Shown here piece after piece: positions 1 to 64,000 of a stretch of DNA of 64,000 bases. Made by a program: the position numbers and the translations under genes. Within the stretch, counting starts at the first letter, position 1. Each line of letters opens with the position of its first letter. The stretch comes from Chaetoceros tenuissimus. Taxonomy: Eukaryota; Bacillariophyta; Thalassiosirophyceae; Chaetocerotales; Chaetocerotaceae. The stretch is from NCBI GenBank assembly GCA_021927905.1, contig BLLK01000023.1, forward strand, positions 682,001-746,000, in the 5' to 3' direction. The notes beneath the pieces are model-generated. The model saw only the letters and a program-made list of their open reading frames with translations, ran no database searches and had not been told where the DNA came from.

Positions 1-34
1 TGGTTAATATCCCTAGGTAGGATTTTTGTACCAG

Positions 35-98
35 CAGCGCCATCAAAATAACCAGCTCCATTTTCATGGCGCTGAGCTTTTGCACATAATGGCGCTGG
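35..98. repeat. GCGCCAT/ATGGCGC word cluster 1
   Basis: Within 64 bp there is CAGCGCCAT (35), CAGCTCCAT (53), ATGGCGCTG (66) and ATGGCGCTGG (89). The first and third are inverted relative to each other and could form a hairpin stem. The same words recur at 3336-3487. No gene explains them. Confidence 0.5.
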
Positions 99-681
99 AT
101 CTGACATATTTCACACGATTCGACCAAATTAGCTAATCTCAAATTCGTTGTTTAAACACGAATGAAAACACGAATGAAGGCGAACGGACGAGTAAAAAAG
201 TTCAAATATCATTGAAATCCTATTTTTTATTTTAGATTTATTTTTCGCTACATTTTACATATGCTCATCTATCATTAGATCTCTAATCTGATATAATCTA
301 AAGTTAATCATTTCAAAATAGATTTTCAGTTCCCTCATCTCTTTGTGTAAGTGTACTTTATCGATCAAAGCGTTAACCGTACGAAGTAAGTAATTCTAGA
401 TTTTGAAGTCTCAACATCAACTGAATATTGCTCCTAGCTGCACAGTCTCTTTCACTTCCATTACTCTATAATATGACCTGTAAAAGAGGAAATGTGTATA
501 AGTTCTATGATATATCATTTTATAGATTGACAGCGAAAAGAAAAGGGGAAAAGATGTGCAACTTACATCTAGGAAGACTTCTTCTTGGAAATAATAGGAA
601 AACACCTTCATTCAATCTCATATCCTTTCGCTTATCGAAGTTATTTCTATGAAGTTTAAAGACAGAAGATATGTAAGAAGA

Positions 682-964
682 GGAAGGAAGATTGAAACAT
701 GACATGAAACGAAAAAGAAATTTGTTCTTACTTTTGACGAGTCTGCTTCTTTACCGAGTAATTCTCCTTCAATCGGCCTCCTTAGAATTGAGTGAAATAG
801 AAACGGTTCCTATAAATTAAAATAGAAAAGGAGTACTGTATGTGTAAAAAGAGGGAAGATTCTGGAAACATAACACAAAAACAAACAACATGTTCTTACC
901 TTTTTACAGCGCCGCTATCTAACTGAGTAATTCTCCCTCTACTATCGCCACTTTTGAGGATCGG
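682..964. repeat. Diverged direct repeat, period about 170 bp
   Basis: Segments 682-792 and 851-964 share a series of words in the same order: gaagatt..gaaacat, tgttcttac, and gagtaattctcc. The spacing is about 170 bp. On the minus strand each holds GGAGAATTACTC followed by a GTAAGAAC that could be a splice donor. They may be remnants of a duplicated exon or a non-coding repeat. No protein frame supports either. Confidence 0.4.
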
Positions 965-3335
965 ATGCATCTGTAATAGCTGATACTTACCCACTCATGA
1001 AATATTCATATTTGTTCAAGATGAGAATGGAATGAATTGCAATAGTGTGTTGTATTTTATGATTTCGTGTTGGTTGTTCGTTGTTCTCCTTCCTCTTCTC
1101 AAATTTTCAAAATTTGAGCCGTTTTATGCATTGACATTCGTTCAAACTTTAGTGTACGTACTTACAGTGGTAAGTAAGAATATTGACATTATCATTATAA
1201 CGTCAATCTACCTGCCCATTTTATCTTCACATTTTATACATTTTATAAAAATATTTTTAGTTTAGAAGCTTAATACACCCTAGATACATTCTATGATGAG
1301 ATACAGATAAGTCGATCTTGTAAATATATATATATGAAAACTTATTGTAAGTCGAATTCATAGGTATACCACGCATTTATCATATAAGGCAAAATTGACT
1401 CAACTGTCATTGGTAATTAATACCTTTATCGTTTCTTTGGCTCCTCCACATTTGTATAGAGCCAAAAATCGATTATAGGACAACGTAACATCTACCTTGG
1501 AACCATTAAAGTTGATTTTTAACGAGAGAAGTAAAGTGTAGGAGGGACATTCATAATTTTAAGATTTGCTAAGTTAAAGATAACGTACCTCCACCCTTTC
1601 TCGAGGTAATTTTGTACTCAAGCGGCGCATTTTGGATATTTCAAGTTTTTTGAGTGTTTATACTTCGAACCCATACATATGTTGAGCCTTTTATATCCTA
1701 CCTGTGTCTTTATGAGAACGTCTGCATACTTTTCTCAATCCATTCGTTCCTTCAGAAAGACTTTCGAATTTACTCAAAATATGCTATCGGTACTTGTATT
1801 TTTATTACTCGAGTAGAAGAAGATATAATTGGTAGCAATTCCAAACCACCATCACGAATAGATACTCTGATGCATTTTTTATGCTTATGTGAGATGTACA
1901 GGGCAACTTATTCGACCAAATGATGTTGAAATATCGCCAAAATGGACCTTCAATAACGTTTTACAGTTATGCTATATGAAGATAAGCTTGAATTCGTTCG
2001 CCAAGCTTGTGATCCTCATTATTTATATAGAAAAAGCGATTGCTGATCAGCCATGTTCAGCTGCATATTTCGATTATACTTCAATTGCACACAATTGTAT
2101 TTTTTGGGAAGGGAGATTGACTACTTCACTTAGATTTACTCAAGTACCATGGACTCTAGAAGAGAAGTAAAACTTGAATGTTTTAATTGAGTATCGTGTG
2201 CGAAGGTGGTTTGCACTCGTGAACTCTAATTACAATTCAAAAGGTCTCAACGGATTGCATATCGATTGAAATCTAGGTCGTTCTTTTTCCCGATCAATTT
2301 TTTTCACCAGATGACTAGACCTTCTTCTTGTATAGTAAAGTCCGCTTGCTACATGCAGCAACCATTTCCATTACCTAGACTAACGTTTCTAGCTATTCAG
2401 CATCGAATTCGGTTGAGTAGAAGTCGAGATAGTGAGGAGAGAAGTAATAGAAGCTTGAAATTTGCAGTTGATTTTTTTGGAAAATGAGATATTTTATGAT
2501 CCATGAATCCTGAATTCGTTGGAAAAATGATGGCACGTGGTGTTTCTTTCATATGCGAAAGGTTTTGCTACCAGAGAGTAGGAGCAGTGGACCTATTACA
2601 TATGCAATAGCACCATTCCTTTGCGGGCAAGAAGAAGTTTTTCCTCGAGATAGAATAATGTATGTTGAATTCTCGGGGGTTGGTTGTTGTGTAATCAAAT
2701 GTAGAAGGGTTGCTATGCCTTTCTCTATATAGTAACTTGAAAATGCGAACATTTGGTGAAGGTTTTTGCATCTCTATTCATTGCCATAAAACTTTTTATC
2801 GCTCTTTTAACCTCAATCAGTGAAATTTGGAGATGAGTACGACGACCAATCTCGCTTAAATAGGCATCCCTCCATAATCCAAAGCCATAGTGAGTTGCCT
2901 ATACACACAATAAGGAAAATAAGCCCCTGTCGAGTCCTCTGTCACTCTTCAAAACTCATATATTGCGAAAATACTTCATTTCTCGGCTCTCTTTTTCGTC
3001 TCGTCTGCATCATGAAATCTTTCGTCTAGCTCAACATCAAAGGTGAAACTCCAAAATCGCCACTCGCCCAAGGATTAGGTCGGCGTACATATCATAGATG
3101 TATATATTGGATATTCAAATTTATTACTTTAATTGGCTGAATTGAAGTCATCATAGAAGAAGATACTCGTAGGTGAGTTGCTTCTTCAGTGATGGAAAAA
3201 TTAGAAAAAGTGAAAGAAGACATTCAACGGATGAGATCCCCAAAATATATGTAATTTATGCTTGAGTCTTGTGTATTTGTGTTAGAAAAAGATAGAAAGA
3301 GGAAAGAAGAGAGGAGGTTAGAGATTGTATTCCTC

Positions 3336-3487
3336 CAGCGCCATTTTTATGATCCTCCAGGACCATGTAGGATACGCGCAGGTAGATGTTTTTTTTTATA
3401 CCTATTGACACGTGTCAATGCTCCGAGAAGACAAAAATATGGCGCTGTTGACATGAAAATGCAGCTCCATGGTACACTTGGCGCTGG
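3336..3487. repeat. GCGCCAT/ATGGCGC word cluster 2
   Basis: The words of cluster 1 recur here: CAGCGCCAT (3336), ATGGCGCTG (3439), CAGCTCCAT (3462) and TGGCGCTGG (3479). The shared CAGCTCCAT and the inverted GCGCCAT/ATGGCGC pairs suggest that both clusters derive from one dispersed repeat. Confidence 0.45.
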
Positions 3488-3928
3488 ACCACATTTGGAT
3501 GTTATTCTATGATCTTCTTATTCATTTATATAGAACATGATGTAGTGCTGGGCAGATTGTTATAGAGATTACAGATTCGATTTCCAATTTGTGTACGTTC
3601 AAATGGCGAAATAATTTCATAAAGGGAGATCGTTGCAACAATCGTAAGCATAGAAATTCGGATTTTTTTCTTCATAGAGCGAGGCCCGAGAAGCCTATTG
3701 TATAATTATGACCCGTCATGTACTAATGATATTCGACATCGAAAATGGACTTTTCGACATCTAATTCTGTCTATTCGCAAAAGATGGGTAGTGCAGGTGT
3801 ATTGTACTAAAAGGGTACCTACGTACATATCGACGAGTTTTTCTTCTCTTCACTCTTCACTCTTCACATAAAATTCGTGCATGTTCATACTTACCCAAGC
3901 ACAGTGAAATACAACAATCCAGCGAATA

Positions 3929-4483
3929 ATGAAATCTCTACTTAGTAATAACAAGGAAAAAAAAAGACAAAAGGTTGCTGCCTCTTATCCATATCCTATA
4001 CTTGGAGGAGTTAAAGAAAAAGGCAAGAAAAAAAGAGGAGGCGTTAAATACCCTTTCCCGATTCGTCTTCACAATCTTCTCCAAATTGCAGTGAAGAATC
4101 CTTCATTACAATCATTGATCTCTTGGAATGAAGATGGCACATGTTTTCGTGTACACAATAAGAAAGCATTTGAGAAAAAGGTCCAGTCCACATACTTCAA
4201 TCAGTCAAAGTATGCTTCTTTTCGTCGACAACTGAATCATTGGGCCTTTGATTGGATCGACATTGGAAGTAATCGGGATTTCTATGCTCATCCATTATTC
4301 AAGAGGGATGAACCACACTTATGTTACCTAATAGAAAGATCGAATCATACGAATTCATCGAATTGTTTCTCTTCTCGATCTAACTCTTGTGCAGATAATT
4401 TGGGGAATGATTTCAAGATGACCCAAGCTTCTTCATCTTATTTTAGTAATCCTCCATTACTCCTTTCTGCTAGTAATTCATGA
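3929..4483 (+). CDS. Short HSF-type DNA-binding protein
   Basis: The 184-aa product carries a heat-shock-factor type DNA-binding domain at about residues 40-136. It starts at KYPFPIRLHNLL, has ISWNEDGTCFRVHN, and the recognition-helix segment SKYASFRRQLNHWAFDW, then ends with YAHPLFKRDEPHLCYLIE. The HSF family is greatly expanded in diatoms and acts as nuclear transcription factors. The N-terminus is Lys/Arg-rich, as expected for nuclear targeting. The product is short: after the domain there is only a Ser/Asn-rich tail of about 45 residues and no visible coiled-coil oligomerisation region. A small charged open frame lies downstream in another frame (4555-4671), so the gene may be 3'-shortened or have an unrecognised intron. 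The start is an ATG with an upstream in-frame block absent. The domain assignment is firm; heat responsiveness is not implied. Confidence 0.85.
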   Translation: MKSLLSNNKEKKRQKVAASYPYPILGGVKEKGKKKRGGVKYPFPIRLHNLLQIAVKNPSLQSLISWNEDGTCFRVHNKKAFEKKVQSTYFNQSKYASFRRQLNHWAFDWIDIGSNRDFYAHPLFKRDEPHLCYLIERSNHTNSSNCFSSRSNSCADNLGNDFKMTQASSSYFSNPPLLLSASNS

Positions 4484-5371
4484 GATGATTTACTATATAG
4501 TAATCCTACTAGTAATACTACAAATTCAATACGAGAACAAAAATAACAAGCTTCATGCCTTCATGCTTGAAAAACTTGCGAGAAGCGTTTGAACAAGCCA
4601 TGTACGAAAAGGAGAAAGAAGAAGACAAAAAAATTACAATTACGAGCCCTGTCGCAGTAGATAGATAGTAGAAAGATATTTCATACAATCATGGATTGAA
4701 GGGATCCAAGAGATCGAAAATTGTTTGCAACATTTCCAAAGAACAGGCTGAATCTCATGCTAAGACTTCTTGATCGAAATGAATATAATCTATGCATATT
4801 TGAGTATGGATAACTTTAGTCTATTTTGTAGGCATTTCTCTTTGATCAAAGAGATGAAAAGTAGAATATTGTTCTTAGAATTAGATCAACGATGGACGAG
4901 AAGGAGATCAATTAATACTCGTATTAGTGTGCTCGAATGAAAGTACGTAGTCACTGAAGAAAAGTAATCCCTAGTAATATATTTTGGAAAGAACAGTACT
5001 AGGCATGAAATATGGTAGGTATGGAAATAAGGTTTGATTTCAACTCCTGAAATATAAATGAGTATAAATGATTATAAATATATTCAGACATCATTACACA
5101 AGTCATTGACGAATAATACTCGTAGATAGATCTTGAATTTATTTTTCAAAAAAGGAAAAACGAAGTCTGTCATAAGGCGATTTAGCTGTCATTATAATAT
5201 TTTAGTAATTTTCGCACAGGAACGAATTTTCTATCGCCGAAAATCGCAAAGAAGATGTTTTCACTTTTTTGCAACATATGAATATCCATCAAATTACATC
5301 ACTCTACAATAACGAAATCAAACTATAAAGCACTTCGCCTACAGAAATATTGAAGCTAGTTTCAATTTACA
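4484..5371. other. Spacer with a possible HSF remnant
   Basis: No confident gene. A 38-codon charged frame at 4555-4671 (MPSCLKNLREAFEQAMYEKE..) and another open stretch to about 4773 lie out of frame with the HSF gene. They could be an unannotated 3' exon or decayed tail of that gene. The rest is AT-rich. Confidence 0.4.
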
Positions 5372-7246
5372 ATGGTGAAACTCAAAAAGCTTTTTCGTAG
5401 AAGAAAAGGGGGAAAGAAAGAGAATCAAAAGAACAAGAAAGTCAAAAAGAACAAAAGAAAGAACCAGGTCGAAGAAGAGAAAGAAAAGGTCACTCCAACT
5501 CAATCCCATTCATCGCATTCCTTTTACAGCTCCGAGTATTCATCGTACTCATATGACTCTTCATCCTATGATAGTTCATGGGATTCTGAAGATGGTTCCG
5601 ATGGCGATTATACCTATGATACAAACGATGATGAAGGTGTAGCTTGTGCTCCTGCATGCGATTTGAACTTGACTCAAACAATTGAAAAGTTGGCCTTGAG
5701 ACAAAAGAACTACATTGAAAAAACTGGAAACGACATGAAAAATGTGACCAGTAAGGCCAATGAGCATCTCAAGTCTCTTTCCAATCAAATGGAAGAGAAG
5801 TTTCAATCCATTGTGCATTCTCTACAAGTGCCTAGTGAATCCATGGACCAGCCTGCTTTGTCACAGGATACAGATCCTGACGTAGAAGAAAAGGATGTAC
5901 ATGGTGTAGAAGGTGATGTCGAGACTGTGTCGGATAAACTGAGTATCATGCAAAGAATTGGAAAGCAAATGCAAGACTGGGGAAAAGGCAGCCTTTCCAG
6001 AGAAATTGAGAATGTATCAACGAGTTTTAGCGATGAAAGTAAGAGTACCATGGGAGATGAAAAATCTTGCAAAACTGAGTCATTTGATTCCAATGTGACG
6101 GATGATTCTCAAAGAGATGATATGGAACAGGTAGAAGAGGATCGTGAGCCAGAATCTACAGCTAGAGGAAGAAGTAGAGAACCTCGTGATATTCCTCGGG
6201 ATGAATTGGTACCTATCCGTGATCCTCCACCACCTCCTACTTCTCCCTCTCCGAAAATCATGAATAGAAAACAGAATGATACAGTCATATCACCAGTTCG
6301 TAGTTTGAAATCTTCAATTCCTCTCAAAACTATTGTAGAGGAAAAGAATAGTCGTTCATTGTCTCCTGCCGAACAAAAGGTCAGCGCTCTAAAGCAAGAA
6401 AGTATCATGACTTATACATCACCAAAGAAAAAAATGGAGCATACTCCACAAATAAAGAAGATGATGTTTTCACCTCCTACTGAAAATGCATATAATAGAC
6501 GTGAAAGAGCTAGAAGTTATGGTTCTTTTGGATCTGATGTTGGCAGAATAGCTCTATCTCCAAGATTAGCACCTTCTCCCAAAGATGCAAAGAATTCTTT
6601 TTCAAAACGTGTCATGCCATCATCTCAGTGGGTTCCTACTGTATCCAAGATGGATCAAATCACATCTCCAAATCCAAATAAAATGAAATCGACAAAGGTT
6701 CATCGAAGAGTCAGGTCGGCAAATGTGCCAAGACAAAGCATTGAAGAAATTGTAGCGGAAGTCATTTCGAAACAACCTAATGGCACAATAGAATCAGAAT
6801 GGTTTCCGTTTTCAGATGATGTTTCTCTCAAGTTTGATCAGAAGGAAAGTAAATCTATGAAGCAAGAAAAGACTCTCTCTAATAATTCCAATGCTTTCAA
6901 CTTTGATCAAGAAGTTGACACTCCTTTTGATGAAATTGCTCATAACAGACATACCTTGAGGAATAAGGAAAGTAAAAATAAAGTCACAAAGGTGGTAATG
7001 GATACAATTGGAAAACAAGACGAAAATTTATTTGCAGTTGAGCAGTTTGGAAAGAATAATGCGCCCGAGAGAAACACAGCTACAAACCATCACTTTGATT
7101 GGGATAATTTCGTTGGTTTAGATACAAAGGGAAGTGATTTCGCAAATGACAGAGCAGATGAGCTGTTGTTGGTATCTGGTGCACTTTCTCCTAGACATTC
7201 TACCAAAGGAAAGAAGAGAAATAACATGAAGACAGTTGAAGTTTAA
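5372..7246 (+). CDS. Low-complexity, probably disordered protein of unknown function
   Basis: This is a 624-aa protein I do not recognise. Residues 1-40 are a Lys/Arg-rich block. Residues 45-90 are Ser/Tyr/Asp-rich, with SSYSYDSSSYDSSWD. Residues 95-150 look helical and possibly coiled-coil (IEKLALRQKNYIEK.., EHLKSLSNQMEEKF). The remainder is acidic, then Ser/Pro-rich with many SP, SPK and TSP sites that would suit proline-directed kinases. A short conserved-looking C-terminal segment HHFDWDNFVGL precedes a basic end. There is no signal peptide or TM segment. The ATG at 5372 is the first in the frame. A nuclear or cytoskeletal scaffold role is possible, but this is composition-based inference only. 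Confidence 0.75.
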   Translation: MVKLKKLFRRRKGGKKENQKNKKVKKNKRKNQVEEEKEKVTPTQSHSSHSFYSSEYSSYSYDSSSYDSSWDSEDGSDGDYTYDTNDDEGVACAPACDLNLTQTIEKLALRQKNYIEKTGNDMKNVTSKANEHLKSLSNQMEEKFQSIVHSLQVPSESMDQPALSQDTDPDVEEKDVHGVEGDVETVSDKLSIMQRIGKQMQDWGKGSLSREIENVSTSFSDESKSTMGDEKSCKTESFDSNVTDDSQRDDMEQVEEDREPESTARGRSREPRDIPRDELVPIRDPPPPPTSPSPKIMNRKQNDTVISPVRSLKSSIPLKTIVEEKNSRSLSPAEQKVSALKQESIMTYTSPKKKMEHTPQIKKMMFSPPTENAYNRRERARSYGSFGSDVGRIALSPRLAPSPKDAKNSFSKRVMPSSQWVPTVSKMDQITSPNPNKMKSTKVHRRVRSANVPRQSIEEIVAEVISKQPNGTIESEWFPFSDDVSLKFDQKESKSMKQEKTLSNNSNAFNFDQEVDTPFDEIAHNRHTLRNKESKNKVTKVVMDTIGKQDENLFAVEQFGKNNAPERNTATNHHFDWDNFVGLDTKGSDFANDRADELLLVSGALSPRHSTKGKKRNNMKTVEV

Positions 7247-7646
7247 TGGTAGATACTATAAAGCAGGGAATTAGAAATAGGAAATAAAGTAAATAAAAAT
7301 GTATGTTGAAAGATACTTGAAATTTATCATCATCTGCAGTGAAAATATACTTTTTCGAGCTCAATGAAAACAATGAAGATGATATGGATCATATGGATTT
7401 TAATTTCTGAAGTTCTAGGTACCATTGTCACAGTATGATCTGAAAAGGCTTATATTCAAATAGCTTTACTCATGTCTTTTTGTCGCAAAAATGATGCGTT
7501 GAATATGAGGTCGCGTGGCTCAAAGTTGAGGTTGGTTTTCACAAGCGGTTTTCATTTTAGACAAAAGAATTGCTTCTCTACTCGTACAAATATCACATCA
7601 TTGTACCAAAGGAATCGCTTTGGGCTTACAAAGATACCCCAGTCTA
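7247..7646. other. Intergenic region upstream of the two-TM gene
   Basis: AT-rich spacer. A 92-codon frame (7472-7750) overlaps the next gene in another frame and has no domain. The frame of the next gene is open back to a TGA at 7527 but has no ATG before 7647. Confidence 0.5.
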
Positions 7647-9020
7647 ATGACTGTTGTATTTATATTTTCAAGTGCTGCCATTGCTACAGTTTTAGGTTAT
7701 ATCTATGCTCTTGTCGAAACATGGGAAAAGGATTTTTATCGCTCGAATAGCTCAAGTAGTAGGAGGCTAAACCGTTCTGATTCTAGATGTCCATCACATG
7801 GTAACCCTCCACTCGTATCACATGGAAAGGGCGGAGCATTAAGGAGACTTTCATCCCGATCAAGCTCAATGCATTCTTTGTCATCTACAACGCATTCTCT
7901 AATATCATCAGAAAAGCTAGATGCCAGAAGCTCTGAACAACATGTGACAGAGGCTGAATACTTGGATATGGATCATATTTACCTTTCCTTACCTTTGTTT
8001 CTACTAGCTTATACCTTTTTCAGTGGTATCAATCTTTTCTTCTCTACAATTATCAAATTATCAAGCCTAACTCTAAAGGTGTTTCTTCAAAGAAGTTATT
8101 CAAGGACGAAGCCATATGATACGCAAACTGTTGCTGCGATGCTTGTACTAGAAACATCGATATCAATCTACTACAAAAACAAAAAGGATGACAATGCATT
8201 ATTTTCAATTGAGATGGTTCCAATTATTAACCAACAAGGAATACTTTGCTTTCAAACGCTTGATGTTGAAATTGATGTACAAAAGAAATCATTGGTTCGT
8301 GCGTCTCTCAATGCAAACATCATTTCTTGTAATGACGCCATTACAGTTCTCTTCTTTTTCCTTGCATCAACAATCCATCCAAAAATACATTCATACTCTA
8401 ATTGGGCAACAAATGTTGAGCAGTGGCAAAACATATACAAGAATGTATTTCCAATGCGTAATGGTTTGGTTTCAATCATGTATAATTATTATGGATATAC
8501 TGGCTTTGTTCGGAGTATTCCAATCTTCCATAGATTAGGTCTCTTATCTAAAAAGTTCACTCCAGAAACTATGAAAAAAGTTTTTGATACAAGCATGATC
8601 AATCCTATTCCGGAACATTCCAATGTGCGAGATTTGATACCACACTCAAGATTAGTTCACTTTATCTGCAAGTTACGTCCTCATTTTATGCAAAAGTTCA
8701 ATAGAGTGAAGCATGAATCTTTCCCTGGTTGTCACGGTGAAGCCCTTTTCGCTCAGTCAGTTTTGCATTCGTTGGACCATCAATTTGCTGAATGGATCAT
8801 CAAAGATCCATTGTGGTTCAATGTGGAAAATTCAGAATTTGCATTGATGGCACAATGCAATCGCGTTGTTCGTGCTGCTTTCGTTGATGATCTCTATGGT
8901 GTGCTCTTCACAAAGAAATTTAAGGACTCGAAACACCCATTTTACAAATGCATTTACGACATTGCAAAAGAAATAGATGAAGAGCTTGCTGATTCCATGG
9001 ATACATGCATCATCAAGTGA
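7647..9020 (+). CDS. Two-TM membrane protein of unknown function
   Basis: The product is 457 aa from the ATG at 7647. The frame is open further upstream, but only a TTG (7620) could serve there, so I chose the ATG. A hydrophobic segment starts at residue 1 (MTVVFIFSSAAIATVLGYIY), and a second one lies near residues 112-145 (YLSLPLFLLAYTFFSGINLF). A Ser-rich linker with possible phosphosites lies between them. The C-terminal 300 residues are soluble-looking and contain a compact region with PGCHGEALFAQSVLHSLDHQ and CNRVVRAAFVDDLYGVLF. I do not recognise the family. Immediately after the stop, 9040-9095 repeats the last coding bases in degraded form. Confidence 0.75.
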   Translation: MTVVFIFSSAAIATVLGYIYALVETWEKDFYRSNSSSSRRLNRSDSRCPSHGNPPLVSHGKGGALRRLSSRSSSMHSLSSTTHSLISSEKLDARSSEQHVTEAEYLDMDHIYLSLPLFLLAYTFFSGINLFFSTIIKLSSLTLKVFLQRSYSRTKPYDTQTVAAMLVLETSISIYYKNKKDDNALFSIEMVPIINQQGILCFQTLDVEIDVQKKSLVRASLNANIISCNDAITVLFFFLASTIHPKIHSYSNWATNVEQWQNIYKNVFPMRNGLVSIMYNYYGYTGFVRSIPIFHRLGLLSKKFTPETMKKVFDTSMINPIPEHSNVRDLIPHSRLVHFICKLRPHFMQKFNRVKHESFPGCHGEALFAQSVLHSLDHQFAEWIIKDPLWFNVENSEFALMAQCNRVVRAAFVDDLYGVLFTKKFKDSKHPFYKCIYDIAKEIDEELADSMDTCIIK

Positions 9021-9039
9021 ATGGTATCAATCCTATAGT

Positions 9040-9095
9040 ATTTACAAAAAGAATTTACGATATTGCAAAAGAAATAGATGGATACATGTATCATC
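9040..9095 (+). repeat. Partial tandem copy of the preceding gene's 3' end
   Basis: This stretch matches 8941-9014, the last codons of the upstream gene: tttacaaa..ttacga, then attgcaaaagaaatagatg, then gatacatg.atcat. An internal segment of about 20 bp is missing. It lies beyond the stop codon and is non-coding. Confidence 0.7.
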
Positions 9096-9214
9096 CATCC
9101 TATATTCTGTTGTGGATCGAATTTGATTGAGAAGATTAGGCACTAAAGCTAACGATTTTATTATTATTATTTTTACTATCAGATACGAGTAATTGACTTG
9201 GACCTAATTAACGG

Positions 9215-9262
9215 CTATTTTAACCGTCACGATTTCAGTGAAATGGAGGAGTCATAAACTAC
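9215..9262 (+). promoter_or_regulatory. Upstream block of the Cys-rich gene, cut off by the retrotransposon
   Basis: A 29-bp block at 9215-9243 (ctattttaaccgtcacgatt and following) recurs exactly at 16195-16223, upstream of the intact Cys-rich secreted gene. Here it ends at the ACTAC target duplication (9258-9262) of the copia element. Its original downstream gene now lies 6 kb away at 15399. Confidence 0.75.
9258..9262. other. Target-site duplication ACTAC, left copy
   Basis: ACTAC directly precedes the left LTR end CGTTGAAAT and is repeated at 15263-15267 just after the right LTR end CCAACG. Five bp is the usual duplication size for Ty1/copia integrase. Confidence 0.9.
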
Positions 9263-9553
9263 CGTTGAAATACCTATCTTTTGGCAGCTACGGGCTCCTC
9301 AAGCTTTGTAGTATATAATACTCTGTAGCTAGATGAAGTACTTGGTCTTCTATAGTTTTAGTTTTACTCGATACAGAAACGGATGGTTTCTATTTAATGA
9401 GATGATGCTGCCGTTACGTGTTGCTTCATCTCCTTCACACATTCTTCATTCTGAGCCTTTACTGCTTCTGCATACGTTTTCTTTTGTCGTTCTACAATTT
9501 TAGCATGATTGCTACTACTGTCATTGTTCACCTTTCTTTTATTATTTCCAACG
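9263..9553 (-). repeat. 3' LTR of the copia element
   Basis: On the minus strand this is the 3' LTR. Its ends form a short imperfect inverted repeat (CGTTGGAAAT and ATTTCAACG). The last 53 codons and stop of pol (9394-9553) lie inside it. Confidence 0.95.
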
Positions 9554-12500
9554 CGCTCCTTCGGGTGAGTGTACCCTGTATATGATACACTTATATGGTC
9601 CCATCCCATTATTGCTCTTCTGAAGTTTGTAAAGCCCTTACCCATCAGTGGCTTCGTGTTGTAATCGGCAATCATTTCGTCAGTCGGACAATACACAACT
9701 TCAATATTTCCGTTCTTGATTCTATCCGTTGACCAGAATTGCTTGATTGCTACATGTTTCATATTTGACGTACACGAATCCTGACCATTCTTCAAGATCT
9801 TAATTTCTGACTCATTATCCTTTGCCAACACATTACTCTCAAGCTTATATCCTTGTTCTTCCATGAACATTTCGAAATAAATATTCTTCGGCAATCCCTC
9901 ACTGGTTCCCACTAATTCACAATCAGTCGAACTACGTGTATTCATCTTCTGTTTGGATGCTTTCTGATCTAGTACACCTGTACCCATCGTAATTATCTGA
10001 CCTGTATGTCCTCTCATGTCATCGTGCACAGCATGAGCCGAATCCGTCATGGTTAGCATATGCAACAAATCATCAGCCCCTACGGTCCTGAGGTCGTCTT
10101 GAGTAGTCTTTATCCAGCTCATCATTCGCATAAACTTATGCCAATCTTCCCTATTCGGTTCATGTACCCTAGTCATCAAGAAAGTGTTAGTGAACTCCAC
10201 GTCTGGTCTGCTCCTTTTCATAGCCCATGCTACTTTCATTATGTACTTCAAGAATATATCGGCTTTTTCTCTATTCAACTTTGGTGATTTCTTGTTCACT
10301 TTGAACAACCACTTCGCATGTGGTGTCGTGTACTTCCTATTTAGTACCATACCTAATTCCTCCTCGAGGTCCTTGATCATTTGCTTGATATATGGCACTG
10401 TACCGACGTCTACTTTTCCATCTCCTCGAAAGTAGAAATCTATGCCCAGGAACTCAAGCTTCTTTCCTCGTTGTATTGTCAGTCCTGGGAATCGTTTGTT
10501 GATCTTTTCGATGAGGTCAGTGACTGCCTTAGTTTGTCCCCCAACAATGTTATCATCCACATACCACCCAATTGTGAGTTGCTTCCCGTCTACAATTTTA
10601 TTTGCTACACACTTGTCTATTTTGTTTATCTTGAACCCTTCTTGCATTAACACGTCAGCGAACATGTTATACCACAGTAATGCCGACTCAATCATGCCAT
10701 AGAGAGCCTTCAGGATCCTGCAATATAGCACCTTCTTTCCTTTCTCGTATCTTATGCTTTCAGCAAAGTCTGGATTGACTTCTACCATGATATCTACAAA
10801 TTGTCCTTCGAATTTCAACAGTGCAAACTTGTCATCTGGCAAGTCGGCATGTAAGTAAGCACCTGGAACATCGAATACTGCTACATCTCTTTTCTCGAAC
10901 GCAAATATGGTTACTAATGCTATCAATGATTCGACTGACATGGTTGATGATGATGCTTCCTCTCTGGGGACGAACTTCCTTTGTCCACTTCCATCACTGC
11001 AACACCTACCCTTGATTTTTCCATCTCTTTTCTCTTTAATTAAGTTTATTGCTCTTAATGCCTTTGCCTTCTGTTCCGCGGTCAAGGAGTCGTAGTCAAT
11101 TACTCCCAGTACACACATGTCGTTCAGCTGCTTGTATTCCTTTATCAAAGCCGCAACTGCTCGTTCCTGGAATATTTTAATCCCTTCGGTTGCTGTCATC
11201 TGATTGAACATGTAGTCTACTGCCCTTGAATACAATTGTCTTGTAGTAGTATGATTGAGGTTCTCAGCTAAGTTTGAGAAGTTGAACTCCTCTGTCTGCA
11301 TGTAGCTTTTTCCATCGGTACTGCCTATGTTATTCAAAGGGTCTTGTGGTGGTCTCCTAACTCTTTGGGACCTCTGCGGTCTTTCTTCTGCACCATTACT
11401 ATTTGTAGCTTCACTGCTATCTTCTCCTTCATATTCCGACTCGGTATCCTTGTCATTTGACTCTACGCTATTATCTTCTACATCCGCATCGTCTTCGCTC
11501 CTTGGTTCAACATCCTCGCTCCTTGGTTCAACGTCCTCGCTCCTTAATTCAACATCCTCGCTCCTTGGTTCTTCATGCTCATCACTAGCATCTTCGCTCC
11601 TTTCTTCTTCCTCCGAAATATCTGCTTCTGAATCTTCAGACAGTGATTCATCGTCATCTACATCCGAAGTATGGTAGGAGCTGTCATCAGATCCGTCTGA
11701 TTCTTCTTCACTACTAGTGGACGATACTGTGACATCGTCGTACACATAAACACTGCCATCATCTGAATCTTCCTCATCTATATCAGTGTCATCAATGGTC
11801 ATGTTGTGTCCAGGTCTCAAACCAAGTTTAGGGATTCCATCTTCATCTAAGAAATCTGCTTTCTCTTTCGCTGCTAGTTCATGTACTCTGTCAATCACCT
11901 CGTCTGTGATTGCTAATTCGTCCCATTGATGGCCATGTATTCTCTTTCCAGTGTTCAAAGACATAAAGTAGTATCCCCCTTGTGAATTGGAAGGTCGCAG
12001 TGCTATTGCGCGAATAGACCTTGGTGTTCTATTGTTTTTCGACTCCCTATACACCAAACAATATGCTCCAAAAGTGACTTCAAGATTACTGGCATCATGT
12101 GGGCCTCGGCCTTCTATTACAGCTCCAGGGCTTATGTCTTTTGCAATGCTTCCTTCTCTTAGGTGTTGATTGATCCAGTAAAATACATCAATGATATTTT
12201 CGTCTACCATGATCTTTGGAACTTGTTTGTATGGTAGCTTGTCCCAGTAACATCTCTGTCTGTCTTTAACAAATCTGATTTCTCTCTCAGCAAACGGATT
12301 ATGTTCATTTGCAGCAAAAGTTTCGACTGTTGCATTCACCTTCCCTTTAATTCTCTCAAACTCGTTATCCCCATTCACTAGTTCGACGGTAAAGCCTCTA
12401 TTGTTGTGTAATGCTATCGCGTCGTTTAATGCCTTCACTATTTCATCTGTTGGTCTGTAGTATGTTACTCTTCCTGTTGCACTTATTTTTCGTTTGTTAA

Positions 12501-13320
12501 ATGTAACTCCAATGATGAAGAGGATATTCCTGCCCCTTATGATGAGGTATGGGGCATAGTCGCTATAGAAAAAGTCTATGTCCAATATCTCTGTAGGATG
12601 GTGGCGTACTAAATCTGATGGCAAAGCAGTTCTGAGTATCTTGTTGTTTTTGTTGGCTCGCTTTCTTACTGTTTTGCCTACGATGAGTTGCTCGGCCGAT
12701 CCCCCATAAATTGCTCTTGCTCTGGTAACATCCTCTGCTGTTACAGGAGCATTAATAATACTGTTGCCTTGTCCACTTAAAATGCGCTTAAATTCCGCAT
12801 CGGAAGGCCAACCCATCCTTCCTTGGAGTATTCTAGCCTTCTCCGCTCCTTCCACTTCAGCGTTGGAGAAGAATCTCTTGTTAGCTTTAACAGTTGAAAA
12901 GAAGAGGTGATGGAAGGAAGTAGATGTGTGAATCCTGTTTAGGTTACTGCTACTGTTGACATCGAAACCGTAGAGACCATTGCTCAATTGTTTGAATTCC
13001 AAGATGTAATCGTCGGAGATAAAAACAAAGAAACTGCTGGAATGTTGGGAATCTTTGAAAACTCGATAGTACCGCTCCAGATCAGCCATACTAAGAATAT
13101 TGGCCAGAGACTTACTATTGAAGTAAGCAGTCAAAGCTGGTAATAACTTAATACGACCTCTCTTGTCATAGTCCATGAATCCTCCATTCGTATGTCCTCG
13201 GATCGGTAAACACACACCTACTCCTACCATCAACCCCCTGTTAAAGAAAGAAGAGAAAGTTGAGCCGGTATCGACAATGATAAGCGACTCAGGGAGTCTT
13301 GGTTGCGACTGGACAAAAAT
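9394..13320 (-). CDS. pol: Copia pol polyprotein (protease-integrase-RT-RNase H)
   Basis: The open frame runs from just after the gag stop; the first ATG is at 13230. A retropepsin-like VDTGST is encoded at about 13275-13258, before that ATG, so the protein must be made with gag or by another route. Integrase core acidic residues appear in order: DIDFF (near 12580), NGDNEF (near 12370) and the Glu of NPFAEREIRF (near 12290). A long Asp/Glu/Ser linker with four RSEDVEP-like repeats (11480-11600) follows. RT shows FDVPGAYLHADLP, LYGMIESALLWY and the catalytic YVDD (about 10550-10565). RNase H shows TDSAHAVHDD and DCELVG. The C-terminus runs into the 3' LTR. No internal stop or frameshift is seen within this region, so the enzyme domains look intact. 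Confidence 0.93.
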   Translation of the reverse strand: MFVQSQPRLPESLIIVDTGSTFSSFFNRGLMVGVGVCLPIRGHTNGGFMDYDKRGRIKLLPALTAYFNSKSLANILSMADLERYYRVFKDSQHSSSFFVFISDDYILEFKQLSNGLYGFDVNSSSNLNRIHTSTSFHHLFFSTVKANKRFFSNAEVEGAEKARILQGRMGWPSDAEFKRILSGQGNSIINAPVTAEDVTRARAIYGGSAEQLIVGKTVRKRANKNNKILRTALPSDLVRHHPTEILDIDFFYSDYAPYLIIRGRNILFIIGVTFNKRKISATGRVTYYRPTDEIVKALNDAIALHNNRGFTVELVNGDNEFERIKGKVNATVETFAANEHNPFAEREIRFVKDRQRCYWDKLPYKQVPKIMVDENIIDVFYWINQHLREGSIAKDISPGAVIEGRGPHDASNLEVTFGAYCLVYRESKNNRTPRSIRAIALRPSNSQGGYYFMSLNTGKRIHGHQWDELAITDEVIDRVHELAAKEKADFLDEDGIPKLGLRPGHNMTIDDTDIDEEDSDDGSVYVYDDVTVSSTSSEEESDGSDDSSYHTSDVDDDESLSEDSEADISEEEERSEDASDEHEEPRSEDVELRSEDVEPRSEDVEPRSEDDADVEDNSVESNDKDTESEYEGEDSSEATNSNGAEERPQRSQRVRRPPQDPLNNIGSTDGKSYMQTEEFNFSNLAENLNHTTTRQLYSRAVDYMFNQMTATEGIKIFQERAVAALIKEYKQLNDMCVLGVIDYDSLTAEQKAKALRAINLIKEKRDGKIKGRCCSDGSGQRKFVPREEASSSTMSVESLIALVTIFAFEKRDVAVFDVPGAYLHADLPDDKFALLKFEGQFVDIMVEVNPDFAESIRYEKGKKVLYCRILKALYGMIESALLWYNMFADVLMQEGFKINKIDKCVANKIVDGKQLTIGWYVDDNIVGGQTKAVTDLIEKINKRFPGLTIQRGKKLEFLGIDFYFRGDGKVDVGTVPYIKQMIKDLEEELGMVLNRKYTTPHAKWLFKVNKKSPKLNREKADIFLKYIMKVAWAMKRSRPDVEFTNTFLMTRVHEPNREDWHKFMRMMSWIKTTQDDLRTVGADDLLHMLTMTDSAHAVHDDMRGHTGQIITMGTGVLDQKASKQKMNTRSSTDCELVGTSEGLPKNIYFEMFMEEQGYKLESNVLAKDNESEIKILKNGQDSCTSNMKHVAIKQFWSTDRIKNGNIEVVYCPTDEMIADYNTKPLMGKGFTNFRRAIMGWDHISVSYTGYTHPKERVGNNKRKVNNDSSSNHAKIVERQKKTYAEAVKAQNEECVKEMKQHVTAASSH

Positions 13321-14592
13321 TTAGCCAAATTGGGAGAGAATAATGTAATTACCTGTGGTGCCATTCTCATTTGGACAATCATTTGCATAATGTCCAGGTG
13401 TGTTGCACCTGTAGCAGGTAATGTCAGGGCGTAGCGGTCCTGTTCTACCTGCTACAGGCTGACAGATCATTGCACCTCCATTCTGTGCAAATTGCATACC
13501 GTTGCGTCCTGCTCCTCTGTTCCTCTGCTGATTACTACTTCTATCACCATTGTTGCTGTTTCCACTCTTCCAATTCGTCATCATGTGGATTGCTGCAGCC
13601 ATAGTAGTAGGATAATTGTCCTGTCCTTGCAATAAACTATTATGTAGTTGGTCCCAAAGTCCTCCGAATCTTTTCACATCTGCATTCATGAGGAATGCCA
13701 TAGCAGCATACTTCTGTCTTACATCTTCGTCCGTGATGGTTGGATCCTTAGCTTTCTCTTTCTTCAATAGATCTTCATGGTCAACAATGTCGACACCCGC
13801 CTGAACCACCAATTCCTGCGCATTCTCGAAATCCGCTTGGTAGTCCTCCAGAGGCTTGCCCATCTGTTTGGTCTTATAGAAATCCCTAGTTGCTGTGAAG
13901 GCAGTATGAATCGGATTCGAGGATGTCGTGACGCCATGTACAACCCTTTTAATGCTCTTCAGTAGCCAGATGGCGTTGTAGTCGTTTTGCTGTGTCTCAA
14001 AGTCGTGTTCTGCTCTCAAGTTCTCAACAAGGGCTTTGGTACATTGGCCTAGAATTATACCCCATAGCTTAGCCATGTTCTCTTGTAGCAAGCTCTTCTT
14101 CTTCGAAAATTGGTTCATCTCCTGTGCATACAGTGCATTCGCTGGTGCCATTGCCATGCTATTCTGCTGTACTCGAAGGGCCCTCTCGGCTTCGGTCTCG
14201 TTCTCTCCTGGTTCAGCTTGCACGATTTGCAAGTAAGTTACAATCTTGCCAATGTCTGGGAGTTCATTCCTGAGGAGTACAAGCGGGTCTTCTAGCTCTG
14301 CCACTGCTCTAGATAGTATGCTTGGGCTCTTGAAGTTTACCAGAATGTATGCAGCAAATTTCTTGATGAAATTTGCTGTGTTCTGATTGCTGCTCTCCGC
14401 CTTAGTTCCCATGACCGGCAACTCTTGGATTTGTCCTTTGAAGTTCCTAAATGCGTTACCTCCGCCACTTCTGTAGTTGTTTCTCTGTCTATCATCAATA
14501 CCTGGGCCATTCACGTTCCCTGACCGGTCTTGTTGCTGCTGGTTCTCTGCAGCCGGCTGCTGCTGTTGCTGTTGGTTACTGCTCTCACTCAT
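13321..14592 (-). CDS. gag: Copia gag, nucleocapsid-capsid protein
   Basis: The 423-aa product starts at ATG 14592. It has a Gln/Asn-rich N-terminus, a helical central region of the copia gag type, and a CCHC zinc knuckle at residues 393-406 (CYRCNTPGHYANDC), which would bind the genomic RNA. The TAA stop at 13323-13321 is in the same frame as pol, with only that one stop between them. Its ATG lies 7 bp after the stop of the upstream 103-aa ORF, which would suit reinitiation. Full-length expression of pol would need readthrough of the TAA, a low-level bypass, or the stop may be a recent mutation. Confidence 0.92.
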   Translation of the reverse strand: MSESSNQQQQQQPAAENQQQQDRSGNVNGPGIDDRQRNNYRSGGGNAFRNFKGQIQELPVMGTKAESSNQNTANFIKKFAAYILVNFKSPSILSRAVAELEDPLVLLRNELPDIGKIVTYLQIVQAEPGENETEAERALRVQQNSMAMAPANALYAQEMNQFSKKKSLLQENMAKLWGIILGQCTKALVENLRAEHDFETQQNDYNAIWLLKSIKRVVHGVTTSSNPIHTAFTATRDFYKTKQMGKPLEDYQADFENAQELVVQAGVDIVDHEDLLKKEKAKDPTITDEDVRQKYAAMAFLMNADVKRFGGLWDQLHNSLLQGQDNYPTTMAAAIHMMTNWKSGNSNNGDRSSNQQRNRGAGRNGMQFAQNGGAMICQPVAGRTGPLRPDITCYRCNTPGHYANDCPNENGTTGNYIILSQFG

Positions 14593-14599
14593 CTTGCTT

Positions 14600-14911
14600 T
14601 TACACTAGCTTTAGATTCTCTGGTAATCTGGTCGTCGTTCTCCCACTTGATTCCAATTTTATGGACACAAACACTTTCCCGATATGCGTCACTACGGCGA
14701 AGTCTCCGTGCTTCCCGTATTTGGCCTTGGTTAGCACTCTTACACGCGCTCCTACCACTAGTTTCTTCTCTTTACTAGGGAGCTTCTCCTTGATTTTGCT
14801 ATCTTTCTCTAACTTCAAGTTACTTAATTGCTTTGAAAGCGATTCCACAGTGGCTTTCAGTAGTCTAATCTCTTCTAAAAGTTCGTCGTTACTAACCTGA
14901 CTGATGGTCAT
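14600..14911 (-). CDS. Copia upstream ORF: coiled coil plus small beta domain
   Basis: The 103-aa product starts at ATG 14911. Residues 1-45 form a likely coiled coil (NDELLEEIRLLKATVESL..). Residues 50-103 read like a KOW/SH3-like barrel (VGARVRVLTKAKYGKHGDFA, then THIGKVFVSIKLESSGR). It precedes gag inside the element with a 7-bp gap and is in a different frame, so it is probably a true extra gene and not gag sequence. Its role is unknown; RNA or nucleoprotein binding is a guess from the fold-like pattern. It has no in-frame stops and ends right before gag. Confidence 0.65.
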   Translation of the reverse strand: MTISQVSNDELLEEIRLLKATVESLSKQLSNLKLEKDSKIKEKLPSKEKKLVVGARVRVLTKAKYGKHGDFAVVTHIGKVFVSIKLESSGRTTTRLPENLKLV

Positions 14912-14971
14912 AAACCGCTGCAGTTCTTAGGTTGTTTTGGCGATTTGAGTTATCCTTTTAAATAGAAACCA

Positions 14972-15262
14972 CGTTGAAATACCTATCTTTTGGCAGCTAC
15001 GGGCTCCTCAAGCTTTGTAGTATATAATACTCTGTAGCTAGATGAAGTACTTGGTCTTCTATAGTTTTAGTTTTACTCGATACAGAAACGGATGGTTTCT
15101 ATTTAATGAGATGATGCTGCCGTTACGTGTTGCTTCATCTCCTTCACACATTCTTCATTCTGAGCCTTTACTGCTTCTGCATACGTTTTCTTTTGTCGTT
15201 CTACAATTTTAGCATGATTGCTACTACTGTCATTGTTCACCTTTCTTTTATTATTTCCAACG
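14972..15262 (-). repeat. 5' LTR of the copia element
   Basis: It matches 9263-9553 along the full 291 bp. On the minus strand a TATA-like TATTATATA lies about 50 bp before the LTR end (plus-strand 15021-15030), a plausible core promoter. The base triplet TGG (14971-14969 on the minus strand) follows the LTR directly, as expected for a tRNA primer-binding site, but I cannot match it to a specific tRNA. Confidence 0.95.
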
Positions 15263-15267
15263 ACTAC
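15263..15267. other. Target-site duplication ACTAC, right copy
   Basis: Direct repeat of 9258-9262, immediately outside the right LTR end. Confidence 0.9.
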
Positions 15268-15398
15268 GTACTACTTATGGGACATTCAATGTTCCAGCTA
15301 AATCGATGCTTTTGGTCGGAAATTATGCATACTTGCAAACGTTTCTCTCTTTTCAGTGCTCAGAGTCCTAAGTTATCCATTTCAACAAATAGAATAAA

Positions 15399-16048
15399 AT
15401 GATTTCATTTCTCTTCTCTTCTTTCTCTCCTGTCGCTCAGTGCTACAAATGTAGGAAACCAATTCAAATGGAGAATCAAAGCTGGAATGAAAGCCACACT
15501 CTCCTGTAGGATAGACCATGCAATGGGGTGTACATTTATCATAGACGATCTGAATGGAATTTCAGAAAATACTAATTGTTCGCCCATCGGATCGCAGGCT
15601 AATTTGTCCTTCTTTTTACCAGAACCTGGCCAGGAGGACAAAGGCAATATGTTCATAAAGAGAACGTATTTCAATTCTCAGATAAACCAAATGGATGGGG
15701 AACTATGCTGTGCAGGTACTCCTCTCATAGCTGTCACCTCTGCAAATGATGAAAATGTTCATGTAGATACATGTTTTGATGGTGTCAAGTTTTACCCTTC
15801 TGAAGACGACGTCAGCGATTGCTCATGTGTACTTGAAGACGGTACAGATTGTATATCATCTACAATGGAAGATTTATATAATAGTTTTGATTCAATTGAG
15901 GATCTTTAGGAGAATTCTTCATGCGCGCCGAGTCAAAGTCCAACAATTTCAATCATGCCTACTACAGTTGTGACCTCTTCAGCTTCATTATATCTTGCTA
16001 CAATTTTTTCGACCATCCTTGTGGGTATCATTACTCTAATGACGCTGT
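15399..16048 (+). pseudogene. Cys-rich secreted protein, disrupted tandem copy
   Basis: This is a tandem paralog of the intact gene at 16389-17051. The mature part (frame from 15451, e.g. CTFIIDDLNGISEN and MDGELCCAGTP) aligns throughout. Two lesions are visible. The hydrophobic start at 15399 (MISFLFSSFSP) is out of frame with the mature region. A TAG at 15907-15909 stands where the paralog has CGG (Arg); after it the tail and a hydrophobic C-terminus continue in frame to a TAA at 16046-16048. The copia element has also separated it from its upstream block at 9215. The internal 140-codon frame could still be translated from an internal ATG (15487), but without a signal peptide. Confidence 0.85.
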
Positions 16049-16194
16049 AAATATGAGTGATATTAGATACTAGACGTTTGTAATTCGTTCCAAGTAATAA
16101 AAAACATTATTTTCAATTTCAAGTAAAAAGATTCCAACCTCAGTTCACTTTTTAGATTTTGTTCATAAAAAGGACTTGGGAGTTGTTGAAACCT

Positions 16195-16223
16195 CTATTT
16201 TAACCGTCACGATTTCAGTGAAA
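16195..16223 (+). promoter_or_regulatory. Upstream block of the intact Cys-rich gene
   Basis: 29 bp identical to 9215-9243, about 165 bp before the ATG of the intact gene. Its conservation between the two tandem copies suggests a promoter element, though it may only reflect recent duplication. Confidence 0.5.
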
Positions 16224-16388
16224 GTGGGCTTCTCATTCATATTTCTTCGTTCTCCATCAGACATTCAAGAATGTTCCAGCTAGATTGATATTGTTAATCG
16301 TAAACAAATTCGTACTCTTAATTATTTCTCTTTGTTCTTTATAGTGCATAATTCTTTACTCTTCACTTTCACATACTGGTTGGAAAAC

Positions 16389-17051
16389 ATGACATCATTT
16401 CATTCTTTATTCTTCTTGCCCACTATGGCATTTCTCTTCTCTTCTTACTCTGTTGGTGCTACAAATGTAGGAAACCAATTCAAATGGAGAATCAAGGCTG
16501 GAACAAAAGCCTCGGTTACGTGCAGGGTAGATTATGCGATAGCATGTACGTTTTTTATAGACGATCCCAATGGAATTTCAGAGAACAGTAATTGCTCTCC
16601 TGTTGAAACGCAGGCTGCTTCGTTGGGAAGAACCTCTTTGCCAGAACCTGGCGAGGACAAAGGCTATATCATCAAATCAACATCATTTCACGGTGCCCAT
16701 TTCAACCAAATGGATGGAGAACTATGTTGTGCGGGTACCCCTATCATAGCTGTCACATCTGCAAATGATGAAAACGTAGATACATGCTTTGATAGTGTCA
16801 AATTTTACCCTTCTGAAGAAGATGTTACCAGATGCAGATGTAAACTTGAAGACGGATCACTTTGTTTATCATCTACTATGGTAGATGTATACAACAATTT
16901 TGATTCATTAGAAGATCTTCGGGAGAATTCCTCATGTGCGCCGAGTCAAAGTCCAACTGGTCAAACTACTTCAGTATCATCATATCCTGCTACTAGTAGA
17001 ACATGCACAAGAAGCATCCTTTTGATTTTCACTATTCTGGCCGCGCTATAA
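16389..17051 (+). CDS. Cys-rich secreted or GPI-anchored protein, unknown family
   Basis: The product is 220 aa from the ATG at 16389; the frame extends upstream only to a TTG. It has a signal peptide (SFHSLFFLPTMAFLFSSYSV), a mature domain of about 150 residues with some ten Cys (including CTFFID, ELCCAG, CRCKLED), and a Ser/Thr/Pro tail. It ends in a hydrophobic segment (RSILLIFTILAAL) with no residues after it, which is the layout of a GPI-anchor signal. The function is unknown; a cell-surface or frustule-associated location is likely. The disrupted copy at 15399 and the shared upstream block show a local tandem duplication. Confidence 0.8.
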   Translation: MTSFHSLFFLPTMAFLFSSYSVGATNVGNQFKWRIKAGTKASVTCRVDYAIACTFFIDDPNGISENSNCSPVETQAASLGRTSLPEPGEDKGYIIKSTSFHGAHFNQMDGELCCAGTPIIAVTSANDENVDTCFDSVKFYPSEEDVTRCRCKLEDGSLCLSSTMVDVYNNFDSLEDLRENSSCAPSQSPTGQTTSVSSYPATSRTCTRSILLIFTILAAL

Positions 17052-17511
17052 TCTTAAGCGATAAATGTTAGGTATACGTCGTTTGTCTTTCTTTCTAATG
17101 ATTTTCTATTTAAAATTATAACAAAGATCCCAACCTCTCATTATGATCGTCTCGCTGTGGAATATAATAAAATTTCAATTTTTTAAAATTGTTATATCCC
17201 AAGGTTTTCCATGTAAAACTATTTTTCGCATCCAATGTTTCGAACCAAACGTTCTATTTCTTATTTCAAGCAAGTCTAAATTGAAATTGAAAATATTTTT
17301 TGTCGTGTTGGGAAATGTCCAATGACGAGCGCAGATGAAGACGTAGAAGATAAACAAATGAGGGGCCTTTCATAACATAATAGAATTATTGTTGCGGCAG
17401 TTCACAAGTTGCAAGGCTAGGAAGTTCAAAAGCATCTTCATACATGAACACTTTTGCTTCTGAAGAATGTCGACTTGAGCTATAGCTATTGTTGATACAC
17501 ATATTGAATAC
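17052..17511. other. Intergenic spacer
   Basis: AT-rich with no supported gene. It contains the 3' flank of the Cys-rich gene and the 5' flank of the next plus-strand gene. Frames of about 60 codons on both strands show no domain. Confidence 0.5.
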
Positions 17512-18648
17512 ATGAGTGCAAGCAAAGATCACATCTGTTCCGTCTTTCTTTCTCTTGTGTTCCATTGGTTCCTTGCAGTTCTTCTATTTTCACACTCATC
17601 ATTTGGATTCTGTTCTCGAAGAGTTTGCTTCAGCAAAATTACTGCAAGCGATAGATTTGTAAAAATGGGATCTTTGTTCTCATTCCTTGAAGAGGTTGAA
17701 CATGTAGATGAGAAACAACCCATCACTACTTCGAATGTAGAGTTAGATTCAGCTACAGAATGTCAATTCCTTTCAGTTGCCATGAAAGTTGCTCTTGATG
17801 AAATAATACAAACTGAAACAATATCTCGTGATGTACTGTCGATAGAATTTGCATCCGCATTATTAAAAGAGTCGCCTAAACAAGAGTTTGACGAACAGCT
17901 TGATAACTTCTTTCTTATTCGGAATGATACAATGATAATGAAGGGGGTACCTCGTAGACCATTCTATAAAGAAATTCTCAAACGAATAATGAAAATGGAG
18001 GAATACTACAGTGAGAAAGGTCATGTTTTTATAAAAGAGAATGAAGTACTTCCAAGACCGCTTCTACCTGCTACAGAATTGGATTTTACAGAAATTGATT
18101 CATCTTCGAAAATATTTCCTATATCTCCTTTCCTAAAGAATGAAAGAGAACCAGTAAAAGGATGCAAATCATGGCTTCTAAAATGTGGTGAAGTAGGTAT
18201 TCGAGAATTACTAGGCTTGCGATCGACTATAGGAACAGAAATGAATTTATTTCCACCAGCTATAGACGAATTGATTCATGCCGCCAATCAACCCATTACA
18301 ACTAAACCCAATGCCAAGCCACCAATACTCACTTTAGCTGGAAGGGCAAGGACCAAACATGCACATCGAGGCTCTAAAGATCAATTCTTTGGCATTTCAA
18401 AAGGAAACAATATAGAAAAGAATGAGGCAGGTGAGAAAATTGTACGAGACATGATTCAAGATGCGATTTGGATCAATATACATGTATTTGGAGGTGTCGA
18501 AGTTCCAATCATGGAGATACGAAATAGTTTAGGATACGGTGCTCGATGGAGTGCGAACTGGAGTAATGAAACTCCATACGATATAGTTTTCCGAGGTTTC
18601 TTGGAGCCCCAAATGCAAGATGGCTTTGAAAAGAAATGGCGTCATTAA
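17512..18648 (+). CDS. Conserved algal protein of unknown function with N-terminal signal
   Basis: This is a 378-aa protein with a hydrophobic N-terminus (residues 8-34, FLSLVFHWFLAVLLFSHSSF followed by GFCSRR). The hydrophobic stretch followed by an F could be an ER signal of a plastid-type bipartite presequence. A second ATG (MGSLF, residue 52) gives a version without it. The C-terminal 110 residues are the most structured: RTKHAHRGSKDQFFG, KNEAGEKIVRDMIQD, IWINIHVF and YGARWSAN..FRGFLEPQMQDGFEKKWRH. From memory, a similar GARW..FRGFLEP..DG ending occurs in uncharacterised algal proteins; I do not know a function. It converges with the fibrillin gene across 43 bp, so their 3' ends probably overlap. 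Confidence 0.7.
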   Translation: MSASKDHICSVFLSLVFHWFLAVLLFSHSSFGFCSRRVCFSKITASDRFVKMGSLFSFLEEVEHVDEKQPITTSNVELDSATECQFLSVAMKVALDEIIQTETISRDVLSIEFASALLKESPKQEFDEQLDNFFLIRNDTMIMKGVPRRPFYKEILKRIMKMEEYYSEKGHVFIKENEVLPRPLLPATELDFTEIDSSSKIFPISPFLKNEREPVKGCKSWLLKCGEVGIRELLGLRSTIGTEMNLFPPAIDELIHAANQPITTKPNAKPPILTLAGRARTKHAHRGSKDQFFGISKGNNIEKNEAGEKIVRDMIQDAIWINIHVFGGVEVPIMEIRNSLGYGARWSANWSNETPYDIVFRGFLEPQMQDGFEKKWRH

Positions 18649-18691
18649 GTCTTAGTCTTTATAGATATAACTCATTACTTACACAATAAGT

Positions 18692-19441
18692 TTATTCACT
18701 TGTTACCCTTTGCCATAAAGCGATTCCTCCTCCACCACCTCTAGCAGTAGCAATGTCACCATCTGCACTGATCCAATTAAAGAAAGCCTTCTTTCCCTTT
18801 TCTGCATTCTTCACATTAGAATCCGCACCAAGCCCAGTCTTTGCACCAAGTTGAGCAGCTTCACCCTTTTTCAAATTAATATTAAATCCCAAAATAGTAA
18901 TATTATCAAACTCAAATTCAAGTTTACTCCTATTCAAATCAAATTCAAAATCACCACGAAACTTGATTAGGGCAAAGTCACCTGCATAAATTGCATTCTC
19001 AATATACATTGGATCTTTTGTCGCATCAAACGCTTGGATAGCCTTGAGTGGAAAATAATTGATTTTACCAGTACGCTCTTGTGTCTTTTTGGTACCGGTT
19101 GTAAAAATTAATCTCCATTCTCCAGTTAGATTATCAAGTACTTGTTGTGCGACTTGCGTGCCTTCCTTTTTACGTTTTTCTCTCATGAGTTTTTCGAGTG
19201 ATTCTAGTGCTGTTAGAACCTCTTCTGGGTCTTCGCATTTTGTGATTGCTGCTTTGCCTAGGAAATCTTTGTTGGCTGCAATTTGTTCATCGTATGCTGC
19301 AGCTTTTGCAGCGAGAGGAATGTTTCTGCTGAAGCTTCTAGTGGATAGCGTTGTACTAGGAAGTGAAGGAGTAAAGCCTACAGCAAGCTTTACTGCCAAC
19401 AGAGATAGAAGTAAGGATAAAGATCTACGGGTAGAATACAT
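18692..19441 (-). CDS. Plastid lipid-associated protein (PAP/fibrillin)
   Basis: The 249-aa product has a diatom-style bipartite plastid presequence. Residues 1-22 form the signal peptide (SLSLLLSLLAVKLAVG), and the cleavage site is followed by Phe (FTPSLPS), then a Ser/Thr/Arg-rich transit stretch. The PAP/fibrillin domain covers about residues 60-249, with NLTGEWRLIFTTGTK near the start, a beta-rich lipocalin-like body, and the closing GGIALWQRV. Fibrillins bind hydrophobic molecules in plastoglobules and thylakoids. The gene is divergent from the RING gene, sharing a roughly 320-bp upstream region. Confidence 0.88.
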   Translation of the reverse strand: MYSTRRSLSLLLSLLAVKLAVGFTPSLPSTTLSTRSFSRNIPLAAKAAAYDEQIAANKDFLGKAAITKCEDPEEVLTALESLEKLMREKRKKEGTQVAQQVLDNLTGEWRLIFTTGTKKTQERTGKINYFPLKAIQAFDATKDPMYIENAIYAGDFALIKFRGDFEFDLNRSKLEFEFDNITILGFNINLKKGEAAQLGAKTGLGADSNVKNAEKGKKAFFNWISADGDIATARGGGGGIALWQRVTSE

Positions 19442-19759
19442 TGTAGTTCTATTGGAAGTATGAAATGATTAAGATGGCAACACCAAACTCCTTTTGATGG
19501 CTCCTCGCTCTCGTATCTTTTGTTGGCTGTTGTTGTTGCTCTGTACCTTTTATTGTTGAACGTATCTTTTCCAATGACGTTCAATGTGGAAAAGCTAAAT
19601 TAAACCATTTTGACATCATTGAGTTCTCATCACTGTCGCCGCGAAAACAAAAGACGATCTTCTTTTTTCAATTCAAACTGTATCTGTGGCAAAAGAAAGA
19701 ATCAGGAAATAAATTTCACCTATGGTAGACATGTCTTTTGTAACGATTCAATTTTAACT
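19442..19759. promoter_or_regulatory. Shared divergent upstream region
   Basis: 318 bp lie between the ATG of the fibrillin gene (minus) and the ATG of the BspA-LRR/RING gene (plus). It must hold both 5' UTRs and promoters. I see no distinctive motif. Confidence 0.4.
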
Positions 19760-20905
19760 ATGAAAATAATAATCAGCGATAAGGAATGGGATGAGATAAA
19801 AAAGTTGGGTCCTGGAGTCCGAATTTACAGAGGAAAAAAGACTTTGTTTTATAACGGAGAAAGGCTGTACAGTTATGGATACGGCAGAACTAAAGTCTAT
19901 GATGAAAAGGAAAGAGAATCTTGGGAAATGATTATTGTTTTACCTGGGGTGACATCAATTCCATCTTATTCTTTCTATGCTTGCCGTTTTCTTGAGGCAG
20001 TTATTATGCCCGACTCTGTTCGAACAATCAATCGATATGTTTTTACTTTGTGTGTGAGCCTTAAATTTATAAGATTATCAAGGAGACTAAAATGTATCAA
20101 AGACTATGCCTTTGATACGTGTGGTCTCACTGCAATCTTTATACCCAAGTCATGTAAGATGATCGGCGACAAAGCATTTTTTAATTGCAATGAGTTACAC
20201 ATCGTAAATGTTTCAGAGAAGACTAAGCTTGGTAACTATGCCATTCCTGTCAGAGTACCAGTATCTTATTCTGGGTCTGATATCAAGCCCGAGAATGAGG
20301 GCTATCAATTGATCAAAAACGTCGACATACCACAACAGTTGAATATTCATAAGATTTGCTCATCTGAGAATGTATTCGAGACCATTAATGGAATCAGTTT
20401 GAAAGTGATAGTTGACCAATGGACTAATATGATGAATATCCCAAATCAACTTGGAATAACTCCAACTCAATATTTATTAGAGAACCCATACACCGAAATT
20501 GATGGAATTGAGTCATTGATTGCTTTCAAAGAAAAAAGCACAAGCGATGTTGAGAGACTGATATCAATCAAAACAGAGAATGAAAATCTCTATGCAGAAA
20601 ATTTACGCCTTAGAGAACAGCTGGAAGAACATGAGCAAATAAAGAAACGAGACAAAGCTATAGAGAATTTTATAGCCGAACTCAAACAAGACCTTGAGTG
20701 TCCTATTTGTATTGAACCATTCAATAATGCTCACATGGTTCCTGAATGCGGGCATCACTTTTGTAAGAAGTGTATAGAAGCTGCTTTACAAAATTGTAAC
20801 AATGAATGTCCAATATGCAGATCGAAGATTACAAGTAAGCGAGGTCTACGACAAGGCAAGTTGATTTCAAGAATCACTGAGGTTTTCTTCCCGGATGAAG
20901 CATAA
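19760..20905 (+). CDS. BspA-type LRR protein with C-terminal RING finger, probable E3 ligase
   Basis: The product is 381 aa from ATG 19760; the frame is open upstream only from a TTG at 19610. Residues about 50-160 are LRR_5/BspA-type repeats (VLPGVTSIPSYSFYACRFLE, MPDSVRTINRYVF, CGLTAIFIPKSCKMIGDKAF). A middle region of the type that follows such repeats in Chaetoceros (LGITPTQYLLENPY) comes next. Residues about 260-310 are a coiled coil. A C3HC4 RING finger closes the protein at about 312-354: CPICIEPF, CGHHFCKKC, CPICRSK. RING proteins recruit E2 enzymes for ubiquitin transfer; the repeats would select the substrate. This architecture is common in diatoms. Confidence in both domains is high; the target is unknown. 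Confidence 0.88.
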   Translation: MKIIISDKEWDEIKKLGPGVRIYRGKKTLFYNGERLYSYGYGRTKVYDEKERESWEMIIVLPGVTSIPSYSFYACRFLEAVIMPDSVRTINRYVFTLCVSLKFIRLSRRLKCIKDYAFDTCGLTAIFIPKSCKMIGDKAFFNCNELHIVNVSEKTKLGNYAIPVRVPVSYSGSDIKPENEGYQLIKNVDIPQQLNIHKICSSENVFETINGISLKVIVDQWTNMMNIPNQLGITPTQYLLENPYTEIDGIESLIAFKEKSTSDVERLISIKTENENLYAENLRLREQLEEHEQIKKRDKAIENFIAELKQDLECPICIEPFNNAHMVPECGHHFCKKCIEAALQNCNNECPICRSKITSKRGLRQGKLISRITEVFFPDEA

Positions 20906-21661
20906 AGTATTTGACTGATAAACTATATATACCTGATGTTGCATGCTCGAGGTCCCCCACTCTAGCTCTCATTTATCTCAAGTAATGCAAAACATATAAT
21001 TATAGGTCACTTTTCGCTTCAATTTTGCGTACCATAATAAATACGTGTTGATCGGTGCTACTCTTTTGAATTCTGAACATAAAGAATCTGCCACGAACTA
21101 ACTTTTGTTCTCAAGATCTCCCGAACCATGTTCCGGTGGCAATAACAATTCAGATATTATACTTATGTGAATAGAATTCTTATTCAGTCTTTTTGTAATT
21201 TCAATAAGATGTCGATAAGTAATAATTTTAATCGGTGTCGATAAGTAATACAATGACGGCCATCAACGAAGGGTAGATTTTGAGAACCCGAACACTAATA
21301 GTAGTCTGTGTTTTTGACACAAAGGCTATAAAATCTCTAGGTCATAGTCATATGTCCACAAGTAAACTATTGTTCTCTAAGCTCTTTGTGCAATAACAAC
21401 TTGAAGTGAAAAGGATTCTAATTTTAAATTTCTTTGCTGCTCGTGAAGTTTTTTTAAGTCACTTGCATGTTGCCATAAGTGTATTTCACAATCATGTTTT
21501 CGCGGAAATCTTTTCTTCATTCCAATCAGGTGTCGATAAGTAAATAAAAGAATTCCTCAAAATATCTTTCGAGCACCTCCATCAAAGTTCCAGATATCAT
21601 AAAACTCACCTGTTCCCATAAAACAAACATACACGCATATTACAATCTAAGTATCCAAACC
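20906..21661. other. Upstream region of the silaffin-like gene
   Basis: AT-rich with no gene. It carries three copies of TGTCGATAAGTAA (21210, 21236 and 21531), listed separately as a candidate control element. Confidence 0.5.
21210..21543 (+). promoter_or_regulatory. Three TGTCGATAAGTAA repeats upstream of the silaffin-like gene
   Basis: Exact 13-mers occur at 21210-21222, 21236-21248 and 21531-21543, all in the same orientation, within 120-450 bp of the ATG at 21662. Three exact 13-mers in 334 bp are unlikely by chance even in AT-rich DNA. A transcription-factor site is the simplest reading. Confidence 0.5.
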
Positions 21662-22261
21662 ATGTATTTCCATCGCTATCTTATCCTTGCCCTTATCTCT
21701 TGTCATGCCCTAGTAAATGGACAAAACCTTCGCAGACTCTCTTCCAAGGCAAGTAAGTCTCCATCTATGAAGGCAAGTAAGTCTCCGTCCATGAAGGCTT
21801 CCAAATCTCCTTCCGTGAAAACTTCCAAGTCTCCAAAGAGTGACTCTGAAGATTCTCGTAGACTCTCTTCCAAGGCAAGTAAGTCTCCGTCCGTGAAGGC
21901 TTCCAAATCTCCTTCCGTTAAAACTTCCAAGTCTCCAAAGAGTGACTCTGAAGATTCTCGTAGACTCTCTTCCAAGGCAAGCAAGTCTCCGTCCGTGAAG
22001 GCTTCCAAATCTCCTTCCGTTAAAACTTCCAAGTCTCCAAAGAGTGACTCTGAAGATTCTCGTAGACTCTCTTCCAAGACGTCTAAGTCTCCATCTATGA
22101 AGGCAAGTAAGTCTCCGTCCATGAAGGCAAGCAAGTCTCCTTCCGTTAAAACTTCCAAGTCTCCAAAGAGTGATGATGAGAGAAGACTCTCTTCCAAGGC
22201 TTCCAAGTCTCCGAAATCATCAAAGGGTTCCAAGTCTCCAAAGAGTGTGAGCGAAGATTAA
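21662..22261 (+). CDS. Silaffin-like Lys/Ser-rich secreted repeat protein
   Basis: The 199-aa product has a clear signal peptide (MYFHRYLILALISCHALVNG). The rest is repeats built from KASKSPS / KTSKSPK units, giving many KxxK lysine pairs and phosphorylatable Ser. Each block begins RRLSSK and most end KSDSEDS. The RRL starts lie at 21731, 21857, 21959, 22061 and 22181, with blocks of 42, 34, 34, 40 and 26 aa. The second and third blocks are nearly identical DNA, showing recent unit duplication. Silaffins, which help precipitate silica in diatom walls, share these traits: ER signal, KxxK clusters, dense Ser, and R-x-L processing sites; silacidins have acidic SEDS runs between RRL sites. The assignment is by composition and layout, not by alignment. 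Confidence 0.75.
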   Translation: MYFHRYLILALISCHALVNGQNLRRLSSKASKSPSMKASKSPSMKASKSPSVKTSKSPKSDSEDSRRLSSKASKSPSVKASKSPSVKTSKSPKSDSEDSRRLSSKASKSPSVKASKSPSVKTSKSPKSDSEDSRRLSSKTSKSPSMKASKSPSMKASKSPSVKTSKSPKSDDERRLSSKASKSPKSSKGSKSPKSVSED

Positions 22262-22461
22262 ATCGTCTCCAAGCTTATTCTTGGTTAGACCTTTTCCCTT
22301 CAAGGAAACGTTTGCATGTTACATATAATAGGATAGTTGAAGTAAATTTAGATTTGACTTTTCATACAAGTTATTTCGACGTTGTTGAATATTCTTTTTT
22401 TTATTTTTCTTTCCTAAACTATTTTATTTTCGAGCTTCCAAGCAAAATTTGTAATTATTAC
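22262..22461. other. 3' spacer between convergent genes
   Basis: 200 bp between the silaffin-like gene and the ADA2 gene, containing both 3' UTRs. T-rich near 22390. Confidence 0.5.
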
Positions 22462-24558
22462 TTAGGAAACCGCTTTTCTTGATTTTGGGAGCTCTGGGAT
22501 CCAACCAGAAGATGCAATAAATTTGATAACATCATCCTTTTTCTCAATATCAATCTTGAACAAAGTCTTTGTTCTCGCATTTTCATCATCCAGCATATCT
22601 TGCTTCAGAGCTTCCTGAATAAGAGCACTCTTGGCCTTTGTGTAAAGCTGTGGCTGACACTGCAACTTTTGACATAGATCCAGTTCTTTCTTTGTGAGCA
22701 ATTCATGACCAGGGCACTTTTTCACATCAAAATTGGATACGCCATTCTCTACCGATGATGATGACGCATCTACTGTACCAGGTGCAGTTCCATTCTGACC
22801 AACTGTGTCTGTATTTCCTGTAGCAGTCTCTCCTAGTACTGGCTCAAAACTATTGCGCTTGCTCTTGGAGTGTTTCAAGTAAGAACCATTCAACTCACTA
22901 GAAGATAATGCACCATTCATTCCAAGTTCATTCGCCATAGCAGCAGCCTTTCGTTCTTCCTTCTCTCTATTCTCACATGCAACACGATGAAATTCTCTTC
23001 TATTCCGATCAAGCTCAAATTTCTCTGCATCAGCCAATGAAGTAAATCCCATACGACGATACATTTGCAACCTTGCAATTTCTTTCCGAAGACGTTTGGC
23101 CTGTAATAAATTCTGCACAAGCTCATCATGTTCTTGTGGAGTTTGAAATCTAGCAAACAATCTCATACGATTCTTGAGATCCCTTTCATCAGAAGGAAGT
23201 TTATTATCCTCTTGAAACTTTTTACGATAATCTAGTAAACCTCTATCTTTGATGAATTGTTTCCTCTCTTCTCTCACATCAAGTCTAGCATTGTAAATCG
23301 CCAGTACTTTAATTTTCCTCGCCCGTTCTTCCGGTGTATCCCCCTGTGTAAATTCCATATCTTGCAATAATTTCTCCGCATCATTATCCCATTCAATGTC
23401 AAAATCTCCACGTCGTGGCATATACCCTGCCAAATCCGATCCAGGCATGACAGCCACATCATCAGGTCTCGGTGGCAGTACAGTAGGCCCACCATGTGTA
23501 TTTAGATATTTCTCTTGCCATTCCTTTTGAAGTTCTTGTGCTTCCTTTGTAGAAGAAGTCGCCGCAAGTGTTTTGACATATGTCGCTTCCGCCTTGACTG
23601 CCAAATCTCTCCCTACATCATCACCAATATTGACATCCAAAGGCGGTAAATATGGTTTGGGCCAAATTTCCTGATATCCCTCTAGTTCCTCGGTAGGTAC
23701 AATAATATATTCCTTATCGGTATGAACAGAAGTAAAACTACTTCTACGAGAGATACTAGGTCGTTTCCGTTTCTCTCCAACCTGTTCCTGATCTTGACCA
23801 TTTTGTTCTTCTTCTTCTACAGTATCTTCTTGTTCCTCATCTGCATGTTCGACCAAGGTATATTGTGGCAAAATATGTCCATATCTTCCCAAATAATCAT
23901 ACAAATAACGTTCCATACATTTTTTAGGATTCTTTACGATGGTCCCACTCGGACCGGCAACTTCTTCTGCGATATCCATCCAATTTCCCAATCCTAAATG
24001 TCCAATGGCTTCTAGTAATCTCAAATCTTCTTCCACGGTCCACATGTTTTTCACATCATCTGTCACAATGTATGCACCAGAAGTATGTGGATGCTTTTGT
24101 TGGGAAATATCCGACTCACTTCTCTCCGGTGCCTTCTTTTCATTCTCTGGTGCTTCCTGCTTTTCACTTTCTTTTTCTTGTTCATTTTCTCCATCTTTTT
24201 CAACCTGCTTTTCTACATCTTCTTGTTCCTCCTGAACTAACTTGACACCACGTAAACTAGGAAATAAAAAGAATCTAGTGGAATCACAAACACGATAACC
24301 ATGGCTATCCTCATGTCCCTCAATCGTTTGACATTTATCAGGCTTTTTCGTAAAACAGTCTAGACAGAGATCAAATTCGGGACAAATGGCACAACATATT
24401 CTTGGAACTTGTGACAAGTCTGTTCGACAGTAATCGCATTCGTAGAGGCCTCGTTTTTTGGAGGAGGTGAGGATTAGGTTTAGGGGTGTTTGTGTGTTGG
24501 TTGGTTGACAGATTGGGGAGGGTGTCGATCGTTTTGCCTTCTTTTTTCTTGGTGCCAT
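22462..24558 (-). CDS. ADA2: Transcriptional adaptor ADA2 (SAGA-type histone acetyltransferase subunit)
   Basis: The 698-aa product has the ADA2 layout. A ZZ zinc finger lies at about residues 38-92 (CDYCRTDLSQVPRICCAICP, CLDCF). A SANT/Myb domain lies at about 172-235 (WTVEEDLRLLEAIGHLGLGN). The ADA2 central block follows (MPRRGDFDIEWDNDAEKLL, RLFARFQTPQEHDELVQNL, RLQMYRRMGFTSLADAEKFE). A SWIRM domain ends the protein at about 610-690 (GHELLTKKELDLCQKLQ..). ADA2 links GCN5 to nucleosomes in SAGA/ADA complexes. Family members are usually about 430-550 aa. The extra length comes from acidic Glu/Gln-rich linkers after the ZZ and after the SANT domain. The start MAPRKKKAKR is basic and suits a nuclear protein. 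The frame is single-exon. Confidence 0.93.
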   Translation of the reverse strand: MAPRKKKAKRSTPSPICQPTNTQTPLNLILTSSKKRGLYECDYCRTDLSQVPRICCAICPEFDLCLDCFTKKPDKCQTIEGHEDSHGYRVCDSTRFFLFPSLRGVKLVQEEQEDVEKQVEKDGENEQEKESEKQEAPENEKKAPERSESDISQQKHPHTSGAYIVTDDVKNMWTVEEDLRLLEAIGHLGLGNWMDIAEEVAGPSGTIVKNPKKCMERYLYDYLGRYGHILPQYTLVEHADEEQEDTVEEEEQNGQDQEQVGEKRKRPSISRRSSFTSVHTDKEYIIVPTEELEGYQEIWPKPYLPPLDVNIGDDVGRDLAVKAEATYVKTLAATSSTKEAQELQKEWQEKYLNTHGGPTVLPPRPDDVAVMPGSDLAGYMPRRGDFDIEWDNDAEKLLQDMEFTQGDTPEERARKIKVLAIYNARLDVREERKQFIKDRGLLDYRKKFQEDNKLPSDERDLKNRMRLFARFQTPQEHDELVQNLLQAKRLRKEIARLQMYRRMGFTSLADAEKFELDRNRREFHRVACENREKEERKAAAMANELGMNGALSSSELNGSYLKHSKSKRNSFEPVLGETATGNTDTVGQNGTAPGTVDASSSSVENGVSNFDVKKCPGHELLTKKELDLCQKLQCQPQLYTKAKSALIQEALKQDMLDDENARTKTLFKIDIEKKDDVIKFIASSGWIPELPKSRKAVS

Positions 24559-24917
24559 GATAGAGGGAGATGGGAGTGTGGTTTATTATATTGTAATGGT
24601 GTTATTAGATTGGAATAGAGAGTCTAGTAGTAGCTAGTAAATACATCAATGCATTAGCTCTAGACTATTTCCATGAAAATTAATGAAAAGAGAAGATACT
24701 CCGAAGTGGTTCCATATTTATTTAGGAGAGGGTGTAGATTCCCTTTTCAAAGGTGGGGCAACCATCCGAGCTTACAAAACCGAATTTAACGACTTGAAGT
24801 GAGTTCACTTTATTAGCTATGCGAAGACAATCGGAAGAGTGCTCTTTCAAAATTAGAAATCACTAGGATGAGGTGCTGACCATAAAACTATACCATTTAT
24901 ACATTGTATCTTTACAG
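24559..24917. other. Spacer before the ankyrin array
   Basis: 359 bp with no gene. It holds the ADA2 5' flank and the 3' flank of the first ankyrin-family gene. Confidence 0.5.
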
Positions 24918-26471
24918 TTATACTAAATCTCCATCCATAGGACACCCCATGTATTCAAGCCATTGTACTACTCTATATTGACCTCCTCGTCTAGCTTGAA
25001 AAATGGTTTCAGCATTCCACTCGTATCCATACCTACTAAGTAGCTTCAACTTCTCGATAATGTAATCTTCATTTGCTCTTCGGAAAATGCTTCTATCAAT
25101 AGATTCAACAACCTCTGGATGCATCTTCACCTTTCCTTCCGTTTGTACAAACAGCAATCCATGATGTTCTTCGTCTTGAAGAACCTCTTCAATAATTGCC
25201 ACATTGCCTCTTTGTGTCAGTAAGGCAAAGGAGTCAATTGTCAAAGTACAGCCATTCTTTATCATAAAAAACATTCCTTCAAAATGGCAAAAGCATATAG
25301 CTTGACGGAGAGTCATAACATCCCATGGACATGAGTACTTGCGCAATAATTTCAATACTTCAAAGGCAGCACTATGGTCTAAATTGACCATTGCAGCAGT
25401 GCAAACATGGACAGTCATGGGGCATCGATTCTGTAAGCAATACTCAATTATATCAATATTTCCTCTTTTAGCAGCTTCACTAAGTGTTGTTTCGTCCCAA
25501 GGGCAGTTTTCACTTCTGGCCCATTTTAATGCCTCAAGATTATTGTTATGTGCTGCAGCGTTACAAAACCGTACATCCCAAGTGCAGCCATGCCGACGGA
25601 GCCACTTTAAAGTCTCAAGTGCCTGTTCTTTATCTTTGTTTTCCATGGAATAATGACATAGCTTTGAAAAGTGAGAGTCAAATTGGTAATTGTTTCGATG
25701 GCAGTATTCAAGCACTTGAATATTACCATGCATTGCTGCGTTAATACACAGCGCCTCCGTTGCTTCAGATGCTTCCTCACCTTCAAGAACAACTTCATGC
25801 GCTTCAATTCTAGACTTCATGTTCCTTTTCTTGTCGGCATCTTGGCACTTTTCTGCACAGATCCATTTCATTATATGGAGTTGATTTGATACTGCTGCTG
25901 TAGAAAACAACTGTAGCCATATGTACTCATCAGAGCTACTATACTCATTAATACCATCAGGAAGTTTGCTATCAATGTATTGGATCATCCTAAGATTTCC
26001 TTCCTCCGCCAAGGAATTCATCAAATTTGAATGCATAATAACTTCCTTTCGCACCACTTCAAACAAGTCAACCCCAAATATCTTTGCACATTCTAAGATA
26101 TCTGTACGACCTTTTGAAGCTGCCTTTTTACATACTTTGATCATGAAGTCTCTCGGTGCAAAAATTACAAAGCAGTATTCAGTAAGCTTGATGTCATACG
26201 ACACAGCATCCGCTGTCGTTCTTCTGTTTCTTCCTATCTTCAGCAGAGAATCAGTAGACAATGCAGTCAAACTATCATCCATATCCATTGTAGAGTAATT
26301 TCTGTGGAACTGACGTGATACAGGAGCAATTGTTATGTAGCTACCAGGGATGAAACTGAAGCAGTGCTTCAAGAGATCGTTCGGAAGATCGGAAATAGAT
26401 GCAGATAGCTCCTCTTCTCCTCTTCCTCTGTCACTTGAATGGGAGACTTTCAATCTTTTGCTCGTGCTCAT
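24918..26471 (-). CDS. F-box-like/ankyrin-repeat family protein, copy 1
   Basis: The product is 517 aa from ATG 26471, chosen because every paralog begins M(S/T)xxKRLKVSH; an in-frame ATG at 26603 would add 44 residues. The N-terminus holds an F-box-like helix pair (SDLPNDLLKHCFSFIP, then APVSRQFHRNY). The body is ankyrin-type repeats of the diatom form, e.g. LEALKWARSENCPWD, EAAKRGNIDIIEYCLQNRCP. F-box proteins present substrates bound by their repeats to SCF ubiquitin ligases; that role is inferred. The C-terminus stops after MGCPMDGDLV, about 80 residues earlier than copies 4 and 11. A promoter module lies 145-203 bp upstream. Confidence 0.82.
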   Translation of the reverse strand: MSTSKRLKVSHSSDRGRGEEELSASISDLPNDLLKHCFSFIPGSYITIAPVSRQFHRNYSTMDMDDSLTALSTDSLLKIGRNRRTTADAVSYDIKLTEYCFVIFAPRDFMIKVCKKAASKGRTDILECAKIFGVDLFEVVRKEVIMHSNLMNSLAEEGNLRMIQYIDSKLPDGINEYSSSDEYIWLQLFSTAAVSNQLHIMKWICAEKCQDADKKRNMKSRIEAHEVVLEGEEASEATEALCINAAMHGNIQVLEYCHRNNYQFDSHFSKLCHYSMENKDKEQALETLKWLRRHGCTWDVRFCNAAAHNNNLEALKWARSENCPWDETTLSEAAKRGNIDIIEYCLQNRCPMTVHVCTAAMVNLDHSAAFEVLKLLRKYSCPWDVMTLRQAICFCHFEGMFFMIKNGCTLTIDSFALLTQRGNVAIIEEVLQDEEHHGLLFVQTEGKVKMHPEVVESIDRSIFRRANEDYIIEKLKLLSRYGYEWNAETIFQARRGGQYRVVQWLEYMGCPMDGDLV

Positions 26472-26615
26472 TTTATTCTGATATTTATTCTTTAATACCC
26501 CCTTGATATTTAGTGGTTCATTTGCAGAGAGTGAAGCGAATCCATCAAAGGCAAATGAAAATGGTACGTTTTGCAAGAAGAGAGGTGATCTCATGCTTCT
26601 CATTTCTCATGTTCA

Positions 26616-26674
26616 GTCGTCATTGTGCATGTACGTATGCTTGCTACCGAACGGTTTTTAACGTAAAATGGACA
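26616..26674. promoter_or_regulatory. Array promoter module, copy 1
   Basis: Part A GTCGTCATTGTGCAT with a following GTACGTAT, then part B AACGGTTTTTAACGTAAAAT at 26650. It lies between copy 1 (minus) and copy 2 (plus), within 200 bp of both ATGs. Confidence 0.7.
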
Positions 26675-26789
26675 AATCGGATCATCATCCTAATCCCACT
26701 CTCTTTTTTAGTTCATCAAATACAAATCTGAATCTAGTGTATTGGAACTTCTACCTCTTATATGACAACCCACATATTATTTCATCACT

Positions 26790-28535
26790 ATGAGCAGCAA
26801 AAGATTGAAAGTTTCGCATGGCGATAGTGGTATCAGCCTTTGCAGTAGCCCCAGCGAAGAGGTGCCATCTGCTACTCTGAAAGATCTTCCGAACGATCTT
26901 TTGAAGCACTGTTTAAGTTTCATCCCAGGTAGCTACGTTACTATTGCTCCAGTATCGAGACAATTCTTCAGTAACTATGTTACACTAGGCATTCACGAAA
27001 GTGCGGCTTTAAACTCTCCAGATGAATTACTGAAGGTCGGTAAGAACAAGAGGACGACAGGGGATGCGGTATCGAATGATATCAAGCTGACTGAGTATGC
27101 GTTCATAAACAATGCACCGAAAGAATTCATGATCCAAGTATGTAGAAAGGCAGCAGCCAATATTCGTATAGATATTTTAGAATGCGCAAGTATTTTTGGG
27201 ATTGAATTCTCAGAAATGATTGGGGAGGATATTGTTTTGATGGAAAAGCTTGCGAAAAGAGGAAATCTTGAAATAATTCAATACTTTGACAGTAAAATCA
27301 GTGGACGCTTTGACAAGAACACATGGATTGATATATTCCAAGGAGCACTATGTTCAAATTCAAATTGTTTACATGTAATGAAATGGATCTTTCAAGAGAA
27401 GTTTGATGATCTTATAGAAGACGATATCATTATCAATAATATCAAATCATTTATCGAAGGAGTTGAACATGTCCTTAAAGGTGTCACAGCACCTAGAATG
27501 ACAATATACTTGTGTTGTGTAGCAGCTAAATAAATGCGGTAACATTCAAGCACTTGAATATTGTCACCGAAACAATTACCAATTTGACGTTGATGATGCT
27601 GATAATGACTTCTGCAGATGTGCCATTGACAATGAAGATAAACAACAGGCACTTGTGATTTTAAAGTGGCTGCATCATCATGGCTGCCGCTGGGACGAAG
27701 AGTTTTGTGACTCAGCTGTATTACGTGATAATATTGAGGCATTAAAGTGGGCCAGAAAAAAAGGTTGCCCTTGGGACCAACGCGCACTTACAGCTGCTGT
27801 CGAAAATGGAAACGTTCCTATAATCGAGTATTGTTTACAGAATCAATGCCCTATGACCGAAGAAGTTTGCAATGATGCAATGTCCGTCGAAAATCATAAC
27901 GTAGCTCTTGACGTATTGAAGTTACTGCGAAAATATTCATGTCCATGGAATGAGAGTATCTGTAGTGATGCTATTTCAGGAGGTCATTTTGAAGCAATGT
28001 TGTGGGCGAAGAGGAATGGCTGTCCTTGGAGTGAAGAAGATTTTTTTCTACTTGTACAGAAAGGAGATATGTCTACACTTGAAACAGTTCTTGAGGATGA
28101 ACCACAACATGATGCTGATAAAACTTTTACAGCGCTTTTGAGTGACCATTTGTCAAATGTACCTTGCATTATTGAGAAATTGAAACTTCTTCGTAAGTAT
28201 GGATACAGTGGAATACAAACACAAGCGCAGAAGCTGCAAATAATAACAAACTTCGAGTATTACAATGGCTTCGGCACATGAAATGTCCAATGGATGTAGA
28301 TACATGTACTGCTGCATCACGTAAAGGAATCATGTAGATTCTAAAGTATGCACATGAAGTTGCAGGATGCAGACTGAGCAAGGAAGCACATGCATACTGC
28401 TTTACCGAGCATGGGCTTGATGAAACTTTCTCATATATTCCTACAACTGTTAGAGATTCGCATAAAAATGTTCTAGAATATTTAGAGAAGAATGATTGCC
28501 CAAAAGCAAAGAAGAGCGACTGGAATCTTGCATAA
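26790..28535 (+). pseudogene. F-box-like/ankyrin family, copy 2, three lesions
   Basis: This plus-strand copy starts like its relatives (ATG 26790, KRLKVSHGDSG, LPNDLLKHCLSFIPGSY). Compared with copy 10 it has a 4-bp insertion near 27530 (AAATAAATGC for AAATGC) that ends the frame at 27533. It also lost one base near 28206 (GGATACAGTGG for GGATACCAGTGG), and a TAG replaces GAG near 28336. Beyond these, the coding sequence reads on to a natural-looking end (SDWNLA, TAA 28533-28535). The long open stretches between lesions show that decay is recent. Confidence 0.88.
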
Positions 28536-28779
28536 CTTTGCGGAAGTATAGATGAAGAAAGATTAAAAGAGTCACTGGCCGGGCCAACTAAATTGGAATT
28601 TTTCTATTATGAATTAATAAAGTCTAGAAACGACTATGCTAGAAAGAGTCATTGACAATTTACTTAAATTGTTTCCTGATGTCTTTCTTTTACATTTGCT
28701 ACTTGTCGAAGGCGAAAATTAAGAATGCACTCAATAATCCCAACATGCCTTCGATTATCATTTATTTCTATTTTAAAAT

Positions 28780-29450
28780 CTAATAAAATATCCTCCAATC
28801 ACTCTTATCTGGTTTTGGACAATCGTTCTTCTCGAGATATTTTAGAAGCTCCCTATGTGAGTCTCTCACAGTTGTAGGTATGTCCCGACGGTGCTGCAAA
28901 CCTTTATCACTAAAACAGTATGCGTATGCTTCCTTGCTCAATGCGCACCCTACAACCTCATACGCATACTTTAGCATTTCCATACTTCCATATTCAACTG
29001 CAGCTACACATGTATCTGCGTATATAGGACATCCCATGTAACGCAGCCATTGCATCACTCGCAGTCGACCTCGTTTTGCAGCTTGTGTGAAGGTCTGATC
29101 ATCCCACTCGTATCCATAGTTGAGTAAGAGTTTCAACTTTTCAACTATACCATCATTTGCTTTATGAAAAATTGCTTGATGACAAATTTCACCATCGATT
29201 GCTCTAGCAACCACTGGATTCATCTTCAATGTTCCTCTATTTTTTATAAACAGTGATTGTTTATGCATTTGATCTTCCTTAAGTACCTTTTCAATGATTG
29301 ATAGGTTCCCTCTTCCAACAAGTAAAGCAAAATCGTGCTTTGTCCGTTTTGCCCATAATGCTAGTTCAATATGACCCCCTATAATAGCACTTCTACAAGT
29401 GTCCCTATCCCATGGGCATGTGAAACAATATTTCAAAAGTGCTTTATGAA
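28780..29450 (-). pseudogene. F-box-like/ankyrin family, copy 3, 3' fragment
   Basis: Only the last roughly 218 codons exist (29436-28780), beginning within a repeat (KYCFTCPWDRDTCRSAI) and ending with the family C-terminus (RELLKYLEKNDCP..SDWRIFY). The F-box-like region and first repeats are missing. It lies tail-adjacent to copy 4, whose 3' end is almost the same in sequence, so it looks like a 5'-truncated tandem duplicate. The short frame remains open, but there is no promoter module. Confidence 0.8.
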
Positions 29451-29512
29451 ATCTAGGAAGGACTATAAAAAACCTGACAATTTACTTCAAAATTACGTAT
29501 GTACCCCTTTCT

Positions 29513-31318
29513 CTAATATACAGTCCAATCACTCTTATCTGGTTTTGGACAATCGTTCTTCTCGAGATATTTTAGAAGCTCCCTATGTGAGTCTCTCACA
29601 GTCGTAGGTATGCTGCGACGGTGTCTGCGACGTTGTTTCAAACCAGTGTCATTAAAACAGTATGCATATGCCTCCTTGCTCAATGCGCACCCTGCAACTT
29701 CATGCGCATACTTTAGAATCTCGATATTACAAGATTTCACTGCAGCTGTACACGTATCTGCATCCATTGGGCATCCCATAAACTTTAGCCATCTCAAGAC
29801 TAAAAATCGATGGTGTTTTACAGCTTCTGTGGAGGTATCAACATTCCACTCGTATCCATACTTACGAAGTAGCTTCAGCTTCTCAATAATGAGAGATTCG
29901 CTTGATCCTGTTCCTGGCAAGAGAGATGGTGAAAATATTCTACTGTTGATTTCTCGAACCACCTCTGGAGTCATCTTTACTGTTCCTTCAGTTTGTACAA
30001 ATAGGATTGATCCATGCAGCAGTAGTTCGTCCTTAAGAAACTGTTCGATAATTGATACATTATCCCCTTGTACAAGAAAAGCAAATGCTTGAGTTGTCCA
30101 AGGACAGCCGTTGTGTTTTGCCCAAAACATTGCTTCAAAATTACCATTGCATCCAGCTATATTGATGGTACCTTCATTCCATGGACATGAAAATTTTCGC
30201 AATAATTTCAGTATCGCAAGAGCTGATTCATGATCTTTATTGAACATTGCATCAGTACAAACTGAAGCTATCATAGGGCATTGATTCTGCAAACAATACT
30301 CGATCATAGGAATGTCTCCCCTTTTAGCAGCTTGACAAAGTGTCCTTGCGTCCCAAGGGCAACCTTCACTTCTGGCCCATTTCAATGCCTCAAGATTATC
30401 ATTCAATGCTGCATAACTACAAAGGGATTTATTCCAAGGACAGCCATGTTGACGGAGCCACTTCAAAGTAACAAGAGCCTGTTTTTTGTCTTTGTTTTCC
30501 ATTGAATGAGACCATAGCCATGTCACAGTATCAAATCGGAAATTGTTGCGATGGCAGTATTCAAGTACTTCAATATTACCATACTTTGCTGCTTCAGTGC
30601 ACAGCTCCTCCGTCACTCTAGGTGCTATGATACCTTCAAGTACATATTCATGCGCTTCAATTCCAGACTTCATATCAGTTCTCGAGTCAGCATTTTGAAT
30701 CTTTTCTTCATAGATCCATTTCATAATATGTAGGTGATTTGATGCTGCTGCTTTAGAAAAAATGTGCTGCCATAAGGGGTCATCAGAACTGCTGTACTTT
30801 ATTTCAAAACCGTTAGGAAGTTTACTATCAATGTATTGTATTATTTCAAGATTGCCTTCCTCCGCCAAGGTTGTCATTAAATTTGAAAAACTTCTAAGTT
30901 CCCTTCGCACAAATTGAATGAAATCAACGCCAAATGCATTTGCGCATTCAATCACATCTATATGCCCTTTCATGGCTGCTTTGCGGCATACTTTGATCAT
31001 GAAGTCTTCAGGTGCCTTGTTTATGAAGCAGTATTCAGTCAGTTTGACATCATTTGACGCAGCATTGACTGTCGTCCTTCTGTTTCTTCCAATCTTTAGA
31101 ATTGAATCTGTTGATAATGCAGTCAAGCTATCGTCCATACCTTGTGTGCAGTAGTTTTTGTGGAACTGTCTAGATACTGGAGCAACTATAACGTAGCTAC
31201 CTGGGATGAAACTGAAGCAGTGTTTCAAAAGATCGTTCGGAAGATCGGAAATAGACGCAGACGGCACCTCTACTCCTCTATCACTTGTATGGGAGACTTT
31301 CAATCTTGTGTTGCTCAT
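29513..31318 (-). CDS. F-box-like/ankyrin-repeat family protein, copy 4 (full length)
   Basis: An intact 601-aa frame from ATG 31318. It shows the longer family form: F-box-like start (SDLPNDLLKHCFSFIPGSY), about twelve ankyrin-like units, a hinge with FVQTEGTVKMTPEVVR, and the full C-terminus (YAHEVAGCALSKEAYAYCF, then RELLKYLEKNDCP). The body differs from copy 1 by an extended last third. Its promoter module (32855) is displaced by a 1.4-kb inserted element at 31437-32823, so expression may be lost although the frame is intact. Confidence 0.85.
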   Translation of the reverse strand: MSNTRLKVSHTSDRGVEVPSASISDLPNDLLKHCFSFIPGSYVIVAPVSRQFHKNYCTQGMDDSLTALSTDSILKIGRNRRTTVNAASNDVKLTEYCFINKAPEDFMIKVCRKAAMKGHIDVIECANAFGVDFIQFVRRELRSFSNLMTTLAEEGNLEIIQYIDSKLPNGFEIKYSSSDDPLWQHIFSKAAASNHLHIMKWIYEEKIQNADSRTDMKSGIEAHEYVLEGIIAPRVTEELCTEAAKYGNIEVLEYCHRNNFRFDTVTWLWSHSMENKDKKQALVTLKWLRQHGCPWNKSLCSYAALNDNLEALKWARSEGCPWDARTLCQAAKRGDIPMIEYCLQNQCPMIASVCTDAMFNKDHESALAILKLLRKFSCPWNEGTINIAGCNGNFEAMFWAKHNGCPWTTQAFAFLVQGDNVSIIEQFLKDELLLHGSILFVQTEGTVKMTPEVVREINSRIFSPSLLPGTGSSESLIIEKLKLLRKYGYEWNVDTSTEAVKHHRFLVLRWLKFMGCPMDADTCTAAVKSCNIEILKYAHEVAGCALSKEAYAYCFNDTGLKQRRRHRRSIPTTVRDSHRELLKYLEKNDCPKPDKSDWTVY

Positions 31319-31436
31319 TTTACTTTGAAATGTATTCTATGATACCTCCTTGATTGAAAAGTAGCTCGTCAATACAATAGCAAATTTAACGAAAACGAGA
31401 GACTACGTTGACTGCTGAGCTGCTGAGCTGGCTTTT

Positions 31437-32823
31437 GTACCATAGTGGGACTGGGATAATAAAGAAGAAGGGGAGAAAAGGAGGAAAAAAGAAGGAGATT
31501 CCTCATTTCCAATGACCGTAGTCATTTTTTGTTCACTTTCGTTATTTGGATTACAGAATTAAAAACACGGCCACGAAACAATAGTTTGAACTCATTCTTA
31601 TGTTTAAATTGTAAGATAGATCCTAAATAAATATATTTCCTGATTTCAGTTATGTCTAGAATAGTTTTGCGGATCAATTATATTTTGTTTTCGATGCATT
31701 TATGAGAATCCAAGTATATTCAAAAGGATTAGATTATCAGGTATACTATTGCCCTTATTCAGCCACCGATAATCACTTAAATTCACTGTCTGCTCAAACG
31801 CCAACTGAATCAAGTCATTTTAAAAATTTGCCGAAGAGACGATAGCCATCAAAATTGGTTCGAAACCATAGGGATGAAATTCAGCAATGCTCCGTGATGC
31901 AATTTGACTATGTATCACAAATAGGAGTGTGAACCACCTTTTCTCGCAATAAATAGTTTTCAATGGGAGTATCTTCGTCCTCCCATCCCATCGTTGAGCG
32001 CATGAGAAGATACAAACGCTTCTTTTCTGCATTTTATACGCCAATAATTTCTTCAAGTTAATGCAAAAGAAATCCTATATATTCCATTGTCCGATATACG
32101 TGGGCCTTTCTTCTATTTCTCCACAAATGCATTCTCTAGCTCATCGAATCCATTCAATTTATATGAAAGAAAGCATTCATATGTATTTACCCAAACCTAC
32201 ATGTTCTACATACATTCTACAGAAATTCACCAAGCAATCCCTATTCTGCAGAATTTCATCCTCATATATTCCATTCCTTATCATAGCAATCTAAGCCTAG
32301 CACTCCTACTATCTTGGATGCATCTTGGAGCACACAGAGAGCGAGCGAGTGAGCGACCATATTTCTTGCTTCGCAACAGTTGCTGCTATTTCGTATCATA
32401 TTACGTCTCTACATCGTATACCTCGACCCTCTTTCTTACTATATCAACGGATATGATCTTGATGAAATATTTTCAACCATTGTTCAAGTATTTGAATGCA
32501 AAATAAAAGAACTATGGCGGTTGGAATCAGTGTAAAGAACATGAAATATGTGCTTCCTCTGTTTTTCTAGAATGACCGCGGAAAAATTCAAAGTTCTCTT
32601 TTGAGAGTGGAGACATACGTAGCGGTTAAATTGATTTTTAATGAATTCTCTTTTTTCCTCATAAGCTCTCTTTATTTTTAATGATTGAGCATCCTGATTG
32701 GTGGAGAGCTTTTATTTTTAATGATTTGAGATAATTTAGCTGGATTAATGAGAATGCTTGATCGTTACGTTGAATGTACACTACTAACTGATGACATCAT
32801 TAAAAATGGTCCCACTATGGTAC
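31437..32823. mobile_element. Non-autonomous DNA transposon-like element with 15-bp inverted ends
   Basis: GTACCATAGTGGGAC at 31437-31451 is the exact reverse complement of GTCCCACTATGGTAC at 32809-32823. The flanking sequence outside is weakly inverted too (AGCTGGCT versus AGCGGCT), so the true ends could lie about 25 bp further out. A TA sits at each end, as in Tc1/mariner-like insertions, but this cannot be proved from one copy. The interior has no transposase and no convincing gene. Removing it restores the usual distance between copy 4 and its promoter module. Confidence 0.6.
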
Positions 32824-33157
32824 AGTAGCCGCTGAGCTCTGCTGAGTGAAGCCTGTCGTCATTGTCTAAGTACGTATAATTCATTCTAAACGGTTTTTAA
32901 CGTAAAGTGGACAGACCTATCATTTTCTTTGGTTTTTACTGAATTCCAATTGTATTAATAAAGTTTAGCTAGAAATGACTAGGAAGAGTAACTGGCAATT
33001 TACTTCAGGTATTTTCTGATTTGTTTCTTTTACACTTACTACTTGTCAAAGGCAAAAATTACGAATGTACTCAATCTTCGTCATTCTTCTAGGGGAATAT
33101 CCCACTAAAGTCCACTAACAATTCCAACATGACTTCTAATATCATTTATTTTTATTT
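32824..33157. other. Flank with promoter module and duplicated 3' sequence
   Basis: 334 bp containing the displaced module (32855-32913). It is followed by a block (agagtaactggcaatttact, then ttgtttcttttaca) that recurs at about 28640 and 37090. That block is the conserved 3' flank of minus-strand copies. Confidence 0.6.
32855..32913. promoter_or_regulatory. Array promoter module, copy 2 (displaced from its gene)
   Basis: GTCGTCATTGT..AAGTACGTAT and AACGGTTTTTAACGTAAAGT (32889). It lies 1.5 kb from the ATG of copy 4, but 157-208 bp away if the 31437-32823 element is discounted, which equals the spacing at other copies. Confidence 0.65.
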
Positions 33158-34959
33158 TCAAAACGAATAAATCCTCCAATCACTATTATCTGGTCTGGGA
33201 CAATCGTTGTCCTCGAGGTATTCTAGGATTTCAGTATAAGAATCTCTTACATGAAGAGGAAGATAGCTCACATGTGCCACATCAAGCCCATCGAAATTAA
33301 AACAGTATGCATATGCCTCCTTGCTCAATCTGCACCCTACAACCTCATGCATATATTTTAGAATCTCAATACTTCCACGTTCAACTGCGGCTATACATAA
33401 AATATCTTCATCCTCATCTTCATATATGGAACATCCCATTAGCCTCAGCCATTGCAAGACTAAAAGTCTACCATGCTTTACATTTTCTATAAAGGTTTCA
33501 GCATTCCACTCATATCCATATTTCCGAAGTAGCTTCAACTTCTCAATAATGAGAGAATCACTTGATCGTGAAACAAACATGACACTGTTGATTACTCGAA
33601 TAACATCTGGAGTCATCTTTACTGTTCCTTCAGTCTGCAGAAAAAGGTTTGATCCATGTTGTTGTTCATGCTGAAGAACCTCTTCAATAATTGATACATT
33701 ACCTCTTTGTGTCAGTAAAGCAAATGAGTCAATTCTCCAAGCACAGCCATTGCGTTTTGCCCACAACATTGCCTCAAAATTACCACTATATATAGCTTTA
33801 TCGACGGTTCCATAATCCCACGGACACAAATTTTGGCGCAATAACTTCAATACCGCAAGAGCTGTTTTATGATCTTTATTCTCCATTGCACACGCGCATA
33901 CACCAATTGTCATAGGGCATTGATTCTGCAAACAATACTCAATAATAGGAATGTTTCCCCTTTTTGCTGCTTCACAAAGTGTTCCTGCGTTCCAAGGGCA
34001 ATTGTTGTTCCTGGCCCATTTCAATGCCTGAAGATTATCATTCAATGCAGCAGCTCTACAAAACCGTTCATGCCAAGAGTAGCCATTTTGACGAAGCCAC
34101 TTTAATGTTACAAGTGCATGTTCTTTATCTTTGTTTTCCATATGGAATAGAAACATAGCCATATCACAGTGTCAAATCGGAAATTGTTTCGATGGCAGTA
34201 TTCAAGCACTTGAATATTACCATATTTTGCTGCTTTAATGCACAGCTCCTCTGTTACTTTAGATGCTGTCACTCCTTCAATGACATGTTCATAGGCTTCA
34301 ATTCTAGATTTCATGTTTTTCGTGTAGAATCTTTTGTATGCATATTGAGCATCTCTTTCATCGATCCATTTCATTATGTGGAGTTGATGTGATGCTTCTG
34401 CTGTTGAAAATAAGGACGGCCATGTTTGCTCGCCGAAGTCTTGAAGTAGATTTTTTCTGTCAAAATATTGCAACATTTTGAGATTTCCTTCTTTAGTCAA
34501 CTTGTAAATCAAAGTTGTAGGATCTCTAAATTTCTTCATTTTTTGCACAACTTTCATCAAATCAACCCCAAATATATTCACGCATTCTATCACATCTATA
34601 CGACCCTTCATTGCTGCTTTGACGCAAACTTGGATCATGAATTCTTTCGGTGCATTGTTTATAAAGCAGTATTCGGTAAGCTTCACATCATTTGACGCAG
34701 CATCTGCTGTCGTTCTTTTATTTCTTCCAACCTGTAGTATTACATCTGTTGACAATGCAGTCAAGCTATCATCCATACCTCGTGTACAGTAGTTTCTATG
34801 AAATTGTCTTGATACCGGTGCAATCGTAATGTAGCTATCAGGAATGAAATTAAAGCAGTGTTTCAAAAGATCGTTCGGAAGATCGGAAATAGACGCAGAC
34901 GGCACCTCTACTCCTCTATCACTTGTATGGGAGACTTTCAATCTTTTGCTTGTACTCAT
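33158..34959 (-). pseudogene. F-box-like/ankyrin family, copy 5, single frameshift
   Basis: Two frames make up one family gene. Codons from ATG 34959 run through the F-box-like region and first repeats to YCHRNNFRFDTV. The second frame resumes at the MENKDKEHALVTLKW unit and runs to the family end (NDCPRPDNSDWRIYSF) at 33158. At the join, near 34140, the paralogs read TCCATGG.. where this copy has TCCATATGG, a 2-bp AT duplication. No other lesion is seen, so this is a very young pseudogene, or an assembly error. Confidence 0.85.
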
Positions 34960-35069
34960 ATTATTCTGAAATTAATTCTAATGCAGCCTTGATGGTGAAG
35001 TGGTTCGAAGTGAATTATCAAAAGGCTAATGAAAACGATCAGAACTTCGTTGTGTGATCAAGATCTCTT

Positions 35070-35126
35070 TCGTCATTGTGTATGTACGTACATTGATACG
35101 GAACGGCTTTTAACGTAAAGTGGACA
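35070..35126. promoter_or_regulatory. Array promoter module, copy 3
   Basis: TCGTCATTGTGTATGTACGT and, at 35102, AACGGCTTTTAACGTAAAGT. It lies between copy 5 (minus, ATG 143 bp away) and the truncated plus-strand copy 6. Confidence 0.7.
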
Positions 35127-35231
35127 GGCATCCGATTTTTCTAAATTTGTTTTAGTAATACCAAATGCACTTTTCTAGTTTATTGGAACTTCTATCTCTT
35201 ACATTACAACCCAAACCTTATCTTCATCATC

Positions 35232-35290
35232 ATGAGCAACAAGAGGTTGAAAGTGTCACATGGTGGTAGTGGCATCAGCCTTTGCAGCAG
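35232..35290 (+). pseudogene. F-box-like/ankyrin family, copy 6, 5' stub
   Basis: Only the first 20 codons of a plus-strand copy remain (MSNKRLKVSHGGSGISLCS), preceded by the same 5' flank as copies 2 and 10 (cttacattacaacccaaac). At about 35290 the sequence switches abruptly to the interior of a minus-strand copy. This marks a rearrangement breakpoint. Confidence 0.75.
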
Positions 35291-35620
35291 GTGCTTTCAC
35301 ACCTTCAAGGACATGTTCATATGCTTCGATTGTACACTGAATATAATGCACGTCGTAAGTTTCAAAACTCATTTCCTCAAAGATCCATTTCATGATGTTT
35401 AGGCGGTCATGCCGTGCTGCTTCATCAAATAATCTATCCCAATCAAAATGTCTAAAATGTCCACAGAGTTTACTATCAAAGTATTGTATCATTTCGAGAT
35501 TTCCCTCTTTTGCTAACTTTTCCATCAAGAAAGCGTTCTTCCCAATCATTTCTGCGAATTCAATCCCAAATATACTTGCGCATTCAAGAGTATCTTTGTG
35601 TCCCTTCATAGTGTATTGCC
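35291..35620 (-). pseudogene. F-box-like/ankyrin family, copy 7, internal fragment
   Basis: The minus-strand frame encodes only the segment just after the N-terminal domain (KGHKDTLECASIFGIEFAEM to YEHVLEGVKAP), like residues 110-230 of copy 11. It has neither start nor end of the gene. It is joined on one side to copy 6 in reverse and on the other to copy 8 in the same orientation. Confidence 0.75.
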
Positions 35621-36802
35621 CACCACAACGCCTCAAAACGACCAAAGGACATAATGTTATTGCCAGTTCTGAAATCCCATGGGCATGAATGCTTGCGTAG
35701 TAACTTCAAAACTTCAAAGGCAGTATCATGATCCTTATTCGCCGTTGCACACATGCAAACATCGGCGGTCATAGGGCATTGATTCTGTACGCAGTATTCG
35801 ATCATAGGAATGTTTCCCCTTTGAGCAGCTTCTTCAAGTGTCCCTTCGTCCCATGGACAATTTTCACTCCTTGCCCACTTCAATGCCTCTAAATTATCAC
35901 TCACTGCTGCCGCTCTACATAGGAACTCATTCCAACCGCAGCCATGACGACGAAGCCACTTTAAAGTCACAAGTGCCTGTTCTTTATCTTTGTTTTTCAT
36001 TGATACATTACATAGCCATGTCACAGTATCAAATCGGAAATTGTTGCGATGGCAGTATTCAAGTACTTCAATATTACCATACTTTGCTGCTTCAATGCAC
36101 AGCTCCTCCGTCACTCTAGGTGCTATGATACCTTCAAGTACATATTCATGCGCTTCAATTCCAGACTTCATATCAGTTCTCCAGTCAGCATTTTGAATCT
36201 TTTCTTCATAGATCCAATTCATAATATGGAGGTGATTTGATGCTGCTGCTTTAGAAAAAATGTGCTGCCATAAGGGGTCATCAGAACTGCTGTACTTTAT
36301 TTCAAAACCTTCAGGAACTTTACTATCAAAGTACTGGATCATTTCAAGATTGCCTTCTTCCGCCAAGATTGTCATGGACTGTGGATACTTTCGCACCCAT
36401 TGAATTAAATCAACGCCAAATGCATTTGCGCATTCTATCACATCTATATGCCCTTTCATGGCTGCTTTGCGGCATACTTTCATCATGAATTCTTCCGGTG
36501 CAGAATTGACAAAGCAGTATTCAGTCAGCTTGACATCGTTTGATACGGCATCCACTGTCGTCCTTCTATTCTTTCCAATCTTTAGAAGAGAATCAGCAGA
36601 GTTGAATGCTGCACTCTCATGAATACCACGAGTTGAATAATCACTATAAAACTGCTTTGAAACGCAACCAATTGTAACGTAGCTGCCTGGAATAAAACTA
36701 AAGATGACATTCATAATATCGTTTTCATTTTGAAGATCCTCAAGAGAAGCAGATAGTTTCTCTGAGATTCACGTGCGAGGTTTTCAATCTTTTATTACTC
36801 AT
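35621..36802 (-). pseudogene. F-box-like/ankyrin family, copy 8, N-terminal frameshift and 3' truncation
   Basis: A 376-codon frame (36714-35584) encodes the F-box-like region of the copy 11 type (MNVIFSFIPGSYVTI) and repeats up to SFGRFEALWWA, then switches to unrelated residues at the junction with copy 7. The expected start (ATG 36802, MSNKRLKTSHV) is out of frame with it; a one-base shift lies near 36757. The last 200 residues of the family are absent. The repeats themselves have no stops. Confidence 0.8.
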
Positions 36803-37168
36803 TTTACTTAAATAGAATACGTTGATGATGAATGCTTCACTATGAACTAATGAAAGTATATGTAATGATATATAACCGCCTCGCAGCTTGTTGTTTATTG
36901 TTCTGCCGGTTTTCTGAATGTAACGACGTAACGAACTTTCTATCTGAAACCTGTCGTCATTGTGTGATTCCGTTGACTTGATACCATAAACGGTTTTTAA
37001 CGTAAAGTGGACAGGACATATTTTTACGAAATTCCATTTGCACTTTTTCTACATAGTGCATTAATAAAATCGAGAAACGATTAGAAAGAGTAACTAGCAA
37101 TTTACTTCAATTATTTCCTGATTTGTTTCTTTTACATTGCTTGAGGCAAAAATTACGAATGCAGTTAG
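36803..37168. other. Spacer with promoter module
   Basis: Holds the copy 8 upstream region with its module (36953-37013) and the shared 3' flank block near 37090. The 3' flank joins directly to the shortened end of copy 9. Confidence 0.6.
36953..37013. promoter_or_regulatory. Array promoter module, copy 4
   Basis: GTCGTCATTGTGTGATTCCG, then AACGGTTTTTAACGTAAAGT at 36989. The GTACGTAC between the two parts is absent here. It lies 187 bp upstream of the copy 8 ATG. Confidence 0.65.
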
Positions 37169-38650
37169 TCAATGTTCATGTCCGTCATTCCACTCATATC
37201 CGTATCTCCGAAGTACCTTCAACTTCTCAATAATGCAATCATCACTATCATCATTTGATCGTCTAACAAAAATGACACTATTGATTGTTCGAACAACATC
37301 TGGAGTCATCTTTACTATTCCTTCAGTCTGAACAAACAGCATTGATCCATGTAGCTGTTCATACTGAAGGACCTCTTCAATTTGTGATACATTACCTCTT
37401 TGTGTTAGTAAAGCAAATGAGTTAATTCTCCAAGGACAGCCATTCTTCTTTGCCCAAACCATTGCTTCAAAATTCCCATTGTATATAGCTTGATCAACCG
37501 TTCCAACATCCCATGGACACAAATTTTGGCGCAGTAACTTCAGTATCGCAAGAGCTCTATCATGATCATTATTGAGCATTGCATAAGAGCAAATACTAGC
37601 TGTCATTGGGCATTGAGTCTGTAAGCAGTATTCAACTACAGCAATGTTTCCATGTTTAGCAGCTGCACAAAGTGTTCCTGCGTCCCAAGGGCAACCTTCA
37701 CTCCTAGCCCACTTCAATGCCCCAAGATTATCATATGATACAGCTGCTTCACAAAGGGATTCATCCCAATCGCAGCCATGTTGACGCAGCCATTTTAAAG
37801 TCACAAGTGCCTGTTCTTTATCTTTGTTTTCCATCGAAGAATTACAGAGCCATGTTATAGTGGCAAATCGGAAATTGTTTCGATGGCAGTGTTCAAGTAC
37901 TGGAATATTACCATGCTTTACCGCTTTCATGCACAGCTCCACTGTTACGTCAGATGCGGTCACACCTTCAAGAACAACTACATATGCTTCAATGCTGGAC
38001 TTCATAGACTTCCTATAGTCAATGATCCTGTCAGCATTTTGGCACTTTTCTTTACAGATCCATTTCATGATATGGAGGTGATTTGATACCGCTGCTCTAG
38101 AAAACAAAGTCCGCCAGAAGCTTGGATGAAAATCTTCAAGGAGTTTACTATCAAAGTATTGGATCATTTCAAGATTTCCTTCTTCCACTAACTTTTCAAT
38201 CAAAGTTGAATGATTTCTCATTTTGTTTTGCACCAATTGAATTAAATCAATACCAAATACGTTTGCACATTCTATAATATCTGTTCGACCCTTCATTGCA
38301 GCAATCTGACATACTTTGATCATGAATTCTTTCGGTGTATTTTTTATAAAGCAGTATTCAGTCAGTTTGATGTCATCCGATACGGCATCTACAGTAGTGC
38401 TTCTATTCTTGCCAATCTGTAATAATATATCTGTTGACAATGCATTCAAGCTATCGTCCATACCAATAGTGCAGTAGTTTCTGTGGAAATGCCGCGACAC
38501 AGGAGCAACTGTGATATACTGCCCAGGAATGAAACTAAAGCAGTGTTTCAAAATATCATTCGGCAGATCGGAAATGGAAGCAGATGGCACCTCTTCTCCT
38601 CTTCCTCTATCACTTGTATGGGAGACTTTCAATCTTTTGTTCGCGCTCAT
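37169..38650 (-). CDS. F-box-like/ankyrin family protein, copy 9, C-terminally shortened
   Basis: The frame of 493 aa from ATG 38650 is open and starts normally (MSANKRLKVSHTS). It includes the F-box-like segment (LPNDILKHCFSFIPGQYITV) and most repeats. It ends at LKVLRRYGYEWNDGHEH, where longer copies continue for about 110 residues (LVLQWLRLMGC.., EILKYMHEVVGC). The following DNA joins straight to the family's 3' flank, so a deletion removed the last repeats. It may still make a protein. Its module lies 136-192 bp upstream, shared with copy 10. Confidence 0.75.
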   Translation of the reverse strand: MSANKRLKVSHTSDRGRGEEVPSASISDLPNDILKHCFSFIPGQYITVAPVSRHFHRNYCTIGMDDSLNALSTDILLQIGKNRSTTVDAVSDDIKLTEYCFIKNTPKEFMIKVCQIAAMKGRTDIIECANVFGIDLIQLVQNKMRNHSTLIEKLVEEGNLEMIQYFDSKLLEDFHPSFWRTLFSRAAVSNHLHIMKWICKEKCQNADRIIDYRKSMKSSIEAYVVVLEGVTASDVTVELCMKAVKHGNIPVLEHCHRNNFRFATITWLCNSSMENKDKEQALVTLKWLRQHGCDWDESLCEAAVSYDNLGALKWARSEGCPWDAGTLCAAAKHGNIAVVEYCLQTQCPMTASICSYAMLNNDHDRALAILKLLRQNLCPWDVGTVDQAIYNGNFEAMVWAKKNGCPWRINSFALLTQRGNVSQIEEVLQYEQLHGSMLFVQTEGIVKMTPDVVRTINSVIFVRRSNDDSDDCIIEKLKVLRRYGYEWNDGHEH

Positions 38651-38785
38651 TTTATTCTGAATTGTATTCTATAATACCTCCTTGATATTTTTAGTGGTTC
38701 ATTACAAAGTGAATTGTCAAAAGGCTAATTGAAAACGAGACTTGTGCTCGCTAGATTGATTGAAGATCTAATGAGAAGTAAGTCC

Positions 38786-38842
38786 GTCGTCATTGTTATG
38801 TACGTACATTTATACTAAACAGTTTTTAACGTAAAGTGGACA
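38786..38842. promoter_or_regulatory. Array promoter module, copy 5
   Basis: GTCGTCATTGTTATGTACGT and, at 38818, AACAGTTTTTAACGTAAAGT. Between copy 9 (minus) and copy 10 (plus). Confidence 0.7.
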
Positions 38843-38967
38843 GACCTTTGACTTGCGATTGATTTGCGAATTTGTTTATTTGTAAGGAAGAACACAAAGC
38901 AGTATTTCTACTATACCATAGGAACTTTTATCTCTTACATTACAACTCAAACGTTATCTTCATCATC

Positions 38968-40674
38968 ATGAGCAACAAAAGATTGAAAGTGTCACATGGC
39001 GGCAGTGGTATCAGCCTTTGCAGCAGTAGCCTCAGCGCAGAGGTGCCATCTGCATCTATTTGCGATCTTCCGAACGATCTTTTGAAATACTGTTTCGCTT
39101 TCATTCCAGGCAGCTACGTGACGATTGCACCGGTATGTAAGCAATTCTTCGGCAGCTATATTACGCTAGGCATTCATGAAAGTGCAGCTTTCAGCTCTCC
39201 AGATGTGCTACTGAAGGTCGGCAGGAATAGAAGAACGACAGCGGATGCCGTGTCAAATGATGTCAAGCTGACTGAATACTGCTTCACCGGAAGATTTCAT
39301 GATCAAAGTATGTAGAAAGGCAGCTTCAAAATGCCGCAGAGACATTTTAGAATGCGCTTTCAGCTTTGGCATTTCATATTCAGAAATGCTTGGATACAAA
39401 AAATTCGTGATGATCAAGTTTGCGGAAGAAGGAAATCTTGAAATGATCCAATACTTTGATAGCAAACTCGGTGAACATTTTGACAAGCACACATGGATCG
39501 ATATGTTTAATGGAGTAGTAGATTCATTTCGAAAAAGATTACATATAATGAAATGGATCTTTGAAGAGAAGGGTCATCTTATAGAAGACTATATCAATAT
39601 CAATGGTGCCAAATCATTCATCGAGGCATATGAACATGTCCTTGAAGGTGTCACAGCACCTAGAGTGAAACTTCAGTTGTGTGCGTATGCGGCTGAATGT
39701 GGTAACATTGAACTGCTTGAATACTGCCATCGAAACAATTACCTACTTGACGTTGATGATGCTTATGATGGCATGTGCATTTATGCTCTTGAAAATGACC
39801 ATAAAGAAAAGGCACTAGAGACATTGAAGTGGCTGCGTCATCATGGCTGCGGCTGGAAAGAAGAGTTTTGTAAAGAAGCTGTGTCACATAATAATCTTGA
39901 GGTATTGAAGTGGGCAAGGGAAGACGGGTGTCCTTGGGACCAATGCGCACTTGTAGCTGCTATTGAATATGGAAACATTGCTATAATCGAGTATTGTTTA
40001 CAGAATCAATGTCCGATGACCACAGAAATTTGCAGTTCAGCAATGTCCATCGAAGATCATAATGTAGCTCTAGAAGTATTGAAGTTACTGCGCAAATATT
40101 CAGCCCATGGAATGAGAGTATCTGTGCCGATGCTATTTCAGGAGGTCATTTTGAAGCAATGTTGTGGGCGAAGAGGAATGGCTGTCCTTGGAGTGAACAC
40201 GATTTTTTTCTACTTGTAAAAAAAGGAAATATATCTGTAATAGAAATAGTTCTTCAGGATGAACCACAACATGATGCTAACAAAACTTTCACAGCGGTTT
40301 TGAGTGACCATTCATCAAATGTGCCTTGTGTTATCGAGAAGTTGAAACTTCTGCGTGAATATGGATACCAGTGGAATACAAACACAAGTGCAGAAGCTGC
40401 AAATCATAACAAACTTCGAGTATTGCAATGGCTTCGACACGCGGGATGCTCCATGGATGCAGATACATGTACTGCTGCATCGTGTAAAGGGAACATTGAG
40501 ATGTTGAAGTATGCACATGAAGTTGCAGGATGTAGACTGAGCAAAGAAGCATATGAATACTGTTTTGCCGAGCATGGGCTTGATGAGCCTCTTACAACTG
40601 TGAGAGACTCACATAAGAAGATTCTAAAATATCTCAAGAAGAATGATTGTCCAAAACCAAAGAAGAGTGACTAG
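38968..40674 (+). pseudogene. F-box-like/ankyrin family, copy 10, two frameshifts
   Basis: Starts at ATG 38968 (MSNKRLKVSHGGSG); an upstream TTG extension is not supported. Near 39283 the sequence TTCACCGGAAG lacks 11 bp found in paralogs (TTC-ATAAACAATGC-ACCGGAAG). Near 40110 one base is missing (TCAGCCCATGG versus TCATGTCCATGG). Three frames of 116, 306 and 171 codons therefore make one broken gene. The final TAG (40672-40674) stands where relatives have a Trp codon, a minor change at the end. The copy resembles copy 2 most. Confidence 0.88.
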
Positions 40675-40899
40675 AATCTTACAAGATGAACACTTTCGCA
40701 TGGCAGAGTTTGAGGGTAGCAGAAGTATAAAAAAAGGAAGGCTGAAAGAGGACTGCGCCAAGTCAACTAATTAGAGAAGTTGTATAATGAAGTAGATTGA
40801 TTGTAATAGAAGTACTTTTCCAAGTAAAAATGAACTAATTCATATGTTTACACTTGTATTGTACATTACAATAAAACGAAATTGCACAACCATTTCGTT

Positions 40900-42789
40900 C
40901 TAAGCAAAAGGTCCGTTCCACCCAATAATTCCATCTGAAACCAGTTCGTGGTCATCATTCACTGAAAATTGCTCCATCATACCATTCGGGTGAAATTTGA
41001 CTTTTCTAATATTAGTCGCATAGGATTCTGCAATTTTCCAGTCACTCTTCTGTACTCTTGGACAATCATTCTTCTCGAGATATTTAAGAAGCTCCCTATG
41101 CGAATCTCTTACAGTTGTAGGATAATGTGAGCGAGGCTCATGAAGCCCATGCTCGTCAAAACAGTATGCATATGCTTCCTTGCTCAATTCGCATCCTGCA
41201 ACTTCATGTGTATACTTTAGAATCTCAATATTACCAGATGCAACGGCACCTGCACAAGATGATTCATCCATTGGACATTTCAAGTGCCGGAGCCATTGCA
41301 AGACTAAAAGTCGACCATGTTCTGCAGCTTGTTCGGTGGTTTTAGCATCCCACTCATATCCATATTCCCGAAGTAGTTTCAACTTCTGAATAATGAGAGA
41401 ATCACTTGATGAATCGTTAGATAACGCAGCTCTAAAAAATGCATTGGATCTCTTTGCAGCATCCTGCAGTGCATTCTCTGCTCCTCTTCTAGTTTGCATC
41501 ATTGGGGATTCCTGGCGTGGTTCATCTTTTAGAACTTTCTCGATTGTAGAAACATCTCCCTTTTTTACAATTAAATCAGATTCAAGTTCTGTCCACCGAG
41601 ACCCATTCCTCTTCGCCCACAACATTGCTTCAAAATGACCATTTTCTATAGCCTTCCAAATTGCCCATTGATCCCAAGGGCAAGAATATTTGCGCAGTAA
41701 CTTTAATACTTCAAGAACTCTATCATGATCTTTATTCTCCATTGCATCCTTGCAAACTTCTTCAGTCATTGGACATTGATTCTGTAGACAGTACTCGATC
41801 ATAGGAATATTTCCCTTTCGAGCAGCTTCTCGAAGTGTTTCTTCGTCCCAAGGGCAACCGTTATCCCTGGCCCACTTCAATGCCTCTAGATTATCGTTTG
41901 ATACAGCTTCTTTACAAAAGTCTTCATTCCAACGGCAGCCATGACGATGAAGCCACTTTAAAGTCACAAGTGCCTGTTCTTTATCTGTATTTTCAACGGC
42001 ACATATGCACAGGTCATTATCAGCATCATCAACGTCAAAGTGGTAATCGTTTCGTTGGCAGTGTTCAAGTACATGAATGTTACCATATTCAGCTGCGTTT
42101 TCACACAACTGTTGCGTCACTTTAGGTGCTGTGACACCTTCAAGGATATGTTCATATGCTTCGATTTCACTATTCATCCAGTCATCATTTTGACACTTCT
42201 CTTGAAAGATCCATTTCATAATATGGAGGTGATCGTTTTCTGCGGCCTCATCTACCTCATAAAAAACTTTGAGCCAATCGCGCTCATCAATACCTTCACC
42301 AAGTTTGTTGTCAAAGTATTGTATCATTTCGAGATTTCCTTCTTTCGCAAGCTTTTCCAGCAAGAAAACATTCTCCCCAATCATTTCTTCGAATTCAATT
42401 CCAAATATGTTCGCACATTCTAGAATATCTTTACGACTCTTCATGGCTGCACTCTGGTAGACTTTCATCATGAATTCTTTCGGTGCAGAATTGACAAAGC
42501 AGTATTCAGTCAACTTGATATCATCTGACACAGCATCCACTGTCGTCCTTCTATTTCTTCCAATCTTTAGAAGTGAATCAGCAGAATTGAATGCTGCACT
42601 TTCATGAATACCACGAGTTGAGTAATTACTATAAAACTGTTTTGAAACAGGAGCAATTGTAACGTAGCTGCCTGGAATGAAACTAAAGATGACATTCATA
42701 ACATCGTTTTCATTTTCAATATTTTGAAACGAAGCAGATGGCTCCTCTTCTTTTGCATGTGACGTTTTCATTCTTTTCTCAACATTCAT
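40900..42789 (-). CDS. F-box-like/ankyrin-repeat family protein, copy 11 (longest)
   Basis: An intact 629-aa frame from ATG 42789; extension upstream reaches only a TTG at 42861. The N-terminus is of a distinct subtype (VEKRMKTSHAKEEEP, then NDVMNVIFSFIPGSY), shared with broken copy 8. The repeats are regular (e.g. LEALKWARDNGCPWDEETL, NIPMIEYCLQNQCP). It has a unique 35-residue C-terminal extension after SDWKIA (NIRKVKFHPNGMMEQFSV..) that other copies lack. Upstream it has GTACGTACGTA (about 42943) and GCGTCATTTTG but no part B of the module, so its control may differ. Confidence 0.85.
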   Translation of the reverse strand: MNVEKRMKTSHAKEEEPSASFQNIENENDVMNVIFSFIPGSYVTIAPVSKQFYSNYSTRGIHESAAFNSADSLLKIGRNRRTTVDAVSDDIKLTEYCFVNSAPKEFMMKVYQSAAMKSRKDILECANIFGIEFEEMIGENVFLLEKLAKEGNLEMIQYFDNKLGEGIDERDWLKVFYEVDEAAENDHLHIMKWIFQEKCQNDDWMNSEIEAYEHILEGVTAPKVTQQLCENAAEYGNIHVLEHCQRNDYHFDVDDADNDLCICAVENTDKEQALVTLKWLHRHGCRWNEDFCKEAVSNDNLEALKWARDNGCPWDEETLREAARKGNIPMIEYCLQNQCPMTEEVCKDAMENKDHDRVLEVLKLLRKYSCPWDQWAIWKAIENGHFEAMLWAKRNGSRWTELESDLIVKKGDVSTIEKVLKDEPRQESPMMQTRRGAENALQDAAKRSNAFFRAALSNDSSSDSLIIQKLKLLREYGYEWDAKTTEQAAEHGRLLVLQWLRHLKCPMDESSCAGAVASGNIEILKYTHEVAGCELSKEAYAYCFDEHGLHEPRSHYPTTVRDSHRELLKYLEKNDCPRVQKSDWKIAESYATNIRKVKFHPNGMMEQFSVNDDHELVSDGIIGWNGPFA

Positions 42790-43127
42790 TTTTTTTGTTG
42801 GCTTTATTTCTAATGAACCGGTTTTTCCTAATTCTGTTTTGAAGGAATTGAATGCAAACAAAGGCTTGATTTCAAAAGAGAGAGAGAGCGAGAGGATGCG
42901 AAAGGTCTGTCTTCGTGCTGTTGTGTCTCGGCGTCATTTTGTACGTACGTATCTTAAATATGAAAGATTCATCCGTTGGATACTTGAAAATATCTATTTT
43001 AGCACTATGTACATTCTACTTGTACCAATGTTTTGTGGGACCAAATAGAATTTGTTCTGAACAGCGATGATGGTGATAGCGTTCGGATTCTTTACTTTGT
43101 TATCGTATCTGTTTCCCTTACTTTCTA
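42790..43127. promoter_or_regulatory. Divergent spacer between copy 11 and the FkbM gene
   Basis: 338 bp. It has a partial module (CGTCATTTTGTACGTACGTA near 42930) with no AACGG..GGACA part. It contains the 5' regions of both genes. Confidence 0.45.
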
Positions 43128-44273
43128 ATGCAATCCATTAGCAACGTGAATATTGTTAAGATTAAATACATGGAAGAAATGACGAATCGAGCTTTAATAT
43201 TTTGCTACGGTCTTTTCATAATAGTCGGTCTGAAAGAACTCCTGTTTCTGGAGCATAGGACAAGTTCGCATATAGTACAACTTGAAGAGGAGAAAGCGAG
43301 ATTCTCCATTGAAGCAAATATTGATCCAGAAGTTACAGACTGTAGAGCAGTACTCAAAAAGTTTGAAAGGCAAGAAATAGAATCCATCAATAGACATGCA
43401 TATCATAAACTCTTTCAGAGATCTATTTCAAGATTGACTTGGACACCGAAACCATTTTATGTTGCTACGCATCATGAAAAAATTGATCGAGTGCGGGCAG
43501 ATATTATCGAATATGGAGAATATTATGAAAAGGAATTGACAAAAAGAGTGATTGAAATATATGAAGAGAAAGTGTTACAGAATGAAAAGTCGATATTTTT
43601 GGACGTGGGAGGAAATATTGGATGGTTTTCATTGGTTGCTGCAAAACATGGTGCTTCCAAGGTTTACACATTTGAACCAAATGTAATGAATACCATCCGC
43701 TTCTGCGAATCGCTAAGGTTGAATGATTGGCTTCGCGATGATCCATCGAAAAACTTTGTGTATCCGATAACAAAAGGAGCTGGAGAAAAAGATGAAGCAT
43801 TGCAACTTATGCATACTGGGCAAAAGAAGAATCCTGGCTCATTTTCATTCCAAGATACATTAGGTAATGGAACTGAACATACTATATCGGATGAAACTAT
43901 ACAAGTGACAACATTGGATTCTTTTGCTGAGCGTCATGGATGGTTTCAACATAGACCATCCATAGGATTGTTCAAACTAGACGTTGAATTATTTGAACTA
44001 CAAGTATTGCGTGGTGCGAGGAAACTATTGAGTTCGGGAATAGTTGAAAACATTGCCATGGAGTTGAAACCCAAACAAACGAGAGAGGATAAAGAAGAAA
44101 TCCTGAAGATATTATTTGAAGCAAACTTTGAACTGTATATGCATGGAAAATATAAGGGACCGCATTTGGTTGTCACAAAGAATTACCATTCGAACTGGAG
44201 AGACTTGCTAAAAGATTTGGATAAAAGTATGTATGGAGAAAACATGATGTTTCGACATCGTGGAAACATATGA
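43128..44273 (+). CDS. FkbM-type SAM-dependent methyltransferase, membrane-anchored
   Basis: The 381-aa product has one hydrophobic helix near its N-terminus (residues 21-42, ALIFCYGLFIIVGLKELLF), giving a type II membrane layout likely in the Golgi or ER. The methyltransferase domain covers about residues 155-340. Motif I is IFLDVGGNIGWFSLVAAKHG, followed by VYTFEPN (acidic motif for the SAM ribose) and later GLFKLDVELFELQVLRGA, the FkbM hallmark of D-x-E-x-x-E-x-x-V-L-x-G. The family O-methylates sugars and other small molecules; the substrate here cannot be read. It is a single-copy gene inside the ankyrin array, divergent from copy 11. Confidence 0.88.
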   Translation: MQSISNVNIVKIKYMEEMTNRALIFCYGLFIIVGLKELLFLEHRTSSHIVQLEEEKARFSIEANIDPEVTDCRAVLKKFERQEIESINRHAYHKLFQRSISRLTWTPKPFYVATHHEKIDRVRADIIEYGEYYEKELTKRVIEIYEEKVLQNEKSIFLDVGGNIGWFSLVAAKHGASKVYTFEPNVMNTIRFCESLRLNDWLRDDPSKNFVYPITKGAGEKDEALQLMHTGQKKNPGSFSFQDTLGNGTEHTISDETIQVTTLDSFAERHGWFQHRPSIGLFKLDVELFELQVLRGARKLLSSGIVENIAMELKPKQTREDKEEILKILFEANFELYMHGKYKGPHLVVTKNYHSNWRDLLKDLDKSMYGENMMFRHRGNI

Positions 44274-44594
44274 ATGTTAAAATAGTGTCAGTGGAGAGGG
44301 AGAAGTAGAGGAGGGAATTCAAAAGAAAACTAAGACATGTAGAAGGATATGAATATGCTCATTCTTTCGCTTTTTTTGGATTTGAATTTCCTTTATGTCG
44401 GATATGCATAGTGTCTAATAAATTAAATGTAGTCTAGTTTCCAAAATTGACCAATAAAGAATGTGATGCTTTTTGTGTAAGCGATCCGAAGAGAGTCATA
44501 GTAGCGAAAGAAAGGAGCTTCGTAGTTTTTGAGTGGGCATGAGCCCTCAAGTAAATCTAACAAAGTCATTATCAATATCCCGAAATCGAAACTC
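44274..44594. other. 3' spacer between convergent genes
   Basis: 321 bp between the FkbM gene and copy 12. I see no gene; a minus-strand frame crossing it (44423-44632) overlaps copy 12 out of frame and has no domain. Confidence 0.5.
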
Positions 44595-46148
44595 TCAGCC
44601 CGCGATCCTTTGTAAATATTTGAGAATGTCAATATTTTCAGATTTTACTACAGCTATGCAAGAATCTACATTAAAAGCACATCCCACATAGCGCAGCCAC
44701 TGCAGTACTTGAAGTCGGCCTTGTTTCGCGGCTTCTAACGTAGTATTTGCAGTCCATCTGTATCCATATTCACGGAGGAGTTTCAATTTCTCAATAATTT
44801 GCGATGAAGTCGACGATCCATTGCTCAGAGCTGCTTTAAAAAGGCTATCGGTATTCTGGCGTGGCTCATCTTGAAGAAATTCTTTGATTACATATGGATT
44901 TCCTCTATGTACAACAATACGGAATTCGGTTTCTGACCAAGGACAGCCATTGCATTTTGCCCACCTCATTACCTCAAAATGACCTTTAAAACCAGCCCTA
45001 GTACATGTACTCTCATCCCATGGACATGAATATTCCCGAAGCAATTTCAAACATTCGAAAGCTGTATTTTGATTTTTATTGCGCATTGTAAAACAACAAG
45101 CTTCTACGGTCATCGGACACTGATTCTGAAGACAGTACTCCATTATAGCAATGTTTCCCCTATCAGCAGCAGCCGTAAGTGTTGCATCGCTCCAAGGACA
45201 ACCTTCGCTCCTGGCCCATTTCAATGCCTCTAGATTGCCATTCCATGCTGCAGAGCTACAAAGAGATTCATTCCAAGGGCATCCACGACGACGAAGCCAC
45301 TTTAAAGTCTCAAGTGCCTGTTCCTTATCTTTGTTCCTCATTGAACAGTCATACAGGAGTTGATGAATTTCAAATGGGTGGTTCCTTTGATGACAATGCT
45401 CCAGTGCTTCAATGTCGCCCTTTCGAGCAGCCAACTCACATAATTTGAAGGTCACTTTGTTTGTTTTTACACCTTCAATGATATGTTCATATGCTTCGAT
45501 TGTAGAACGGTAATAAGTCTCATCATCGCTGTCTTCAAATATGAGATGCCTCTTTTTGTCAAAGATCCATTTCATTATATGTAGGTGGTCTGATTTTGCG
45601 GCAAAGTCGAACACGATCCTCCAATCATATATATCAAAGTCTTCAAGGAGTTTAATGCGGTCAAAGTATTGAATCATCTCGAGATTTCCATTTTTTGCAA
45701 ATTTATCAATCAGCCTATCATGCAACGCACCCTCCTTTCCCAATTTAATTAAATCAACCCCAAATATGTCTGCGCATTCTATCATATCGATACGACCCTT
45801 CAGTGCTGCTTCACGGCACACTTTCATCATGAACTTTTTCGGTGCATTATTTATAAAGCAGTATTCAGTCAGCTTGATGTCATCCGACACAGATTCTGCT
45901 GTCGTCCTCCTATTCTTGCCAACCTTCAGCAATGTATCTGTTGTTAATGCAGTCAAGCTATCGTCAATCCCTACGGTGCAGTAGTTTCTGTGAAATTGTC
46001 TCGACACCGGAGCAACAGTAACATACTGCCCAGGGATAAAACTAAAGCAGTGTTTTAAGAGATCATTCGGTAAATCAGAAATAGATGCAGATGGCAACTC
46101 CTCCCTGAGGTTACCATGTGAAACTTTCAATCTTTTGTTCGCGCTCAT
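44595..46148 (-). CDS. F-box-like/ankyrin-repeat family protein, copy 12
   Basis: An intact 517-aa frame from ATG 46148 (MSANKRLKVSHGNLREELP). It is the first of the shorter subtype, also seen in copies 13-16, which end with ..LKYLQxIA and lack the YAYCF/DSHRELLKYL tail of copies 4 and 11. The F-box-like segment (SDLPNDLLKHCFSFIPGQYV) and the WARSEGCPW units are clear. A short-subtype hallmark is FDKKRHLIFEDSDDETYYRS, an acidic insert. Its module lies 161-230 bp upstream. Confidence 0.85.
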   Translation of the reverse strand: MSANKRLKVSHGNLREELPSASISDLPNDLLKHCFSFIPGQYVTVAPVSRQFHRNYCTVGIDDSLTALTTDTLLKVGKNRRTTAESVSDDIKLTEYCFINNAPKKFMMKVCREAALKGRIDMIECADIFGVDLIKLGKEGALHDRLIDKFAKNGNLEMIQYFDRIKLLEDFDIYDWRIVFDFAAKSDHLHIMKWIFDKKRHLIFEDSDDETYYRSTIEAYEHIIEGVKTNKVTFKLCELAARKGDIEALEHCHQRNHPFEIHQLLYDCSMRNKDKEQALETLKWLRRRGCPWNESLCSSAAWNGNLEALKWARSEGCPWSDATLTAAADRGNIAIMEYCLQNQCPMTVEACCFTMRNKNQNTAFECLKLLREYSCPWDESTCTRAGFKGHFEVMRWAKCNGCPWSETEFRIVVHRGNPYVIKEFLQDEPRQNTDSLFKAALSNGSSTSSQIIEKLKLLREYGYRWTANTTLEAAKQGRLQVLQWLRYVGCAFNVDSCIAVVKSENIDILKYLQRIAG

Positions 46149-46619
46149 TTTCCTAAAGAATCAAGCTTCAAATTTTTATTAATTCAAAGCAAGAGATTTA
46201 TTGAAAAGTAATATATATGGTTGCAAAATTCAATTGGTATGGACTCTATAATGAGAGTGTACACGATACGATATGTGATCAAAATGAGAGAAAGGAGTTT
46301 GAGACATGGTCGTCATTGTGCATTATGTACGTACATCTCATATAAGCATTCAAACGTTTTCTTAACGGAGAACGGACCATATTTTACAAATTTTATCCTT
46401 AGCGGGTGTTCAAAAAAGACGTATTTGTCCTTTAGGAAGGCCATTCTTATTTTCATTATTTATTGTCCAAGTTGAAGGCAACCTTCCTTCTGCTCTGCGT
46501 TTTGTCAGCGTGCAGCTACAACCAGTAACAGGAACCAGCCCAGCCAACAATCTATGTCGAACTTCTATATTGATTGATTAATATTCAGACTCTAACTCCA
46601 GCAGTCAGGAACTGAAGCA
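46149..46619. other. Spacer with module and 5' flank of the small secreted gene
   Basis: Contains the copy 12 module (46309-46378). The rest, including a T-rich stretch, has no further recognisable feature. Confidence 0.5.
46309..46378. promoter_or_regulatory. Array promoter module, copy 6
   Basis: GTCGTCATTGTGCATTATGT with GTACGTAC, then AACGTTTTCTTAACGGAGAA at 46353. This starts the second version of part B (TTTCTTAACGGA). Confidence 0.65.
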
Positions 46620-47018
46620 ATGGCATTCATTTCGAAATCTACATTTGCCGTAGCGTTAGGATTAGCGTTTGCGATCCTCGCATTCACAAATACTTCGAAT
46701 GTGAATGAATCAAGTGAAACTAGTTTTCTTCGTCGTCTCCGCCGTAATGCAATGTATTCCCCAGTAAAGAGTGTAAGAGGACCGGAACCTTTTGATAAGG
46801 CGAATAAGAGAAGATCTAATAGTAAAGCTTATCAAGCATCCATGGCAAGAAAACAAAAGAGACATGAGAAATTGGTCAAGGATAAGGAATTCATGGAAGC
46901 TTTGCAACATCTCGGAGATATAGCAAAGGAGGAACAGGGTGTCGGAGAAGTTGGTTCCGATTGGTACAAGGAGCAGGCGGCTAATATCGAGAGAGAAAAG
47001 GCAAATCTTGGAAAATAA
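46620..47018 (+). CDS. Small basic secreted protein, unknown
   Basis: The 132-aa product has a signal peptide (residues 7-24, TFAVALGLAFAILAFTNTS). A LRRLRRN dibasic site follows near residue 38-44, then a Lys/Arg-rich, helix-forming region to the end (MARKQKRHEKLVKDKEFMEA, DWYKEQAANIEREKANLG). The Arg pairs could be processing sites. I do not recognise it. It sits alone on the plus strand between copies 12 and 13 of the ankyrin array, where its presence explains the larger spacing (2.8 kb against about 2.0 kb between later copies). Confidence 0.7.
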   Translation: MAFISKSTFAVALGLAFAILAFTNTSNVNESSETSFLRRLRRNAMYSPVKSVRGPEPFDKANKRRSNSKAYQASMARKQKRHEKLVKDKEFMEALQHLGDIAKEEQGVGEVGSDWYKEQAANIEREKANLGK

Positions 47019-47393
47019 CTGAGATGAAGAAGAGAGGCAAAGAATACAAAGTTACTTGTGGTACCGTGCTGGTTTTATCTAGTGATGTATCTGTTGACAA
47101 CAAGGGCACTGGTATTTCGTATTTGTACTCACAATTCATTGCGGCTTTTATGCTCAAACGAGCAAATTACTCTACATGTAATATAAATTGAGAATCGTTT
47201 TATTGTTTTTATAACTCCCTTATAGATTCATGTAGTGCACCTCAATGTGTACGTGATCAAATATGGTAGTAGAAAAGAAGACGCTCTTTATATATTTTTA
47301 CGTGCATATCATATGATAGATAGAATATTTCCTACCAAAAATGGAGCAATTCTCAAGTATCTCCATCATCATCAATATCGTAAATCAAAACTC
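47019..47393. other. 3' spacer
   Basis: 375 bp between the small secreted gene and copy 13, AT-rich; no feature besides both 3' flanks. Confidence 0.5.
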
Positions 47394-48971
47394 TCAGTTC
47401 GCAATCCCTTGTAAATACTTGAGAACTTCAGTATTTTCAGATCTGACTACAAATGGAGCTGTGCATGCTGAAGCTGTGCATGATTCTACATCCAAAGCAC
47501 ATCCAACAAATCGTAGCCATTGTAGTACTTGAAGTCGGCCTTGTCTCGCGGCTTCTAGCGTAGTATTTGTATTCCATTCGTACCCATATTTGCGTAGGAG
47601 TTTCAATTTCTCAATAACTTGTGAATCATTCAATGACTCATTACGCAACGCTTCTTGGAAAATAATATTGGTATTGTGACGCGGTTCATTTTGAAGAAAT
47701 TCTTCAATTATACATACGCTTCCTTTTCTTACAAGGTAATGAAATCCATGTTCTTCCCAAGCACAGCCGTTGCGTTTTGCCCACCTTAATGCTTCAAAAT
47801 GACGTTGTCCAACAGCTGTGACGCAGGTACCCCCGGCCCATGGACATGAGTATTTGCGCAGTAATTTTAAAACTTCAAGAACAATATTCTCGTTTTTGTT
47901 ATTCATTGCAGCAGCGCAAGCACAGACATCCATAGGACAATCATTCTCCAAACAATACTCGATCATAGCAATATTTCCCCTTTCAGCGGCAGCCGAAAGT
48001 GTTGTTTCGTCCCAAGGACAATTATTATTCCTGGCATATATCAATGCTTCAAGATTTTCATACCATGCTGCAGAATAACATAGAGATTCATCCCAAGGAC
48101 AGTCATGCTCATGGAGCCACTTCAAAGTCACAAGAGCCTGTTCTTTATCTTCGTTCTCCATTGAAGAATCACAAAGCATTGTATCATCAATGTCAAATTG
48201 GTAATTGTTTCGATGACAGTACTCTAGTGTTTCAATATTGCCCTTTCGAGCAGCTATCCAATTCAATTCAAAGTTCACTTCAGGTGCTGTCACACCTGCA
48301 AAAATATGTTCATATGCTTCAATTGTAGCTTGGATGTGAGGCTTGTCATTGACTTTGGCAATGACACTGCTGTCATCTTCATATAGATGGCTCTTTTCTT
48401 GAATGAGCCATTTCATTATATGCACATGGTCTGATTCTTTGGCCAACTCAAAAAGAAAATTGCAACGAGAACGATCAATGTCTTCAGGGAGTTTACGGTC
48501 AAAGTATTGAATCATTTCAAGATTTCCTGCTTCCGCCAATTTTATAGTCAAATTTCGAGGTACAAATTTGATTAAATCAACACCAAATATATTTGCACAT
48601 TGAAGAATATCTATGCGACTCTTCAACGCCGCACTCTGGTAGACTTTCATCATGAATTCTTTCGGTGCAGCATTGATGAAGCAGTATTCAGTCAGCTTGA
48701 TGTCACTTGATACAGCGTCAACTGTCGTCCTTTTATTTCTTCCAATCTTTAGAAGTGAAGCAGCAGATAACATAGCCGTGCTATCGTCCATACCCCGCGT
48801 AGAATAGTTGCTAAAGAACTGTCTAGATACTGGAGCAACTGTAACGTAGCTACCAGGAATGAAACTGAAGCAGTGTTTCAAGAGATCATTCGGTAGATCG
48901 GAAATGGAAGCTGATGGCACCTCGTTGCAACTTGTATGGGAGACTTTCATTCTTTTGTTCGCGCTCGTCAT
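47394..48971 (-). CDS. F-box-like/ankyrin-repeat family protein, copy 13
   Basis: An intact 525-aa frame from ATG 48971 (MTSANKRMKVSHTSCNEVP). Its first roughly 45 residues are the same as those of copy 14, showing recent duplication or gene conversion. Specific features are a longer acidic insert (YEDDSSVIAKVNDKPHIQAT) and an extra CTASACTAPFVV near the C-terminus, where others read CTAAV. It ends LKYLQGIAN. Its module is 176-242 bp upstream. Confidence 0.85.
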   Translation of the reverse strand: MTSANKRMKVSHTSCNEVPSASISDLPNDLLKHCFSFIPGSYVTVAPVSRQFFSNYSTRGMDDSTAMLSAASLLKIGRNKRTTVDAVSSDIKLTEYCFINAAPKEFMMKVYQSAALKSRIDILQCANIFGVDLIKFVPRNLTIKLAEAGNLEMIQYFDRKLPEDIDRSRCNFLFELAKESDHVHIMKWLIQEKSHLYEDDSSVIAKVNDKPHIQATIEAYEHIFAGVTAPEVNFELNWIAARKGNIETLEYCHRNNYQFDIDDTMLCDSSMENEDKEQALVTLKWLHEHDCPWDESLCYSAAWYENLEALIYARNNNCPWDETTLSAAAERGNIAMIEYCLENDCPMDVCACAAAMNNKNENIVLEVLKLLRKYSCPWAGGTCVTAVGQRHFEALRWAKRNGCAWEEHGFHYLVRKGSVCIIEEFLQNEPRHNTNIIFQEALRNESLNDSQVIEKLKLLRKYGYEWNTNTTLEAARQGRLQVLQWLRFVGCALDVESCTASACTAPFVVRSENTEVLKYLQGIAN

Positions 48972-49146
48972 TTTACTACAGAATCAAACTTGAAATGATC
49001 AATTTGTATTAAATAGGAGTTTTGAAAATGCACTTTAGTATGCCTTTCCTCTGTAATTAGAGTAAAATACCGTACTTGTGGCTTGTGGTACTCAAAAAAG
49101 TGAAGTGACAGCAAACAGCAAGAACAATGTTGTTTTCGAGAGGGTG

Positions 49147-49213
49147 GTCGTCATTGTGCATCGTGCGTACTTTTCATACCAGTATCCAACCGTTTCTTAA
49201 CGGAAAGCAGACA
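49147..49213. promoter_or_regulatory. Array promoter module, copy 7
   Basis: GTCGTCATTGTGCATCGTGC, CATACCAGTATCC, then AACCGTTTCTTAACGGAAAG at 49188; upstream of copy 13. The rest of the 48972-49376 spacer has no gene. Confidence 0.7.
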
Positions 49214-49376
49214 GAAGTCAAAGAAAAATGAAATGCAATCCAGTCTAGCCAATGCGAGTATGTTTATAAATAATAAAAGACGCGCATTTTATATGAGAAT
49301 CTACGTTACTTGAGATATATTTCCATTTTTGTAGAAATATTCTAATTGAAACTCTATCATAATCAATATTGCGAAA

Positions 49377-50927
49377 TCATAACTCAGCCCTCTCAATCCC
49401 TTGTAAATACTTCAGAACGTCAATATTCTTAGAATTTACTATAGCTCCTGTGCATGATTCTACATTGACAGGACATCCCATGTATCGTAGCCATTGCAGT
49501 ACTTGAAGTCGGCCTTGTTTTGTAGCCTCTAAAGCTGTGTTTGCATTCCATTCGTACCCATATGCACTTAGGAGTTTCAATTTCTCAATAATTTGTGAAT
49601 CATTCGGTGACTCATTACTCAACACTTCTTTGAAAATACGATTGGTATCATGACGCGGTTCATATTGAAGAAATTCTTCAATTAGAGATATATTTTCTCT
49701 CTTCACAAGAAAATAAAATACATCTTCTGTCCAAGGGCAGCCATTCCTCCTCGCCCACCTTAATGCTTCAAAATGACGTTGTACAATAGCTGTAGGGCAG
49801 GTATCCTCGGCCCATGGACAGGAATGTTTGCGCAGTAATTTCAAAACTTCAAGAACAATATTCTCATCTTTGGAATGCATTGCAGAAGTACAAACAAAGG
49901 TATCGATAGGACAATCATTCTGCAAACAATACTCGATCATAGCAATATTTCCTCTTTCGACGGCAGCCGTGAGTGTTTCTTCGTCCCATGGGCAACCTTC
50001 ATTCCTAGCCCATTTCAATGCCTCAAGATTGTCATTCCATGCTGCATGTCTACATAATTCTTCATCCCAAGGACAGTTATGATGACGAAGCCACTTCAAA
50101 GTCACAAGTGCCTGCTCTTTATCTTTGTTTTGCATCGAAGAATCACATAGGATTGTATCATCAAAGTCAAATTGGTAATTCTTGCGATGGCAGTACTCCA
50201 TCACTTCAATATTGCCCTTTCGAGCAGCTACCTCATATAATTCAAACGTCACTTTAGGTGATGTCACACCTGCAAGAATATTTTTATATGCTTCGATGGT
50301 AGAACGGATGTGAGCCTTGTCATCATCATTGTCTTCATATAGATGCATCTTTTCTTGAAAGATCCATTTCATTATATGCAGGTGGTCTGATTCTTTGGCC
50401 AACTTAAAAAGAAAATCGAAATCAAAACGATCAAAGTCTTGAGGGAGTTTCCTGTCAAAGTATTGGATCATTTCAAGATTACCTTGTTTTGCCAATTTTT
50501 CAATCAATCTTCGTACGAGTACTTTGATTAAATCAATCCCAAATATCTTTGCGCATTCTAGAATATCTATGCGACCCTTCAACGCCGCACTCTGGCATAC
50601 TTTGATAATGAAATCTTCTGGTGCATTTTTTATAAAGCAGTATTCAGTCAGCTTGATGTCATCCGACACAGATTCTGCTGTCGTTCTTTTATTTCTTCCA
50701 ATCTTTAGAAGTGAAGCAGCAGATAACATAGCCGTGCTATCGTCCATACCCCGCGTACAATAGTTGCTAAAGAACTGTCTCGATACAGGAGCAACCATGA
50801 TATAGCTACCTGGGATGAAACTGAAGCAGTGTTTCAAGAGATCATTCGGTAGATCGGAAATGGAAGCTGATGGCACCTCGTTGCAACTTGTATGGGAGAC
50901 TTTCATTCTTTTGTTCGCGCTCGTCAT
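49377..50927 (-). CDS. F-box-like/ankyrin-repeat family protein, copy 14
   Basis: An intact 516-aa frame from ATG 50927, with the same N-terminal segment as copy 13 except IMVAP for VTVAP. Regular repeats (LEALKWARNEGCPWDEETL, RGNIAMIEYCLQNDCP). The C-terminus reads LKYLQGIERAEL, a few residues longer than its neighbours because the usual stop is passed. The DNA just upstream of the ATG (tcgtcattttactacagaat) is also the same as in copy 13. Confidence 0.85.
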   Translation of the reverse strand: MTSANKRMKVSHTSCNEVPSASISDLPNDLLKHCFSFIPGSYIMVAPVSRQFFSNYCTRGMDDSTAMLSAASLLKIGRNKRTTAESVSDDIKLTEYCFIKNAPEDFIIKVCQSAALKGRIDILECAKIFGIDLIKVLVRRLIEKLAKQGNLEMIQYFDRKLPQDFDRFDFDFLFKLAKESDHLHIMKWIFQEKMHLYEDNDDDKAHIRSTIEAYKNILAGVTSPKVTFELYEVAARKGNIEVMEYCHRKNYQFDFDDTILCDSSMQNKDKEQALVTLKWLRHHNCPWDEELCRHAAWNDNLEALKWARNEGCPWDEETLTAAVERGNIAMIEYCLQNDCPIDTFVCTSAMHSKDENIVLEVLKLLRKHSCPWAEDTCPTAIVQRHFEALRWARRNGCPWTEDVFYFLVKRENISLIEEFLQYEPRHDTNRIFKEVLSNESPNDSQIIEKLKLLSAYGYEWNANTALEATKQGRLQVLQWLRYMGCPVNVESCTGAIVNSKNIDVLKYLQGIERAEL

Positions 50928-51090
50928 TTTACTACAGAATCAAACTTGAAATGATCAATTTGTATTTAATAGGAATTTTGAAAATGCACTTTAGTATGCC
51001 TTTCCTCTGTGTTATTAGTACAAAAATACCGGACTCGAAAACGTGAAGTGACCTCAAGAACTCAAGAACAATGTTGTTTTCGAGAGGGTG

Positions 51091-51159
51091 GTCGTCATTG
51101 TGCATCAGGTTCCTACTTTACATACCAGTATCCAACCGTTTCTTAACGGAAAGCGGACA
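51091..51159. promoter_or_regulatory. Array promoter module, copy 8
   Basis: GTCGTCATTGTGCATCAGGT, CATACCAGTATCC and AACCGTTTCTTAACGGAAAG at 51134. Upstream of copy 14; the remaining 50928-51375 spacer repeats its neighbours' spacers and has no gene. Confidence 0.7.
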
Positions 51160-51375
51160 AAAGTCAAAGAAGAAAAGAATGAGTTGAAAATCGAAAAGAA
51201 AATTGAGAAGAACAAGGGTGCAATTCAATGTGTAAAGTATATAGTTATAAACATATGGTAGCAGAAAAGGAGTAGATATTTATATATATTTTATACGTGC
51301 ATTTCATATTAGAATATGAACATTTCCTACCAAAAAAACATCATAATCATAATCAATATCGGGGAATCAAACCTC

Positions 51376-52947
51376 TCAGTCCGTAATCCCTTGTAGATAT
51401 TTGAGAACGTCAGTATTTTTTTTAGATCTGACAGCAGCTATGCAAGAATCTACATCCAAATCACATCCAATGTATCGAAGCCATTGCAGTACTTGAAGTC
51501 GGCCTTGTTTTGCGGCTTCTAGTGTAGTGTTTGCGTCCCATCGATATCCGTATCTATGTAAGAGTTTCAATTTGTCAATAACTTTTGAATCATCATTCGA
51601 TGACTCATTACTCAACGCTTCTTGGAAAATGCGATTGGTGTCATGTCGTGGCTCATCTTGAAGAAATTCTTCGATTATGGATATGTTTCCTTTTCTTAAA
51701 AGTGAATAAAATTCGTTTTCTGTCCAAGGACAGCCATTGCCTTTAGCCCACCTCATTGCTTCAAAATGACCAAAGAAAATAGCCATATCACAGGTTCTCT
51801 CGGTCCATGGACATGAATATTTGCGCAGTAATTTCAATGCTTCGATAGCTTTTTTATGATCTTTATTCCACATTGCATAAGCGCATACTTCTGCGGCCAT
51901 AGGACAATCATTCTCCAAACAATACTCGATCATAGCCAAATTTCCCGTTTTAACAGCTTCACAAAGTGTTACTTCGCTCCAATGACAATTATTATTCCTG
52001 GCATATTTCAATGCCTCTAGATTATTATTCAATGCTGCAGAATGACAAAGGAATCCACCCAAAGGGCAGCCATGACGACGTAGCCATTCCAAAGTCTCAA
52101 GTGCCTGTTCTTTATCTTTGTTCATCATTGAATTAATATACAGGCTTGTTGTATGAGCTTCAAATGGGTGATTGCTTCGATTGCAGTACTCAAGTACTTC
52201 AATGTTACCCTTTCGAGCAGCTACCTCACATAATCCAAACAAGCATTCAAATGTCACTTCATTTGTTTGCACACCTTCAAGGATATGTTCGTATGCTTTG
52301 ATCGTAGAACGGTAATAAGTCTCATCATCGCTGTCATCTATGAGATGATGGCTCTTTTCATCAAAGATCCATTTCATTACACGAAGATGGTCTGATTCTT
52401 TGGCCAACGTGAACACGTGACTCCAATCATCACAATCAATGTCTTCAAGGAGTTTGTTGTGTTCAAAGTATTGGATCATTTCAAGATTGCCTTGTTTTGC
52501 AAACTCTATCAAATTATCATACATCACACCTTTCTCTCGCACTTTACCGAAATCAGTCCCAAATATATTCGCGCATTCTAGAATATCTGTTCGCCTTTTC
52601 GTTGCCGCACGCTGACATACTTTGATCATGAAGTCTTCAGGTGCCTTGTTTATAAAGCAGTATTCTGTAAGATTGACATCGTTTGATACAGCGTCGACTG
52701 TCGTCCTTCTATTCTTGCCAATCTTTAGAATTGAATCTGTTGACAACACAGTCAAGCTATCGTCCATACCTTGTGTGCAGTAGTTTCTGTGGAACTGTCT
52801 CGACACAGGAGCTACCGTGATGTAGCTGCCCGGAATGAAACTAAAACAGTACTTCAACAGATCATTAGGTAGATTGGAAATAGAAGCAGATGACACCTCC
52901 TCGCTGCCGCTTGTATTGGAGACTTTCATTCTTTTGTTCGCACTCAT
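51376..52947 (-). CDS. F-box-like/ankyrin-repeat family protein, copy 15
   Basis: An intact 523-aa frame from ATG 52947. The F-box-like segment has small changes (SNLPNDLLKYCFSFIPGSY). The acidic insert DDSDDETYYRST is shared with copy 12. Units such as LEALKYARNNNCHWSEVTL and LAMIEYCLENDCP are diverged from the consensus. It ends DVLKYLQGITD. One repeat carries an extra CLFG (EVTFECLFGLCEVAARKGN), a small in-frame insertion. Confidence 0.85.
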   Translation of the reverse strand: MSANKRMKVSNTSGSEEVSSASISNLPNDLLKYCFSFIPGSYITVAPVSRQFHRNYCTQGMDDSLTVLSTDSILKIGKNRRTTVDAVSNDVNLTEYCFINKAPEDFMIKVCQRAATKRRTDILECANIFGTDFGKVREKGVMYDNLIEFAKQGNLEMIQYFEHNKLLEDIDCDDWSHVFTLAKESDHLRVMKWIFDEKSHHLIDDSDDETYYRSTIKAYEHILEGVQTNEVTFECLFGLCEVAARKGNIEVLEYCNRSNHPFEAHTTSLYINSMMNKDKEQALETLEWLRRHGCPLGGFLCHSAALNNNLEALKYARNNNCHWSEVTLCEAVKTGNLAMIEYCLENDCPMAAEVCAYAMWNKDHKKAIEALKLLRKYSCPWTERTCDMAIFFGHFEAMRWAKGNGCPWTENEFYSLLRKGNISIIEEFLQDEPRHDTNRIFQEALSNESSNDDSKVIDKLKLLHRYGYRWDANTTLEAAKQGRLQVLQWLRYIGCDLDVDSCIAAVRSKKNTDVLKYLQGITD

Positions 52948-53132
52948 TTTACTAAAGAATCAAACTTTAATGCCCAATTTGCAAATTGAATGAAGGCAAG
53001 GATTTTATGAAAGTGTAATATAATATACCTTTCCTATGTAATCAGAGTATAATACTATCTAAAACTGAAGTGACAGCGTGCTATCTATGTGACAGATAGC
53101 AAGAACATTGGAGTTGTTTGGAGAAGAGGGTG

Positions 53133-53201
53133 GTCGTCATTGTGCATCTGGTGCGTACTTTACATACCAGTATCCAACCGTTTCTTAACGGAAAGCGGAC
53201 A
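53133..53201. promoter_or_regulatory. Array promoter module, copy 9
   Basis: GTCGTCATTGTGCATCTGGT, GTGCGTACTTTACATACCAG, then AACCGTTTCTTAACGGAAAG at 53176. Upstream of copy 15. Nothing else is seen in 52948-53392 except an AT dinucleotide run. Confidence 0.7.
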
Positions 53202-53310
53202 AAAGTCAAAGAAGAAAAGAACGAGTTGAAAATTGAAAAGAAAATTGAGAAGAACAAGAGTGCAATGCAATGTGTAAAGTTATAAACATATGGTGGCAGA
53301 AAAGGAGTAG

Positions 53311-53330
53311 ATATTTATATATATATATAT
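53311..53330. repeat. AT microsatellite
   Basis: Short (AT)n run in the spacer between copies 15 and 16; the equivalent spacer of copy 14 has a shorter run near 51280. Confidence 0.7.
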
Positions 53331-53392
53331 TGTATGAACATTTCCTACCAAAAAAACATCATAATCATAATCAAGATCGTAAATCAAAACTC

Positions 53393-54937
53393 TCAGTTCG
53401 CAATCCCTTGTAAATACTTGAGAACGTCAGTATTTTTATGAGATCTGACAGCAGCTATGCATGACTCTACATCCAACTCACATCCAATGTATCGAAGCCA
53501 TTGCAATACTGAAAGTCGGCCTTGCTTTGCGGCTTCTTGCGTAGTGTTTGCATTCCATTCATAACCATATTTATGTAAGAGTTTCAATTTCTCAATAATT
53601 TGTGAATCATTCAATGATTCATTACGCAAAGCTTCCTCGAAAATGCGATTGGTATCGTGCCGCGGTTCATCTTGAAGAAATTCTTCAATTATAGATATGT
53701 TTCCTCTCTTGACAAGATTACAGAATACATCTTCTGTCCAAGGACAGCCATTGCGCTTCGCCCACCTCAAAGCTTCAAAATGACCAGATATAATAGCCAT
53801 TGTACAGGTATGCACGGACCATGGACATGAATATTTCCGCAACAATTTCAAACATTCAAGAACAATATTCTCATTTTTGTTACACATTGCAGAAGCGTAA
53901 GCCCAGTCATCCGTAGGACATTCATTCTGCAAACAATACTCGATCATAGCAATATTTCCCCTTTGGGCAGCAGCTCTAAGTGTATAAATGTCCCAAGAAC
54001 AACCTTCGCTCCTGACCCACTTCAATGCCTCGATATTATCATTCGATACTGCAGCGCTACAAAGTGATTCATACCAAAGGTATCCATGACGACGGAGCCA
54101 TTTCAAAGTCACAAGTGCCTGCTCTTTATCTTTGTTCTGCATCGAAATATCACATAAGATTGTTTCATCAAAGTCAAATTGGTAATTGCTTCGATGACAG
54201 TACTCAAGTGCTTCGATGTTTCCCTTCATAGTGGCCATCTCATACAACTCATACGTCACTTCAGGTGCTGTGATACCTTCAAGTACATGTTCGTATGCTT
54301 CGATTGTAGCACGGATGTGATTCTTTTCGTCGCTATCTTCAAATAGATGCATCTTTTCTTGAAAGATCCACTTCATAATTTGAAGGTGGTCTGAATCTCT
54401 GGCCAAGTGAAAGATGAATATCCTTTCATCGCAAACTTTTTTTTCAAAGAGTTTGCTGCTTCTGTCAAAGTATTGAATCATTTCAAGATTGCCTTCTTCT
54501 ACCAACTTGAAAATCAAATTTTCTTCCATTCGCACTTTGATTAAATCAACTCCAAATATTTTTGCGCATTCTAGAATATCTGTTAGCCCCTTCATTGCTG
54601 CACTCTGGCATACTTTGATCATGAAGTCTTCCGGTGCATTGTTTATAAATGCATATTCAGTCAGTTTGATGTCATCTGACACGGCATCTGCGGTCGTCCT
54701 CTTATTTCTTCCAATCTTTAGAAGTGAATCAGCAGATAACACAGCAATGCTATCATCAATCCCTACAGTGCAGTAATTAGTAAAGAAATGCCTCGATACA
54801 GGTGCGATCGTGATATAGCTACCCGGAATGAAACTGAAGCAGTGCTTCAACAGATCATTCGGTAGATCGGAAATAGACGCGGGTGCCACCTCGTTGCCAC
54901 TTGTATGGGAGACTCTCAATCTTTTGTTCGTACTCAT
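53393..54937 (-). CDS. F-box-like/ankyrin-repeat family protein, copy 16
   Basis: An intact 514-aa frame from ATG 54937 (MSTNKRLRVSHTSGNEVAP), the last of the array. The F-box-like segment is standard (SDLPNDLLKHCFSFIPGSY). Several repeat units have lost the usual Pro-Trp (HGYLWYESL, EGCSWDIYTL). The C-terminus is like that of copies 12, 13 and 15 (LKYLQGIAN). The upstream module is only half present, consistent with the array edge. Confidence 0.85.
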   Translation of the reverse strand: MSTNKRLRVSHTSGNEVAPASISDLPNDLLKHCFSFIPGSYITIAPVSRHFFTNYCTVGIDDSIAVLSADSLLKIGRNKRTTADAVSDDIKLTEYAFINNAPEDFMIKVCQSAAMKGLTDILECAKIFGVDLIKVRMEENLIFKLVEEGNLEMIQYFDRSSKLFEKKVCDERIFIFHLARDSDHLQIMKWIFQEKMHLFEDSDEKNHIRATIEAYEHVLEGITAPEVTYELYEMATMKGNIEALEYCHRSNYQFDFDETILCDISMQNKDKEQALVTLKWLRRHGYLWYESLCSAAVSNDNIEALKWVRSEGCSWDIYTLRAAAQRGNIAMIEYCLQNECPTDDWAYASAMCNKNENIVLECLKLLRKYSCPWSVHTCTMAIISGHFEALRWAKRNGCPWTEDVFCNLVKRGNISIIEEFLQDEPRHDTNRIFEEALRNESLNDSQIIEKLKLLHKYGYEWNANTTQEAAKQGRLSVLQWLRYIGCELDVESCIAAVRSHKNTDVLKYLQGIAN

Positions 54938-55060
54938 TTTACTAAAGAATCAAGCTTTAAATGACCAATTTGCATTTAATGAATAAGGCAAGGAGTTTAT
55001 GAAAATGCATACAATATTATATTTGCAATATGCAATAAGAACACAGTTGGAGAGCTTTGG

Positions 55061-55112
55061 TGCGTACTTATATCATACCAGGATGAAACCGTTTCTTAAC
55101 GGAAAGCGGACA
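55061..55112. promoter_or_regulatory. Array promoter module, copy 10 (part B only)
   Basis: TGCGTACTTATATCATACCA and, at 55087, AACCGTTTCTTAACGGAAAG. The GTCGTCATTG part is missing. It lies 150 bp upstream of copy 16 and 200 bp before the plus-strand F-box gene. Confidence 0.6.
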
Positions 55113-55313
55113 AAAGTAGAAAAATGAAGTGGATGAAAAGAAAAGTAGTGACAAGGTAGATACCTATGTACCTTATCACTTTTCTTACAGTGTTGATGAC
55201 ACAGAACAACAAAGAAATAATAAACAGTTTTATTCAGTGCAGTATTCAGTATTGCCATCTGGCCTTTTCCCTACATACGCGAAGAAAGTAGATCACTAAA
55301 TTCCAAAGATAAG

Positions 55314-56687
55314 ATGGAAAGTCTTTTGTGCGAAAACTTGTGGGTGCACATCACTTCCTTCCTCACTCATGTCGACCCATCGTTCTCATCGTCGACGTCA
55401 TCCATTATTGAAAAAGAAGAGCGAGCTCTAAAGTGCACTTCGAAAACTATACATCAATTGCTCACTTCCGAAGAATTTTATCAAGCAAAGACTATAGAAC
55501 TCTTTGCCTCTAGAAGTTGTATACAAGATTGGCCTACTTTAGAGAATGTAGGTAGTTGGAAATCTCTCTGTCATGTCTTGGGGCTTTACATTCCTTTACA
55601 GGGTCTATACACCTTATGTGAATCTTGGCCATGGGGTATGCTTATGGATTGTAAACTTCAGAATGGAAAAGTTTGCGGTGATTTGATTCGAGCCATTCCA
55701 GAGACTACTATGAATACAAACAGTAGTAGAAGTGCATGCTCCTATAGTGTTGAAAGAGTGCGGTTATTTGAGATACAGTTTCAAATAGATACATTTTCGA
55801 AATTGCAAATGAAATGTGTCGTGTATACTGGTGATGGTTCCATAAGACATGCAGTAGACTTTGGAATAATCAAAGATGATGAAGTAGAAGGACCCGAGAC
55901 TCTGACTACTATGAATCCATATCCACGAAACCAAAGTTTTCTTTTTCACCTTCAATGGCCTGTAGGTGATAATGATGAAGATGAGGAAGAATTTGGTAGA
56001 GTCCCATTCATAAATGATGATACTTTTCATCGTCGCCATGATAATGATCCGAATTTGTTTTTGAAACTTATTGAAACACTTCGAACAAAATCACTCGTTG
56101 CACCATTGGAAGATTTGCATAGAATAAGATTTGAATTATTGGATCAAAATATGAAGACTTCAGAGTCCGTAAAAGAAATTGAAATGTTTAAATCTGGCTT
56201 CTATGTTGGAAACTATGGTGAAATGTATGGCCAATTTCAGCATGAAATTATAAATGTTTCCTACTTAGATGCAAGTGATGTAGATTGTTTAGAGAAGGTA
56301 TTTGGTTCGAGGCTGTCAATTGAAGTGTTACAAAGGGTATTTGATTATAGACTGCCAATTCAAGAGCGCCTACAAACCAAGATAGTTGTCGGAAGAAAAC
56401 TTACGGGAGATTTGCATGTTGCAGCGGGAGAAATTACTTGGTTTGCTGATGTTTCCAAACCTAGCAGTGATGGGGATGCCCCAGTACAAGTTGTAGATAA
56501 AGATGGAGTGACCTATCGTGTGTCAAAGTCTTGGCCAGGAATGGGCACACTAGCCTATCCTTTATTTCAGTCTTCAAGTTGGAATGACGGTTGGCTCTTG
56601 CAACTTGGAAATAATCATTTCGCCTTTTGTTGGGATAAATTCCGTGACCAAGATGTTACAATCCTGCATAGGATTTCCTTCTCGTAG
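55314..56687 (+). CDS. F-box protein with FBXO31-like C-terminal domain
   Basis: The 457-aa product has an F-box-like start (LLCENLWVHITSFL, then ALKCTSKTIHQLLTSEEFYQ; about residues 3-57). A GxYxL..SWPWGMLMDCKLQNGKV stretch, common in this type of diatom F-box protein, lies at about 97-125. The C-terminal part resembles the FBXO31 substrate-binding beta barrel: FKSGFYVGNYGEMYGQ, then VVGRKLTGDLHVAAGEITW (the family's TGDpnvPAG element), and a final strand WLLQLGNNHFAFCW. FBXO31-type proteins are SCF substrate receptors. It differs in sequence from the ankyrin family, with no repeats, and is an ordinary neighbour. The match is from memory of the motif pattern, so moderate confidence. Confidence 0.65.
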   Translation: MESLLCENLWVHITSFLTHVDPSFSSSTSSIIEKEERALKCTSKTIHQLLTSEEFYQAKTIELFASRSCIQDWPTLENVGSWKSLCHVLGLYIPLQGLYTLCESWPWGMLMDCKLQNGKVCGDLIRAIPETTMNTNSSRSACSYSVERVRLFEIQFQIDTFSKLQMKCVVYTGDGSIRHAVDFGIIKDDEVEGPETLTTMNPYPRNQSFLFHLQWPVGDNDEDEEEFGRVPFINDDTFHRRHDNDPNLFLKLIETLRTKSLVAPLEDLHRIRFELLDQNMKTSESVKEIEMFKSGFYVGNYGEMYGQFQHEIINVSYLDASDVDCLEKVFGSRLSIEVLQRVFDYRLPIQERLQTKIVVGRKLTGDLHVAAGEITWFADVSKPSSDGDAPVQVVDKDGVTYRVSKSWPGMGTLAYPLFQSSSWNDGWLLQLGNNHFAFCWDKFRDQDVTILHRISFS

Positions 56688-57145
56688 CATAATTACTATT
56701 GAATTGTACATATATTTGCTTGGAAATATACTATTATGAAAAGTTTTTTCTAGATGACGAACTGCAACTGTCTAATTTGGTAGAACCTAAGCCTAACCAT
56801 TACTACATTAATTATCAATATTTAAGTTCTTTAATTTATACTTCTTTATATATAATAATCAAATTCTTGGGACAGGCCTGTCGAAAATTAAAATAAATAT
56901 TTTCAAAAAATATCCCGATGATTTTAGTCTTATAGAAGGAGAACTTATGATGCATTCGTGCAGCAAAATGCCGATAAAATGGCTAACCTTTTCAAAATTA
57001 CGCTCGTCACTCGTCAGCTTATAAAACGAGAAAGCTGATCCACTCAACACGAAAATCATCTCATTTCCTGAAGCCGACCTTGGCACCCATACAAGTACAA
57101 AAATATTCTACATTGCTAACGATAGCATAGATATTTGTAGCTTCT
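56688..57145. other. Intergenic spacer
   Basis: 458 bp, AT-rich (notably 56800-56920), holding the 3' flank of the F-box gene and the 5' flank of the receptor gene. No gene seen. Confidence 0.5.
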
Positions 57146-60100
57146 ATGATGAGGGTGAAGCAAGTTCATGAACTGGCTTGGCTTTTTGTGTTTTTTTCTA
57201 GTTTGAGATATGTTGAAGCAAACGAACAAAACGAAGAATGGGAAAACATTGCCGTAGTTGATATTGAAACTGTTTCTTCTAGTACCACTGCATCTCCAAG
57301 TGAAGCTTGTGTAATCACAGAAGCTTGTCAGGTAGAAATACCAGAATGGATAGGAGATGGGGTCTGTGATGATGAAGAATACTACAATGGTACCCAATAT
57401 GTTGGTGGCTACAACACAGAAGAGTGCTGCTGGGATGGTGGAGATTGTATTCAAGCTCCTTCTATAAGCCCAAGTCCTACAGAAACCCCTTTTTGTCAAG
57501 TAAACGAACTATTATGCGACGTTCTGACACCTACATGGTTAGGAGATGGGTGGTGTGATTCAGCAGCTCCATACAATACAGAAGAATGTTGTTATGACAA
57601 AGGTGACTGTATTGAATTTAATGAGAAGTATCCCGATTGTAATGTTACAAGTGGATGGACTCTTGGCGATGGATACTGTATGGGAGGAAATTACAACACC
57701 GAAGAATGTGGTTTTGACGGTGGCGATTGCCTTGCCTTTAATCAAATGTATCCAAATTGCGATGTGCCAAACCCTTCTGAGATAGGTAACGGCTATTGCA
57801 ACAGTGGAGAATATAACACTGAGGAATGTGGCTTCGATGGTGGAGATTGCATTGAATGGACAAATGCACCTACTCGATCACCAAGTCCAACGATAAGTTT
57901 CAGCCCAACAGTAATTAGTGAACATCCGAGCACCAGTCCAACCACGTTACTAGATGATTCTCCAGAGAAGGCCAAGAATTATCAAGATTTGTACGTGGCA
58001 TGTGTTGATTCAACCTGGCGTGACTTTTTAGGATGGATCTCCCCTCTTGGTGTTCACAATTTAGTAACTTCATTTGAGAATGCTCAAGAAATATGCCAAG
58101 GCTATAAATACATGTCTTTTGAATGCCCTCGACCAAAAGGGGAAGATAGTCCATTTGGGACCGAAGTGTTTTGTTTTGACGAGAGAGGACTTAGATCAGC
58201 AAAGAAGTATCCTTCAGGAGAATGTAGAAATGAATATGCATCGAATCTTTCTGTAGATCACTGTATCGGTCCGTATTATCATGAAGTTGATCGAGTATGG
58301 CTAGGTGGTTTTCATCGCGGTGCAGTGTATGCTGTAGAGAAAGATACAATACAGGAATCTTTTGACCAATGCCAAAACATTGATCAAGACAATTGGGATA
58401 TCGATGGAGATACATGCTCATGGTTCCAGGAAGGGGATCCTGAAGTCAAATGTTTAGATACTGAACGTTATCAACAAAAATGTGGAAACGCTGCGTACCA
58501 CATTTGTAGTAAATGTATCGAATTAATGTCAGATCACATTGTAACCAGCAACATGAACAGTAATGCAACTGAATTTTACACAAATGTTGGTCCCAATACT
58601 CCGACCACTGCGCATCTACCGGCTTTGGATCCTGCGACAATTGCCATTAGTGGAAATGGAAAACGTGCGTTGATAGCAGAGTTCGGTCAGAAGGAGTCTG
58701 GTCGCGCAACTTTACTTGAGATTCAACCTAACTCTACATTGATACCGAAGTGGAGAGTTCACGGAAAGTACTATGATTCGTTCTTTGGGACAGCTGTTGC
58801 AATATCTGATGATGGGAAGCGATTTGCAGTTGGAGGTAGTGAAGTCTTGAGAGTTTACGAAGAGAATGAATTCGGTAACCTTATTCAACTAGGTCGGGAT
58901 ATTGCCATTGAAGAATACTTGTCTGTTGTCAATCTTTCATTCAGTAAAGATGGAAAGACTATAGCATTTGGAGCTATCAAATCCCATATCGATATTGAGA
59001 CTTACAATACCAATAGTTTAGGTTGGGATACAGTAAATTATGTTGCGGTGTACACTTGGGATGATTCTAAATGGAAGGAAAGTTTTCAGTCAAACAAGTC
59101 CATTCCTAAAACTATATCGATGGATGGCAGTGGGAAACGCATCATTGTTTCGTTTTGGTATATGGGACACGGCGGTGATGGATCTGTTCAGATTTCTACC
59201 CTTTTCGAAAACAAGGGGCCCTCAAAGTGGGAAGAAGTAGCAAGCTTCCGAGGTAGCTATGGCAAAATTAGTGGAAACGGTGAAAGAGTCATAGTTTCTT
59301 TCACTAGTCCCAATGGCTCTGTAGAGGCAGTCGTTTATGAAGAGAATGTAACCGGAAATAGTTGGGTGAAAGTCGCTAATAGTGTGCCTGGGTCGAATGT
59401 TGACTTTCATGGAACATCTATAAATAGGACTGGAAATCGCATTACTGTGAAAGGGTTCTCGGATAATGAAGACCACCAAGACCAAATTCTAAGGGTCTTT
59501 GAAGAAGCTAATGGTGAATGGAAACTGATCACATCCGTATCTGACTTTTATGGACAAGCTACAAAGGGGCATACTATTGATTCAGATGGAGTTAATCTAA
59601 TGAGATTAGTTGAATGGAACGAAACATCATACCGAGTAGATGTGACGAACTTGTGGCGCATAGCTTGTCCGGATCAAAAATTTGATAGTACCTGTGGTGA
59701 TGGTCATGAACATCTGTTTTCAATGGTAAATTCTTGTTCGTCTTCCTGCTACATATGCTCTGCAGGTACTTTCTTGAATGATGGTATTTGTACAAAATGT
59801 CCTGTGGGCTCATATCAAAGTAATGAAGGAAGTTTAGAATGTATCCAATGCCCAGAGGGATTATGGACTTATAGCACTGGATCTTCTTCCCTCGACTTTT
59901 GCAGGTCAGTGTAGAAAATATTTCGAAATTGAAAATACTTTTCCCTTGAAGTATCCTCACCAATATTATTTATCTCAATTTATAGGAGTGAATGCCCATA
60001 TCCATTTCAATCGAGAGTTTTTCGTGCAGAGGACTGTAACCTATGCATACAAGGATTCTACTCTCTCCAAACGCTAGAAAGGGATGACTACAAGACTAAA

Positions 60101-63100
60101 GATACAGATGAACTTTGTTTAAAATGTCCTGATAATACTACATGCCCTATGGGTACATCTGTGCAGTCAATGTCTATCAATGAAGGATTTTGGCGTGAGT
60201 CAAACAATACTGCAGTGGTTTATAAATGTGATGAAAGCTGGAATCTGTGCGGAGGTAACAGCACATCACTCAATGGAAGTTCAAATTATTGCAAAGCTGG
60301 ACACTCAGGTCCACTATGTGAGTCTTGCTCCAATTCCGGGGATTACTTCGATAGCTCGTCAGGAGAATGCAAAAAGTGTGAGGCAAAGAATCTTTTCGCA
60401 AGTCTTGCAATTTTCTTAGCTGGCATCTTCACTATATTGATAATGCTACGGACAAACAAAGAAAGAATTGATAAAGCAGTTAGTTTTTGTTCTAACGTGA
60501 ACATGCATGTCAAACTAAAGATTCTTGTTGGCTTCTATCAAATCCTCAATAGTTTTCGTGATATATATGGTGTAGAAGTTGATAACAAAGTGGCGCGAGC
60601 ATTGAATGTGACGAAAGTGTTTTCTATGGATCTCTTCAAGCTATTTCCTTTTCCATTAGAGTGTGGTATGTACATGAAGTGCAAAAGATTTACCATTTTC
60701 AGTAATAAATTATCTCACAATTTCTTATCCACCGAAAGTACCTTTCCCATCTGAGTATGTAATCAACGGAATTTGGCCATTTCTTCTTTGCGGTAAGTCA
60801 TCCAATCACAAAGCTAAGATCCCTAATTTTTGAATGCTCTGACTTTCAACCTTGTTATGGTACCTAGGGGCTATCTTGCTTACTTTATCCATTGTACGCT
60901 TTATTTGTCCAAATGGAAATAGAAAGGTGACTTAGATTTTTGTTCAAACGTTTTACCATGAAATTAATATGAGCTCACTTCCTTATTTTTCACCACAGCT
61001 GATTGGAAGGATAGAGAAATGCGATGTAGTAAATCTGGGCGTGGTTGTGTTTTACTTTGCACTACCAGTAGTAACTCAGGTGAGTCTTCTTTGAATTTTT
61101 ACATTGCATCTAATTCTCTTTGACTAGACTAACTTTAATCTATGCGAAGGATTTATTCGATGCCAAAAAGTGTAGGTCCTTCATAACCCAGGACATTAAT
61201 TGCGGTGGAGAGAATCAACCATCGTGCAGTACAAGCTACTTACTATTTTCCAAAGATATTGTGTGTGGCTCAGAAGGACCATACGAAACACTACAGGCTC
61301 TATTCTGGACCTTTTTCACATTGTGGCCAATCGCTATTTTCGGGGCTTTTGGAATCCTCTTGCGCCGTGTAAAACCATCGATAATGATGCAAAAGCCGTC
61401 TGGTCTCGCGCTCAATTGTAGATTTTTATGGGCAGATTACAATGACGAGTCGGATATTGCAATGTATTGGGATTTGATTGACTTCGTGAGAAAGCTTGGA
61501 CTTGTTGGTTTCATTAATTTCATCCAAGAGCAGGAAGGATCCACAAAAATGCTGAGACTCACCATCGCAACAGTGGCCTCTGTCATCTATTCCATGACAT
61601 TGGCATTGGTGAGACCTTACAAAAGATCAGACGACTTCAAACTAGCGGTGGTGAGCAGTATTCTTCTTTCGGCATCATTTTGTCTAGGCTTTTCATTGAA
61701 AATGTGTACAACTGATGAGAGTTGCTCGGCCTTCATGGGATTTGAGAATAAGATGGTTGCATCTATGCTTGTTGGCATCCTTGCCTTTTCCATGCTCATT
61801 ATTATGCTTTTTGTGTTGATGAATTCTTCCTCATCTTCAAAGGGTGAGTATACAGAATTGTTTAACTGGTTGTCTCTCCTCTTTTTCAACTCACATCTAT
61901 TGTAATTGCAGTCGTAACTATGAAATATGGACGTCATCCTCCAAACTTGGAGCTGCCTGAAGTTTGTGATCATCATTTGTTCATGTCCCACTTCTGGCAC
62001 ACTGGACAAGACAAATGCCATGCGATTGCTCGCAAGCTCCAACTTTTCATGCCAACTTTAAAGATATGGCTCGATGTAGATAATTTGGATAATGTTGGAA
62101 AGCTCGAGCAATATGTAGAGAAAAGTGCTGTGGTATTGATCTTTTACAGTGACGGTTACTTTGGTTCCAAAAATTGCAGGCGTGAGTTCTTACACGCCCT
62201 GAAGATGCACAAACCTTTAATCATTGTCTACGATGGTCCCAATGAAATCATTGAAAAGTGCCAAGAGTTCTGTTCGAAAGAAGCACTTAGAAAGGATGAC
62301 TACTCTGACTCAGATGTAAGAGAATTAGAGAATAGGATAGAAGACTTTGCGAAGAAGCACGGCGATCCTAATGAGTTAATACAATGGTTGAAGGTATCAG
62401 CATTTTCCACTGAGTCATTAAAACTTATTTACATGAAGTTGCTCCTAAATCTACCTTTTTCGAAAAGGGATGAGAATTACAGAGAGAATCTCACGGAATA
62501 TGGATTACAATTGCCAAAGGAGATCAGTCTTTTATCGAAAATTGAATACGAACTGAACATACTGGTCTCTCATAAAAACAGTTACGCAGTTGAATTTGCA
62601 GAAGAGATCAAAGCAAATTCACCAAAAGTAAATGTTGTGAAAGAAACTGTGGAAGAATGGAACCCTGCAGAAGATACCGACACTATAGCATCTTCTGTAC
62701 AAACTGAGGAAATACAAGAAAGTGCCCTTGATAGTTACATGCGTACTTTTTCAGAGTTTTTCTGGGGAAAATCAAAGCCTGCGATTGATGAGAATCAAAC
62801 TTCTGTTGCATTGGGGAACGAGTCTCCTAAGAAAGGTGTGCCCATCAATGATAGTCCCACCGAAAACTATGAAACCAAGGTACCAACTGTTTTTCTTCTA
62901 CACTTGAACAAAGATACGTTCAATGAGGAGAACCGAGAAAGCATGATTGCATCTATCAAGATTGCTCAGAGACAAAAGATTCCGATCATTCTTTTACATG
63001 AACAAGACACTTTGAAGAATGCAGCTACCGAGTTTAGTTACTTCTTTCAAGAGACCCCGCAGACATTGGACCCATCTGAATTCTATCGTGAAATTGCAAT

Positions 63101-63275
63101 TCCACTCTACACACGCAAAGAATATAGAAGAGTGAGCCTTCACTTCATCGTTCAAAAGATTAATTCATACTTTCTAGAGAAAGCTTCTACTCGTAATAAG
63201 AACCAGTCCATGATGTTTAGTTTGCGCAGACGATCAATAATATCTCAAACTACGGGGTACTCTCCTTTAAAATAG
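57146..63275 (+). CDS. LNR-ectodomain, seven-TM, TIR-domain receptor (seven exons)
   Basis: Joined exons 57146-59904, 59986-60665, 60739-60792, 60868-60926, 60999-61079, 61150-61843 and 61912-63275 give 1,896 codons plus a stop, all in phase with GT..AG introns. A signal peptide (LAWLFVFFSSLRYVEA) leads to four Lin-12/Notch repeats at residues 61-101, 124-155, 165-195 and 205-235 (e.g. GYCNSGEYNTEECGFDGGDC). A propeller-like repeat region follows (AISDDGKRFAVGG, SFSKDGKTIAFGA), then Cys-rich ephrin-receptor-like segments (CPVGSYQSNEGSLECIQCPE). About seven TM helices lie in exons 2-6. The cytoplasmic TIR domain is at about 1462-1560 (FMSHFWHTGQDK, WLDVDNLDNVGKLEQYV, SKNCRREF), with Glu1534 at the usual NADase position. 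A second TIR-like lobe follows at about 1755-1880. It is probably a surface receptor. Confidence 0.85.
59905..59985 (+). other. Intron 1 of the TIR receptor gene
   Basis: 81 bp, GTCAGT..TATAG. Removal joins TGC AG and G AGT, so the frame continues into SECPYPFQ. Confidence 0.85.
60666..60738 (+). other. Intron 2 of the TIR receptor gene
   Basis: 73 bp, GTATGT..GAAAG. Gives LECVPFPSEYVINGIWPF across the join, continuing a TM-rich region. An alternative AG at 60753 is possible but would break the phase. Confidence 0.75.
60793..60867 (+). other. Intron 3 of the TIR receptor gene
   Basis: 75 bp, GTAAGT..CCTAG; joins LLC-G and AILLTLSIV into one TM helix. Confidence 0.85.
60927..60998 (+). other. 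Intron 4 of the TIR receptor gene
   Basis: 72 bp, GTGACT..CACAG, phase 0. The next exon is 81 bp (27 codons) and encodes a hydrophobic segment ending PVVTQ. Confidence 0.8.
61080..61149 (+). other. Intron 5 of the TIR receptor gene
   Basis: 70 bp, GTGAGT..CGAAG. The acceptor at 61149 keeps phase (VVTQ then DLFDAKKC). The nearer AG at 61128 would put a stop in frame and was rejected. Confidence 0.65.
61844..61911 (+). other. Intron 6 of the TIR receptor gene
   Basis: 68 bp, GTGAGT..TGCAG; joins NSSSSSK to VVTMKYGR, linking the last TM helix to the TIR exon. Confidence 0.85.
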
Positions 63276-63363
63276 ACGATGCTATGCTGCTTGTATAACT
63301 CTTCATTAATTGCATTAGCTATGTAGACCAAGACCAAAGTCTAGTGTATGCACACATCATGGC

Positions 63364-64000
63364 TTATGTCTCTGTAGAAGAAACAACAGCTGTATTACTT
63401 TCCGTCAGCAAAGTAGTACTTTCTGTTATAGTTGGACCAGCCAAACTCTCAATTTCCTCTACAGGTAACAACACAGTCTGAAGTGCCTCTTGTTCTATTG
63501 GTTGACCCATGATTCTTAAAAATTGTCGAACATGCTGAATAGCAGTGTCCGTCGATAGATTCAAATATCCCTCGTGAAGAAACTGTAGAATCCACTTTGG
63601 CAATTTGCTGCGTTTATCTGTGCGGTTGTATCGACTATCTGCCAAAATCATAAGACCGTAATCAGTTTTAGAACGAATTACTCGACCAACACATTGACTT
63701 GCTTGTCGTAAAGCATCAAAATTTAAAAAGTCTTGCTCGCGTATTTGATAATGAGTTTGTAAAAATTCCAATCTTGCTCTCAAAACATGTGATAATGTGT
63801 ACTGAAATGGAACTCCAAACATAATTACAGCTCTTCCATAATGACGATCGAAGTTGATTCCTTCAGATACCTTTCCTCGGGCAACAGACAAAAACACTGC
63901 TCCTCGACCAGAATCACATGCTCTCCTATAATTATCCAAGGCCAAAGTTGTTTCTACAACATCCTTGGTTTCAATAAAAACAAGTTTATGTTTGGTCAAT
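63364..64000 (-). CDS. XPD: XPD/ERCC2 DNA helicase, C-terminal part (runs off the window)
   Basis: The minus-strand frame is open to the right edge, so about 211 C-terminal residues are seen. They match the helicase domain 2 of the Rad3/XPD family closely: LVFIETKDVVETTLALDNYR, GRGAVFLSVARGKVSEGI, FDRHYGRAVIMFGVPFQYTL, QASQCVGRVIRSKTDYGLMI (motif VI) and SKLPKWIL. XPD is the 5'-3' helicase of TFIIH, needed for nucleotide-excision repair and transcription start. The Fe-S cluster and motif I lie beyond the window. The tail after the helicase is a Thr/Ser-rich extension. It converges with the TIR receptor gene across 88 bp. Confidence 0.93.
   Translation of the reverse strand, partial: LTKHKLVFIETKDVVETTLALDNYRRACDSGRGAVFLSVARGKVSEGINFDRHYGRAVIMFGVPFQYTLSHVLRARLEFLQTHYQIREQDFLNFDALRQASQCVGRVIRSKTDYGLMILADSRYNRTDKRSKLPKWILQFLHEGYLNLSTDTAIQHVRQFLRIMGQPIEQEALQTVLLPVEEIESLAGPTITESTTLLTESNTAVVSSTET

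Follow-up and report, generated by a model that had tools for sequence, protein, structure and literature searches.

The stretch of Chaetoceros tenuissimus DNA analysed here, 64,000 nucleotides long and called the window below, carries on its + strand a gene that begins with an ATG at 57146 (alternatively 57149) and ends with the last nucleotide of a TAG at 63275. Removal of six phase-consistent GT..AG introns gives a chain of 1,896 amino acids (aa), the parts of which are as follows.

57146..59904, +: exon 1, aa 1-919, with a signal peptide-like start, four LNR-type modules, a linker, a propeller-like region and an Ephrin_rec_like stalk
57353..57850, +: the four LNR-type modules, aa 70-101, 133-155, 174-195 and 214-235 (motif and Pfam)
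58646..59599, +: propeller-like region, aa 501-818, about seven blade motifs
59765..59902, +: Ephrin_rec_like stalk module (PF07699), aa 874-919 (Pfam)
59905-59985, 60666-60738, 60793-60867, 60927-60998, 61080-61149 and 61844-61911, +: the six introns
59986..60665 (or from 59989), +: exon 2, Cys-rich stalk, first membrane helix 1056-1074, marginal segment 1094-1120
60739..60792, +: exon 3, beginning of helix 1160-1178
60868..60926, +: exon 4, remainder of helix 1160-1178 and beginning of a basic loop
60999..61079, +: exon 5, helix 1192-1210
61150..61843, +: exon 6, Cys-containing loop, helices 1264-1282, 1347-1365, 1376-1394 and 1417-1435, marginal segment 1316-1342, RPYKR motif
61912..63275, +: exon 7, juxtamembrane segment, TIR domain, C-terminal domain and stop
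61980..62237, +: TIR_2 match (PF13676), aa 1466-1551 (Pfam)
62184..62186, +: codon of Glu1534, the putative catalytic Glu, kept in all five family members
62547..63179, +: second conserved cytoplasmic domain, aa ~1655-1865, conserved in all five family members

A single chain from seven exons

Exon 1 is an open frame of 927 codons; the signal peptide-like character of its N-terminus was judged by eye. The 1,896-aa model ranked first among 244 phase-consistent splice combinations, scored with a simple splice-site score of our own over candidate ranges that we chose ourselves. An alternative acceptor for intron 1, at 59988, gives 1,895 aa and ranked fifth by the same score; it creates the motif C-S-E-C, which lines up gap-free with the C-x-E-C or C-x-R-C found in three paralogues. 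Judged by the paralogues, 59988 would be the favoured acceptor at junction 1, and residue numbers above 919 are therefore possibly one too high. At all six junctions both flanks align to paralogues that have open frames across the whole stretch, with gaps of 1 to 4 residues relative to some of them at junctions 1, 2 and 4. One paralogue holds the stalk, the membrane part, the TIR and the C-terminal domain in a single open frame of 2,171 aa, and another holds the same core in a single open frame of 1,050 aa. The intron phases and these two unsplit core frames thus back the seven-exon, six-intron chain of 1,896 aa proposed in the initial annotation. The six introns were deduced purely from the sequence, and the model might in principle have fused two separate genes, one for the ectodomain and one for the TIR. 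However, stalk, membrane part and TIR share single open frames in two paralogues, and the LNRs and the stalk module sit on one open exon, which makes such an artefact highly improbable; it was rejected on the strength of the paralogous core frames.

The outer part and the membrane part

The four LNR modules described previously were recovered as four LNR-type motifs, and the Pfam LNR model (PF00066) reached 29.4 bits, above its cut-off of 21.2, with two stretches individually passing E 1. In a phmmer search of PDB sequences, residues 143-245 matched the Notch1 LNRs (E 7.9e-4). A strict Notch-type LNR has six Cys per module; the first two modules here have six, a Cys pair included, and modules 3 and 4 have four. 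The propeller-like region contains six blade motifs recognised by pattern between residues 501 and 818 and a seventh recognised by eye near 658. Pfam gives it weak support: the THOC3 propeller reached E 0.0012 and 18.4 bits, where its cut-off is 305. The stalk module at 874-919 matched Ephrin_rec_like with 44.5 bits in the protein scan and 52.4 bits in the genome search; this match and the core frames of the paralogues agree with the Cys-rich segments noted earlier. The first 1,055 residues contain 55 Cys and the last 461 only 5, a distribution which supports a topology with the N-terminal part outside and the TIR in the cytoplasm.

The membrane part displays seven strong hydropathy peaks and two marginal segments. 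Its polytopic nature, as initially annotated, is thus upheld, but the figure of about seven helices should be widened to seven to nine, and nine is at least as likely as seven. In the three members scanned, no Pfam family exceeded its cut-off over this part and no 7tm family appeared among the Pfam matches, the helix number being seven to nine; the membrane profile had no match among PDB sequences at E up to 10. The stretches FYFALP, GFINFI and RPYKR are invariant among the membrane parts of the three aligned members, and the RPY region presumably resembles fungal TRP-like proteins.

The TIR domain and the second cytoplasmic domain

The TIR assignment was confirmed by TIR_2 at the level of the segment, which scored 28.9 bits against a cut-off of 28 (29.7 in the genome search), while the whole protein remained below it at 25.4. 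When segments were searched, all five family members matched TIR_2 at E up to 10 (best 8.8e-10); with whole frames, three of the four paralogues exceeded the cut-off and the C38 member stayed under it (21.1). Against PDB sequences at E up to 10, the TIR profile gave four matches: the bacterial TIR 3h16 (E 0.013), the designed Rossmann protein 2l69 (0.11), and the flax L7 (0.43) and L6 (0.99) TIRs. Weak Pfam matches below their cut-offs, SAM_KSR1, PTS_IIA, ODV-E18 and others, were set aside; SAM_KSR1 lies just past the TIR core in one of the five members. PADLOC gave a single match for the window TIR segment, outside the TIR core (E 0.028); in the C13 paralogue, the beginning of the TIR was matched by PDC-S66 (E 2.8e-4). 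NCBIfam gave no match for the parts of the window protein.

The S-x-x-C-x-x-E pattern given in the initial annotation could be read directly as S1528-K-N-C1531-R-R-E1534, and S-K-N-C-R-R-E is invariant in all five members. Glu1534 aligns with the Glu of the diatom C18 TIR, with that of the flax L6 and L7 TIRs in the weak matches already mentioned, and with that of all five bacterial TIRs found in genome_contigs (identity 18-22%). The search that retrieved these five took the diatom C18 TIR, not the window TIR, as the lead of its alignment, and the alignment that pairs Glu1534 with their Glu is gappy, with large gaps beside that residue. The position of Glu1534 would thus fit known catalytic TIRs, and to this extent its description as the usual catalytic residue stands; enzyme activity does not follow from the Glu alone. 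A Glu likewise occupies this position in those animal TLR TIRs that have no known NADase activity, so the residue does not decide between enzyme and scaffold.

A structural model of 173 residues, built with the five bacterial TIRs in the alignment, was of low confidence (pLDDT 51.5, pTM 0.41); prediction of exon 7 from the single sequence gave a pLDDT of 34.8. The weak model suggests a TIR-like order of strands and helices, with Glu1534 (model residue 79) placed in the third long helix. Its first Foldseek matches were plant TIRs (best E 2.4e-3), with none at E 0.001 or below. In a second structural comparison, by VIA, it resembled a SPARTA TIR (Z 9.7, 2.8 A over 121 residues), but GTPases scored similarly to TIRs (septin GTPase, Z 9.4). 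The fold matches carry limited weight, because model confidence was low and the input alignment already contained TIRs.

The second conserved domain at ~1655-1865 does not appear in the initial annotation. It may be a degenerate TIR that a variable linker interrupts: in hhalign its profile aligned with the TIR profile at Prob 1.3 and E 0.041, and with the linker columns removed at E 0.024, a score reached by 5 of 200 column shuffles. This likeness to TIR can be called suggestive only. The profile of the domain had no match among PDB sequences at E up to 10.

A proposed receptor family with exchangeable outer parts

Silicon-transporter matches, 11 in number, mark the genome as that of a diatom. 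The window gene is one of five found in the genome, all with a membrane part and a TIR, a family that went unmentioned previously. The conserved core comprises the Cys-rich stalk, the polytopic membrane part, the TIR and the second C-terminal domain, while the ectodomain is swapped: in the frames seen, the other four have FG-GAP repeats, arrays of Ephrin_rec_like or next to no ectodomain in its place. Stops occur within the matched stretches of the C54 member and may reflect introns or damage. LNRs themselves are common, with at least 76 matches in the genome (150 of 387 candidates scored), and the published C. tenuissimus paper places the notch domain among the notably more numerous domains. 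A listed LNR lies within 10 kb of one of the 16 TIR places in the genome, and the combination of LNR and TIR is thus best regarded as a local shuffle, with the core as the unit. The initial annotation was right that LNRs and TIR share one chain, but its emphasis on that pairing as the novelty was abandoned, given the abundance of LNRs and the different ectodomains of the other four members. Judging from the sequences, the five genes form a family of putative polytopic membrane receptors with an exchangeable outer part on a fixed TIR core.

Searches outside the genome gave no confirmed relative of the membrane part or the TIR in IMG/VR. Among the literature matches listed (titles and abstract starts, few subscription journals), none describes a diatom polytopic TIR receptor. 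In the portions of the sources available, TIR-NB-LRR proteins of the haptophyte Emiliania huxleyi are discussed as a hypothesis (PMC4236053), and several clades made up purely of eukaryotic TIRs are called uncharacterised in a recent preprint (PMC13142454).

As the sequence shows, the gene encodes one chain with a variable outer part, a conserved core predicted to have seven to nine helices, and a TIR with a Glu at the catalytic position. We propose, at about an even chance, that it is a polytopic receptor of the plasma membrane (or an endomembrane) belonging to a five-member diatom family. The LNR and propeller-like part would bind a ligand, a surface or a neighbouring cell, the signal would be relayed through the stalk and the helix bundle, and cytoplasmic TIRs would be brought together, which would switch on the output. 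This output may be a reaction of the TIR on NAD+ or a related nucleotide that produces a signal molecule, and if the TIR is enzymatic, the second C-terminal domain might tune assembly. The receptor may, we infer, have an immune role.

The same receptor could instead use its TIR as a non-enzymatic platform, on which ligand-driven TIR-TIR contacts would recruit proteins, much as in Toll-like receptor signalling. A membrane-anchored TIR beneath a large ectodomain is a Toll-like layout, the second conserved C-terminal domain might offer a docking surface, and other TIR proteins of the genome (16 TIR places in all) might serve as partners; we consider a platform less likely than not. Against it stands the invariance, across all five members, of Glu1534 and of the Ser and Cys that frame it, for which reason an enzyme reaction appears somewhat more likely as the output than pure scaffolding. 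We rate it rather unlikely that the protein, instead of being a defence receptor, serves adhesion or cell recognition (mating and chain contact are examples) and has its TIR as a secondary signalling tail. Modules such as FG-GAP, LNR and Ephrin_rec_like are found in ectodomains of the adhesion type and vary between the paralogues; such a role is compatible with the receptor proposed above and mainly names a different ligand.

Since the membrane domain matched nothing known, it might also act as a channel, a transporter or a G-protein-coupled receptor that the ectodomain gates or anchors and that a TIR tail regulates. The invariant FYFALP, GFINFI and RPYKR stretches exceed what a plain tether needs, and NCD3G, which is the Cys-rich domain in G-protein-coupled receptors of family 3, matched a Cys-rich frame adjoining the first C13 gene (74.2 bits, cut-off 38.9), but the same repeats matched Ephrin_rec_like far better (202.6 bits). 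With neither a Pfam family nor a PDB sequence matching the membrane part in the searches above, this reading is clearly unlikely.

Going beyond the proposed receptor, we tentatively envisage, as a possibility well short of even, a diatom class of polytopic receptor-NADases, in which shuffled ectodomains (LNR-propeller, FG-GAP, Ephrin_rec_like arrays) sit on a fixed membrane core that would drive an active TIR lying beside a degenerate second TIR. If true, such proteins would let a phytoplankton cell convert an extracellular cue directly into an NAD-derived signal. The means by which diatoms perceive viruses, bacteria and one another at the cell surface are largely an open question. With a fixed signalling core and exchangeable outer parts, the five genes are candidate surface receptors whose output would run through a TIR, and a single-celled alga may therefore possess a TIR-linked receptor type of its own. 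Infectious viruses coexist with their host C. tenuissimus, according to the available part of one report (PMC8613185).

Among known systems, animal Toll-like receptors likewise combine a large outer part, a membrane part and a cytoplasmic TIR, but they have an LRR ectodomain and a single membrane helix, whereas the window protein has at least seven helices, no LRR among its Pfam matches (up to E 1), and a TIR_2 rather than a strong PF01582 match. With Notch it shares LNR-type modules, two of which have four Cys instead of six; in a Notch receptor, EGF and ankyrin repeats accompany the LNRs in the same chain, and of these three the window protein has LNR alone among its Pfam matches. In plant TIR receptors (flax L6/L7, RPS4, RPP1) the Glu after S-x-x-C-x-x aligns with Glu1534 in weak profile matches, and such receptors came first in the Foldseek search with the low-confidence model; they are cytosolic NB-LRR proteins, whereas the window protein is a membrane protein. 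The Dictyostelium proteins TirC and TirE are also protist TIRs, TirC with a hydrophobic N-terminal helix and TirE with two TIR domains, but the part of the preprint available (PMC13142454) mentions for them neither a large ectodomain nor a polytopic part such as the window protein has. The window protein differs from SARM1 in having no Pfam helical-repeat domain, the SAM-like SAM_KSR1 match being below cut-off and confined to one of five members; with SARM1 and the bacterial TIR NADases it appears, from the weak model, to share a TIR-like order of strands and helices and a Glu in the third long helix.

The five-gene family and its ectodomains

A search of the Chaetoceros tenuissimus genome (G000, 41.03 Mb) with the membrane-plus-TIR part of the window protein retrieved four further genes, one each on contigs C38 and C54 and two on C13. 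With the C38 membrane part as query, exactly these five genes were returned, each with a TIR domain, although this single-sequence search could miss more distant members. The C38 gene has one frame of 2,171 aa that comprises an FG-GAP ectodomain, the stalk, the membrane part, the TIR domain and the C-terminal domain. One C13 frame of 1,050 aa covers the stalk through the C-terminus and is 36% identical to residues 878-1866 of the window protein. In the predicted proteins, the core (Cys-rich stalk, polytopic membrane part, TIR domain and second C-terminal domain) is common to the five genes, and the outer part differs between members.

Ectodomains of the family members (C13 and C54 read from unspliced open frames)
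Window gene (57146-63275, + strand): LNRs and a propeller-like region
C38 and C54 genes: FG-GAP repeats
First C13 gene: a long Ephrin_rec_like array, in the open frame just upstream
Second C13 gene: hardly any, in the unspliced frames seen

The two C13 genes adjoin each other (40-2695 and 4005-8503 of L024, an excerpt of C13), and a tandem duplication is likely. In the C54 member, the genome search met stop codons within the matched stretches, which may be introns or damage. Ephrin_rec_like modules also lie at G000:C54:3026272-3026517, within a frame whose reported length is 6,391 aa.

The four LNR modules of the initial annotation were recovered as motifs at residues 70-101, 133-155, 174-195 and 214-235, the third and fourth with four Cys each, and LNR reached 29.4 bits in a Pfam search of the whole protein. 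The same search gave Ephrin_rec_like at 874-919 (44.5 bits). In the propeller-like ectodomain, roughly seven blade motifs occur from residue 501 to 818, of which a pattern search matched six; the Pfam propeller matches were weak. By eye, the N-terminus is signal-peptide-like. LNR matches number at least 76 across the genome, and a listed LNR lies within 10 kb of only 1 of 16 TIR places, namely the window gene. The predicted chain joins LNR and TIR, as first described. The LNR is accordingly a feature of a single family member, and what sets the family apart is its membrane-TIR core. The C. tenuissimus NIES-3715 genome paper describes the notch domain as notably more numerous and the genome as 41.0 Mbp with 38.9% G+C (PMC8613185); the G+C content of the window is 36-41%.

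Gene model and membrane topology

The open frame that contains exon 1 of the window gene runs to 927 codons; long open frames also contain exons 2, 6 and 7. Among 244 phase-consistent GT..AG intron combinations, drawn from candidate ranges that we chose and ranked by a simple splice-site score, the first-ranked has introns of 68-81 bases and yields the same 1,896-aa product as originally annotated. In a multiple alignment, the C38 and C13 paralogues run through on both sides of each of the six junctions; relative to some members, there are gaps of 1 to 4 residues at junctions 1, 2 and 4. Since the paralogue open frames and the alignment continue across every junction, the predicted single chain is well supported as a design. 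Intron 1 ends in two acceptors three bases apart (59985/59988, TAGGAG), the second fitting the paralogues better by one residue. As acceptor 59988 removes one residue and aligns to the paralogues without a gap, the protein may have 1,895 aa instead. The upstream neighbour (55224-56684, +) encodes a protein with a Cyclin_D1_bind domain; downstream, on the opposite strand (63367-63999, -), lies a Helicase_C_2 protein, XPD/RAD3-type by eye.

Seven strong hydropathy peaks account for the roughly seven helices proposed initially, but two marginal segments (1094-1120 and 1316-1342), whose best mean hydropathy is 0.7-1.4 in the members that cover them, can be added, and nine is our tentative preference. 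With nine helices, two Cys-containing loops (1211-1263, 1395-1416) would face outwards and two basic loops (1179-1191, 1366-1375) inwards; with seven, the Cys loop 1211-1263 would be inside. Under either count the N-terminus would lie outside and the C-terminus inside, which agrees with the distribution of Cys: 55 among the first 1,055 residues, 5 among the last 461. In the three members scanned, no Pfam family exceeded its cut-off over the membrane part, which also gave no match to PDB sequences at E up to 10. The region around an RPY motif may resemble fungal TRP-like proteins. The first C13 gene has a Cys-rich frame that NCD3G, a domain of family 3 G-protein-coupled receptors, matches at 74.2 bits; the match to Ephrin_rec_like is far better (202.6 bits).

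The TIR domain and the second C-terminal domain

With the whole window protein, TIR_2 scored 25.4 bits, below the Pfam cut-off; it rose above it with the TIR segment alone (28.9 bits) and in the genome search (29.7). TIR_2 matches all five members, and exceeded the cut-off in three of the four whole paralogue frames, that of C38 scoring 21.1 bits. The S-x-x-C-x-x-E pattern noticed earlier is indeed kept, as S1528-K-N-C1531-R-R-E1534, and is invariant in 5/5 members. Glu1534 was aligned to the Glu of flax L6 and L7 (by profile; E 0.99 and 0.43, not significant alone), of a second, stronger diatom TIR on C18, and, in an alignment with many gaps, of five bacterial TIRs. Strands and helices follow the TIR order in a low-confidence model (pLDDT 51.5), whose third long helix contains Glu1534. 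Foldseek with this model ranked plant TIRs first (best E 2.4e-3), with no match at E 0.001 or below. In VIA, the same low-confidence model matched a SPARTA TIR (Z 9.7; 2.8 A over 121 residues) and SARM1 (Z 8.9; 3.2 A over 124 residues), along with a septin GTPase that scored comparably (Z 9.4).

The Glu is required in known TIR NADases, its presence alone being no proof of activity. Since the local motif does not vary, although the whole TIR segment of the window protein is only 45-52% identical to those of the other members, an enzymatic role of the TIR may be slightly likelier than a platform role.

A second conserved domain spans roughly the last 210 residues; it contains a variable linker, and its H-E-x-D and E-Y-R-x-V-S are invariant. 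This domain is possibly a degenerate TIR: its V-F-L-L-H-L-N-K-D-T-F is paired by hhalign with V-V-L-I-F-Y-S-D-G-Y-F of the TIR, but 5 of 200 shuffles reached as high a score.

Other TIR proteins and comparison with known systems

Further TIR layouts were seen in this diatom. The C18 protein (L031:2694-4850, 719 aa) carries its strong TIR C-terminally (81.5 bits, S-I-N-C-Q-R-E); its N-terminal part is helical and SAM-like by eye, Pfam matches are confined to the TIR stretch, and the protein matches bacterial TIR defence models (PADLOC). Roc-COR GTPase-type proteins that carry the TIR at their C-terminus are encoded at two excerpted loci, L026:2-3970 and L027:3256-6378; one has ankyrin repeats and one matches CHAT weakly, and several of the matches score below Pfam cut-offs. 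A 988-aa ankyrin-TIR protein (L032:1142-4105, from C10) and the TIR place G000:C42:218211-218570 have equal scores and frame lengths on different contigs, and are perhaps a duplicate or allele. The genome also has 11 silicon-transporter matches, which mark it as a diatom's. Three of them are consecutive at G000:C17:442278-446357, in a frame with a reported length of 1,459 aa, and one of these three has two internal stop codons.

From its layout, it is a natural inference that the window protein would be a receptor-type protein. Defence is one of several candidate roles, with contact, mating and chain recognition equally on a par. No paper among those listed in the literature searches described a polytopic membrane core combined with a TIR domain and exchangeable ectodomains; the component parts, and TIR receptors, are already known. 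A preprint atlas of 7,432 eukaryotic TIR domains, which reports several uncharacterised clades (PMC13142454), may contain such core-type sequences.
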